Positions 1 to 64,000 of a DNA stretch of 64,000 nt are shown here, piece after piece. Made by a program: the position numbers and the translations under genes. Where the stretch lies: positions 24,661,870-24,725,869 of the forward strand of contig NC_091940.1 of the NCBI RefSeq assembly GCF_041260155.1, written 5' to 3'. This stretch comes from Ptychodera flava (lineage: Eukaryota > Hemichordata > Enteropneusta > Ptychoderidae). Positions within the stretch are counted from its first letter, which is position 1, and each line of letters starts with the position of its first letter. The notes beneath the pieces were generated by a model. It ran no database searches and was not told the DNA's origin. It saw nothing but the letters and a program-made list of their open reading frames with translations.

Positions 1-1660
1 GCGAAAGGGCGGGCTTTAAATATCGACGTGCAGCAAAACGTACAATAGCTAGAACTATAATTTTTGCTTTCAGTTGTAGCATACATACTAATGATCTGTT
101 TTCCTAGGGTTAACTCACAAAAGTTGAGAAGATTTTATTTAAATCGCTACAAAGTGGGTGGCGAGGTCGACCCGCCAAATGCGGAAGTAAACTTCACCTT
201 TTTCGTAAAACAGCTCGATAATGACCTTAGAGGTCTTAAGCCAAGCCGAAAATTTCAGAAAATATTCATTTAACTATTATCAACATTTGGTGAAATTTTC
301 ATGACCGTGCGACCATGGACATGTATTTGCGGCAGTGTTGAATGTTGGCATGCAGTTACCATATCGCTGTATACGTAGATCTCGAGGGTCTATGAGTATA
401 CGAACACCCGTCACGCTACGTACACTCCACGCTGTTTACTGCGACCAAACCACTTGTCGTTCACACGGCGCAGGCGTTACACGATTAATCTTTCATTTTT
501 TTCAAAGTTTACTCCTATAATCGGGTCACTGATGTAATATATAAATAAAGTATATAATTAATGTCACATTATGACCATCAATACTTTAAAAAACCCCAAA
601 ATTTTTGCTAGGGCCTACATGAGTTATAAAATGTGCCATGTCTAATTCGAGCACGCACCGTTGCCGGCAATGCTAGCAGGGACGGCCGCAGCGCGCAGCT
701 GTTCACCGGCTATCATTCTAGCCGCATCTATTGTATATTCACGTACTCGTGTGCGCGTGTGCGGGATACAGGGTAGCCGTATTTATCCATGGAGATTTTT
801 TGCGGCCGATGTTATTTCCTACAGTTTTTGTATGATTGCTAGCTACTAGAATGCGAAAACGGAAAAAAATCACTCATAAACGAAACAGCACTGCTAGTCA
901 GTACGACGGGTGTCTTCCACTATACTAAGTGTAAGGCCGCATTAACAGTGATAAACGTAGCCCTTCTGTCGCGGTGTCACCGTAGTGTTTTTTTCCATTT
1001 GCGCTGTCCACGACTTTACCGAGAAGCCAGCCAGGCAGATTGTGTTGGCCAGTGAGGTAACACAAGCTTGCAGTCTGGCTTCCTCGTCACAATCATTGAA
1101 AACATAAATAGAACCGAAAAAATCTGCTAAGCCGAGAAAGAGCTGAGAGAGTCTACGTGTACACCTCACGCCGCGCTGCGCTGTACGCTGGTCGCCATGT
1201 TAGATTTAACACATGAACGGCGCTGCATAGTCAACTTCAACGAGACGTGTTTCAAAAACGGAGGCTTAAGCCACTGAGATTTTTTCAGATCGTATGGACC
1301 TACTCAAGATACGTCTCCTCCCTACTTCTCATGGAAATTTGACTTTGGATATGCTTTTGCGGCAGTGTTTAGTGAACGGCATTTTCGGTCGCTCGAAAAC
1401 CATGAAAATTAGGCTAACGCAAAAACGAATCGATAAAACCCCACAAAAATTCATCGGCGAAAACTAACTAAGAGTACAATTCAGCCGCTAACTTGAAACA
1501 GGACGGATGCTAAACGAAGGCTGAGATATCTGCGGATAAAATTCTGGCGAAAAATGCCATAACCGTCACTCACTGGCTAGAGGGCGCTGTTCGAATTTGA
1601 ACTAAATCCCTAATTATGCATGCAAATGAAGTACCCTCCTTTCAGACTGTTCTCTCCATT
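1..1660. other. Non-coding left flank, no gene recognised
   Basis: Only short open frames (about 60-75 codons) on both strands, with no recognisable protein motif and no consistent splice context. No RNA gene or clear transposon end was seen. It lies at least 7 kb beyond the stop codon of gene A and may belong to the edge of a neighbouring duplicated unit, but I could not match it to the rest of the window. Confidence 0.4.
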
Positions 1661-1669
1661 TACTTACTG

Positions 1670-1975
1670 GTTTACTAGACTTGGTTCAAGTGCGTGATTT
1701 GTGAACGTGTGAGTTGGGTGAACGTCTGGAATGCAACGATTTGTGTTCTGTTTTCATGTGAAACGTGTGAGTAGGATGATGTGAACACGTTGAGTGGGGT
1801 GAACGCGATACAGGGGAGTTTCATCCGGCACAGACTAACTCACTACTGCACAGACTCAATAAAAACGCGTTCGATCGCTAGGAAAACATGACCTGGGCTG
1901 CCAAATTTTACGCGGGGAACTTTTGCAAATCAGTTTATTTTTTGAAAATTCACCGACTTGAACCAAGGCTACTGG
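1670..1975 (+). repeat. Interspersed repeat, copy 1 (second copy at 60.85-61.37 kb)
   Basis: Starts at 'agacttggttcaagtgcgtg' and contains repeated short words of the type 'gtgagtngggtgaacg', then 'gtttcatccgg' and 'aactcactactgc'. The same order of words recurs at about 60,850-61,370 on the same strand. That second copy carries an extra 154-bp insertion that is absent here, so this copy shows the empty site. Origin is unknown and no coding capacity was seen. Confidence 0.6.
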
Positions 1976-2929
1976 TTTACCTTCGTCATGTGACACCCTA
2001 ATGGCTGAATACATCTTCACTAATTCAAACGGAGATTTAGGAGTGGGAAGACAATCTTGCCCGAGTTAGGCCTACAGGATTCGATTGCCATGGAAATCTT
2101 ACTGCTTGGTCGAGATCAAAATACTGGTGTTTTTCTCGACATTCACAGAGGTGGCGAAAAGTTCCGTTTCAGCGATTGTAAAGCGTTGGATATCTCCTGA
2201 AGAAAAAAAATCGACAAATATGGCGATAGTGAAGATGTCTCAACCAGTGCCGTCGCATGAGGTCTGAGGAGCCAATGGCCAGATGGGTAATGGACTTTAA
2301 AAAACTGACGCCAGTTGTAGCCTATGAAAAATTCACCGATGAGAATATTCCTTACTGTGATGAATATGTGAATTTTTTACTGGACAACACCAAAACAAAA
2401 TCCGGTTCTTTGATTTCAAGTTCTTGCACATTTCACAAAGTCCGAGTCAATATTTTAAAGCCATGCTTCTAGTCGTTTCTCCCGCTGCCTATCGGTGTTC
2501 TGTCAGGGTAAATCCTGTTCATCATCTCACAATTTGACAATTTTACAAAGATGAACGACAGAATGGCCGCCGGCCGCACCAATCGACAAGACCACATGTC
2601 TGAACAACGTCTGAGAAATGGGTTGATCGTGAAAAATTGAGGTCAAAATTTGAGGCGTGGTTTAACAGATTTGCTCTGGCGGGTAAAACGTTTCTATTTC
2701 GCGCCACGATCTTTGAGTTTGGCGGGTTGATGTTTTTACATGACAAGTTGGGTGACAGCTGGAAATATCTTGTGGTGAGACGCGCTGGCGGCTGGGCCTT
2801 TGTTTTGACGTTTTGAACACATCAGTGATTTTAGCAGTACAGTGCAGAGCTAATAAGTTTCTTTGTTGAACAGGGTGAACAAGTGATACATGATAATCAA
2901 TCGACCACTTAATATCTTGTACTGGGGCT
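1976..2929. other. Non-coding stretch, nothing recognised
   Basis: Short frames only (71 codons at most). No domain-like sequence, strong hairpin or microsatellite was seen. Confidence 0.35.
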
Positions 2930-3365
2930 CATTTCAATGACATTTCGCGACCTGAAGTCTGTAACATGCATTCGGACGAAGTCCAACGATTACTGCCGGT
3001 GAATGGACGGCACTGGTACATCGAAGTCTAGCGCCCTCGTACGACTGTCCGTGTACGCACAAACCATAGAGGCAGAATACCACCGTGAGTAAACAGAGTT
3101 CAGAAACTCCACACTCAACGACAGAATGACCCACTATGCTGTCAAACGACTCTCCAAGTCTCTATTCAAGATGATGATGCCATTTCAAAAATATTTCCTG
3201 CCCAAAGTCGATTCTTGTGCACAAGTGCAAATCTCAAATTGTCAAGAACAGCCAAAATAGAACTTACTTATAGGTTCCATGTCGTACCAAGTGAACTCTG
3301 AGATTGGCTTCCCTGATTTGGAATTTCGAAATATACGAGCATCATTGATTTAGGGACTGGTCAGT
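2930..3365 (+). repeat. Intergenic duplicate of about 23.84-24.48 kb
   Basis: Shares ordered blocks with about 23,840-24,480: 'tagcgccctcgt', a block around 'ctcaacgacagaatg', and 'ctgatttggaattt'. The two stretches are strongly diverged. Each lies several kilobases beyond the stop codon of a ZNFX1-like gene (A and B), which fits duplication of a whole unit rather than an independent mobile element. Confidence 0.5.
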
Positions 3366-4835
3366 TTCTTCGGCCTGTGGAGGCGGTGGATTCATGGGAT
3401 GAGTTACCCTGTTTTTGACTTTGGTGATGGGGGGTCACCATGTCTTTGGCCAATTTTTCGTGGGGAGGAGGTAGCATGATTTGAATTTCGACACGGGCAC
3501 ATACTTGCCTAAAATGCATCGTTCCAACTACGAGTTTCATCATTCAGTTGCATTTTTTTCACGCGCCCTTCGGCGCGTAACTTTAATATATCAGAGATAT
3601 CTGTATGTTTAATATTTTTCGGCCCGTCTTTCGGGAGGGGTACTTTTATGTATCAGATATATATGTCAGAGGTATCTTGATGTTTATAAATTGAAAGTCT
3701 GGTTTGCAAAGTATACCATTATGAAATCTGCAGTTCATATGAAGAAATTGACCAGTCCCTTACTTGCATATACATAGTGTTAACTTTACCCATTGTGTAC
3801 GCATCAACCTATTGCCATAATCTTACCGTAATTTTTACGATTATGACACTGGTCACCATAGTGATCACCGCTTTTTGAAATTCAGTAGATTGTACTAAGT
3901 CAGCATTTCAAAGCCATAGTTCGAATACATTTGAATGGCGAATAGCTGTGATATTCGCACAGTGCACAGTATATACATGTAAATCAATTATTGTAGCCTT
4001 CGCCCACGCCTACAGCTTGCATTGTATATGAGCAACAGCACCATTTCATAACATATTACATGTCCTTTGATTGTGTTTTTCAACTCAGAGTAATGGCCTC
4101 ACAGTTCCTCAGAAACCATTACTACTTGTATGGAAATACAGTTCCACAATAGGCATTTCTACGAACTCATTACCTATGCAGACCGTTTACCTTTTGTCAC
4201 CTCTACAAAGGGTAAGCTTTTGGCTGTTTATGATTGTCCTTGAGCAGTCTTGGACACTGACACAGGACAATTCAGTGAAAAGCAAATACTTCACAGCCGC
4301 CGTTAACTTTTATTTTTGGACAGTCTTTTCTGATTACCGTAGTTTGCTGGTAACATTTGGACTATAGTATGCATGAACGAACTACTCGCAGGAGTCCCAA
4401 GGTTTGTTCGGTCTGTCAGCGTTGTCAATCTCAAGTTTATGAAAATACCACAACTTTCTTTTCCCTTTCTCTCAGCATGATACTGATCTTTTTAACTAGT
4501 TTTCTCTCTTTCTGGAGCGAGCCTTGGTCTACTAGTAATCAGCAGAAAATCACGACAGCCAACAAAACGAAAGCTGCCACCCCTGATCTGGCTTTAATGC
4601 ACGCAAACTTTAATAAACAGTAACGTTTTGGTGACCCATTTGGTATCGTAGACCGATTTCAGGTTAACGTTCAAAACAGGTATCCACCTTTTCGATGTCA
4701 TGTAGATTATGAATAGCTGGTTTAAGGATAAATTGCTTATTATATCGATGATCTATTCGTCGGATCATTTAAAAATACCGTCAATGATACTGGGCTCACA
4801 TTTGTTTCGATGTGGCAGGCCAGAGTGAGTATTTA
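3366..4835. other. Non-coding stretch, nothing recognised
   Basis: Contains a small GC-rich hairpin around 3560-3578 ('acgcgcccttcggcgcgt') and frames of up to 98 codons that lack motifs. No gene, RNA or transposon could be supported. Confidence 0.35.
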
Positions 4836-5385
4836 ACCAAGTTTTCCCCTGGGAACATGCATACCAAGTTACAAAGCAATCGGACGAGGGATTTCAAAGG
4901 AAATGGGGAACATTGCCCAAAATTACAAATATGAAAATTTCGCCACAATTTGAAGACACTCAACTAAAGTTGCCTCTAGGTACATACATACCAAGTTTCA
5001 AAGCAATCAGAATACTAGCTAATTCAGAGAAAATGATTTTTTGACCAAAATGCAAAAAAATTCCCCAAAACAAATTACAAAAATTTCACCACAATTTTTA
5101 CAGCAACCCTAGGATCAAGAGTATCAAGTTTTAAAGCAATCCAACAAGAACTTTGTGAGAAAATGATTTTTTGACCAATAATGGGGAAAATTGCCCCAAA
5201 AATACAAATATGAAAATTTCCCAACAATTTGCACAAATCTAACAGAAGCCAACCCTAGGATCATGCAAACCAAATTTCAGGGCAATGGGAAGAGCGCTTT
5301 CGGAGAAAATTTTTTTTACCAAATACAGGAAAAAATTGTCCCAAAGCTACAAATATCAAAATTTCACCACAATTTGAACCAATGT
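4836..5385. repeat. Diverged tandem repeat, unit roughly 125 bp, about four units
   Basis: A block repeats with the ordered words 'accaagtttcaaagcaatc', 'gagaaaatgattttttgacc', 'aaaattgcccc' and 'atgaaaatttcnccacaatt'. About four imperfect units can be followed. A single related unit lies inside the foldback element at 8.45-8.62 kb. The frames it contains are poor in complexity and judged non-coding. Confidence 0.6.
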
Positions 5386-5429
5386 AAATTAAGTCGCCTT
5401 CAAGCATCTGATCGCGGATGAATATTGCA

Positions 5430-6900
5430 TATATTTAATCAATGTTATCTTGCACAGTATAGGCAACATGAAAATGACCAGTTCGCGGGCAGAGAGTATG
5501 ATATGACTGCTTTCGTTAGTCTGCCAATAAGCAGGGAAAAAGCAAGTAACAAATTGGTGGTAGTAGTTGCCTAAACTGTGGGTAGAGGACAAAAGAGCGC
5601 TCCCTGGATTGGCATTGGGAAGCGGAGCCGGGGATTTTAAAGATGTTGAGAGGAAAAAACTAATGACCGAAAGGAGAATTTTTTAAATCGCAGCGATAGG
5701 GCCGATGCGAAGTTATTTTCTTATTTCGCATTTCTTCCTTTTATATCATTTCACTCATTGTAATAATCTCGGTTACCCAGGCTGCTCTGCGGGGCTCTCA
5801 TTCGACTGCCCCTGTATACTCAGTCAGGGATTTACCCAGATCTGTAGGGCGGTCGGATGAGAGCCTCGCAGAGCAGTCTGGGTAACCGAGACTAGCACTG
5901 TTATAGCATGTTGAATAAATTTATAGTTGAAATATCCTCATCAATTGGTTGTTACTGCCCTGGTGCATGCTTTCATGAATGTCGTTTTGAAAGTGTGTAG
6001 TCTACAAGCACATTTCACATATCGTTAACAAGAAAACTATTTTAAGTCCGGTAAGAACCACTCGACAGATTTCCGCATTCTAAATTTCTTCAACTGCAAT
6101 ATTTTTTATCTCTAAGCAACAGAAGGCTGAAATATGCTATATACGGGTGGACAACACGGCTAGAATTTAATGTAATATGAATGTTTTATTAAGTTGTATC
6201 TGGTATGAATAAGGTATATATTCAAGAGCAAATCATTGTGATTTCGACTTCTCTATCAGGGCATCGGTCCTGATTGACGATACAAATTCACGAATTGGAA
6301 AGATAAGGAACCGTGCATGGGTGATTAAAACACGCTAATGACAAACGAAACATATTATGTGTAGAGGGGAGGGAGTTCATTTTTTTTCGATCATCAAGAG
6401 CAAATTCGCACAAACGAGATCGATACCGTGTAAATCCGTGATATTCAACTCACCATATGCATTCAGATTATATAATTTTAAAATGTTCGTTGTAGAAAAC
6501 CCTAATTCAGTAATTTTTCGTATATTTGGGAAGATCAACCCGTCATTTCGTCGTCCGATTTTCGCACTTTTTCTAGTGATGGGTGTTTTATATTAAACGC
6601 AACGAATTTCGTTTGACTTTCGCGTGTTTTAACGGTCCATGGTCCCCTAAAAACGAGTATACATTCAATTAAGCATTACGGGATACATTAGGCAACGTCT
6701 TTCTTTTTTACCAAAATTATATCACGTAGATTTACAAAATTTCGAAAAAATAGACACATTTTGCAATCTAGATTTCTTATGATATTACCTATAATATTCA
6801 AATCGAAAAAGGATTCTGAGATATATATCTCTTGACTATTTTAGTGTCCAGAATACACAGTATGTGGTCACCAAAACTGAACTCAGATTAGCGCACGCTG
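5430..6900 (+). repeat. Intergenic segmental duplicate of about 44.25-45.65 kb
   Basis: Collinear with about 44,250-45,650. Both contain 'aaaactaatgacc', the same 125-bp palindromic element, 'gacagatttccgcattctaa' and a block with 'gtgtagaggggag'. That last block also occurs near 26.70 and 46.78 kb. The stretch lies downstream of gene A as its partner lies downstream of gene C, so it marks the duplicated unit. Confidence 0.65.
5767..5891. mobile_element. Palindromic MITE-like element, 125 bp
   Basis: Arms of about 50 bp are inverted repeats. The left arm begins 'tctcggttacccaggctgct' and the right arm reads the same on the other strand with a few changes. A same-length copy sits at the matching place in the unit of gene C (44,604-44,728), so insertion preceded duplication of the unit. 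No transposase is encoded. The family was not identified and no clear target duplication was seen. Confidence 0.65.
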
Positions 6901-8244
6901 TTTAGCCTCGTTTTGAAAAAGGTTACTATATCTATATCTGGTAAAATTCGTCACGTGAAAACAATTATTATATTCATTAAGTTCCCGAATTGGTAAATAT
7001 ATACATTACTTATGAAGGAAAAATTCAAACAATATATATAATTAGTATTAGGGATTTTTCTCTACAAGATAGCCATTTGATCTCCGTTTATCTGTATACT
7101 TCTTAATAAATTCAAAAAAGTAGTGTCACAGATGCCACTTTAGCATGGCGAGACATTTACTCTGAACCAAAACAGATCATGGTTGTGTAGAAGGTCATAT
7201 AAAATAGCTTAAGAAATTTGCCATATGAAAAGTATGCTACTCGTCTGTGAACTGATTGTCACTTGTACATGAATAACGGAGGACGGTGGACCAAGGAGAC
7301 AAGTGAATGCTATTGGTAAATTATGTGGGTTTATTCGCCATTTACGTTTTCATTGATGATATCAGGCAATAATTTCGCATGTACAATGCACTGCCTTCTT
7401 ATCACCAACAACCTACACTGAGTGATTATTCTTCACAAAGACTGTACTTGTTCTTCGAAAACCTGCATGCATTTAATTTTCTGTAGTGTACAGACCACTG
7501 AGACAAGGTGTGTAGTGGTCTTTAAACAATAAAATTATTATCATTAATGTCTTTGACAAAAATAATCGTATCATAAACAAGGTCAGGCGATATACCCCTT
7601 CTTCACGATTTTTCCCAGGTCTATTCTCAAGTAACAGAAATAATCTATTTTGAAGTTATCGTGAGAAAGTATCACTTATTATCAAGATCATACATGTGCT
7701 ATCATTGTACTTAACACAATCATAAAACATTTGAAGCTTCAGAATACATGGTCCTAATCCAAAACGTAGACAACAGAATATGTAACTTTTTGTTAAAGAA
7801 AAGAATTAAGTAAGAGAAAACACAGAGTATATCATTTATTTTGACACTATATGTAATACAATTTATATATATTGTAGCCTTGCATTAAATTTCTCACACA
7901 TTTTATCATTTTTAATTAAGTTGAAAAAACTGATTCTAGAGTTTAGTAAGATAAAATCAAATAACAATTGTGACACGTTTCTACATGTCATCCAAAATAA
8001 GCATAATTGTAACATTCTACCATATCCAGTCGAATTTCAGATTAATACTTTTGGTATAGTGATGTCTCTTATATTATTTCGTGTTCATTTGCCGTAGCAA
8101 TTAAACAGGCCAATTGTTTACACAAGTGTGTCGGTTTAGGGCGAGCCACATTGTAGTAATGTTCTTCGTTCAGCAGATACTTTCCCAACAATTTTTAAAT
8201 CTGTCATTATAGTTGCATATGTATCATTCCTAATTTTAACAATC
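6901..8244. other. AT-rich intergenic DNA downstream of gene A, aligned with the other units
   Basis: No gene. Short blocks match the stretches downstream of genes B and C: 'tagcatggcgaga' near 7143 versus 'tagcatggcgaca' near 48,025, and a block around 8030-8080 versus 27,975-28,010 and 48,450-48,490. This supports descent from one ancestral unit. Confidence 0.45.
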
Positions 8245-8711
8245 AACCCTATTTGTAACACTAACCCAATTAGTAACAAATCTTAAGCCTATTTGTAACA
8301 CTTACCCAATTTGTAAAAAAAACTAAATGGTGTTAACTGTTGTTACAAATTGGGTGAGAATGACTTGTGTTAGAAAAGAAGATTTTTCACATTTTTTTGA
8401 CCGACATTGTGAACATTGTCCAATAAATACGATTTGGCATATATCTGCACAACTTGATTATATCTTACGAGTATTATCCCTGGGAAGCTTAACACATAAA
8501 TTCAGAACAATCTGACGAGCAGTTTCCGAAAAAATGAGTTTGAACATGATAAAAACAGGAAAATCGCCCCCAAAGTACAAATATGCAAATTTCATTAAAC
8601 TTTAAACAAAAACGGTCTTTGTTTACAAATAAAGTTATTGTTACAAATCGGGTTAGTATTACAAATAGGGTAAGGGTTTGTTAAAAATAGGGTTTGTGTT
8701 ACAAATAGGGG
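8245..8711. mobile_element. Foldback element with repeated subterminal words, 467 bp
   Basis: The left end carries several forms of 'ccctatttgtaaca' and 'acccaatttgtaaca'. The right end carries the same words on the opposite strand ('gttacaaatcgggtta', 'gtgttacaaatagggg'). The interior (about 8450-8620) holds one unit of the roughly 125-bp repeat seen at 4.8-5.4 kb. It ends about 130 bp beyond the stop codon of gene A, so it probably lies in or next to that gene's 3' UTR. No transposase was seen. Confidence 0.6.
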
Positions 8712-8840
8712 TGATACAGCTTATTTTAGATACTGCTGTGAGTAGTATTTTTACTTTTCAGAAATGTTGGTTGTGCTGAAGAAGACGGGTTCGGAAGGAG
8801 ACCGCATTGTTGCCATTCTCCCATGTGTTTGTTTTTAATA

Positions 8841-9107
8841 TTAGCGTCGGTTTGGTCTTCGACCTCTTCTATTATAGTGTCCCCGTCCTCTTCCTCTTCG
8901 CGTACCTCTTTGTGCAACACCAGTCCCGGCCATCATGCCGCCATAATTCATCGCGTGAACACCAGCATCGTAAGCAAATCCTCCGCCGGGATAGGAATGA
9001 TAACCACCCATTGCAGTACCAGTTCTTGAGGCATCCCTGAAGTTCGTTTGGCCGTGGTTAGGCACAGATGGTTGTACGTTTACATTAAAATAACCACCGC
9101 GGGAACC
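8841..9107 (-). CDS. ZNFX1: ZNFX1-like gene A, last exon: Gly/Arg-rich (RGG) tail
   Basis: The acceptor is 'cttttcag' before 'GGTTCCCGCGG' in phase 0, and the exon encodes 88 residues and a stop. It opens with GSRGG, continues through a Gly/Tyr/Met-rich stretch and ends in a basic block with RGRGRG and RRGRRPNRR. Homologous last exons exist in genes B and C, with the most constant part at the basic C-terminus. RGG tails typically bind RNA and promote condensates, so a granule or RNA-binding role is inferred. The middle of this exon is more diverged from B and C than those two are from each other. Confidence 0.75.
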   Translation of the reverse strand, partial: GSRGGYFNVNVQPSVPNHGQTNFRDASRTGTAMGGYHSYPGGGFAYDAGVHAMNYGGMMAGTGVAQRGTRRGRGRGHYNRRGRRPNRR

Positions 9108-9496
9108 CTGAAAAGTCAGTAAAGATATAAAAATGAACGAGGATGCAATGACATACAATCCAGTGGGCAATAGGCAACTTACTGCAAGTGTTCAACCTCT
9201 CCAATCACTAAGTAACTACCACAAATGATTCTTTGTCTTTAGTCTTCCCATCAAACTGTGATCATTTCACAAGACTATTTTTGCGTTTGCAATCATATTT
9301 AAAGAAAATAATTATAGAGAATTGTTGAAAGTCTTTGTCATCAGTCTGACATCAATCAAATGATGAGCAAAATCTGACCTATTACAAAACAGTAACCTTC
9401 GACAGAAACCCGGTCAAATTTGAAGCCTACATACAATGAAATGCTTCGATTTTCGCAAGCCAAAAATGTGAGTATAAGGTTTTTTAAGTGATTTAC

Positions 9497-9583
9497 CTTA
9501 TTTTTTCTTCTTCTGTTTCCCGAACGAGAGCCGCTTGGCGTTTGGCCAACATACGCCGAGCCTTGGATACCCCGATGCTGGAC
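9497..9583 (-). CDS. ZNFX1: ZNFX1-like gene A, small C-terminal exon (29 aa)
   Basis: Bounded by an acceptor ending 'attag' and the donor 'AAG|gtaaat', phase 0 on both sides. It encodes a short polar, basic segment that starts VQHRG and ends SGNRRRKNK. The matching exons of B and C share the first residues and the SGNRR end. Function is unknown. It links the RZ finger part to the RGG tail and is probably disordered. Confidence 0.75.
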
Positions 9584-10034
9584 CTAATGTCAAAAAGAAA
9601 GTGAACTTGTCGACTTATGGTCTCTCTTTCATGGTAGATGATTGCAAGGTGTAGGAAGTAGATCATAGTGTCATATCTAAAATTTATGTTCGTAAACCTA
9701 TAAAATGTTTCACCTTGTCAAGCATCTTTCGTTTTTGTCTTATAATGCAATGTTTTATAAAGATAGCCATTGATTAATCTAATCGACTGAATAATTATAC
9801 TGAGATAAAAATGTAAATTGTCTTATAAGAGTCAACAGTATTCATGCAAAGATCCTTTCTTTCAAATAGCATAAAAGTGCCACAGTCTAGTGATTGACAT
9901 TCCTGTACCTTTGGCACTGTGTCCCATTTATAGTGAGAAGTCCCAACCTAGTAGCACACCGCCACAATAGCTGGACAAGACTCGCCGAAACAGCACTTGA
10001 CCTTACAGTTTAAAGTTATAATTTGAGACCATAC

Positions 10035-10112
10035 CTGCACTGGTGCGGGGTACATGCTGTATGGCAGATTCCAATCTGAATGCACAGATGACGCTAATTT
10101 CCTGTCAGCTTC
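10035..10112 (-). CDS. ZNFX1: ZNFX1-like gene A, 26-aa exon after the giant exon
   Basis: Acceptor 'gcaattag' and donor 'CAG|gtatgg', 78 bp, phase 0 at both ends. It encodes EADRKLASS at the start and ends PVQ. Genes B and C have exons of exactly the same length at the corresponding place, starting EADR in all three, which supports it as real coding sequence. Function is unknown. Confidence 0.78.
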
Positions 10113-10446
10113 CTAATTGCAAAATATATGAAACTATAAGTTAATATCTTACAAAATTCCTTCCTACTAAAACACAGTATCTGTTATCAGAAATTACGTT
10201 TTGTCATTGTTTGGGAATTTACACAGGTATTAAAATTTATAATGCTAATGCTACATCAGGATTGCAATTTAGTTTGGAGTATGAACACAAATATAAATGA
10301 TAATCTGAGAATAATAATACCTGTTTCATACATGCAGCCATAACATCTTTTATTGCTGCTTTTATATCTGTAAAGTTCTTGTGAAAGATGAATGTTTCAG
10401 ATTAAAATCCGTATGTAGTGCTATGAGTTCATCTTTAATTACTCAC

Positions 10447-13400
10447 TGCTGCAATGTTCACTGGAAACTTCCAGACATCATTCCTTTGGTCAGTATGCCG
10501 CTTGAATGTTTTGGGGCATTGGTCACATACCGGTCCTGATATGTTCTGTTCATCGTTGGAGTTGGATTGTTCGGGTGTCTTTGCAGCATGGTAAAATATA
10601 TGACCATGGCTGCATTTGTACCATTCATCTTTTCCAAATGTTCTGAGGCTGCCAACTGTGCAGGGGTTAAGTTCAGGTGGAATACTAAGCCTGGTAAACA
10701 TTTCCGGATAAAGGCTTTTGAATGCTGATAGAGCATTAGATAGTGCGGCAGGACGCAGCTCCTCGAGGAGGACACTCTCAGTGTAATCATAAAGGTCATG
10801 CACAGGTCTTCCTCCTACTGATCTCAATGACAAACCTTGAAGTTTTGACTCCTCAGAGAAAACGTGCCTATTCTGTAGTTGATAAGTGGCGAGAAGAACG
10901 CAGCTCTGGAGAACAATACTTCGAAATTCTTTTCTATTTTGGGGACAGAGCGGGTCGTTTCCACAGCCTGCGAGGTGTAACAATTGCTCATCAATCGACG
11001 TTTTGAGAGTTGTCGCCTTGTTAGTGATCATACCGAGAACTTTGGAATCAGGAGTGTCTTTGTTTACGTCTTTACAGTTTATTACAGCAGATAACACTTT
11101 TTCTGTCTGTATTTTTGCATGCCAAAGCTGTTCGTATGTTCTTATGCTGTTCTCGATGGGTATCATTGCTGATAAGCTGGTTGTTTTCTCAATGGAATTC
11201 TCAAATTTTGGTCGGTGTATGCCCGGTATTGTGGTTCTCACTAGCTTCTTAAGGTGCTCTCTCGCTGGAACCATGAAATTAAACATGTCAGGAACTGTGT
11301 TCATGTGATCAATTGTAGCAATGACAAATTTAGTCAAAGCATTGTAACGATTACAGCCTGCGGCAGGTTTGTGGCATTTTGGACACGTTTTCATAATCAG
11401 TGGGTATACTCGATTTCCGTCAGTTGCCTTGATTCCGAGCATCGATTTGTCCATATCCTGAGTCTCAAAAACATCTTTGCATCTGAGCTGAATAAAACGA
11501 CTTTCATCTGTGTACGGTCTTCCGAAGAATTCAGCAGTTGCTTCTATTTTCTTTCTGTGGCAATTTCTACACAGCTCTGGACACATTTCTCCGCAAAGTC
11601 CGACGCAACTGTGACCACACTTTAGTTTCTTCATGCATGGGTTGTTACATAATGGTCTTTCACAAGGTTCCCAACACAGATTGTTGCATTGATGATGTAC
11701 ACAATTCCATGTGCATCGCATATTGCAACGTTTACCATGTACTTTATGCTCACAAGGGTGTGGGTGCTTCATTGTGCACACACTGCATATTTCATAACAT
11801 TTGTTCATGCATGGATGGCCACAGAGAAGCATTCGCTCACATTTCTGGGTGCATATGTTATGACGACCACTTGAACGTTTACAAATGCCACATATACCAG
11901 TACATTTGTGTCCACAGTCAAGAACAGAGTCGCATTTCAGAGGACAAAACGGTCTTCTTTCATAACATTTTGTTTTAGTTTTGTGACCACACTCTTCAAA
12001 CGTCTTCTTTACGTCTTTCAAACATATGTCATTACACTGTTCACAACACAGTTTGGTACAATTGTGACCACACTTTAAGGTTCTATTGCAAGGCATTTTG
12101 CAATCACTGTGAATTCCGTTCTTAATGCAGTCACCACAAATTCCCTGACAGTTATGTCCACATGGTAATATTACATTACATCTTTGGTTGCAGTTTTCTG
12201 ATGTGTAGAAACAAGGACCTTTCACTTTATGGCCACATGACCAATCGTAATGTGTAATTTGCACCCGGCACAGAGTGACACATTCTTCACCACATTTATT
12301 TGGACAAGCATGGGCACAGCTCAGATTTCTTTCACAGGGAAGTTTGCATGTGTACGTCGACTCGTCTTCTGAACACTTCATAGTTTGATTATGGCCGCAT
12401 CTTGTCAGTGTTCTTTCAATCATTACTTGACATTCATCAGGACAGTCATCTGAACATCTTTCTGTACACCTGTGTCCACAGCCGAGAACTTTCTTGCATT
12501 TTTCTTGGCATCGGAATTCCGATGGATTTATAGAGCATCTCATTTGTTGCACATGATAGCAACTAGGCAACAACTTATTCACTGAAACTGTACATTCTTT
12601 GCATCCCTGGAAACAAAGCAAGGGACAAGGGTGTTTCCGCTCACACATTTCAGGACATGCTTGCTTACAATCGAAGTCCGAAGGGTCTTGATAGCATGGT
12701 ACATTCTGTATATGATCACATTTAGGAATCCGTTTCTCGACCTTGATGATACATTTATCACACCCTTTAAAACAGAGCAGTGGACATGGATGCCCATTTT
12801 CACACTTCTTTTGGCAAGGTTTCTGACATTTGAAACTTCTAGGGTCCTGATAACAAGGTACCATTTGCATGTGACCGCATGAGGGCATTTCTTTTTCAAT
12901 CTTCACTATACACAGTCTACATGCTTCGTGGCATTTTAAAGGGCATGTATGACCTCTTTCACACTTATTTTCACAAGGTGCCTGGCATCTGAAATTTCGT
13001 GGGTCTTGACAACATGGTACCATCTGCTTGTGTCCACAACTTGGGATAGTTTTCTCAATGTTCACCATGCAGAGGCTACATTGTACATAACATCGAAATG
13101 GACAAGGGTGTCCCTCTGTGCAGGAATGTTTGCATTTCTCTTGACAGAGAAATTCTTCTGAATTTTCATAGCAGAACATTTCTTGGACATGGCCACATTT
13201 TGGGATTGTTTTTGCCACTCTTACAAAACACTTTCCACAGTCTCTATAACAAATCAATTTACAGGGGTGCCCAGCATTACAAACTCTCGCACAGGCTTTC
13301 TGACACTTGTATTCTTCATGGTTTGAGTCGTAAGGATGGCAGAAGAGTACGCAGACATGGCCACATTCTAATCTTGTCTCACAAAGACGACTGCACCCCC

Positions 13401-16400
13401 CTTCTGGAGCAGCATCAAAATCTTCTCCACGGGCACACTTCAGAATGGTTTGAGGATGATTTCTGCAGAATATCTTTAATGATTTTCCAATTTTGCCAGC
13501 TATTTGTAGGTCTCCAACAATATTTTTCCACAGTTGACTTTTCAGGCCAAGAAGTTTAAAATTTCCTATGCAGTAGAAGCCCATCTTTGCTCTGCTTAAA
13601 GCTACACAGACTCTGTTCTCTATGTTAAGGAATCCGATCTTTCCCTGTTCATTGCTTCGTACAAGTGACAACAGAATAATGTCATTTTCTTCACCTTGAA
13701 AGTTATCGACTGGGCAGATTCTTACGCCTTCAAACACAGACCGCGGCATCATGTTTTTCAGCTGGATAACTTGGGCGGTATACATAGTTAGAATTGTTAT
13801 TTGAGTAGGCTTGTAACCCTGTTTTAGTAGATAGCGGCAAAGAGCAACAAGAAAAGTAGCCTCATGTGCATTCGACCTGCTTCTTATGTCATCCATAAAG
13901 GTTTCTTGCTCTTCATGGTTTACAAAGAAAATGTTACCGCTCACACCCATGATGTCGCCATAGGCCTCTACAGATGGGTGATTTTGCAAATCATTGTAGA
14001 TGTGTTTCATCAAGCATGCTATCTCTGGTCTCATTCTGTGTTGGATGTTTAAAGTACTGTACCGCAGATTGTTCTCTATCATGCGTTCAAAGAGTGACAT
14101 GTCTAAATTGAAATCTTTTGCAAGTCTATACACTGTTGGATTAGGACGAAGCTGTTGGTGGTCTCCGATCAGTATAAGGTGTTGACATTCTGATGTGAGT
14201 GTAGTGATTATGTGTGACTCGAGGACTTCTGCTGCTTCCTCCACCACAATTATCTGCGGTCGTACCATGCGTAACAGGGAACTATATTTTGCAGCTCCGG
14301 TTGTTGTCATGCCAATCACCTTTGCATTCTTCAAAACATCCAAGTCTATCTCTTCCCTGACTTCCTTTAGTCTCAAAGCTTCTCTCTCGTAGTCACCCAC
14401 AGTCTTCAATAGTGCGTCGATAATCTTCTTATGCAATTGAAAAGACCAGTACCGGAACAATTTCCACCTGTCTTGTAAGTTAAGAGCCCATACATTTGAG
14501 ATTTGCCCAGCTTCTTCTGTTGTCATTGAAGCAGTATCGGCCATGAGATCTTGTAGAATTGCGCCCTGAAATTCAATGTGTTGATCCCTGGCAGGTGTTA
14601 TGGAATTATATTTCTTCTTTGACTTTACCTCTTCTGTTTTCATGGACCAGGTATAATGTTTTTCCAAAAGTTCTTGAAGTTCATCATAGAGAGTGTTACT
14701 GAAAGCTTTTTGTGTATCCCTTTCAGTTTCAAGCATTCTCTGACGATTGATGTAGTCTGCTTCCCCTTCAACATCAATAGTTTTTTCCATTGCACAGTCT
14801 GATCTTGAGGTGACATCAGCTATGTTGGCAGCCATGTCTGTGTCAGCATGATTTCTTCCTTGCTTGTTCTCATGAGAGATGTTTGCTATATCATTTTGGT
14901 TCAATGATTTCATTTGCACTAGCGGATTTCTAAGCTCAGATATTTTCTCTATCAACCAGAAATTTATAGCATTGTGAATATTGTCTTGTTTCTTTTTCCC
15001 ACCAAAGACTACTTCGTGCTGCAACATACTTTTTATTTGATCATCGGATATAACATTTCTTATTGTATTTGTACTGTTCTTCTTTGCAGAATTGTAGCTC
15101 TCAGTAATGAGAGATTCGTGAGCTCTCAAACTTTCACGAACGTGATTGCTTGCACCCCTGTCACCATGTGTTCGTCTAAGCTTCGACAATTGAAACTCTT
15201 CTAAAATCTCGCTTTTACTCCTTCCACCAATTCGTACAATACCATGTTCCAAAAACTGAAGTATGCCTTCGAGAAACTGGTCGAGTGCATGATTTGTATA
15301 ACATACGACCAAAATAGGTGAACAGCTATGACGTTCTGCATTTTCCACTTTACTTTCATTACAAGTGTCACACCAGCGGCTGTGATTGTGGAAGGAGCAT
15401 TCTCATTATTTTCAGACCAACATGTGTTTTTCCTGTGCCTGGAGGTCCTTGGATTACAACAAACTCCTCTGTAAGTGCAGTTTTTAGTGCTTTTAGCTGA
15501 GATTCATTCAAACCTAGGCAATCAGCTGTTGGCCATTGTGACGTATCAAGAACATGTACAGGAAACCTGTCTTGCATCTGCTCGTCCTCGAACGTAAAAT
15601 AATTACGTCGGAAACGTGGATGCATCTTCCAGTTCTGATACACCAGAGGTGCAAAATCATACACTAGACTGCGATTGTCGTTCACATGCAGGTATTGCGG
15701 TTGTCCAATGATGCTTTCACAGTGAACAATATATTTCTCGAAAGGAAATTTACCGTCATCAAGTTCTTGTAGACCTGCGAGAACATATCTATTTGCCTCG
15801 AAGTAAGCGGTTGTCTCAACCATGATGAAGGAATTTTCAGGCGCTGACTTTAGAGTTTCCCCTATACTGTGGAACTTCAATATGACTCTGCACCTTTTCA
15901 ACTGATCAATGTTCCTGTTGGCAACTGTTGCAAACATGACTGTCTTGAAATTATCCTTCGTCAGGCAAACCAAACCACCGTACAACAAACGTTTTGTGTA
16001 ATTCCATCGCACATGCTTCAGCTGATTTTTGTCAAGACTTACTTCATGGCAAATACCCTCATTCTCCATACAGACAGGTTGTAGAATGTGCACATTGATA
16101 TACATGCGAACATCACTTAGCCGCTGTTGTTGTGATCTCGGCAATCCCAAATTTCTGAGGATCTCGCCAACGCCATCTCTCAGAGGCGCAATGAAATCTT
16201 CTCTAAGAAGTCTGAATTGTATGTCCAGGTAGTCATTTACATCTTCAAATGAGCCCTTTGGTTTGTTTGGTCGAATAAATGGCCTAGAGTCAGTTACAAC
16301 ATCCTGTTGTCTCGGGAAGATTGGTATTTCCCGAAAATCTTCAGTTGGTCTTCGTTTCACCCACATCTTCTTTTGACCAGTGAACTTTGCATGACTTGAA

Positions 16401-17242
16401 GACTGGAAAACTCCTTCTCGAATATTCTTAAGTTCAGCGTTTATATCTTCTTCCAATCTTTGGACTTCTTCTTTGATATCTTCGTCAATGTTTATTTTCG
16501 TTTTTTCGAGCATCCTCACTATTTCTATGATGAGATTCAGAGTTGATGCCAAATCCTTGAACTTTCCGGGCATACGTCGAAAGATATTCTTTGTTATGGC
16601 AACAAGGAGTCTCAAAGTGGCTTCAGACTCACCATCGAATTTATCTCTTTGAATCGCAACCATAATTGAACTGAGATGACGTGGTACAGTCACTTTGAAG
16701 AAATTACATTCACTCACCAAAATGAGGATGTGGATAACACTCTGTGGGACAGTCGAGCAAGTGATAGCCCGTCTCAGTATTCTCAGGGTCATGCGAAAAT
16801 CATCATCTGATAATGGCTGTTCATCTATAAGCTTTATGAACGCATTTGCTTCTTTTGCAATGGTCATTACAATTTCTCTTGGGTCAGCCTCGTACAGTTT
16901 TGTTAGTCTTTCAAAATTAAGTTGCTTGAGCTTGCCTCGCTTAGGACCACGTTCGATTGACGCCTTGTTTTTGATGGTCTCCTTCTTTCTTGCACCACGT
17001 TTCTCATGTTCCTTTGATGAGCTTTCTTCATTACCTTGGCAATCAGTCTGGTTCTCTTTTCTATCTCCCTGATTCGGTGAGTCAATTTGATCTGTTTTCC
17101 ATTCCAGAGACAGCTTGCTCTTCTTTTTCTGCCACGGTCTAAGCCGTTCTCTACAGCTTTGCACTTGCTGGCAAGATGTTGCGGGAGAGCAATATTCTCT
17201 ATCTAGTAAAGACGGACGATCATGCGTGCCTTGTTCTGCCAT
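10447..17242 (-). CDS. ZNFX1: ZNFX1-like gene A, giant coding exon (one frameshift)
   Basis: Encodes about 2,265 residues of a ZNFX1-type SF1 helicase. In order: a disordered basic N-terminus; the conserved N-terminal region from about residue 120 (KQLNFERL); Walker A GPPGTGKT at 599-606; the DExx-box EE at about 1001-1002 in VVEEAAE; GDHQQLRP; DNFQGEEND; VALSRAK; an NFX1 zinc-finger array with five 53-aa repeats (12,511-13,305); and an RZ-type finger (WYKCSHGH...CDQC). The exon ends at 'GCAGCA|gtgagt'. The start chosen is the ATG of MAEQ; an in-frame ATG lies 14 codons upstream, and the acceptor is near 17,330. Relative to genes B and C there is one extra C at about 15,391, just after Walker A, which would truncate the protein at about 620 aa. 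All downstream codons stay open, so this is an assembly error or a recent lesion. Known relatives sense viral dsRNA; that role is inferred here. Confidence 0.9.
12511..13305 (-). repeat. ZNFX1: Gene A: five tandem 53-codon NFX1 finger repeats
   Basis: Exactly 795 bp (5 x 159). Each unit has the pattern C-x3-C ... GHPCP-x2-C ... C-x2-C ... (I/L)P-x-C-x-H-x-Q-x(2-3)-C followed by a NPxxF or DPxxF-like link. The frame is open throughout. Genes B and C have the same five units at the same place, so the array expanded before the gene was duplicated. Confidence 0.85.
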
Positions 17243-17329
17243 GATAGTTGTGGTATCTTCAGAGGAAATAAGAATCCTATACATAAAACGTAACACACTT
17301 GCGTGTTTAAACAGTGACGAGTTTGACCT

Positions 17330-20300
17330 CTAAAAAGATTAAAGATGCAGGAAAGAAAAGCAAAATTATCTTTTTCCTATGACCAATGGGTATATTTCAA
17401 CACGTCGTACGGCTATAATTAAAGATAGAGTTTAGTTTCTGTATTTATAAACAGCTTATGCCATACTTGAGTCTGTCTGTCTGTGTTTGTCTCTCTGTCT
17501 GTCTCCCTGTCTCTCTGTCTGTCTGAACAATATAGTGTCTAAAATTAGCCGACCCGATTCAAATCAATATGTTTTCAAAATGGCAAAAAATGGTCGTGAC
17601 ATTGATAATCTATTAGTCTAGTCGGAAGGTAGGGTTCCCATGCACCCCATGGATGTATTTTTAACCTACATTTTTGGAATCCTTAGTGTCTGTAGTTTAT
17701 GAATTTTGATGTTTCCAAAAATCAAATATTGTTCCATTTGGTTCATTTGGCGTCATCTTGGCCGCCATCTTGGATTTCAACAATTGGTAGGGGTCACATA
17801 TATACCGCTCGACGGAAATAGAAACAGTAAAATACTACAATGTTATATTTTTAGAAAGCCCAGATAATTGCCTTTTCATTGATATGTAACTTAATGGGGA
17901 TAAATTAATATTCAAACGTCGATTAGACTTTATATCGGCCATTGACCGTAAATCGTAAAATTTTGATTAATTTCAAAGTTCCAGTTCTTCTAAACAAGTT
18001 TTCAAAAGGTATTTATATAATTTTGGGAAGAATTTAGTGCAATAAACAAAAAAGAACAACATTAAAAGTATGTGTCTTGAGATTTAGTGGGTGCATGAGT
18101 TTGTTTTATTAAAAAATCACTTAAAATCGACTCAAACTGAAAGGTTTAAGCTTTTTAACTTTCAAATACGCGACTTTTCCCCATAAATTCATTTATGTTT
18201 AGAAAGGCCTGGTTCAGCACTTTCAAAAAAATGTAACATATTTATGGTTTCATCATTCATGAGTTTGCTAGAGTGAATTTACTACAGTTTTCAGGTCATA
18301 TCAACGTTCATTATGTGAATAATTCGGCTACTGACCGCCATGTATATACGGAATATTGGTGCTGTACATATCACAAAAGTAATAAACTTATAGAAAAATT
18401 ACAAACAACCCGAAATTGGCAATTTCGTAAGGTGAATTACCGATGAAAGTTGACTAAATTGAATTCATCTGAACATGGAAGGAGGAACGTCAGGAAAATG
18501 ATGGGAAATAGCTAAACGGCGACGTCATGACCGATCGCTCTAAAAATAAAAAAATAAAGGAAGTTCACGACATCGCGTACGGGTCGAGACTTCCTCGACT
18601 CTCGTGTATCACGATATTTGTAATAGCAATCTCGGTCGGCTGCTCAGTTGCGTAGCGGGTGACATTGACAACTCATCAAGAGTTATGTTTATTGTCGGAG
18701 CAATTGCAAGTTTTGTTCGAAACGTTTGTTAACCTTCGATTTGAAGCAATTACAGACTGGGTCCATCTCATATATTGAAGAAATTAAAAGTCCAGCCTTT
18801 GTCGAATATTATTACGATGTAGCGCGGAATCAATGAGCTGTCGTCCGACACGCGTATCCTATAGTGTTTACAAGATCTGGTGATGGCGCTTACTTGCTAA
18901 CCTTGAACTGACAGATACAATGTTTCAACTGTTCAAATGTCTTACAATTTTTGTTTAATTCTCCTCACAGAAGTCCAACTGTATCGGTATGTCAAAACCT
19001 TACCAGCCCTCGAACACGACTTGTCATTTCCACGTACATGGAGCTCCATGACGTGTCGGTACCGTCAATTTCGGCCGTAGATTTGGAAGGGGGAAGTTGT
19101 TGAAAACATGCATCTCTTCGACTGACTATAATTGAATTATCATGGACGCTACCGCCATGTTTTGATTGTTGTTTTCGATGTCATTCTCAGTGCAAACTAC
19201 GGACTCTGCCTATACAGTTTTGTTTTAAAAGGTTTACGCGCTTTTCGCAAGAATGCATTGTACTACCAGTACTGACTAGTCCTCTTGCTTAGTCACGACT
19301 GAAAATGGTTCACTTTCGTGATGTCATTGCACCATAGACGCTAGCAAAAGAGTTGATGACAACACAAAGTTTTCATCTTTTGCCCGCTGATATAACTCTA
19401 AGCGTACATATGGTTTGTTTACATCGTAATTGTTCTCGTATGCACAGCAAATGTTTGACCAGTTTATACCTCTGCCCGTCACCGAATGATTGACAATTGT
19501 TTGAATCATGGAACGACTGCCGCCCGAGGGCCATTCCCTTTGTTCAGAAAGCGATTTTCCCTTAATCGTCGTAGTTTTTTAAAAAAAACTTTGTCAAACT
19601 TTGCGGATACCTGTATGGCCTAGGTATTTATGAAACAGTCTGTGTTCATGGTATGCTAATAATATTTGTTTGAAAAGCTCATTTGCATATTAAATTAAAT
19701 GTTGTAATTAGTGATTTTACTCTGAGAGTACTGTGCGAAAGTTGATAAAACCTGCCACATATAATGATATAACGGATATCTGATTGTTCTGTGAAGCATA
19801 CCACCATTAATGAACCTGTTGTAAAACACGTGTGCACATTCAGTTCACATCTTGTTATTACATATGTGTTAGCTTTGGTGTCGCTAATTCCGAAAAGCCG
19901 TTTTCGCCTTTTATATGTTTTGCAAAAACGGATTAAAATACTAGCGGAAGTTGCACTTTAGCGCTTCATCAACTTCATGTATTTTGTATCATGGGAAAAA
20001 AGCGCCAAGCTTGGCGGTTTCATCACAAGGTACCACCTTCCAATGGGTATAGCTTTGTCATTCACGTTCACACCGGGCTGTGAGTATTTGCATAACTATT
20101 GTTCAGACTCAAAGTTCAACTGTGATTCAGAAAACACTGAAACTTGCCACAGACAGTGGAGACATAAATAATGACATTAAAAAGACGATTAACAGTATAA
20201 AGTAAGTTCATTTCGAATTTGCACTTCTGTAATTGTTTTTGATACAGAACGAAATAATAACAGTTCACATCCTCATAGTGGCCGACCTCGGTGTCAACCA

Positions 20301-21578
20301 CTATATGGCAAGTTTTAATGGTTCATGAATAATTCATTGGGTTTCAAAAGCGTCTTTTCGGACATTGCGCGACAGCGTAAATAACTTTATTTTCGACGAC
20401 TCTTTCGAAATATTTGTGGCAATTCAACGTAGATATATATACAATAATATCTCGATCAGTTTATAGACTGAAGATATTATTCATTTAGTAGATATAGTCA
20501 TGTTCGACTCGGGACGTTGCAAAATGTCCATGTTTTTCACAGCAGCATTGGTTACTAAGCTCAAGTTGGCCCCGTAACTCTCACCATTACACAAAAATCG
20601 TGTAAATGTTGGAGCTGCAACGTTGTAGTTTTGTATTTAGTTCACGTTAAAGGTTTACTGTCAATCAAAATTGTCAAAATTTGTCAAAATCAAACAAAGC
20701 AAACATCATCGGTAACACGACACGCTGTCAACTCTAATATTTAATAATTCGATCGACAACTACGGCAGCTGGTATCAATATTCTCATAAGGAAACAGATC
20801 GTTGTGTTTTCGCATTAACCTGCGTGCAAGAATTCAAAAATCTGAATATGATACAAGTGATAACACCAAGCTGTTGTAGCTGTTGTTTCAATCTTGTTGC
20901 TGTTGCTGCAAACACGTGTAAAGGAACACAATAATAATCAAATGGATTTAATAGCTGTAAATATCGGGGAAGTGCTGACCCGGGGTACTAAGTACAGAGC
21001 CGACCGAAGGAGGTGCAGAAGCTTGTCAATCTTGTCAGTGAAGTAATGTCTATTTTTCTTTTTTAAGTTATACACTTGTTTTTATGAGTAATTTGTAATA
21101 TGGCAACATTAAGCTATAGGGCTCCTAACACTTTTGTGAAATATTAAAAATATAAAGATCCAATTATCCCAAATTAGTTCCAATCATGTTTTACTAAACA
21201 ATCTTTGTTATGTCGAGCCTCTTTCAAAGCTACACGTATTCATCTTGTCGGTTTTACTTTCTTTTTACTGTCAAAGCACACTGGACATTTACTAAAAAGT
21301 TCATGAAACCTTTACGGCATCTAACAGCATGCAACAAAGCATTTGCTAATGATGTGTAGACTCTCTCTTTCCTCTGCAGTATGATATTATAAATAGATTT
21401 ACCACATTTTCGGTAGCTGCGAACCTCCCTCGGGTATTTCAGCTTAACTATTCTAACCGAAAGGTTTTATCAAGACTCACTTTGCTTACCTATACCCTTG
21501 AATGCAACTGTATGTCATATGACACCCCACTTTCGCCAAAAGTAACAATGACAAATTGAAACTGTTGACATAACTCAC
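17330..21578 (-). other. Gene A intron 1 (inferred), non-coding
   Basis: Stretch between the proposed 5' non-coding exon (donor 'AGAG|gtgagtta' at 21,579) and the acceptor 'atctttttag' at 17,330. It holds a CTGT-rich microsatellite near 17.5 kb and a paired 'gccgccatcttgg' motif near 17.76 kb that resembles a YY1 site. Short frames show no motifs. An alternative promoter within it cannot be excluded. Confidence 0.35.
17471..17525. repeat. Imperfect (CTGT)n/(CTCT)n microsatellite
   Basis: A run built from 'gtct', 'ctct' and 'ccct' tetramers, about 55 bp, upstream of the coding exon of gene A. Confidence 0.85.
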
Positions 21579-21960
21579 CTCTGTTTCTGACGATGATAAG
21601 GGACTGTTGTCAGAGTCAGCTAGAACACATGCGTCTCCCCGACGTAAATGCGTCTATCCCCTTCGATTCGTGTTGCAGAGTCCATGTCCCGGAAGTGCCA
21701 AGCTTTCAGCCCTAAAGACAGTACGGTAATGGCGTTGACGGTCATCATATGCGTAACCAATGCTCCAGTTATGAGAACTCACGACGCAGGGACAACATTA
21801 CAATCGAGGCAGTACCAGATTTGAAATACAGACCAGTTGCGACAAGTTTTTGTTGATTTGTTGTCACAACACAACACAACACAACACAACACAACACAAC
21901 ACAACACAACGTCTGACTTAGGGAGACTACTCGTAAGGTCAAGCACTGCGCAGCCTTCTT
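21579..21960 (-). other. Proposed 5' non-coding exon of gene A
   Basis: On the minus strand this ends at a good donor, 'AGAG|gtgagtta'. It aligns with a stretch upstream of gene B (40,151-40,390) both at its donor end and at its 5' end, where both share 'ctgcgcagtg'. Conservation of the donor between paralogues, about 4.2 kb upstream of the coding exon, suggests a spliced 5' UTR. A pentanucleotide microsatellite lies inside. The transcription start was not determined, and transcript data would decide. Confidence 0.35.
21865..21910. repeat. (CACAA)n microsatellite
   Basis: Nine tandem copies of a CACAA/ACAAC pentamer. It lies inside the proposed 5' non-coding exon of gene A and has no counterpart at the matching site upstream of gene B. 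Confidence 0.95.
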
Positions 21961-21990
21961 TGTACTAGATACGCCCTTTCCCCGAACTCA

Positions 21991-22038
21991 TTACATATGT
22001 ACCAATTTGACCTTTGCTTGTTGATTTATAAAGTGAAT
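21991..22038 (-). promoter_or_regulatory. Putative promoter of gene A with ISRE-like word
   Basis: A weak TATA-like word (TATGTAA on the minus strand) near 21,993-21,999 and 'taaagtgaat' at 22,029-22,038, which matches 8 of 10 positions of the interferon-response core GAAANNGAAA. The same layout upstream of gene B has a better TATA box and a 9 of 10 match. Short motifs such as these are common by chance, so confidence is low. Confidence 0.22.
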
Positions 22039-22099
22039 TTTACGGAACAATCTGTTGAAAATTGTGAACTGGTGAGTTATGCCTTGCTTGTAGCTTACG

Positions 22100-23470
22100 T
22101 GTTCAAACGCGTGAGCAACAGAGATGTGAACATTTTCAGTTCACATCTGGTCAAATAACTGTCGACGGAAAGCTGGCTAAAGTGAAAGTTCAATCGTAAC
22201 ATAGCTTATTAAACAACCCATCATGGCAGTGACGACGATTTTGCTGATCACGTGACGTGACCAAAGATAAAACTTGGCGCATGCACAGCCCTCCGTCATC
22301 TGTCTGGAAACACGGCTTGTTTCTCTATGACACGGGCTTCATAAACAAAAAAAATATTTTATTCAATTCATCATCGAGCAGGCAAACGCCAAATTACAGG
22401 ACAAGGTACCAATAACCCACTACAATGGAGCAATGAGGAGTCAAATGGCTTGCTCAAGCGCACAGCACAGTGCTGGGGTCCCGAACTCATAATCTTCCGA
22501 CATTGGGTCAGTTAATCTGGACCTGTGGGGTCTCGAATTCACCATCCTTCGGTAGTGAGTGTCGTGAGGCCGTAGTGAATGTTGTGCACGATTTTTACTC
22601 CTTATTACAACGTTTCATGTTTTCCATGTTGCCGGTATAAAATCTCGCAAAACTGGTAGCGGTTTAATCTCGAACAAACTTTTGATGGCTTTTTTCTCAG
22701 TTTTGCGTAAACTGCAATTGCTACAGTGTAATGACCCTACATAGAAATGGATGTTCAAAGATTTCTCCATTTTGAAGCTGACTGTTTTACTTTAGGCCCA
22801 ACAAAAAATTGTGCTGTTCCGATAACCCGACCTACCGTATTTTTTTACCTTTCGACCCTAAACTTTTTAGAGCTACGTAAACACGGAAGTAAAAAAGAAA
22901 TAAAAAAACTATAGTAAAATCACGCGTTCGTTACTTGGCATTTGATTTTTGCCTGACCGAGGATGTCTTTTATGTTCCATTCCTTTTATATGTATGATAC
23001 ATTTTCTGGAAATGTTGTGACCAGTGTTTGACCGCCCCGAGCCCTGAAGAAAACGCATATTTAAAAATAAAATTATTTTGGAAAAAAAATTTCCTGCCGA
23101 TCTACATACCCTATTTTTGAAAACCATGTTATCGGAACAGCACAATTTATATTTTTGGCCTTAGCACATTAAAATGTACTTCTTAATATTTTTAGTATAA
23201 AATCAACGAATCACCAATTTATCCAAGTTAAGCAAGCTATTCACTATTGATAATCAGAAAAGAGTGACACATTCTGAGACCAAATCCATATCACGCCTCG
23301 TCCTTGCAGTAGAGGTAAACCATACCTTAAAACCCTTCAGGGTCTTGGAACACATCTGACTTTATATTAGTGCCTACTCTGTGATTGCTCTTGGCCTTCC
23401 TTTGTCCTCAGCCTCTGTCAAGCCATTGCTACACGACAGAAATCAAATTTGTGGCTTTACTTTTAGTTTG
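22100..23470. other. Intergenic DNA between units A and B, nothing recognised
   Basis: Only short frames (78 codons at most) without motifs. No RNA gene or transposon ends were identified before the hairpin at 23.47 kb. Confidence 0.35.
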
Positions 23471-23627
23471 GCACTCGATAAAAACGCTGTATGTGTATGA
23501 GTTGTGTATGACATAGGCGGCCGGCAGGCCGGCCAGGGCGCCCAATAAACTAGGAGTACATTGGACGCCCTGGCCGGCCGGCTATGTCATACACAACTCA
23601 TATACATACAGCGGTTTTATCGAGTGC
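23471..23627. mobile_element. Near-perfect foldback (MITE-like) element, 157 bp
   Basis: Two arms of about 68 bp are inverted repeats, from 'gcactcgataaaa' on the left to 'ttttatcgagtgc' on the right, around a short spacer near 23,545-23,560. The inner arms are GC-rich ('ggccggccagggcgcc'), unlike the AT-rich surroundings. No coding sequence. No clear flanking duplication was seen. The high arm identity points to a fairly recent insertion. Confidence 0.75.
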
Positions 23628-23839
23628 TGCTCCGCAGAAAGGAAGCTCCACCCGGATGAAATACTAACTTGGTTTTAATGATATGCGATTTATTATTTTG
23701 AATAATTACGTAAATAATATCATATTTTAGGCTATTAATGTCTAGTTCGCCTGCGGTCAATATGTGACACATAACCTATTGTTCATGTACAAATTTCGAC
23801 AGAAGCGGCGTGTAACTCAATACGCATTTCAATAACATA

Positions 23840-24480
23840 CAGTGACCTGAACATCACTGACAGGCGTTCGCAGAGGTCCAACTACTGTTTGTGAAATAAG
23901 TAACGCTGGCAAATCAAAGAATAGCGCCCTCGTGTAGCGGATTTGACTTAATTGCAAATGTGCAACGTACTTAGCAAACCGTAAAAGCAACCTCTGCATT
24001 CAACGAAAGAATGTCATCACAGTCTGTCAAACTGCTTTTCATGTGCGATGGCGTTCATTAGCAGCGACAGTCATTGTGATATGACAAAATCACCATGAAA
24101 ATAGTTCGCACGACTCACCGATGATGACGTTGAACGTGCCTGCAGATTATCTGCATCCGATGATAAGTTTGCCTGCTCTTCGTTTTTCAAAGCCTCCTTC
24201 TGACACAACAGAAGTACCCTGTCTCGATTCACATTGATGATCTCCTTTCCAAAAGTGTTTCATGCCAAAGCCAAAGTGTGTATCCCTACTGTAAGTGTCC
24301 AGTGTCGTAAACGGTCCCGGTCAATTTTAATCACTTAGCGACAGGCACTGAAATGAATTATGGGTTCTATATCGTATCAAATGTAGTTGATCCGAGTCAA
24401 TGGAGGAAACTGGGATTCGCTACACTGATTTGGAATTCTGAAATAAACGACAAACATTGCTACAATGTCTATCTCAAATT
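23840..24480 (+). repeat. Intergenic duplicate of about 2.93-3.37 kb
   Basis: Shares 'tagcgccctcgt', 'attcaacgaaagaatg' and 'ctgatttggaatt' in the same order as the earlier copy. The interpretation is the same: a relic of the duplicated unit downstream of gene B. Confidence 0.5.
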
Positions 24481-25020
24481 AAGAAACACCGATTCCCACT
24501 TGTCTTAGCATAATATTCGGCTTAAAAAACTTGACATGTTCTATTATCATGCAAGGGGGGGGGGGAACATTCGGTTTACGCATCCGCAAATTGAATGTAC
24601 ACGACATTGTCTCCAATTGTCTAATTTTTCAAGGTAGCGTTCAAAAAAGCAAGCCGCGCTATCTGCATCGATTTGCGTGCCCATTTTGATGCCAATTACT
24701 TCAGTACACTGGTATATGCGGCTTTACATAGGGGCCACCCAACAGAGTCTTTATACGAAAAAAGCTCTCCTTCAGCAATATGTTAGGGAGCTTCTTATAG
24801 GGAGGTGGTGGTGGAAATCAGAGACGGTTGAATTTACAAACCGGTAATGGAGAGGGTTAAAAGTTTACTAGACACAGATTGAAAGAGGGGTGACATCTCA
24901 GAAATTTTGTATCGAACAATGAGATTACCAAAATAGAACTGAAAATTTAAAAACAATGGAAAAGAATGTAATTTAAAAGGGTAAATAGCCTACAACTTAC
25001 ATAGATCAAGTTTGAAACAA
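24481..25020. other. Non-coding stretch with a poly-G run
   Basis: Includes a G run of 11 at 24,555-24,565. No gene or RNA was recognised. Confidence 0.35.
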
Positions 25021-25039
25021 TTTTGACCGGGGGTCACTT

Positions 25040-25990
25040 TTTACAGTTGATGAATTGTGGATGACACGATTTAGAATGTCAAACCGGTTTTACTATATGG
25101 CTCAGAGATTTGGGGACAAGACTTCATGGATTATAAGCAGTGCGATAAATCAGCAATCGAAAAAATTCACCTCAAATTTTGTAAGAACATTTTACATTGT
25201 AACAGACACGCTTGTAATGCAGCTGTAGGGGTGAACTAGAACAATTTCCACTTCTACTTGAGATCAAACTTAATATTGTTTAATACTGGATTCATATTGT
25301 ACAACTCCAACACAATAATCTTGCTAAAGAAGCTTTCTTGGATCAAATGGTAAACAACACTAACAATAAATCCTGGTTTAACTGTTTAAGTGCTTCAATT
25401 AAAGAAAATGGAATGAAATTTCTCCATCACTTAAACACCAAAACGTTATAGCTGGATTAATGAAAACAAATTTAACAAACAATTACGAGGTCTTCTGGAA
25501 AAAATTAATCACTGATGAAAATAGTAAATTAAGAATGTACGCCAAAATAAAACATCATTTTAGATTAGAACCCTACTTAACACAGTTACAAGGTGAGAAA
25601 AGAAAATTACTCACCAAGCTTCGTATAAGGAAACATGATCTAGCAATTGAAAAAAGGGAGACACATGGTACTGCAATCAATGTAACACCAACAGTATTGA
25701 AAATGAAATACATTTTTTATTAGTCAGTCAGAAATATAAAGTCCAAAGGAAGAACTTTTTCAGTAAAATCAATTTCCAAAATGATACAACTGAAAAACCA
25801 GCTTATTTTTCTACTACAAAAACAAGAGTTATCTTTTAATGAACAGCTTGCAGATTGTATTATTACTTAATATAAACAAAGAAATACCGAGTTATATTTA
25901 TTATTAGCTACCTTTATTATACTATATTACTTTATTGGAGAAAAGTTTGAACTTGTTAATTTTGTATCACACTTTTGTTGCTACAAATGT
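25040..25990 (+). mobile_element. LINE remnant: 3' end of a non-LTR retrotransposon ORF2
   Basis: Conceptual reading in shifting frames gives sequence typical of the C-terminal end of a LINE reverse transcriptase ORF. It includes a PVLLYGSEIWG-like segment near 25,090-25,120, then IEKIHLKFCKNIL, and further on YEVFWKKLITDENSKLRMYAKIK-type sequence (25,484-25,560) and LTKLRIRKHDLAIEKR. Several stops and frame changes interrupt it and the 5' part is absent, so it is a 5'-truncated, decayed copy. It looks most like the CR1/L2/Jockey type, but the clade is uncertain. No counterpart was seen in the other units. Confidence 0.65.
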
Positions 25991-26039
25991 GATGTAAATC
26001 CTATATATTTACAAGCAAGCAAAAATCTATTATTATGAA

Positions 26040-27400
26040 CGTACGTTTCTTAAATTCCCCCATCCCCTCCCTGCTTATAACGAAGGCTCCTTTAGCGGGC
26101 AGGCGGTAATATTCCTACCTAAGCGGCCGGGGAAATACCCTGTATATAAGGGTTGACACCACAGATTGAATGTGCATTTTTTTATTCGTGACATTTCATA
26201 TTGTACGGACATGAATAAGGTAGAATGCGCCTCGCGGACAGATATTCTGACTCTCAAACTTTGACAAAACGTTTTTGGTCTACCACTTTTGGGAGTTTAT
26301 TTGAAAGCTCACGAAGAAAATTAATCTTGTAACCAGCTTATTTTTGTGAAAATCGAAAAATTGATTTTTCTCCATAGAGTTAACGCAGGATGGTTACCAT
26401 TTTGAAGTTAGACAGTGGGTAAATATTGGGTACTTTGTCTTTCTTGTACATTTTGCTGAACCCTGACTTTTATTTACATCCGAATCGAAAGGGATGGGTT
26501 CAAGTTTCCTTGAAGAAAGTTTGAGCGAAAGTTTATCCTCTAATTTCTAGGCTCTTACTACCATCAGGAAAATACAATGTGTTAAAGAGCAGGTCATCCT
26601 AATTTGGACATTTATCTAGGCCTCCGCCATTTCTGTCAAATACATTCACGAAATCGGAAAGATAAGGGACCGTGGGTGATTAAAACAGGCACATAACAAA
26701 GGCAACTCATTGCGTATAGAGGGGAGGGGTTCATCTCTATTTCGACTATCGTGTGCAAAGTCGCAAAACATACATTCCACAGTTAAGGCATGAAAACCTT
26801 GATACAAACCGTGACTCTAAATATTAACCATTATGACTCTGTTTTCTTCAAGTGTTTCTTGTTCAAGAACTTGTTAGTCAAACTTGCAAAAACCTATTTC
26901 AGTAAATTTTCGTGTTTAGGGAAAGTTCAATCATAATTCGTTGTCGGATTTTCGCACTTATATACTTTGGTTTAGGAAAGGTGGATGGGAGTTATGGTCG
27001 AATGTAACGAGCTTCGTTAGACAGGCGTGTGTTTGAACCGTTCATTGTCCATATCAGCAAGTCAAACAAATATAAATTTAAACAAAATAGCAGACATATT
27101 TGCTCTAGTTAAAATAGTAGTATCTCCTTCCTTCTTGGAATCTAAAAGCATAATACACAGTAGTATCGAATAGCATAACGCGTGTTTTAACTGTAGTGAT
27201 CATGTGGCATCATGACTGTAAGGTGAAGTGGTAAAAGATTCTGACATGCATGCATGTCTTGATTAACTTAGCTTGTCTAGGGCAAATCGCCAAACAGAGG
27301 ATATGATCATATGGTGGAGATGCTCAAATTCTTGCGACACCGTGAACTCTACTCTTTTCGATACAAGTGAGTGAGAAATACAAAATTAGATTGTATATGT

Positions 27401-27488
<88 letters not shown>

Positions 27489-28370
27489 TTGGTTGCTTTG
27501 GTCGCCGTTTACATACACGGTAAGAATTTCGCATATACAATTAACATCGCAAATGGATATTATCAACGCATAGTGAGAGAGATATCTTCAAAAAAGCTGT
27601 TTGTTCTTAAAAACCTCAATATTTCTTTAGAAAAACTTATTAATAATTGCATCGAGATAAACACGAGGGTGAAGCGATATCCAACCTCGTAACGACAATA
27701 GATCTACTATATCTTTAATGTCTGCTGTTTGTTTGAAAACATAAATCCAGATTCATGGATTTCGAATGAGAAAAAATCGCTAACTAAGATCTGACATGTG
27801 TATTTAAAAAAAAAATTCATAAATATTAACGCATTTCAATATTACGTTTTTTACTGAAAATGATCTCGGAATATGTTTTTGTAAACCAGAAGAAGGAAAT
27901 AAAGAAAGTTTAAAAATTTAAAGTGATGTTTATTCCCGTCGTTAACAATAATCATTGCTGTATTCTATCATACTTGGTTGAATTGCAGATTAATGATACT
28001 TTGTATTGGGTTAGCAGAGAAATGTATCTTATACTATATTTTGTAAATTTATTTGAAGGTCTATGTGAGTTTTTGATCTCGCAAGAAACAATGTTTAACT
28101 CTGGTGAATGTTGTTCAATTACTATCGACGACAGCAATCTAAACGGTAACGCGGGAAGTTTTATGTATAAACATAATAAGAGACCGAAACCTACATGTAA
28201 GCAACATATATTATTGCATTGTACTTGTGGTTTAGTTTATCCAACATGAATATTTAAGCTAAAATGTATGATTCAACTGTGTTATGAAAATTATGCATAC
28301 ATTTATGACTGGCAATTTTGTTTCGTTTAAGCATGGTGCTATAGTGTGAGTGTTGGAGACAGGCGGAACC
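26040..28370. other. Intergenic DNA downstream of gene B, duplicate of about 46.62-48.89 kb
   Basis: From about 26,520 it runs collinear with the stretch downstream of gene C, with shared blocks at 26,640/46,690 ('tacattcacgaaatcg'), 26,810/46,860 and 27,170/47,240. The stretch 26,200-26,540 also matches about 41,540-41,830. It contains a long AT microsatellite. The 108-codon frame at 27,923-28,249 is not conserved as a frame in the other units and is judged non-coding. Confidence 0.6.
27403..27485. repeat. (AT)n microsatellite
   Basis: About 80 bp of uninterrupted AT dinucleotides. The IYIY-type open frames over it are artefacts. Confidence 0.97.
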
Positions 28371-28676
28371 TCAATACCAGTCAAAGTTGCTATTTTCCTC
28401 TTCATATTCAATACTAGCGCGTCGGCTTGGTCTTCGACCTCTTCGATTGTTTTGTCCGCGTCCCCTTCCTCCTCGATTACCTCTGGATGAATTTCCTCTT
28501 CCGGCTGTACTGCCATAATTCGTCCCATGAACACCTGTATTGTAAGTAGATCCCCTGCCTGGACTGGAACCCGTTCCCCTTCCGAAACCACCCCTCAAGA
28601 AACCACCATAGTTCGTACGGTTATGATTTGAGGCAGGTCGTGTCACGTTTGCATTATATACACCACCGCGGGAACC
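28371..28676 (-). CDS. ZNFX1: ZNFX1-like gene B, last exon: RGG tail
   Basis: Acceptor 'cttttccag' before 'GGTTCCCGCGG', phase 0, 101 residues and a stop. Contains GSRGG, LRGGFGRG, RGNRGGRGRG and RRGRRPSRR, then an extra acidic end (EYEEENSNFDWY) that runs past the position where A and C stop. The Arg/Gly content suggests RNA binding or condensate formation (inference). The extra acidic end is unique to B and could reflect loss of the ancestral stop. Confidence 0.75.
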   Translation of the reverse strand, partial: GSRGGVYNANVTRPASNHNRTNYGGFLRGGFGRGTGSSPGRGSTYNTGVHGTNYGSTAGRGNSSRGNRGGRGRGQNNRRGRRPSRRASIEYEEENSNFDWY

Positions 28677-29122
28677 CTGGAAAAGTCAATGTAAAATTCA
28701 CATAATGTAAAACGATATGCAAAATGGGGTCACTACCTCATTTTCACAAGTGTTCCCTTCATCTGTCTTCCCATGAGACTGCGATATAGATACGTACACA
28801 TGATAAGCCTTTCCTCACTATATTTTAACAAACGGTGGCATTGCAGTAGTGAGTTATGGGAAATGTTAGGAATGGCGAGGTGAGCTATAGGTCTTTCTTT
28901 ACTGTGCTGACGCTGTAGACACGGTTTCAACTCCTGATACAATGACTGTTTATCAGTTCTACCTCAATCAAATAATAGGAAAGCTGTCACAATCATAATT
29001 GAACTACTTTCGACAGAAACTTGGTCAATTTATAAAGTCTACGTGGAATGGTATACTTCAGTAGAGTCACATCTAAGCTTCCAAATATAGATGAAGGGTC
29101 GGTTTTCATGTACGTCACCCAC

Positions 29123-29197
29123 CTTAGTTTTCCTTCTCCTGTTCCCTGAATGAAAGTCAGTTGACGTTCTGGCTTGATTAACACCAAAGTGCTGTAC
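29123..29197 (-). CDS. ZNFX1: ZNFX1-like gene B, small C-terminal exon (25 aa)
   Basis: Acceptor 'attatattag' and donor 'AAG|gtgggt', phase 0 at both ends. Begins VQHFG and ends HSGNRRRKTK. It is homologous to the 29-aa exon of A and the 30-codon exon of C. Function is unknown and it is probably a disordered linker. Confidence 0.75.
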
Positions 29198-29711
29198 CTA
29201 ATATAATAAGAAGATGATTTATTAAGTTTCTATTTATTTCATGCAACATGTGTCAATGCCCATGTACGTAGTAAGTCTGAATTCCATATTTAAATATTAT
29301 ATTTTAATTCACAACCTTGTCAAATAAGTGGCTTTCCCGTTATAACACACCAATGAATAGCCCTCCGTTGTTTAATTAGGCTAAGATGAAAAACACCCTC
29401 TGAAAAAATTACTTAAAGGGCTACCGGTATGTTCTTAGGATGAAAAAGAATATGTACTTTAAAAGGTTTTGTGCATTCTCTGCACTTAAAACCAGCATGT
29501 ATATGTCAGTGACTAATGATTGACCTTACAATTACCCAAACCTTTCAAGTCTTTGTCTTGGGTTGCGTAGCAGCTAAGAGAAGCCACAGTAGCATGACAC
29601 CAGAATAGATTGATTTGCAACTCTATGCGTTAGATTACGTTTCCTTTGATACATGTCCCCTTTACGCACGCAAACGTGATCTCACAGTTTGAAGTGATAT
29701 TAAGACGGTAC

Positions 29712-29789
29712 CTGCATTGATGCTGTGTTCACGCCGTACGGTACATTCCGATCTGAACGGGCAGATGATGACAATTTCCTGTCAGCCTC
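29712..29789 (-). CDS. ZNFX1: ZNFX1-like gene B, 26-aa exon
   Basis: Acceptor 'tggaattag' and donor 'CAG|gtaccg', 78 bp, phase 0. Begins EADRKLSSS and ends SMQ. Its length and frame equal those of the matching exons in A and C. Confidence 0.78.
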
Positions 29790-30198
29790 CTAATTCCAAA
29801 TCAATATAATGTTATAAGTCTGTATTAAAAAAACAAACTCTTCCACCCAAACACAACATCTACTATGTAAAGTCATGACCTGCCATTATTTTGAAGATGA
29901 GAGAGTACACGAGTTAGACATTGGTTGAGTCATATCCACAAAATGTCAATTCTGCAGCAATTTAAGAATTTTATCATTAGAGAAGCATTGCATGTAATTG
30001 CAGATCAATATTTTGATGCAGTTTAGTTATGAAATATCAACGATAATGAGAAAATAACAATATAATTTTTGATGTGGTTCATATATCGTTTATGGCTACT
30101 TATTCCATCAGTAACCTTCTTGTTCACATTTTTACAGTGGATAATGTTTCGGATTAAAATCTGTATATTATGTTATCATTTGGTCTGTCATTACTCAC

Positions 30199-33100
30199 GT
30201 TTGCAATATTTTCAGGGAATCTCCAGACATCATTCCTCTGGTCTTTGTGCTGCCTCGCTGTTGTAGGACATTGGTCACATACTGGTCCTTGTATGTTCTG
30301 GTCATTGTGCGAGTTGGCTTGTTTGGGTGTCTCTGTAGCATGGTAAAATATATGACCCTGGCTGCATTTGTACCATTCATCTTTTCCAAATGTTCTGAGG
30401 CTGCCAACTGTGCATGGGTTAAGTTCATACGGAATTCTCTGTCCTGCAAGTACTTCCGGATGAAGGCTTTTAAATGTTGATAGCGCATTTAATAGTGTGG
30501 CAGGACGTAGCTCCTCGAGCAGGACACTCTCAGTGTAATCTAAGAAGTCATGCACAGGTCGTCCTCGTACTGACCTCTGTGCCGAACCTTTTGGTGTCGA
30601 CACCTCAGAGAAAACATGTCTATTCTGGAGTCGATACGTGGCAAGAAGAACGCTGCTCTGGAGAATAATACTTCGAAACTCTTCTCTCTCTTCAGGACAG
30701 AGCGGATCACTTTTGCAGCCTGCAACTTTAAATATTTGTTCATCAATTGACATCTGTAATGATCTAGCCTTATGGGTGATCATATCTAGAACTTTAGAAT
30801 CAGGCGTGCCCTTGTTTGTGTCTTTACAGTTCATTACGGCAGATGCCACTTTTTCTGCCTGTATTTTGGCATCTACAAGCTGTTCATAGATCCTTATACT
30901 GTTCTCGATGGGTATCATTGCTGATAAACTGGTTGTTGTCTCAATGGCCTGCTCAAATAGGGGATGGTGCATAAGAGGTATTGTGGTTCGTACTAGCTTC
31001 TTAAGGTGTTCTTTTGCTGGAACCACAAAATTAAACATGTCAGGCACTGTGTTCATGTGATCAATTGTAGCGATGATATATTTGGTCAAAGTATTGTATC
31101 GATTACAGCCTATGACAGTCTTCCGGCATTTTGGACATATTTTCATAATCAGAGGGTATACTCGATTGCCACCGATTGCTGTGATTCCAAGCATCCATCG
31201 ATCCATATCATTTACCTCAAAGACATCTTTACATCTAAGCTGAATAAAACGGCTTTCATTCGTGTACGTTCTTCCGAAGAAAGCAGCAGTTGCTGCTACT
31301 TTCTTTTTATGGCACTGCCGGCACAATTCTGGACATATTTCTCCACAAAGTCCGACACAATCGTGACCACACTTCAGTTTCTTCATGCATGGGTTGTTAC
31401 AGGGTGGTCTTTCACAAGGTTCCCAACAAAGATTGTTGCATTGATGATGTACACAATTCCATGTGCATCGCATATTGCAACGTTTACCATGTACTTTATG
31501 CTCACAAGGGTGTGGGTGCTTCATCGTGCACACACTACATATTTCGTAACATTTGTTCATGCATGGATGGCCACAGAGAAGCATCCGCTCACATTTCAAG
31601 TTGCATATGTTATGACGACCGCTTGAACTTTTACAAATGCCACATATACCAGTACATTTGTGGCCACACTCAAGAATTGAGTCGCATTTCAGAGGGCAAA
31701 ATGGTTTTCTTTCACAGCATTTGATTTGAATGATGTGAGTACATTCTTCAAATGTTTTCTGTACTCCTTTCAAACATATTTCATTACACTGTTCAGAGCA
31801 CAGTTTAGTACACATGTGACCACATTTCAAGTTTCTAATGCAAGGCATATTGCAATCACTGTGAATATCATGCTTAATGCAATCACCACAAATTCCCTGG
31901 CAGGTATGTCCACATGGTAATAGTACACCACATATCTGGTTGCAGTTCTTTTCTGTGTAGAAACAAGGACCTTTGACGTTGTGACCACATGACCAATCTT
32001 TATGTATTATCTGCACCTTGCATTTAAGAACACATTCTTCACCACATTTATTAGGACAAGCATGGGTACAGTTCAGTTTTCTTTCACAAGGAAGTTTGCA
32101 TATGTATGTCAACTCGTCTTCTGAACACTTCATAGTCTGAGTATGGCCGCATTTTGTCAGCGATTTTTTCCACAATTACTTGACATTCATCAGGGCAGTC
32201 ATCTGAACATTTTTCTATACACCTGTGCCCACAGTCGAATGCTTTCCTGCACTTGTCTTGACATTTGAATTCGGATGGATTTTGAGAGCATTTCATTTGT
32301 TGTACATGATAGCAACCGGGCAACAATTTATGTACTGAAACTGTACAGTCCTCGCATCCCTGAAAACATTTTAAGGGACAAGGGTGTTTTCGCTCACACA
32401 TCTTAGGACATGCTTGCTTACAATTGAAGTCGGAAGGGTCTTGATAGCATGGTACATTCTGTATATGATAACATTTAGGAATTCGTTTCTCAATCTTGAT
32501 GGTACATACACTACACCCTTCAAAACATCGCAATGGACAGGGATGTCCTTTTCCACACTTCTTTTTGCAAGGTTCCTGACAATTAAAATCTCTAGGATCC
32601 AGGTGGCAAGGTACCATTTGCAAGTGTTCACATATGGGAATTTCTTTTGCCACCTTTTCAATACATGGTCTGCATTTTTCGTGGCATTTTAAAGGGCATG
32701 TATGACCTCTTTCACACTCATTTTCACATGCTGCTTTGCATCTGAAAGTTTCTGGGTTTTGATAACATGGTACTTTTTGCTTGTGTCTGCAACTTGGGAT
32801 AACCTTCTCCATATTCACCATACAGGGTCTACATTTTACATAACAAGGCAATGGGCAGGGGTGTCCTTCCGTACAGGAATGTTTGCATTTTTCTTGACAG
32901 TCGAATTCTTCTGGTTTTTCATAGCAGAACATCTTTTGGACGTGACCACATTTTGGGATCATTCTTTCCACTGTAATTCTACACTTTCCACAGTCTTTAT
33001 AACAAATCAATTTACAATGGTGTTGTCCAGCATCACAGGTTCTTGCACAAGGCTTCTGACACTTGTATTCTTTATGGTTTGAGTCATAGGGATGGCAAAA

Positions 33101-36100
33101 GAGTACGCAGACATGGCCACATTCCAACCTTGTCTCACAAAGACGACTGCACCCACCTTCTGGAGCAGCATCAAAATCTTCTCCACGGGCACACTTCAGC
33201 ATGGTTGCGGGATGATTTCTGCAGAATATTTTCAGTGACTTTCCTATTTTGCCAGCTTTTTGTAGTTCTCCAACAATATTTTTCCACAGTTGATTTTTCA
33301 GACCAAGAAGTTTAAAGTTTCCTATGCAATAGAAGCCCATCTTTGCTCTGCTTAAGGCTACACAGACTCTGTTCTCTATGTTAAGGAATCCGATCTTTCC
33401 TTGTTCATTGCTGCGAACGAGTGACAACAGAATAATATCATTTTCTTCACCTTGAAAGTTGTCGACAGGGCAGATTCTTACGCCTTCAAAGACAGACCGC
33501 GGCATCATGTTTTTCAGCTGGATAACTTGAGCTGTATACATGGTTAGAATTGATATTTGAGTTGGTTTATAACCCTGCTTCAAGAGGTAGCGGCAAAGAG
33601 CAACAAGAAACTTGGCCTCGTGTACATTTGACCTGCTTCTTATGTCATCCATAAAGGTTTCTTGTTGTTCATGGTTTACAAAGTAAATGTTACTACTCAC
33701 ACCCATAATGTCGTCATAGGCCTCTACAGATGGGTGGTTTTCCAGATCACTGTAGATGTGTTTCATCAGGCTAGCTATTTCTGGTCTCATTCTGTGTTGG
33801 ATATTTAGAGTATTGTACTGCAAGTTGTTTTCAATCATGCGTTCAAAGAGTGACATATCTAAATTGAAATCTTTCGCAAGTCTATACACTGTTGGATTCG
33901 GGCGAAGCTGTTGGTGATCCCCGATCAATATGAGGTGTTGACAGTCTGATGTCAGTGTTGTTATTATGTGCGACTCGAGGACTTCTGCTGCTTCCTCCAC
34001 CACAATTATCTGCGGTCGTACCATGCGTAACAGGGAACTATATTTTGCAGCTCCGGTTGTTGTCATGCCAATCACCTTTGCATCCTTCAAGACACGAAGG
34101 TCTTCCTCTTGACGGACTTCCTTTAGTCTCAGGGTTTCTCTGTCGTATTCACCAACAACTTCCAAAAGTGAGTCTATGATCTTCTTATGCAACTTGAAGG
34201 ACCAATAGCGATAAAGTTTCCACCTGTCGTGTAAGTTTAGAGACCATACATTGGATATTTCGTTAGCTTCTTCCTCTGTCATTGACGATGTATCAGCAAT
34301 GAGGTCTTGTAAAATTGTCAGTTGGTACTCAATATGTTTGTCTTTCATAGCCGTTGTGACATCGGTCTTCCTTGATTTTTCTGTTGCCGTTCTGTTGGAT
34401 CTAGTGTAGAGTTCTTCCAAAAGCTCTCGAAGCTGATCATAGAGAATGTTGTGGCTGGCTTGCAGCGTACCTGCATCAGTGTCATCATTTTCTAGCATTC
34501 TCGATCTATTGATATAGTCTGCTTCTCCTTCAACATTGATGGTCCTTTCTGTTGCACAGTCGACATAGGAGGCATCATGTGTTAGAATATTGATAATGTT
34601 TGTGTCATTATGACCTCTTTCCAGTTTGTTCTCACGAGATATCTTCTTTATATCGTCCATGTGTGATGTTTTCATCTGAACTTGTGGATCCCGTAGCTCA
34701 GAAATGTTCTCTATCAACCAGAGATTCATAACATCATGAATATTGTTGAAATCTTTCTTCTGATTATCCGCGACCGTGTTATTTTTCAACATACTGTTCT
34801 TTTGAATGTTTAACATGACACTTTGGATGTTATATACACCACTAGCTTTTGCATTATTGAAGCTCCTTGTTATTGTAGATTTCTGAGATTCCAAGTTTTT
34901 ACGGATGGTGTAGCTAGCATGTCTGCCACGGAGGGTGGATCTTATCTTTGACAGTTGAAATCTTTCCAAAATCTCACTCTTACTCCTAGAACCAATTCGT
35001 ACAATACCATGTTCCAAAAAGTGGAAGATACCTTCGAGAAACTGGTCAAGTGCATGGTTTGTATAACACACAATCAAAATAGGTGAACAAGCATCATCCG
35101 TTTCGATCTCGTCATCATTACATCCTTTACACCATAAACTGTGGTTGTGGAGAAGCATTTTCATAATCTTCAAACCAACGTGCGTTTTTCCTGTACCAGG
35201 GGGTCCTTGTATGATGGCGAATTCTTTCGTGAGAGCAGTTTTAAGTGCTTTTAATTGAGATTCATTTAGATGTAACTCCTCTGCTGTTGGCCATTGAGAT
35301 GTACCAAGGACACATACGGGGAACTCCCCATATAGCATCATGGTATCAGAGTCTTCTTTGGGCATCTTCCAGTCCTGATAAATCAGAGGTGCAAAGTCAT
35401 ATATATGGTTACTATTTTCAGTCAAGTATTGTGGTTCATCAATGGCTCTTTCACAGTAAACTATGTATTTCTCAAAAGGAAGATTGCCATCACCAAGTTC
35501 CTGTAGACCTTCAAGAACATATCTATTCGCCTCAAAGTAAGCAGTAGTCTCAACCATCTTAAAGGCGTCTTCAGGCGCTGTTCTGAGTGTGTCCTCTATA
35601 CTGTGGAACTTCAGTACAACCCTGAACCTTTTCAATTGATCAATGTCCCTGTTGGCAACTGTCGCAAACATCACTGTCTGGAAATTGTCCTTTGTAAGGC
35701 AGACCAAACCACCATACAACAGACGCTTTGTGTGGTTCCATTGTACATGCCGCAACTGATGTTTGTCAAGACTTACTTCATGACAAATTCCCTCACTCTC
35801 CATGCAGACTGGTTGTAGTACATGCACGTTGTAATACATACGAACATCACTTAGCCGCTGTTGTTGTGATTTCGGCAGTAGCAAATTTCTTCGGATCTCA
35901 CTGATACCATCTCTTAGGGGTGCAATGAAATCTTCTCTGAGCAGTCTAAATTGCACGTCAAGGTAGTCATCTGTGTCTTCAAATGAACCTTTTGGTTTGT
36001 TTGGTCGAATGAAGGGCTTGATGTCAGTCACAACATCCTGTAATCTTGGGAAGATCGGTGTTTCCCGAAAATCTTCACTTGGTTCTTGTTTCAGCCATGC

Positions 36101-37054
36101 CTCGCTTTGGCTTGTAAACTGAGCATTACTTGAAGGCTGTAAAACCGCTCTTCTTTCACGAATGTTCTTAATTTCAGAGTCCCTATCTTCTTCCAAACCT
36201 CGGACATCCTCTTTAATGCCTTCCTCAATGTCTATCTTTTTATCATCCAGCATACGGACTATGTCTATGATGAGATTTAGAGTTGGTGCTAGGTCTTTGA
36301 ATTTCCCAGGCATTCGTCTGAATAGTATCTTTGTGATGGTTACAAGTTGTCTCAGAGTGGCTTCAGAGCCACCGTCGAATTGACCCCTTTGGATATCAAC
36401 AAGGATTGTACTGAGATAACGTGGTATAGTTAATTTGAAGAAAGCACATTCACTGACCATGATAAGGATGTGGATAACACTTTGTGGGACAGTCGAGCAA
36501 GTGACAGCCCGACTCAGTGTCCTGAGAATAAGAAGAAAGTCATTATACGATATTGACGGCTCATCTATCAGTTTAATAAATCCATTTGCTTCTTCTGAGA
36601 TAGTCATTACAATTTCTCTCGGCTCAGTCTCGTACAACTTCGTAAGCTTCGCAAAGTTAAGTTGCTTTTTGATGCCTCGCCTACGAGCATGCTCGATCGA
36701 GCTTTTATTTCTAAAGTTGTCCTTCTGTCTTGCACCACCTGTTTCGTACATCTTTGGTCTTTTCTCTAGGTCAGATTTTATTACATTCTGTCTATTATGT
36801 CCATATCCAGATGATTTAATTTTGCCCTCTTTTAGTGGTTGTGATTGATTAACATTTCCTTCCGTCTGCAATGAATGATGTTGTTCCCTTCGAATATGCA
36901 TTTGCTTCGAACTTGTGGAAGAAGTGTAGCCGCCTTTAAAGCTGTGTTGTGACGTCACATGCCTACCTTCTTCTGCCATGACCTGCTGCATTTGCTTTGA
37001 AGTAGCGGAGGAAATGAAATTGTCTCCAGATCCGTGTCGTAAAGATGAAGTCAT
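30199..37054 (-). CDS. ZNFX1: ZNFX1-like gene B, giant coding exon (one frameshift)
   Basis: Encodes about 2,285 residues with the same plan as gene A. A long disordered N-terminus is followed by the conserved N-terminal region (KKQLNFAKL), Walker A GPPGTGKT at 617-624, DExx-box EE at about 1020-1021, the remaining SF1 motifs, five NFX1 repeats (32,264-33,061), further NFX1 fingers and the RZ finger (WYKCSQGH...CDQC). The donor is 'GCAAAC|gtgagt'. The start is an ATG (MTSSLRH) aligned with that of gene C; the upstream acceptor is 'ctccttgtag' near 37,197. One extra base in a T6 run at 32,164-32,169 breaks the frame inside the finger array, near residue 1628. Homopolymer location makes an assembly error plausible. 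If real, it would remove the last fingers, the RZ domain and the RGG tail. Confidence 0.9.
32264..33061 (-). repeat. ZNFX1: Gene B: five tandem NFX1 finger repeats
   Basis: Exactly 798 bp, 266 codons: one 54-codon and four 53-codon units with the same cysteine/histidine spacing as in A and C. B and C share the extra residue in the first unit (DAGQH). Confidence 0.85.
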
Positions 37055-37196
37055 ATGTGCACCTTCTTCTTCAATATCCTCGATAATCCTCGGCGGGTAA
37101 AGAAACCTCAATCTGTATATCAAAGATCCTAAATACGCACTTCTTTTTGAAGGAACGTTTTAGACTTCGGAAAAGGTTATGCGATTCATATTGCGT
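37055..37196 (-). other. 5' UTR part of the gene B coding exon (inferred)
   Basis: Lies between the ATG and an acceptor 'tctccttgtag'. Gene C has a matching acceptor 'tctccctttag' at the same distance. The open frame extends upstream of the ATG through a TTG, but this extension carries no conserved ATG. Confidence 0.4.
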
Positions 37197-40150
37197 CTAC
37201 AAGGAGAAGAAGGAAAATCACATTTCATCTGAAACAAAAAAAAGTCATGATATGCAGCTTATGATTACACATTGCGTCTTATTCTATGAAATTTAAAGAT
37301 TACCAAAGGAAACTATTACGAAAAGACCACTAAAACGTACTTCCAAATATTAGGTCATCCATATATTGATGTAGGAGGCACGAAACTGTCACACACTACA
37401 ACCAGATGTAAACTGAAATTGCAGAGTTGTACGCAAATCGATTTTTCTTTTCATTGTCATTAGTCCCACCAGTTTGCAGTTTCATTCAATTTACAATTCA
37501 CTATAGGAAAAAATGCGAGACTAGAGCGAGAACGTGACGCTTTCTCGCAATTGGTGAGAATCTCCTGTTATTCTCTCCTATTGCCACTGGTTAGAAGTGA
37601 GAAATGCATTCCTTAGTGAGAATCAAGTATGATACAAGATTCTCACCGGTGAGACCGGAAATTCTCACCCAACACAATGAGAATTGTTATTTTCACGGTG
37701 AGAAGAAATCATACTCATTATTCACTTGTGAGAATCAACCAGACTCATTGGCGAGAATCCGCCAGACTTGTTGTTCACATGGTGAGAATCACTCTGGTTA
37801 ATTCTCACCAGTGAATAACGAGTCTAGTCCATTCTCACCAATGAACGGCGAGTCTGGTTGATTCTCACCAATAAATGACGAGTATGAAACATTCTCACGG
37901 AGAAAATTACCATTATGACTAGTCTTGGTGAGAATTTTCAATCTCACCAGTGAGAATCTGTTACCTAGTGATTAGTGACTATGTGACATGACTGAAAAAA
38001 ATGATTTACAATATGCTACAGTTCTACCTTGATATACAACACTAGCAGAAGTCATTACATTTGATTCATTAAATTTGTAGTTACAGAAAGTGTATCGAGT
38101 TCATTCAATGTGCAAGGAACTATCGTTTGACATTACACTGTGATATGTCTTTCAGGTAATGCATACATTGTTATGAGCAATAGCCGTACAATTTCATCTT
38201 ATTTGATGCAGCCACAATTCGAATGTGCTATCAGCTAAAATATGATAAAATAAAATAAATTATCAAAGCTGACAGGAAATCGCTATCAGTTCCTTCCAAA
38301 TGTATATACCTTACTGTAAAACTAAGTCCATTAAATATACATTTAGCAATTGGTTGAGGAGAAACTGCTAGACGTCTATCACCACTGTCATATCATCAAT
38401 ATGTGAAACATGTGTCATGATCTTTGGCCATAACCAGCTAATTGTGAAAGATCATTAGTTAGGCAAATTATTAATAAGCTGACGTGCTAAATTTCTTTAT
38501 TTTTTATATAATTATATCATCAATTTATATCAAATGAACTGTAGTAGAGTCCTTTTTGTGAAAAAAATATTTTTCCGTGAAAGTTATTTTAGTATATTAA
38601 TGAATAATGCCATTGTGTTGAATCTGCAGAATGACCTTTAAATATTTCATATGTTTCCATGATCTTTATTAATAGCAAGATTCGTACGATTTTATTCAAT
38701 TATTCTAAGAAATGGTTTCTGAACGAGTAACCATCCAATTGCCATTGAGCATTAAGCAACGCCCGCCCAAAAATCAATCGCTTCTTATCAATCCTGATTA
38801 GAACATTTACATCAAGTTTGATTATTCGGTGAACCTTTGAACTTTTTGAGACATAGCGTCCAGGGACAGAAAAACAGAAAACCAGATGTTACAGCAATAC
38901 CAAATAGCTCATTTATTCATATATGCGAGCTTAAAAGTGGAACAAAGCTCTTTACCATGATATCGCATAGTGGGTAGCAACATCAGCACAAGTTAGCAAT
39001 AGAGTGTGCTGTAGTATTTAGGTCGAGAATGCCAACAAAAAAACAACTCGACAGTATATCAGCTGAATTTTTGAGTAGGCATCTATTCTAGTGGTTAATA
39101 TTTAGTTGGACTTTGTTAATGTTTGCTCCAGCCTGATGTGATCATTACTTCCTCGTAATCGAACACCCCAGCTTATCTGGGTCATATAACATTGACCGAA
39201 TTTCTTTTCCAAAACAAGATCACGTTTTTCATGAAGTTCACTTTCACTTAGTATAGACAATCACACACAGCTTCCTATGGTAGACCGTGCCGAGTACGCG
39301 CTGGAATAAGTGTTACATTTTGGCATACACAAACACTCTGACTTGAAATAAGTCTCAATCTTTTAACCGGCATTGACAAGAGCAGAATATCTTAAAATAA
39401 TGTATGCGAAGCCGTTTCCAAATTCATGTGCCCAAACACTGACTAAAACACAAAGGTACGTTTTGAAGCCATTTGACCAGTGATGATGACCAGCCCACTG
39501 TGCTCAAGATTGTTATCTCGCTAATAAATATAGATCTTATCAACAGCAGTTATTTTTTCGATTAAGTTATCATAAGAATAATTATCAAATGGATTTATTC
39601 TTTTTTCATGCATGCCTATGACGATTTATATTTAAAATATTACCTATGCCCATTATATCCAATCATCGAATAAAACGAAAATGAAAGAAGAAATCGCGCA
39701 TGATAGAACGTGTGTGACGGCAGAAATATTATCTTCATAGTATCAATTCCGCTCGAGCTCTGTCAAAGCTATCATATTATAGGATTCTCTTTCTTTTAGA
39801 ATTTTTGAAAAGTTAATTTATTACAGTAGATCTCGCCAAGGGGTCCCATTATTAAACTCTGGCAGGATCCAACAGCATGAAAGAAATACTGTTTAGGGGC
39901 TCTGTAAACAGCTTTGTCTCACCAATTTGAGTAGTTGCGACTTACCCGCTTGGCTTTGGGATATCGTTTCCCTTACGCAGTTGCTAGCTTATGGTGCTCG
40001 TAACACGACTATACACAATAGCAGTTCATCAATCGCAACAATTCAAAACAGCGGATCTTCGAACTAACCTTTTTCTCACTCACTCAATATCGAGAGAATA
40101 TTGCTTAGCTAGAACATACACACACCGCTCGACTTCAATACCTGGGTCAC
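37197..40150 (-). other. Gene B intron 1 (inferred) and upstream DNA, duplicate of 59.6-64.0 kb
   Basis: Blocks match upstream of gene C in order: 38,290-38,460 with 60,240-60,390; 38,785-39,000 with 62,305-62,500; 39,400-39,560 with 62,920-63,060; and 39,930-39,975 with 63,945-63,985. No coding sequence. It carries an inserted palindromic element near 37.5-38.0 kb that gene C lacks, and lacks an insertion of about 1.9 kb that gene C has. Confidence 0.5.
37505..37985. mobile_element. Inserted palindromic repeat array built on GTGAGAAT
   Basis: More than a dozen copies of GTGAGAAT or its complement ATTCTCAC, most in one orientation to the left and most in the other to the right of a dyad near 37,797. 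Links such as 'cagactcattgg' recur at about 36-40 bp spacing. The aligned sequence upstream of gene C (near 59,930) lacks it, so it is an insertion in unit B. No coding capacity and no certain target duplication. It looks like a satellite-bearing foldback DNA element; the family is unknown. Confidence 0.6.
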
Positions 40151-40390
40151 CTCAGTTCTGTCGTCAAGGAAGTAGAGTATAGACATGGCGTCAAGCGTTG
40201 TCTCTTGCTTCAGCTGTTGCTTGAAGTGACTTCGGCTCACTACAGTCGTATACAGACAAACCCAACAATAGTGCTCAGAGTATTGTCCGGTGTCAGGCTG
40301 TAACCTCAACGAAGCATAGCGACTGCTGACTGAAAAGGAATGCTTCTTCATGTATTAAATCACGAAACACTGCGCAGTCTGCTCATTAAC
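40151..40390 (-). other. Proposed 5' non-coding exon of gene B
   Basis: Ends at the donor 'CTGAG|gtgacc' on the minus strand, aligned with the stronger donor of the gene A exon. Its 5' side shares 'ctgcgcagtg' and the stretch up to the TATA-like word with gene A. The matching exon of gene C would fall just past base 64,000. The exon contains a 65-codon minus-strand frame starting MKKHSF that is not conserved in A, so it is treated as UTR. Confidence 0.35.
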
Positions 40391-40416
40391 ATATACGCCC
40401 CTTTCCACGAAGTCAT

Positions 40417-40460
40417 TATATATGCAATTGATGACCTTTGTTCGTTTAGTTAAAACGAAA
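40417..40460 (-). promoter_or_regulatory. Putative promoter of gene B: TATA box and ISRE-like word
   Basis: TATATAA on the minus strand at 40,417-40,423, about 30 bp upstream of the presumed exon start. 'taaaacgaaa' at 40,451-40,460 matches 9 of 10 positions of the IRF/ISRE core GAAANNGAAA. The paralogous site upstream of gene A is similar. Vertebrate ZNFX1 is interferon-induced, so IRF control is a reasonable but unproven inference. Confidence 0.3.
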
Positions 40461-43400
40461 GAATGTCACAGATCATTTATGTTTTAGTTTGTTGGCCATT
40501 TTTCGAACATGTGGAAAAGGTCCGGGAGAGCACTGTTTGTATATAATATCAGCGGGGACAGAAAGGTGCCAAAGGGTCAGTTGAAGGTGTGTAGGTATAT
40601 TTAATCGACTCGACTGAGTACAGTCGCTGTGATGATTTGAGCGACGATAAATTCCATGTAATGATTGATTACGTTTGTCACGAAAGAAGAAGTTTGGCAC
40701 ATACGGAAAAAGATGTCAAGGTAAGTCATTAACCTTTTATGACTTCAAACTCATTATTTTCAGTCCAAACTTTGTAATGTAGATAACGGACTTAAAAGTC
40801 AAACTCCGAACTTTGGTTGGTTCACTTGGATAACGTTGTCACTTATGGAAGTTTGATACAAGCATAGAATGCCAATATACATAACAGCTGAGAAGAGCGT
40901 TGATACTAAAAATACGAACCTCACTTCTACAACACCGATTGTAGGCACACACGGAATTATAACAGTCGGTGCAGGAACTACCCACTGAAGAGCAATGTTA
41001 CTGCCTTGCCATATAAAGATGGGAAGCAGTCACGGCTTTTTTCGCTGAGCTAACTACGAGGCGACAGCAAGAGAATACCGCGCAAGTAAAGACGTCGTCG
41101 TACTCTACATCTGATTTTAATCAGATTGTACGTGAAGGAATGAAATCACTACTGAATACATCAATACTAAACAGGGATTCTACTTTTTCTATAGTTAATC
41201 ATTGTTTGTTTTAAGTCCATTTTCTTTGTTTCAATTTGTTTCTACCTGTGGATTGTTGAGTAAATTTCTTTAATGTTTTAACATTCCATTAACTGTGTTT
41301 CGATAATCGTTTCCTCAATCTTTTCCGTCGACTTGCACTATTTTGGGAAGTTTGAGAAATAAAGCTCTTCGCTCGTTTCATGATATTTTCATGATATTTT
41401 GTTTCTTTATTGTCGTGAACATTCGCATACAGGAATTTGTTGACCCATTGGTGCCAAATTAATCGGCGATTGCCGATAATTGGGCACCACTGCGTCAACG
41501 AGTGACAGGGTCGCACTTGTACGTCACAAAATATTTTTGCAATATAAGATAGAATGCGTCTCGGAAACAGACAAGTCTGTTTGGTCTATCATTTTGGGGG
41601 TTGTTTTGAATCTCTTGGAGGAGGTAAAGTTTTCACCGGCTTTGTTTTCGAAAATCGGGAGATAACACAGTGATGGCTGTCATTTAGAATTTCAAATATT
41701 GGTAAATATTGGGTAATTTGTTTCTTTTTTACCAAAATTTGGTACAATTACCCCGCTTTTGATTTATTGATTTTGAAAGAGCGTGGTTGAAAGTCTGCCT
41801 GAGGAAAGTGTGAGCAGCCAAAAAAAGAAAGTCAATGTCTTTCAAATTTGAGGCGCGAACTACCTTGGAATAGTTTAACTATTGTCTTTCAAAGTCAAGA
41901 ATAAAAGTTGGGGGTCACCATGCAATTTTGGTACTGGAGGTACAAATAACTCAAGATTTACAGATATTTGAAATTCAACATGACCTCCGTCCCTGTGTTA
42001 ACTCCATAGAGAAAATTAAGATTTGGTATTTTCGAAAACTTAAGACGGTAAAAAGTTTTCTTATACCAAGGACTTTAAAATGAACCCCACAAGTGGTTGA
42101 TCAGAAAAGAATTGTAAAAGTTGAGAGCTCGACCATCTGTCCCAGAGGTGCATGTTACATTTGTATCGGTTTGTACCCCCTGGCGTGGTATAAGGCCAAA
42201 AAAAGTGTTTTGCCATGTGAAAAGATGCGCGTCACGACTTTTTTACATCCGGGGTTTCAATCTCAGGATATGTTCAATGTCAGTTTGTAAATTTTACGAA
42301 AGAAAATTTCACGTTTCCATTTCGAATTCGGGATAATTTCCTATAGAAACCCCAGTGTGTAAGCTGTTTTTGTTGTGAAAGTACCACAATAAGACCAACA
42401 ATCTTCAGTCAAGGTAAAACTTTGCATTGTTTTGTAACATTGTCTTATATTTTCAAGACTGTTGACTTGATGAAGTTTATTTTTACATGATAATGTCATG
42501 TCTCCTCTTCATGTTATATTGTTTGCTAAAATCAGATTAATTTTTTTCGGGTAACTCTAGCATGGCATTGGTATGAAAGAGAAAGTGATGTCATGATATG
42601 TGAATGGTGAAAAGGGAAGAAGTTATATTACTTCTCGATAGGTTGCAACTCTATCACAAAAGACAACCGTTACTGTTGAAAACACGCCTAAATAAAGAAG
42701 AATGACAGCTGCTGCTTTGCCTCAGCTGGAGATAATGCACATTTGTAGATTTAACTGAAACTTGTGAAAGCTCCAGGTAACATTCTTTAACTCCTGAAAA
42801 CGATTGTAATCTTGATGATCGTGAATCGCAATTTTGTTGTAACAACAGAATAGACTGTAGGATGACAATAAAGGTGTTATAAAATGAAGTATGCATTTAT
42901 GTTTCCATAATTATTCATTGTTGTCGATACAAAATAGTTGTCGCTTTTGCTGGTTCAATGTACCAAATTGCAAATTCTCAGTGTAATAACAACTTTAAAA
43001 ATTTACTTAAACTTTTGACATCATTACTAAGAATTATCAGGAGAGGGAAACCAGTTGTTGTGATGGAACTAGCAGAAATATAACATTTATATGTGAATTT
43101 ATATTTTAGATAAGTTAATGGGTTCAATAAATGTTCTGAAATGTTCCCCTCGTTTGTTTCTTTCGGTGGCAGCCATCTTACGTTTTGACGGCCATGTTTT
43201 GCTCTCCCCCCCCCCCCCCCGAAAAAAGAAATTCGCATGACCGTATCAATTTTGAGTTCACCCAAGGATGGGTAACATGCATTTTGTTTTATATTTTGGC
43301 CTAGCCATAGGAGTCATCGAACTTAGTATTGTTCACGCGCAGAAAGATATAATTTTGCAGACGGAGGGAGGTGAATGTTCTGTACTCTGCGCGCCAAAGT

Positions 43401-44249
43401 TGGCAATCACAAGTTTACTGACCTAGTGACCTGCTGAGGTCAGGTGTTCAGTTTCTCGGGTGCTTTGGCCTGCGCGGCTGTGGCAAGCGAAGGGCCAGTG
43501 GGGACCTGGGCGGGAATACATACATAGTTCTGCTGTTGTACACAAAATGTATAATTATTCAATGTCGATTATTCCGTAGTCTTTGAATTTTTCACAAAGA
43601 TATTTTCTAACCCTTGCTGGCTGGTCATGTAGTACACGTGTACAGTCGGATGTACAAGTTTGTCGTTTTTCATCCCTGCACGTAAAGACTGAAGTGAACT
43701 GCTGTCGATCCTTCCAGGCCAGATAACGTTTGACAGACATATTTCGTTATCAATGAAATGAGTCCTGAGAATGGTTGGCCGATATCGTTTTTCGCACGAC
43801 TGGCGAAGTGAAAACCAATCTCCCTTATTCGGCGAAGTATATTTAGATGTAATGTAACTTGGCCTTGATCGATCATCGATCAGATCATGGAGCTAGTCAA
43901 ATCGTCACGTTTCCATAGTATTTTGGAAGGGTTTTCGTAATGTATAAAACATTTATAGCGAAAAAGATATCCAATTAGAAGTGACATGTTCGTGTGGTTT
44001 CATTTCCGGAGACTTAGTGTTTAAAATTAATAGTCGTCACAGCAATAGTACGTGGAAGCATACAGGACCTGGGTACCTGAGTGTTGGAATTCAGTTGTGC
44101 CTTGACAATCGGTTTTTGGATTGGGCTGGCTTTCACATTAGATCAGATTCTCTTTGTTGTAATTGATTTCACGTGAGAGTCGTTATAAGAAAGTCCAAGG
44201 ACGAATTGAAAGTATAATTATGTCGTTTTCAGGAGATCGCTGATAAACA
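40461..44249. other. Intergenic DNA between units B and C
   Basis: No gene recognised; frames are 95 codons or less without motifs. The stretch 41,540-41,830 matches 26,200-26,540 (shared 'aatattgggta' and surrounding sequence). A C run lies at about 43,206-43,220. The stretch 43,555-43,876 has two overlapping minus-strand frames of 61 and 68 codons with no recognisable family. Confidence 0.4.
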
Positions 44250-45650
44250 TTGTATCTATTTAATTAATATTATCTCAGATCGCTCAGCAGGCAACTTGAA
44301 AATGACCAGTCTGTTGGCAGAGAGTATGATATGGTTGTTTGTGTGAGTTTGCCAACAAGAAGGGGAAAGGTCAGTGACAAAGAGGTGGCAGCAGTTACCT
44401 AAACACTGGATAGAGGACAGAAGAGAGTTGCCTAGATGGGCATTGGGAAGCGGGGCCGCGAAATTTCAAGATATGAGGAGGTCGGAAAAACTAATGACCT
44501 AAAGGAGAATTGTTTAGATCGTGATAGGAGGGCATTTGCGAACATTTATCATTTTCCCTTTTTCGCATTTCTTCCTTTTCAATTATTTTACTTTGTATAA
44601 TAATCTCGGTCACCCAGATTGCTCTGCGGCGCACCCATCCGCCTGCCCCTATACACAGTCTGGGGTTTCCCAAGATCTGTGTAGGGCGGCGGCATGTGAG
44701 CTCCACAGAGCAGTCTGGGTAATTGAGATTGCCACTCTAAGTGTCAATAGCATGTTGAACTAATTTATAGTTGCTATTTCCCTAATCGGCTGGTTGTTGC
44801 TGCCCTGATGCACGTTTAAGTGAACATCGTTTTCAAAATATGTAATCTGCAAGCATATTTCATTTAAAAAACAGTTATAATTGGGTAAGAACAATTCGAC
44901 AGATTTCCGCATTCTAAATTTCTTTAGGCCTAATTGGCATATTTTTCTGTCAGCAAGAGAAAGCTGAAACATTCTACAAGGGGTCAACAACATGACTTGA
45001 ATTTAACGCAACAAGAATCTTTATTGTGTTCTATCTGGTATGAATATTGTAAATATTTAAGCACAAATCATTGCGATTTTGACCTCTCTATCAGGGCATC
45101 GGCTCCGAGTACCAACATATATTCACAAAATCGGAAAGATTAAGAACCGTGTATGGGTTATTAAAACACGCTAATGACAAACGATATCTTGTGTGTAGAG
45201 GGGAGAGGGTTCATCTCTTTTTCGATCATCTTAAGCAAAATCGGACAAACAAGACCAAAACCGTGTAAATCTGCGATATTCAACTCACCATCCAAATTTT
45301 ATTTTGAAATTTTTGTTGCAGAAAAACCTATTTTCAGCAATTAGTCGTATTATAGGAAGATCAAATTATAATTTCATCGTCCGCGTTTTAATATAAAACG
45401 TAACGAATTTCGTTCGACTTTGGCGTGTTTTATTGTCTACGGTCACCCCAAAACGAGTAAATAGTAAAGCACATATTACGTAGGGGATATATAAAATCGC
45501 AGCATCTTTACTTTTTACCAAAAGTATAAGATGCAAACCTACAAAGTCTCTAATAGGAAATGCATATTTGCTGTGTAGATTCTAATTATACTAATTATAT
45601 GTGATAAATCGACAAACTTCCGATGTATATCTCTTGACTAATTACAATAA
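44250..45650 (+). repeat. Intergenic segmental duplicate of about 5.43-6.90 kb
   Basis: Collinear with the stretch downstream of gene A, including the shared 125-bp MITE and the 'gacagatttccgcattctaa' block. It ends where the foldback element at 45.65 kb begins. Confidence 0.65.
44604..44728. mobile_element. Palindromic MITE-like element, 125 bp, second copy
   Basis: Same length and ends as the element at 5,767-5,891, with several substitutions. Position within the duplicated stretch is the same, so it is inherited with the unit rather than a new insertion. Confidence 0.65.
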
Positions 45651-45655
45651 TTAGA

Positions 45656-46620
45656 TATTATTCCCTAATATTTTTCTTCGTTAAGCGAAGGAAAATACGA
45701 GTGACGTAATGACCGTGTCACCACGAGTCGAAGACGAGTGGTGACACGGTCATTACGTCACGAGTATTTTCCGAGCTGAACGAAGAAAAATATTAGGGAA
45801 TAATATACTTATCACATGCACAAGCCAAGAATTCGTTATTTTTTGCAAAATAAAATAAGTTTTCCATGACGATTCCGCGTTTAAACTTTTGAACTACTTT
45901 AGGAATAATATCAGTACGCCGTGCACAAGTTGTCAATCATTTCCAGTCGTCCGTCGTGTGCGTTAGCAGGTTAGCGCTCACGTTCGTTAGTGTGTGGAGC
46001 AAATGACAGCTCTCGATCTACACGTAGGCTACCTTTCGCTAAGTTATACTGTATTTCAAAGATAGCATAGTCCTAGAAATTTATCACAGACGAAGATACG
46101 CTATTTTTCGGGAACAAATATCGACTGAATCTCGACGGCGCGAACACTGTAAACGTCGCGCCTGACCCTGTTTGCAATGCGTACGGAACCCCACGGTATA
46201 CGCGACCAGCTTCGAGTTCGTTGTTTCCGCAAATTATTCACGTAATTCCTTCGGAATATTCAGGCGGTACACTCTTGTGTTTACATTGTTCGGATTATTA
46301 ATGTCGTAGTCTGTGAAAATATCGATTTCATTACATGACTTTTGATCGTGGGAGAAACATCGGCCGCCATGTTGTTTGTTTACATATTTACGAGCACACC
46401 GAAGATCGACAAAAAAAGGTCCGACGCATCAAAATTGATGACATAGACGCGGGTTGTCGTGACGTAGAACGACCAGAGAATAAATCCCGTATTTTTTGTT
46501 CGGAGACGACAAACTTGGCTTGTGCATGTGATAAGATGTATGATACACTGTAAAATAGAGGGATATTATCACAAGTACATCCGACGAGTGAAATTTCGCT
46601 CATTGTCATGAACACTGTTT
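45656..46620. mobile_element. Non-autonomous foldback insertion of about 0.96 kb, with nested palindrome
   Basis: The left end (45,656-45,806) is a strong palindrome: 'ttattccctaatatttttct' and its complement enclose arms with 'gtgacacggtcattacgtca'. Just inside, 'cttatcacatgcacaagcca' near 45,809 recurs inverted as 'ggcttgtgcatgtgataag' near 46,517-46,535, giving a larger inverted pair. Sequence to the left aligns with unit A and sequence to the right with unit B, and neither contains this piece, so it is an insertion in unit C. No transposase. The exact right end is uncertain. Confidence 0.5.
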
Positions 46621-48896
46621 TCGTTAAGTCTTTGTTTTACTAGGACCAAACTACTATCAAGAAAATATCAAAGAGCAGATCATCCTATTTGTGTCAAATA
46701 CATTCACGAAATCGCAAAGATAAGGGGAAAGACCGAGGGTGATAAAAACACGCACATGACAAAGGCAACTCATTGCGTATAAAGGGGAGGGGGCTCATCT
46801 CTATTTCGACTATCGTGTGCAAATTCGGAAAACATACATTCCAAAGTTTCGGCATGAAAACCGTGATACAGACCGTGACTCTAAGTAACCATTATGACTT
46901 TGTTTTCTTGAAGTGTTTCTTGTTCAAGAACTTGTCAGTCAAACTTGCGAAAACGTATTTCAGTAACTTTTCGTGTTCAAGTTCAAATCATAATTCGTTC
47001 TCGGATTTTCGCCTTTCCATGCTTTAGTTTAGGAGAGGCGGATGGGAGTTAAGGTCAAATGCAACGAGCTTCGTGCGACAGGCGTGTGTTTCAATCGTTC
47101 ATTGTCTATATCAGCAAGTCAAACAAGTACAACTTTTTAAAAAATAGCAGAAATATATGGTTTTGTTAAAATAGCTGTATCTCCTACCTTCTTCAAAATT
47201 CTAAAAGCAAAATACACAATTATACAGTAGTTTCGAAGAGTATAACGCATGTTGTAACTTTAGTGAACGTGTGACATGATGAATGTAAGGTGAGTTGTAA
47301 ATAGATTATGATACACACATCTTGATTAATTTAGCGTGTCTGGGGCACACAGTCAACAAGAGGACATGATTACATGTACATTCGACCATGGGGTGGGATC
47401 TCTCTCATGCTTCGTGAATTATTAAATTGAACGCATCATGAAGATGCTCAAATTATTATCTCAACTTCGTCAAAAATCTACTCTGTTTGATACAAGTGCG
47501 TGAAAAAATGTACAAAATTGAGCTGTATATATAAAACATGCAGGAAACTGGCGTTCCACATATATTTATATGGAAGTACATCGCTGTCCATTCCAAGGTT
47601 TGTAACAGTTACGTAACTATCAGTGGTAATAATCAAGTTAATGTGCAACACAACAGCGCTAATAATTAATACTGTAATCTCCTTTCTGTTTACCACTCCC
47701 AAGTTTCAGCGAAGAATATACAGCAGTTTACTAATAATGACGAAAGGTTATTAAAATATCGATTCGGTCTTAAATGCATATACTGCATTTGGCAAGTCTA
47801 CGCACACAATTTTATATTTGGAAATAAGGACACATTAGCCATGTATATTGACAAAACATATCGGTAATATACCTTATATACATTGTAAAACCGTAAAAGT
47901 AATAACATTGAAAAAGTTGAAACGATCAGAACAAATGAATATCTTTTTTATATAGCTCTGTTGACTTAAAATTGTCTGCATGCACCATGCAAAATAAACA
48001 AAAGTAATTCATAGACACCCTATAGCATGGCGACACCTTTTCTTTGTACCAATTTATGAGTTGTGTTAAAGGTCGTATGCTCAGAGTCAAGAAATTGGCG
48101 AAATTGAATAATAAACAATATTAATAATTTCATCGAGATAAACGACAAGGTCTAGCAATATCAACCTTGTAACAATAATAGATTTACAATATCTTTCAAG
48201 TCTACTATTTGAAAACAGAAATCCAGATTTATGGATTTAGAAAGAAAAAAATCACAAATAGGATCTGAGATGAGTATGATTTAAAAAATTTCAAAATGTT
48301 AACGCATAAGAAAATTATATTTTTAACGGAACATTAAGCGTCCGAATATGTATTTGTAAACTTTCAGAAGAAATTAAAGAAAATGTCAAAAACTAAAGAG
48401 ATGTTTATCCCCATCGTTCATAATAATCATCATTGCAATATTCTATCACTATACCTGGTTGAATTTAAGATAAAGTAATGTCGCTTATAATTTTTGTGGA
48501 TTTATTTGAAGCTGTCTTTGAGTTTTTGATTTTGCAACAAAAAAAGTTTATCTCTGGCGAATGTCGTTCACTATTGACCATAAACTAAACGGTGACGCGG
48601 AAAGTATTATATATAAACATATTAAGACACCGAAACCTACATGTAAGCAACAGATATTATTACATTGGATGTACTTATGGTTGTATTTGTCTGTTTAGGG
48701 CGTATAAGTTGCAATTCAGAATCAAACAGGAATATTTAAGCCATGATGTAAGATTCAACTCTGTCATGAAAATTATGCAAACATACTTCCGTGACTGGCA
48801 TTTTTATTTTGTAACGCATGTTGCCACTGGTGGTGTAGAAGACAGGTGGAACCTCAATGCACGTCACGGTTGCCATTTCCCTCTTCACCTTCGATA
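46621..48896 (+). repeat. Intergenic duplicate of about 26.52-28.37 kb, downstream of gene C
   Basis: Collinear with the stretch downstream of gene B through to the last coding exon. No gene. A candidate poly(A) signal for gene C (AATAAA on the minus strand) lies at 48,803-48,808, about 90 bp beyond its stop. Confidence 0.6.
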
Positions 48897-49159
48897 TTAG
48901 CGTCGGCTTGGTCTTCGACCTCTTCGATTGTTTTGTCCGCGTCCCCTTCCTCTTCGATTACCTCTGAATGAATCTCCTCTTCCAGCTGTACTGCCATGAT
49001 TCGTCGCATGAACACCTGAATTGTAAGTAGATCCCCCGCCTGGACTGGAACCTGATCCATCCCTTGCAAAACCACCCCTCGAGAAACCACCAAAGTTTCC
49101 ACGGCCATGATTGGAGGCAGGTCGTGTCACGTTCTCATTATAGAAATCACCGCGGAAAC
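48897..49159 (-). CDS. ZNFX1: ZNFX1-like gene C, last exon: RGG repeat 3 and basic tail
   Basis: Acceptor 'ctttttcag' before 'GTTTCCGCGG', entered in phase 1, with 86 residues completed and a stop. Reads GFRGDFY, SNHGRGNFGGFSRGGF, AGRGDSFRGNRRGRGRG and RRGRRPSRR. It is the only one of the three RGG exons of gene C that retains the ancestral basic terminus and stop. Inferred role: RNA binding or condensation. Confidence 0.78.
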
Positions 49160-49435
49160 CTGAAAAAGTCAGATTTAAAATTCACGTAATGTACTACGAT
49201 ATGCAAACTAGGGTCACTGCCCAACTTTCACAAGTGTTTCAGTTATCTATCTTCCTATGAGACCGCGATATAGATACGCACACATCATGAGCCTCGAGCC
49301 TTTCCTCAGTATATTTTACCAAACTGGGAATTACAGTAGCAAGTTAGTGGAAATGTTTCTTAGAAATGGCGACGTAACCTACGGGTCCTTCTTAAAACTG
49401 TGCTGACGCTGAAGACACGGCTTCAACTCCTGATA

Positions 49436-49868
49436 TAGACTCTCCACAGTCGCTGTGCCTTGTTTTGTGCGCGCCGCGATGGGTCTGCATTCGAAGGCTG
49501 TGCAGCTGTGAGCACGCGCTGCCAGACACAGCGACTGTCCGTTCTTGCAAGGATATGAATATTCATAAGGGTAGTGACGTCAAAAGAAACACCTATCTAA
49601 CTGGGCGGAGAGAATATATACTAGTAGCTGGTAGACCTATATACGCTGTATGTTTTTATTTTTCATTTTTAATTTTATTTGGCTATGGTACTTGTCATTT
49701 TTGTTTTGATTAACGGATGTGTGGAGTTCTATAAAGTACCCGGATCAGGCAGAAATCCGACCGGTCGCTTGCAAGAACGTCCAGACCCTGGGATTCGCGT
49801 CGCGTCTCTGAAGGGCGCGCGCGTGTTCCAACAGGGAAGAACGCGAATCGCAGGGTCTCTGCCAGACT
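49436..49868. mobile_element. 433-bp hairpin-ended insertion in an intron of gene C, 10-bp target duplication
   Basis: Flanked on both sides by 'actcctgata' (49,426-49,435 and 49,869-49,878), which occurs once at the matching intron sites near 50,549 and 51,257. Both ends fold: 'cacagtcgctgtg' pairs with 'cacagcgactgt' (49,527-49,538), and 'cagaccctgggattcgcg' pairs with 'cgcgaatcgcagggtctctg'. Inner inverted words 'gttcttgcaagg' and 'cttgcaagaacg' face each other. The interior is AT-rich and non-coding. A 9-10 bp duplication suggests a Mutator-like relative, but this is not certain. Confidence 0.75.
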
Positions 49869-50068
49869 ACTCCTGATACAATCACTGTTTATCAGTTATA
49901 CCATCAATCATATAATAGGAAAGATGTGACCAATCATAATTGAACTACCTTTAACAGAACCTTGGTAAATTTATGAAGTCTACGTGGAATGTTATACTTA
50001 AGTTGAGTGAGTCAACAATTAAGCTTCCAAATACGCATGACAGATTGGTTCTCATGTATGTCACATAC

Positions 50069-50314
50069 CTCGGTTTTCCTTCATTCTTCTGTTACCTGAA
50101 TGGTCTGATCGATTACCTCTAGATGAATCCCCTCTTCCGGCTGTACTGCCATGATTTGTCGCATGAACACCTGCATTGTAAGTAGATCCCCCGCCCGGAT
50201 TGGAGTCCAATCCACCCCTTCCAAAACCACCTCTCGAGAAACCACCAAAGTTCCCTCGGCCATGGTTGGAGGCAGGTCGTGTCACGTTGTCATGATAGAA
50301 ACCACCGCGGAACC
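50069..50314 (-). CDS. ZNFX1: ZNFX1-like gene C, internal RGG exon (repeat 2)
   Basis: 246 bp, phase 1 to phase 1, acceptor 'tttttttcag' and donor 'CGAG|gtatgt'. Its N-terminal part equals the RGG exons (GFRGGFY, GRGGLDSN, AGRGDSSRGNR). Its C-terminal part (SDHSGNRRMKENRG) is not RGG but matches the end of the upstream small exon. It is therefore a fused, duplicated exon. Because phases are symmetric, it can be inserted or skipped without changing frame. Confidence 0.72.
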
Positions 50315-50746
50315 CTGAAAAAAAGTCAGATGTAAAATTCACATAACGTGCCTCGATATACAAACTAGGGTCACTCCCCCACTTTCACAAGTGTTTCAGT
50401 TATCTATCTTCCCATGAAACCGCGATATAGATACGCACACACCATGAGCCTTACCTCAGAATATATATGGGAAATGTTTTTTAGGAATGGCGACGTGACC
50501 TACGGGTCTTTCCTAAAACTGTGCTGACGCTGTAGACATGGCTTCAACTCCTGATACAATCACTGCTTATCAGTTATACTATCAATCTTATATTAGGAAA
50601 GATGTGACCAATCATAATTGAATTACCCTTAACAGAACCTTGGTCAATTTATAAGGCCTGCGTGAAATGGTATATTTAAATTGAGTGAATCAACATTTAA
50701 GCTTTCAAGCATGCATGATGGATTGTTTTTCATGTATGTCACATAC

Positions 50747-50992
50747 CTTGGTTTTCCTGAATTCTTCTGTTACCTGAATGGTCTGATCGATAACCTCTAG
50801 ATGAATCTCCCCTTCCGGCTGTACTGCCATGATTCGTCGCATGAACACCTGCATTGTAAGTAGATCCCCCGCCCGTATTGGAGTCCAATCCACCCCTTCC
50901 AAAACCACCTCTCGAGAAACCACCAAAGTTTCCACGGCCATGGTTGGAGGCAGGTCGTGTCACGTTGTCATGATAGAAACCACCGCGGAAAC
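50747..50992 (-). CDS. ZNFX1: ZNFX1-like gene C, internal RGG exon (repeat 1)
   Basis: 246 bp, phase 1 to phase 1, acceptor 'ctttttcag' and donor 'CAAG|gtatgt'. Nearly identical in plan and sequence to the exon at 50,069-50,314, including the chimeric end (SDHSGNRRIQENQG). The intron flanking it also matches its neighbour, so exon and intron were duplicated together as a unit of about 0.68-0.71 kb. Confidence 0.72.
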
Positions 50993-51453
50993 CTGAAAAA
51001 GTCAGATTTAAAACTCACATAACGTACTACGATATGCAAACTAGGGTCACTGCCCCACTTTCACAAGTGTTTCATTCATCTATCTTCCCATGAAAATTCG
51101 AGATATAGATACGCACACACCATGTGCCTTTCCTCAGTATATTTTAACAATTGGGGAATGGCAGTAGCGAGTTATGGGAAAGGTTTGTTAGGAATGGCGA
51201 GGTGACCTACGGGTCGTTCTTAAAACTGTGCTGACGCTGTAGACATAGCTTCAACTCCTGATACAATCACTGCTTATCAGTTCCACAATCAATCAAATAA
51301 TAGGAAAGATGTGACCAATCATAATTGAAGCACCTTTATTAGAACCTTGGTCAATTTATAAAGCCTGTGTGGAATGGTTTACTCAAGTTGAGTGACTCAA
51401 CATTTAAACTTTCAAGCATGCATGATGGATTGGTTCCCATGTATATCACATAC

Positions 51454-51544
51454 CTTGATTTTCCTGAATTCTTCTGTTCCCTGAATAAGAGTCAGTTGAC
51501 ATTCGGGCCTGGCGAAAATCGTAAAAGCTTTGCTTACCCAAGTG
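51454..51544 (-). CDS. ZNFX1: ZNFX1-like gene C, small C-terminal exon (30 codons + 1 base)
   Basis: Donor 'CAAG|gtatgtg' in phase 1. The acceptor is taken as 'aagtacag' at 51,545, because only this keeps the frame homologous to genes A and B (QAR, STD, SGNRR) and joins the phase-1 RGG exon. The acceptor has a weak pyrimidine tract: compared with B, the 'ttattatattag' acceptor has been lost and the new AG lies five bases into the old exon. It also has about five extra codons near its start. Confidence 0.6.
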
Positions 51545-52045
51545 CTGTACTTGGAAGATGATTTGTTGAGTTAAGTTGCTGTTTATTTCATGGTAAATAC
51601 GCGTAAATGTCCACGTACGTTCTGAATACCATATTTACTTTTATATTTTAATTCACATTCTTGTCAAACAAGTGGTCTTCCCTTTATTACACGACGTCAA
51701 TAGTCCTCTGTTGTTTTGATCGCCTTTATGATTTGACTTAGATGGAAAATAAACCTCTGAAAATATCTGACAAGAGCCAACGGTATGTTCTTAGTGTTAA
51801 AAATAACATTCGTGCAGAGTTTATGTACATTTCCTACATATAGGGATCGATCATATATTTGCCACTGACTAATGATTGGCCTTACAGTTACCCTCATTTT
51901 CAAGTCTGTGTCTTAGGTCCCGTGAGAGCTAAACGTGAAGCTATGGTAGAATGACACAAGAATATATTTATGTGCAAATCTGTACGGTATATTAGGTTTC
52001 TTTTTGACATATGTCCCCATTACATAAGCAAACTTGATACAGTAC

Positions 52046-52123
52046 CTGTACGGATGCTGTTTTCATTCTGTATGGTAGATACCAATCTGAATGTGCAGGT
52101 GATGCAAACTGCCTGTCGGCCTC
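52046..52123 (-). CDS. ZNFX1: ZNFX1-like gene C, 26-aa exon
   Basis: Acceptor 'tggaattag' and donor 'CAG|gtactg', 78 bp, phase 0. Begins EADRQFASP and ends SVQ. Same length as in A and B. Confidence 0.78.
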
Positions 52124-52563
52124 CTAATTCCAAAATCAATATCGTGTAATAGAAGTTAATACTTTAGAAAAGAAGGCTTTCTATCCAAACACAACATCTA
52201 CTGTGCAAAGTCATGTCCTGCCACTATTTGGAAGATAAGAGTACACAATTTGACATCTGGTGAGTCATACATACGAAATGTCAACTCTACAGCCACTTGA
52301 GAATTTCATAAGCGTTTGAGAAGCATTGAATTGAATCATAACCCTCAATCACAGATCAATATTATAATGTAATTTTCAGCTATGAAATGTTAATGATAAT
52401 TAGAGAATAACAATGTTAATTTCTTTCATGTGTTCCACACATCGTTTATGGCTACATTTTAAATATGTAAAGTTAATGTTTTGTAATATTTGTGCAGTTT
52501 TGGATACATGTTTTTGAAATTAAATCTGTATATTATACTATTAATTAGTCTGTCATTACTCAC

Positions 52564-55500
52564 TTTTGCAATATTTTCCGGAAATCTCCAGACATCATTC
52601 CTTTGGTCAGTGTATTGCCTAACTCTTTGGGGACATTGGTCACATACTGGTCCTTGTACGTTCTGTTCATTGTTTAAGTTTGATTGCTCAGGTGTCTCTA
52701 TGGCATGGTAAAATATATGACCATGGGTGCACTTGTACCATTCATCTTTTCCAAATGTTCTGAGGCTGCCAACCGTGCAGGGATTAAGTTCAGGCGGAAT
52801 ACTGTGTCCTGCAAGTACTTCAGGATGAAGGCTTTTAAATGTTGATAGCACATTTAATAGTGTGGTAGGATGTAGCTCCTCGAGCAGGACTTTTTCAGCG
52901 TAATCACAAAAATCATGCACAGGTCGTCCTGGTAACGACCTATATGCCGAACGTTTTGGTGTCGACACCTCAGAGAAAACATGTCTGTTTTGGAGACCAT
53001 ACACGGCAACAAGAATGCAGGTCTGGAGAACAATACTTCGATACTCTTCACTCTCTTCAGGACAGAGCGGATCACTTTCGCAGCCTGCAACTTTAAATAT
53101 CTGTTCATCAATCGACATTTGTAATGATCTAGCCTTATGGGTGATCATATCTAGAACTTTAGAATCAGGAGTGCCCTTCTTTGTGTCTTTACAGTTCATT
53201 ACGGCAGATAACACTTCTTCTGTCTGTATTTTGGCATCTACAAGCTGTTCATAGGTCCTTATACTGTTCTCGATGGGTATCATTGTTGATAAGCTGGTTG
53301 TTGTCTCAATGGCCTGCTCAAATAGGGGACGGTGTATACGAAGAACACTAGTGCGTACTAGCTTCTTAAGGTGTTCTCGTAATGGAACTACAAAATTAAA
53401 CATGTCAGGCACTTTGTTCATATGATCAATTGTAGCAATGATATATTTGGTCAAAGTATTGTAACGATTACAGCCTATGACAGGCTTCTGGCACTTTGGA
53501 CAAGTTTTCATACACAGTTGGTGTACTCGATTACAATCATTCGTTATAATTCCGAGCATCCATCGATCCATATCGTGTACCGCAAAGACATCTTTGCATC
53601 TTAGCTGAATAAAACGACTTCCATCAGAGTACGTTCTTCCAAAGAAAGCAGCAATTGCTTCTAGTTTCTTCCTATGGCAATGCCTGCACACTTCCGGACA
53701 CATTTCGCCACAGAGTCCAACACAAGTGTGACCACATTTCAGTTCTTTCATGCATGGGTTGTTACATGGTGGTCTTTCACAAGGTTCCCAACACAGATTG
53801 TTGCATTGATGATGTACACAAGTCCATTTGCATCGCATATTGCAACGTTTACCAAGTGATTTATGCTCACAAGGATGTGGGTGCTTCATTGTGCACACAC
53901 TGCATATTTCATAACATTTGTTCATGCATGGATGGCCACAGAGAAGCATCCGCTCACATTTCTGGGTGCATATGTTATGACGACCCCTTGAAAGTTTACA
54001 AATGCCACATATACCAGTGCATTTGTGGCCACAGTCAAGAACTGAGTCGCATTTCAGAGGACAAAACGGTTTTCTTTCACAACATTTTATGCTAATTTTA
54101 TGACCACACTCTTCAAAAATCTTCCGGACGTCCTTCAAACAGATGTCATCACACTTTTCACAACACAGTTTGGTACAATTATGACCACACTTCAATGTTC
54201 TATCGCAAGGCCATTTACAATCACTGTGAATCCCATTCTTAATGCAGTCACCGCAAAGTCCCTGACATACATGCCGGCATTGTAATAGTACACCACATCT
54301 TTGGTTGCAGTTCTTTTCTGTGTAGAAACAAGGACCTTTGACTTTGTGGCCACAAGACCAGTCCTGATGTATTATCTGCACGTGACATAGATTTGCACAT
54401 TTTTCACCACATTTCTTTGGACAAGTATGGGTACAGCTCAGTTTTCTTTCACATGGGAGTTTGCATACGTACATCGACTCGTCTTCCGAACACTTCATAG
54501 TCTGAGTATGGCTACACTTTGTCGGTTTTTTCTTCATCATTACTTGGCATTCATCAGGGCAGTCATCTGAACATTTCTCGGTACACCGGTGCCCGCAGTC
54601 AAATACTTTCGTACACTTGTCTTGGCATTTGAATTCAGATGGATTTTGAGAGCATCTCATCTTTTGTTCATGATTGCAAATAGGTAACAATTTTTGCACT
54701 GAAACTGTACAGTCCTTGCATCCCTCGAAACATTGCAGAGGACAAGGGTGTTTTCGCTCGCACATCTTAGGACATGGTTGCTTACAATCGAAGTCAGCAG
54801 GGTCTTGATAGCATGGTACATTCTGTATATGACCACATTTAGGAATTTGTTTCTCGACCTTGATGATACATTTATCACAGCCTTTAAAACAGAGCAATGG
54901 ACATGGATGCCCATTTTCACACTTCTTTTGGCAAGATTTGCGACATTTGAAACTTCCAGGGTCCTGATAACAAGGTACCATTTGCAGGTGACCACATGAG
55001 GGGATTTCTTTTTCCATCTTCACTATACAGGGTCTGCATTTTTCATGACATTTTAAAGGACAGGCATGACCTCTTTCACACTTCTTTTCACATGGCGCTT
55101 TGCACCTGAACTCCTGTGGGTCTTGATAGCATGGCACCATCTGCCTGTGTTCACAGTTGGGGATAATCTTCTCCACAGGCACCATACAGTGTCTGCATTG
55201 TATGTAACACTTAAATGGACAAGGATGCCCTTTTGCACAGATATGTTTGCATTTTTCTTGACAGTCGAAATTTTCGGGCTCTTCAAAACAGTACATTTCT
55301 TGGACATGGCCACATTCTGGGATCGTTCTTTCCACTCTAATTCTGCACTTTCCACAGTCTTTATAACAAATCAAATTACAGTTGTGTTGTCCAGCATCAC
55401 AGGTTCTTGCACAAGGCTTCCGACACTTGTATTCTTCATGGTTTGCATCGTAAGGATGGCAAAAAAGTGTGCAGACATGGCCACATTCCAACCTAGTTTC

Positions 55501-58500
55501 ACAAAGACGACTGCATCCGCCTTCTGGAGCAGCATTAAAATCGTCTCCACGGGCACACTTAAGGATGGTTGCGGGATGATTTCTGCAGAATATTTTCAGT
55601 GACTTTCCTATTTTGCCAGCTTTTTGTAGGTCTCCAACAATATTTTTCCACAGCTGGTTTTTCAGACCAAGAAGTTTAAAATTTCCTATGCAGTAGAAGC
55701 CCATCTTTGCTCTGCTTAAGGCTACACAGACTCTGTTCTCTATTTTAAGAAATCCGATCTGTCCCTGTTCATTGCTCCGTACAAGTGACAACAGAATGAT
55801 ATCATTTTCTTCACCTTGAAAGTTGTCGACTGGGCAGATTCTTACGCCTTCAAACACAGACCGCGGCATCATGTTTTTCAGCTGGATAACTTGAGCTGTA
55901 TACATGGTCAGAATTGATATTTGAGTAGGTTTATAACCCTGCTTCAAGAGGTAATGGCAAAAGGCAACAAGAAACTTGGCCTCGTGTACATTTGACCTGC
56001 TTCTTATGTCATCCATAAAGGTTTCTTGTTGTTCATGGTTTACAAAGTAAATATTACTACTCACACCCATGATGTCGTCATAAGCATCTACAGAAGGGTG
56101 ATTATGCAGATCACTGTAGATGTGTTTCATCAGGCTAGCTATTTCAGGTCTCATTCTGTGTTGGATATTTAGAGTATTGTACTGCAAGTTGTTTTCAATC
56201 ATGCGTTCAAAGAGTGACATGTCTAAATTGAAATCTTTTGCAAGTCTATACACTGTTGGATTTGGGCGAAGCTGTTGGTGGTCTCCGATCAATATAAGGT
56301 GTTGACATTCTGATGTGAGTGTTGTGATTATGTGTGACTCGAGGACTTCTGCTGCTTCCTCCACCACAATTATCTTTGGTCGTACCATGCGTAACAGGGA
56401 ACTATATTTTGCAGCTCCGGTTGTTGTCATGCCAATCACCTTTGCATCCTTCAAGACACGAAGGTCTTCCTCTTGACGCACTTCCTTAAGTCTCAGAGTT
56501 TCTCTGTCGTATTCTCCCACAGCTTCCAAAAGTGAGTCAACAATCTTCCTATGCAAAGCAAAGGACCAGTAGCGATAAAGTTTCCACCTTTCATGTAAGT
56601 TAAGAGCCCATACGTTGGATATTTTATTAACTTCTTCCTCTGTCATTGACGCTGTATCAGTTATGAGATCTTGTAAAATAGTAATTTGATACTCAATATG
56701 TTTGTCTTTCATTGCCGCTGTGACATCAGTCTTCCTTGATTTTGCGTTTGCTGTTCTATTGGACCTTGTGTAGTGCTCTTCCAAAAGCACCCGAAGCTGA
56801 TCATAGAGATGGTCGTGGTCGGCTTGCTGCGCACCAATATCAATTTCATCATTTTCTAGCATTCTAGATCTATTGATGTAGTCAGCTTCTCCTTCAGCTT
56901 CGATTGTCCTTTCTGTTGCACAGTCAACATTGGATAAGTCTTGTGACATGATATCAGTAATGTTTGTGATAGTATGACCTCTTAGCTGTTTGTTCTCACG
57001 GGATATCTTCTCTATATCGTCCTGGTGTGATGTTTTCATTTGCACTTGTGGATGCCGTAACTCAGATATTTTCTCTATCAACCAGAAGTTTATAATATCA
57101 CAGATGTCTTTGTCATCTTCCTTCTGCTTTCCCACGACCATTTTATTTGTCAACATACTTTTCTTTTGTATGTCTAACATGACATGTATGATATTATATG
57201 TGCCACTAGCTTTTGCATTATCGAAGCGCTGCGTAATTGTAGATTTCTGAGATTCCAAGGTTTTACGAATAGTGTAGCTAGCATCTCTCCCATGGAGGGT
57301 AGATCGTATCTTTGAAAGTTGAAACTTTTCTAAAATCTCACTTTTACTCCTTGAACCAATTCGTACAATGCCGTGTTCCAAAAACTGGAAGACGCCTTCA
57401 AGAAACTGGTCAAGTGCATGATTTGTATAACATACAATCAAAATAGGTGAACAAACATCATGCTCACCTGTTTCAATCTGCTCATCGTTACATCTTCTAC
57501 ACCATACTTTGTGGTTGTGGAGAAGCATTTTCATTATCTTCAAACCAACATGTGTTTTTCCTGTACCAGGGGGTCCTTGTATGATCGCGAATTCTTTTGT
57601 GAGAGCAGTTTTAAGTGCCCTTAACTGAGATTCATTAAGTCGTAACTTCTCTGCTGTTGGCCATCGTGACATATCAAGAACACATACAGGGAACTCTCTA
57701 TATACCATTTCACGCGTGACTCGATGACGGTTACGTCGGAAGAATGGAAGAGCAAAGTCTTTTTCTGGCATCTTCCAGTCTTGATACATCAGAGGTGCAA
57801 AGTCATATAAGGGGTTCTGATTTTCATTCAAACGCAAGTATTGTGGTTCATCAATGGATCTTTTACAGTAAACTATGTATTTCTCAAAAGGAAGTTTACC
57901 CTCACCAAGTTCTTGTAGACCTTCGAGAACATATCTATTTGCCTCAAAGTAAGCAGTAGTCTCAACCATCTTAAAGGCATCTTCAGGTGCTGTTCTGAGC
58001 GTGTCCTCTATACTGTGGAACTTCAGTACAACCCTGAACCTTTTCAATTTATCAATGTCCCTGTTGGCAACTGTCGCAAACATCACTGTCTGGAAATTGT
58101 CCTTTGTAAGGCAGACCAAACCACCATATAGCAGACGCTTTGTGTGATTCCATTGCACATGCCTCAACTGATGTTTGTCAAGACTTACTTCATGACAAAT
58201 CCCCTCACTTTGCATGCAGTCTGGTTGTAGTACATGCACGTTGTAATACATACGAACATCAGTTAGCCGCTGTTGTTGTGATTTCTGCAATTTCGAATTC
58301 ATTCGGACCTCACTGATACCATCTCTTAGAGGTGCCATGAAATCTTCTCTAAGCAGTCTAAATTGCACGTCAAGGTAGTCATCTATATCTGCAAATGAAC
58401 CTTTTGGTTTGTTTGGTCGAATGAAGGGCTTGATATCAGTAACAACATCCTCTAATCTTGGGAAGATCGGTATTTTTCGAAAATCTTCAGTTGGTTCTTG

Positions 58501-59487
58501 TATCACCCATTCCTCCCTTTGGCCTGTAAACTGACCACTACTTGAAAACTTTGAAACCACTCTTCCTTCACGAATTTTCTTAATTTCAGAGTCCCTGTCT
58601 TCTTCCAAGGCATAAACATCCTCTTTAATACCTTCCTCAATGTCTATGTTTTTATCATCCAGCATACGGACTATGTCTATGATGAGATTTAGAGTTGGTG
58701 CTAGGTCTTTGAATTTCCCAGGCATTCGTCGGAATAGTATCTTTGTGATGGTTACAAGTTGTCTCAGAATGGCTTCCGACCCACCGTCGAATTTACCTCT
58801 TTGGATATCAAGAAGGATTGTACTGAGATAACGTGGTACAGTTAATTTGAAAACATTACATTCACTGACCATGATAAGGGTGTGAATAACACTTTGTGGG
58901 GCAGTCGAGCAAGTGACAGCTCGACTCAGCGTCCTGAGAAGAAGGAGAAAATTATCATTCGATATTGTTGGCTTATCTATCAGTTCTGTGAATCCATTTG
59001 ATTCATCTGATATAGTCATTACAATATCTCTAGGCTCAGCCTCGTACAACCTTGCAAGCTTTGTAAAATTCAGCTGTTTTTTCGTGTCTCGCCTACGAGC
59101 ACGCTCGATCGAGTTTTCATTTCTAAAGTTGTCCTTCTTTCTTGCACCACCTGTATCGTGCACCTTTGGTCTTTTCTCAGGGTCAGAGTTAACAACGTTC
59201 CGTCCATATCCTGATGAGTCGGGTTTGCCATGTTTTACTGGCTGAGATGGATTTACATTTCCTTCATTCTTCAATGACCGATGTTGTTTCCTTCGAATAG
59301 GCATTTGCCTTGAAGTGGTTGAGGAAGTGTAATCGTCTCTTAAACTCTGTTGTGAGGGCACATGCCTACCGTCTTCTGCTATGTTCTGCTGCAATGATCT
59401 ATGTCGCTCCATACGGGTATGCTTTTGCTTTGAATTAGTAGCAGAAATGAAACTTTCTCCAGATCTGCGTCGTGAAGATGAAGCCAT
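52564..59487 (-). CDS. ZNFX1: ZNFX1-like gene C, giant coding exon (intact)
   Basis: Uninterrupted 2,308 codons, ending at 'GCAAAA|gtgagt'. In order: disordered Ser/Arg/Lys-rich N-terminus; conserved N-terminal region from about residue 130 (KKQLNFTKL); RLLREDF segment; Walker A GPPGTGKT at 638-645; long insert between the helicase halves; VVEEAAE with EE at 1043-1044; GDHQQLRP; DNFQGEEND; RVCVALSRAK at 1252-1261; NFX1 zinc-finger array at about 1325-1937; RZ-type finger from W2250 (WYKCTHGH...CDQC). With the small exons the protein is predicted at 2,615 aa, against 1,918 in human ZNFX1. The gain lies in the finger array and the RGG tail. The start is the ATG of MASSSRR, aligned with gene B; the frame continues upstream only through a TTG. 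The acceptor 'ctccctttag' lies near 59,627. Expected role: cytoplasmic RNA helicase and sensor; substrate not shown. Confidence 0.95.
54628..55425 (-). repeat. ZNFX1: Gene C: five tandem NFX1 finger repeats
   Basis: Exactly 798 bp, one 54-codon and four 53-codon units. Each has paired cysteines around GHPCP or GHACP, a CxxC, and a closing CxHxQ. More degenerate NFX1 fingers continue to about 53,677. Confidence 0.85.
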
Positions 59488-59626
59488 ACGTGCACCGTCT
59501 TCTATATCCTCTGTAATCTTCGGTATATATAGTAATCTCAATATGTATATCAGAGTTCCTAATAACGAACTTCTTTGTGAAGGGACGTTTTAGACATCAG
59601 AAAAGATTAAGCAATTCTTATGGTGT
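59488..59626 (-). other. 5' UTR part of the gene C coding exon (inferred)
   Basis: Between the ATG and an acceptor 'tctccctttag' conserved with gene B. No conserved upstream ATG in frame. Confidence 0.4.
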
Positions 59627-60849
59627 CTAAAGGGAGAAGGAGGAAAATAATATTTCATCTGAAACAAAATTTAAAGTAGTCATAATTTGCAACTAGCGTT
59701 GACTCATTACGTCTAATTTTATAAACGATTGCCCAAGAAACACAAAGCAAAGAACACTAATTACTGACGTACTTACCAATATTATGTCATTATGTAGGAG
59801 ACACACACTATGAATCAGATATAAACTGGAAATTCTCAGGTATTTTGTACATGCCGAGTTGTCCGTGAATATGTTTACTTTTCACCATCATTGGTCCCAC
59901 TTGTTTGCAGTTTCATTAATTTACATTTACCAACTAAATGGCTAAAAACTGGAAAATTGTTTTACAGTATGCTTAAGTACTGCAATGATAAATATTACTA
60001 AGAAAACTAATCAAATTTGAACCATTAATTTTGGAGATAACAGAAAACTTTTATAAATTCATTCAATATGCAGAAAACTATTGTTGCACATGATACTGTA
60101 ATAGGTCTTTCAGGGTGTATATGTTGATATGAGGAATATCCGTACAGTTTCATCCAATGTGGCTTCAACTCTTTCTCCGTACCGGTACATCTCTGTATCA
60201 TATCTGTAGCAAATTTTATGAACTTTGGTCAATTCTTTCCGAATATATAACCCTACTGTAAACATCGAATCCATTGAATATGCAAATTAGCAATCAGTTT
60301 AGAAGAAACTTCTGCCATATCATTAATTTGTGAAGCGTGTCATAATCTTTGGCCATATACACTTAATTGTGAAATTCATGACTTGTTCAAATTCTAATAA
60401 GCTAACGTTCCAAATGTCTAAATTCTTCATTAGGGAAAGACTGCATTAACTTGAATGGTACCCGAAACCCGGTTCCTTGCCTGACCAACTCCAAAAGACT
60501 TTTAATCCCCAAAGGTGTTAATGTTCCATTGTTACGTTTATCTTACTCAGCTGATGCTTTGATAGGAACGTAAAGTCTGTGAAGACTGGCTCCATACCGC
60601 GGGCACATACATATGCTTGCACATGAAACCACGTTGACAGGAAAAATGAACTCTCTATTTTTCAAGGTCAAGTTATATACTTTTTTAAATTTAGACTCTA
60701 AGTTTTACAAATATGGCGAAACAAAATATCGTCATTCGTTCATTTTCATTCAGCTTCCTATTTTCAGACGCTTCAATTCAGTAACGCACACTGATCATAT
60801 GCAAATGTGACCAGAACAGCATGCAACGTTCCTTCATGTGCAGCTTATT

Positions 60850-61370
60850 CATTAGACTTGGTCCAAGTCTGTGATTTGTGAATGTTTGAGTGGAGTGAAC
60901 GCAATGATTTGTATTCTGCTTTCATGTGAAACGCGCGCGTGCGTGGACGCGATGAGTAGGGTGAACGCGATGAGTGGAGTGAACGCTATCGGCTGACTCG
61001 CAGCGTGTTTGCAAGGTTATATCTGATTGGTCGATTGTCACTATTCACAGCAACTTAGGGAGTTTATTTGTATTATTTCATTATAACGGTACGATTCTGC
61101 CAACCAATTGGATAACAGCTTCGAAATCGCTGCGAGTCTGCCCAACGCTATACAGCGGAGTTTCATCCGGAATCACATGAATGAATCCGGCAGAAACTAA
61201 CTCACTACTGCGCAGACTCAAACGTGACGCATTCAATCGCTGGGAAAACCTGGCGTGAGCTGCCAAATTCCGGATAGGTTTGTACGAAATAGGAGAGACA
61301 CAAGAGAAACTATTATAAATGATTTTATTTTTTTTTAAATTCACCGACTTGAACGAAGTCTACTTATTCA
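60850..61370 (+). repeat. Interspersed repeat, copy 2 (first copy at 1.67-1.98 kb)
   Basis: Same order of words as the copy near the left edge ('agacttggtccaag', 'gtttcatccgg', 'aactcactactgc', 'ttcaccgacttgaac'), but split by the 154-bp MITE. Lies inside the extra DNA that gene C has relative to gene B, so it probably arrived as part of an insertion. Confidence 0.6.
60990..61143. mobile_element. hAT-like MITE, 154 bp
   Basis: Direct 8-bp duplication 'aacgctat' at 60,982-60,989 and 61,144-61,151. Terminal inverted repeats of 16 bp (cggctgactcgcagcg against gggcagactcgcagcg) with two mismatches. The homologous repeat near 1,800 lacks it ('gaacgcgatacagg'), giving an empty site. An 8-bp duplication fits hAT transposase mobilisation; no transposase is present. 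Confidence 0.75.
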
Positions 61371-61520
61371 TGCAAAAGCTACCAACGGCAAATGTGTGCT
61401 CGTTTTTACTTCCAAAAGCTGTGGTGCTCGATCCTGTGATATCACCGATAAATCACATGAGTTGCTAGCCAGAAACCTATATTAAATCAGTATGGCCACT
61501 CTTACATGTCAGCGGGGTAA

Positions 61521-61763
61521 ATGGTCGAGGCAGTTGACGAGGCTTGCCGGTGGTCCGTGGCAAGAGTTATTGACACAGTCGACGATGGAAAAATTGCAGT
61601 GACTTTTCCTGGCTGGATTAAGAAATACAACATGGTACTTTCTCCTGATATGGTTCGACCAACAACCACTGCTAATATTCAGGGTGAATATTCCGTTTTG
61701 ATTGAAATGAAAACGATCTCTGTAGGATTCAAATTTTCCCCTTATGACGGCAGCCATGTTTGA
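61521..61763 (+). other. 80-codon frame with Tudor-like pattern, status unknown
   Basis: The frame starts MVEAVDE and has RWSVARV, then IAVTFPGW, KKYN and SPDMVRP. This W...ARV...V.F.GW...Y pattern resembles small Tudor/agenet/chromo-like barrels. A stop lies directly before the ATG, no clear splice sites were found, and the sequence after VRP is not domain-like. It could be an exon relic carried by the 60.4-62.3 kb insertion, or chance. The opposite-strand 170-codon frame over it has no recognisable family. Confidence 0.25.
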
Positions 61764-61967
61764 TTTATCGACGCACACAGTGGTGACCCGAGATCCGAAA
61801 AAACTTTGATTACTTTTGATTGCCCTATAATTTAAGACAGGGGCTTGTGAGATTTCAGAACCATCATTCATCGGTAATTGACAAGTAAAAAGGCTGAATC
61901 CACGATGTTTAGCTCTGGTACAGTAAAACCGAGAACGTCCCGTGTAAATTGTACATGCATTGTACGG

Positions 61968-62080
61968 AGAGAGTGGCGACCACAGGCATTCGACTAAATG
62001 CAAACAAATCTTCACTGCCATAGAACGAGTGCATCAGTGACGATTTGCTTGCATTTAGGCAAATGCCTGTCGTGGCGACC
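61968..62080. repeat. Imperfect hairpin, about 113 bp
   Basis: 'agtggcgaccacaggcatt' and 'actaaatgcaaacaaat' on the left pair with 'atttgcttgcatttag' and 'aatgcctgtcgtggcgacc' on the right, around a short loop near 62,020. Probably a small foldback element or the end of one; boundaries are uncertain. Confidence 0.5.
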
Positions 62081-64000
62081 GCCACGCTTGTTTGATTTCT
62101 ATCGACGCTGAGGTCAGAACTCTGGTACGTAGGATCGTTTGGCATATTTTCGTGGCCACCTGAAGCACAATTTAAATTACGAAACTGCTTATTTTGATAA
62201 GCAGTGATATGATAACCAAGTATAGGGAAGTGGAGCTTTCCCTTAATGCATATCATTGTATCATCAATTGACGTCGAGTTCTTTCAGTTAAAAAAATTTA
62301 CGTTATCGTGAACCGCTTCTTGCCAATCCCTAATAGAACCTGTACACAAGTTTGATTCTGATCCGATGAACCATTGTACTTCTTGAGATATAGCGCCCAC
62401 AGACAGAAAAGCACAAGGACAGATGTGACAGCGATACCAAAACAGCTCAAGTATTCATACAAGTGAGTTTCACCATGATATCACATCGTTGACAGCATCC
62501 CAGTCAAGGCTGCTAACCATAAAACATCTCGACAAGGATGTCAGGTGAAATTTTTAGAAGCATGTATTCTAGTGGTAAATATTTTACCGAATTATTACCC
62601 CAGCCTGAAGTAATCATTAATTATTGGTTTGCCCTACTTCCCCGTAATCGAACAACCTGTTTACCTGGGTCGTATAACACTGGCCGAATTAGTTCTCCAC
62701 AACTAGATGACGTTTTCAGTGAGTCTATTTTCACTTTTGGCTGGAGGCAGTGGAGGGATGTGACGTAGACAATCACACATAGCATTCCAATAGTGAGCCC
62801 ATGCTGAGTAATCACGGAAAAATATATAGTCCGCTAATTTGTGTATATGCAAACACTCAGACTTGAAACAAGTCTCAATATTTTAATTGGCATTGACGAG
62901 AACAGAATAACTTAAAACAATGTATGCGAAGCCGTTTTCAAATTCATTTACAAAACATCGACTAAAACACAAGGTTCTTCTGAAGCCATTCGACCAGCGA
63001 TGACCAGCCCTCTGTGCTGTAGATTGTTATATCTCTATGGTAGATCTTATCAACAGCAGTTATTTTTTTCCATTATTTAAATGAACTGATTTTGCATAAG
63101 TTAGTTTTTTTTTTGAGAACCATTTTCAAATGGATTTATCCTTTTTTCATGCGTCCATGATAATTTATATTTATAATATTACCTATGACCGTTATACCAT
63201 ATCATACATGGAATAAAACGAAAGTAAAAAGAAATCGCGTATGATAGAAAGTTTTTGAAGACAGAAATATTTGATTCGTAATATAAACTCGCTGTCAAAG
63301 CTACATGACAGTAATCACATTATGGAATTGTCTTTCTTTTACAATCTTTGTACAGTAATGTCATTTAACCTTAGATCTCGCCCTGGGGCACATGATTAAA
63401 CTCTGACAGGATCAAACGGCATGAAACAAACAAAGAGTTTAGGGACTTAGTCTGTTCGTGACTTTAAACGGGAAATTACATGACCGTGGACGCACAATAG
63501 GGGATTACTGATGACGCAGCCATTTCCATGCACTCGGCGGGAGTTTTCGAATTCTGATAGCATCGATTTGACCGTATGAGAAATTTGAATAACCATGATG
63601 GGCAATTTCGTGACATATCCTCCACAAACTGTGGACATATGCAAAGAGGTGTCAAATAGTCGTACAAGGAACTGGTTTTGAAACATATGCGTTCTCCGAC
63701 AAAAAGCGGAACATTTTTTCAGTTTATTTTCAACTCAAGTTTTATAGTCGCAATATATTCACAGACATCATATGCAAGATTCAAATACAATGAACGCCTA
63801 AAACATGTCAAAATCATGGGATTTTGGGACCAAACACGGCACATTCGATCAGTAGCGTTGCTTTTTTGACATTTGCATAGATTTACGATAATGCGGCTTT
63901 TATAGGTTAAGTTCCTGTTTAAGGATAATTCTGTGAAAAGCTTTAGCAATTTGAGTAGTTGACATACCCACTCGGCTTTGGAATATCTTTCCCGGTCGAA

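Follow-up and report, generated by a model that had tools for sequence, protein, structure and literature searches.

The main finding of this study is that gene C, one of three tandem ZNFX1-like genes in a 64,000-nt window (the whole stretch of Ptychodera flava DNA analysed here; 39% GC), carries three in-frame RG-rich blocks in its predicted C-terminal tail, where genes A and B carry one each. This difference, proposed by an earlier sequence-only reading of the same DNA, is confirmed by our exon map. It is also borne out by a search of all six frames of the window for open stretches of at least 30 amino acids passing a Gly/Arg(/Asn) threshold, which returned five segments, three in C, one in B and one in A. 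On the sequence comparisons described below, the triplication is judged to be real and made by an ordinary mechanism, and gene C appears to be a variant, not previously described, of a known kind of protein, with a function that is predicted only. The explanation that fits best overall, and which we consider reasonably probable, is that the amplified hybrid exons are coding and included, and that the resulting three-block tail strengthens contacts with RNA and between copies of the protein.

Gene array and relation to ZNFX1

The three genes lie on the minus strand, A at approximately 17.3-8.8 kb, B at 37.1-28.4 kb and C at 59.5-48.9 kb. They sit in segmental copies, those of B and C matching over approximately 7 kb at 84% with more blocks on either side, and the sequences identify them as a local array of ZNFX1-like genes. 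The Pfam ZNFX1 domain PF25396 scores 101.3 bits in C, 102.3 in B and 105.6 in A (cut-off 27), and AAA_11 and AAA_12 exceed the Pfam cut-off in all three. From its open reading frame and its Pfam and PDB matches, the main exon of gene C (52564-59487, minus strand) encodes an SF1 helicase, a Cys/His finger array and an RZ-like C-terminus. Its frame is unbroken and begins at a plausible ATG, which we infer to be the start codon; its donor is AAA/GTGAGT (the slash marks the exon end). The SF1 helicase motifs include Walker A (GPPGTGKT) at 656 and motif II (VEEAAE) at 1060, and the closest solved structure is PDB 9q9z, NFX1-type zinc finger-containing protein 1 (E 1.7e-269). An NFX1-like pattern matches C 11 times, whereas shuffled versions of residues 1381-2000 yield 0.275 matches on average, and a Pfam search of these residues of C for NFX1-type zinc fingers gave no match at E up to 10. 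The RZ-type finger PF20173 scores 14.0 bits in B and 13.3 in A and has no match in C, all below the cut-off of 27. The RZ-like end does contain WYKCxxGHIFYH...CDQC, in which the usual third Cys of the ligand pattern is not seen. This third cysteine seems to be absent at 52564-52800 and in the counterparts in A and B, which may bear on any ligase activity. The C tail also gave a weak Pfam hit to AGS_C (13.9 bits against a cut-off of 26.7), which was taken as chance.

Gene C resembles ZNFX1, a metazoan SF1 helicase, in its ZNFX1 Pfam domain, helicase core and long Cys/His array. The two differ at the C-terminus, since human and grouper ZNFX1 are described as ending in an RZ-type finger (PMC11959080, PMC12585102), whereas gene C is predicted to continue into a spliced RG/RGG tail, which is tripled. 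Three potential ZNFX1 genes have been reported in Aplysia (PMC9334734). A literature search combining ZNFX1 with tandem or gene duplication and invertebrates gave matches that were unrelated by title, and viral contigs searched for relatives of gene C yielded 5 pattern matches, with no relatives by tblastn. In genes A (at approximately 15393) and B (at approximately 32163) a one-base insertion, in each case absent from the other two genes, breaks the frame of the main exon, which in C is uninterrupted. Because dN/dS between the three genes is 0.22-0.32, these insertions suggest recent loss or sequencing error. Between the main exons of B and C, dS is 0.33-0.34.

Exon organization of the tail and origin of the hybrid exons

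All features of the gene C tail described here lie on the minus strand. Exon 2 (52046-52123; 78 bp, phase 0-0), placed by alignment of the three genes and by its splice sites, is common to A and B. Alignment and splice sites likewise place exon 3 (51454-51544; 91 bp, phase 0 to 1), whose end, SGNRRIQENQ plus the donor, is the source of the 3' ends of the hybrid exons. We dropped a reading of exon 3 as a micro-exon because A and B have exons of 87 bp and 75 bp at this place; each also has a counterpart of the main-exon end, a 78-bp exon and one RG-rich last exon. Two internal exons follow in C, hybrid exon 1 (50747-50992) and hybrid exon 2 (50069-50314), each of 246 bp and phase 1-1, and each with 3 RGG, including one di-RGG, as given by frame, splice sites and motif count. 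The coding part of the last exon, with the stop codon (48897-49159; frame and motif count), encodes a block with 1 RGG and then a basic RGRGRG...RRGRRPSRR end. The last exons of B (28371-28676, minus strand) and A (8841-9107, minus strand) contain a single block with 3 RGG and 1 RGG, respectively. The intron before hybrid 1 (50993-51453, 461 bp) is homologous to the other two C introns, to the matching intron of B and, more distantly, to that of A. The intron between the hybrids (50315-50746) is 432 bp long, and that ahead of the last exon (49160-50068) is 909 bp long, being lengthened by an insert at 49436-49869. This 434-bp insert is flanked by 9-bp repeats (TATCAGGAG, minus strand) and has a partly inverted internal match, as in a foldback-like element; at the threshold applied, a search of the window gave no second copy. 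Two strong inverted repeats outside the exon map, at 45680-45805 and 44600-44745 (DNA folding z -14.5 and -7.6), are possibly small foldback or MITE-like elements. An AATAAA just 3' of the C stop codon (48803-48808, minus strand) is a candidate poly(A) signal; further AATAAA occur within the C introns, and 7 AATAAA and 2 ATTAAA are present between 48400 and 52600.

This map reproduces to the base the two internal 246-bp exons and the last exon recognized by the sequence-only reading, all three beginning with GFRG, and the interval 48897-50992 that it singled out coincides exactly with the stretch between the beginning of the first internal exon and the end of the stop codon. Its view of the internal exons as copies of the RGG exon holds for the core, but not for the whole exon. 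Over its first 206 nt each hybrid corresponds to the last exon, and over its final 40 nt to the end of exon 3, donor included, with the fusion point located only to within about ten bases. Both hybrids lack the basic RGRGRG terminus that the last exon encodes. Similarly, the phase 1 joins that it described are found in C, where the cumulative phase after exon 3, RGG1 and RGG2 is 1, 1 and 1, but not in A and B, whose last join is in phase 0. Alignment with A and B shows that C is 4 bases longer close to the end of exon 3 (51454-51461) and one base shorter where the RGG exon begins (in the region 50983-50992). These two changes compensate across one intron, giving a net difference of one codon and moving the intron from phase 0 to phase 1. 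Since the phase-1 state is common to exon 3, to the two hybrids and to each of the three RGG starts in C, the alignments are most simply read as a phase change that came before the amplification.

In the usual tandem exon duplication a whole exon is copied and the breakpoints fall in introns. Gene C has the adjacent homologous exons and copied introns expected of such an event; in C, however, the breakpoints fall within two exons, and the new exon is a hybrid. Because the hybrids match the last exon in their core and exon 3 in their 3' 40 nt, and both flanks copy one intron, we propose that a first tandem duplication had one breakpoint within exon 3 and the other within the last exon. Its product would have been an in-frame hybrid exon, made of the RGG core and the 3' end and donor of exon 3, lying between two copies of one intron. 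A second round would then have copied the hybrid unit to give hybrid 2, in the order of events that we consider likely. An unrooted tree of the four units, drawn without support values, groups RGG1 and RGG2 together and joins the last block to that of B. The three C introns differ by 10.7-12.6% from each other and by 15.3-17.5% from the matching intron of B, which places the duplication in C after the split of B and C. The core synonymous sites (approximately 53) disagree, with dS of 0.134 between the last block and B and 0.17-0.25 between the last block and the hybrids. Tandem Repeats Finder (TRF) reported no arrays at 44000-53500, because the spacing of the units (678 bp and more) exceeds its longest period of 500. 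A collapsed or duplicated haplotype in the assembly could in principle imitate such a structure, and only one assembly was available. However, the units of C differ by 8-13% among themselves, which argues against this explanation, as does the private 434-bp insert with 9-bp flanking repeats in one intron, and we regard an assembly artefact as extremely improbable. The hybrid exon of C indicates that a single duplication broken in two exons can yield a frame-neutral, splice-ready exon in one step.

Coding potential and splicing of the hybrid exons

Neither hybrid shows a stop codon or a length difference, whereas none of 1518 windows of 246 nt in the C introns is open in the tested frame. When the 235 GT and 240 AG sites of the region were ranked by a position weight matrix (PWM), exon 3, hybrid 1 and hybrid 2 had the second-, third- and fourth-ranked donors, and hybrid 2, hybrid 1 and the last exon had acceptors ranked first, 15th and 16th. 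Exon 2 scores weakly by this matrix (donor 32 of 235, acceptor 57 of 240), and the top-ranked GT (exon end 50455) lies inside the intron between the hybrids and is unused in the exon model. Between the two hybrid cores, 2 of 151.5 nonsynonymous sites and 5 of 52.5 synonymous sites have changed (Fisher p 0.013). In this test, which counts 7 differences in total, the probability of two or fewer nonsynonymous changes at intron rates is 3e-7 to 6e-6 if both copies were unconstrained and 0.003-0.011 if one was; at the synonymous rate the corresponding values are 3.6e-5 and 0.022. Exon-limited gene conversion as the cause of the low dN is not favoured, the dS between the hybrid cores (0.10) being close to the intron divergence. 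Because nonsynonymous changes in the cores are few relative to the synonymous sites and to an intron divergence of approximately 12%, both hybrids probably encode protein, although these numbers are low and the signal is weaker in other comparisons. Compared with the last block, the hybrids appear weakly constrained, with 12 and 10 nonsynonymous differences of 152 (P 0.012-0.092; dN/dS 0.48 and 0.28). The fused 3' 40 nt of the hybrids contain 3 differences, and this part looks unconstrained because the counts over the whole hybrid exon even out at 5 nonsynonymous and 5 synonymous (dN 0.028, dS 0.088).

The open frames, the high-ranking donors and the amino-acid constraint in the hybrid cores all speak against the internal exons being dead remnants that are always skipped, a view to which we give very little credence. 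Tandem exon duplications have often been linked to mutually exclusive splicing (PMC9013439), by which one block would be chosen per transcript. A choice between hybrids that differ by only 2 nonsynonymous core changes would, however, do little, and the frame presents no obstacle to joint inclusion; such a mechanism in gene C is even harder to credit. Most likely, the hybrids are ordinary coding exons that would usually be included in vivo.

The suggestion that symmetric phases would allow inclusion to vary by splicing agrees with our map, in which leaving out either hybrid or both keeps the frame. In addition, both hybrids contain a donor-like site, CAG/GTAACA (at exon ends 50774 and 50096, ranked 10th and 11th of 235), where exon 3 has GG, and its use would trim each hybrid by 27 nt in frame, from 246 to 219 bp. 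Whether each hybrid is skipped or included as 219 or 246 bp, all 9 resulting arrangements stay in frame and share one stop codon. It is conceivable, therefore, that the hybrids are regulated cassette exons (0, 1 or 2 copies, of 219 or 246 bp) giving isoforms with 1, 4 or 7 RGG. We treat this possibility as tentative, since exon symmetry follows automatically from this type of duplication, and the main donors and acceptors are near-identical among the copies, so that nothing visible separates inclusion from skipping.

RGG content and predicted function of the tail

The predicted tail of C is 307 amino acids long and contains 22 RG and 7 RGG, compared with 152 amino acids, 10 RG and 3 RGG in B and 143 amino acids, 7 RG and 1 RGG in A; the main exon of C has 5 RG and no RGG. 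Among 5000 composition shuffles of the C tail, none reached 22 RG and 10 reached 7 RGG; together with the open frames of the hybrids, these counts speak against a chance origin. The claim of three RGG blocks is correct in that there are three RG-rich blocks, but these are unequal. Six of the 7 RGG lie in the internal hybrid exons, and the last block keeps one, with FRGD and ARDG at positions where the hybrids carry RGG. With two, one or no hybrids spliced in, the total is 7, 4 or 1 RGG, in frame in each case. A di-RGG consists of two RGG separated by 0-4 residues, and a di-RGG or tri-RG defines an RGG/RG-box protein. Each hybrid has one di-RGG (RGGFGRGG); the last blocks of the three genes have no di-RGG, and all of them contain a tri-RG. 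The tail is presumably disordered. A link between G-quadruplexes and coding (PMC11789052) was also considered and set aside, as the counts of two-tier motifs (2 in each hybrid, 1 in the last block of C, 2 in B and 1 in A) do not set the C exons apart.

Comparison of the last block of C with that of B gives dN = dS = 0.134, suggesting that the RGG block evolves fast between genes and that its sequence drifts while RG-richness is kept. This finding, together with RGG counts that vary widely (1 in A, 3 in B and 7 in C), is what would be expected if the three-block tail were translated but its length were irrelevant, the amplification having drifted to fixation. The few nonsynonymous changes between the two hybrid cores do not fit such neutrality well, and we see it as possible without favouring it.

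According to the explanation that we prefer, the extra blocks would most likely raise the number of weak contacts that the helicase makes with RNA and with itself, and more weak contacts would in turn lead to greater RNA retention or condensation. Analogy suggests that tripling would make the multivalent binding of the tail to RNA stronger. The link between RGG amplification and condensation is physically reasonable because phase separation is reported to occur more readily with engineered double and triple LAF-1 RGG proteins than with one RGG domain alone (PMC6065366), and it is from these engineered repeats that we infer stronger RNA binding or condensation by the C tail. Overall, the interpretation given in the sequence-only reading, which pointed to stronger RNA binding or condensation and to variable splicing, is supported in part. 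The LAF-1 RGG-RGG-RGG protein and gene C share the tandem repetition of an RGG block. They differ in that the former was engineered from a P granule protein, whereas the repetition in C is natural, arose by exon amplification and belongs to a ZNFX1-type helicase. For ZNFX1 itself, binding of dsRNA as part of antiviral immunity has been proposed, as has control of mRNA stability (PMC11959080), and C. elegans ZNFX-1 is reported to localize to Z granules (PMC9276528); these studies link ZNFX1 to dsRNA sensing and to perinuclear condensates. In our literature search on ZNFX1 and RGG, no listed title concerned a ZNFX1 RGG tail. We speculate, with considerable reserve, that gene C may be a natural counterpart of the engineered triple-RGG scaffold, in which the inclusion of 0, 1 or 2 hybrids would adjust how strongly RNA condenses in antiviral or silencing responses. 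If the C tail is fully translated, genes A, B and C would provide a natural comparison of one versus three RG-rich blocks on related helicases, and whether RGG valency tunes ZNFX1 function would become directly testable.
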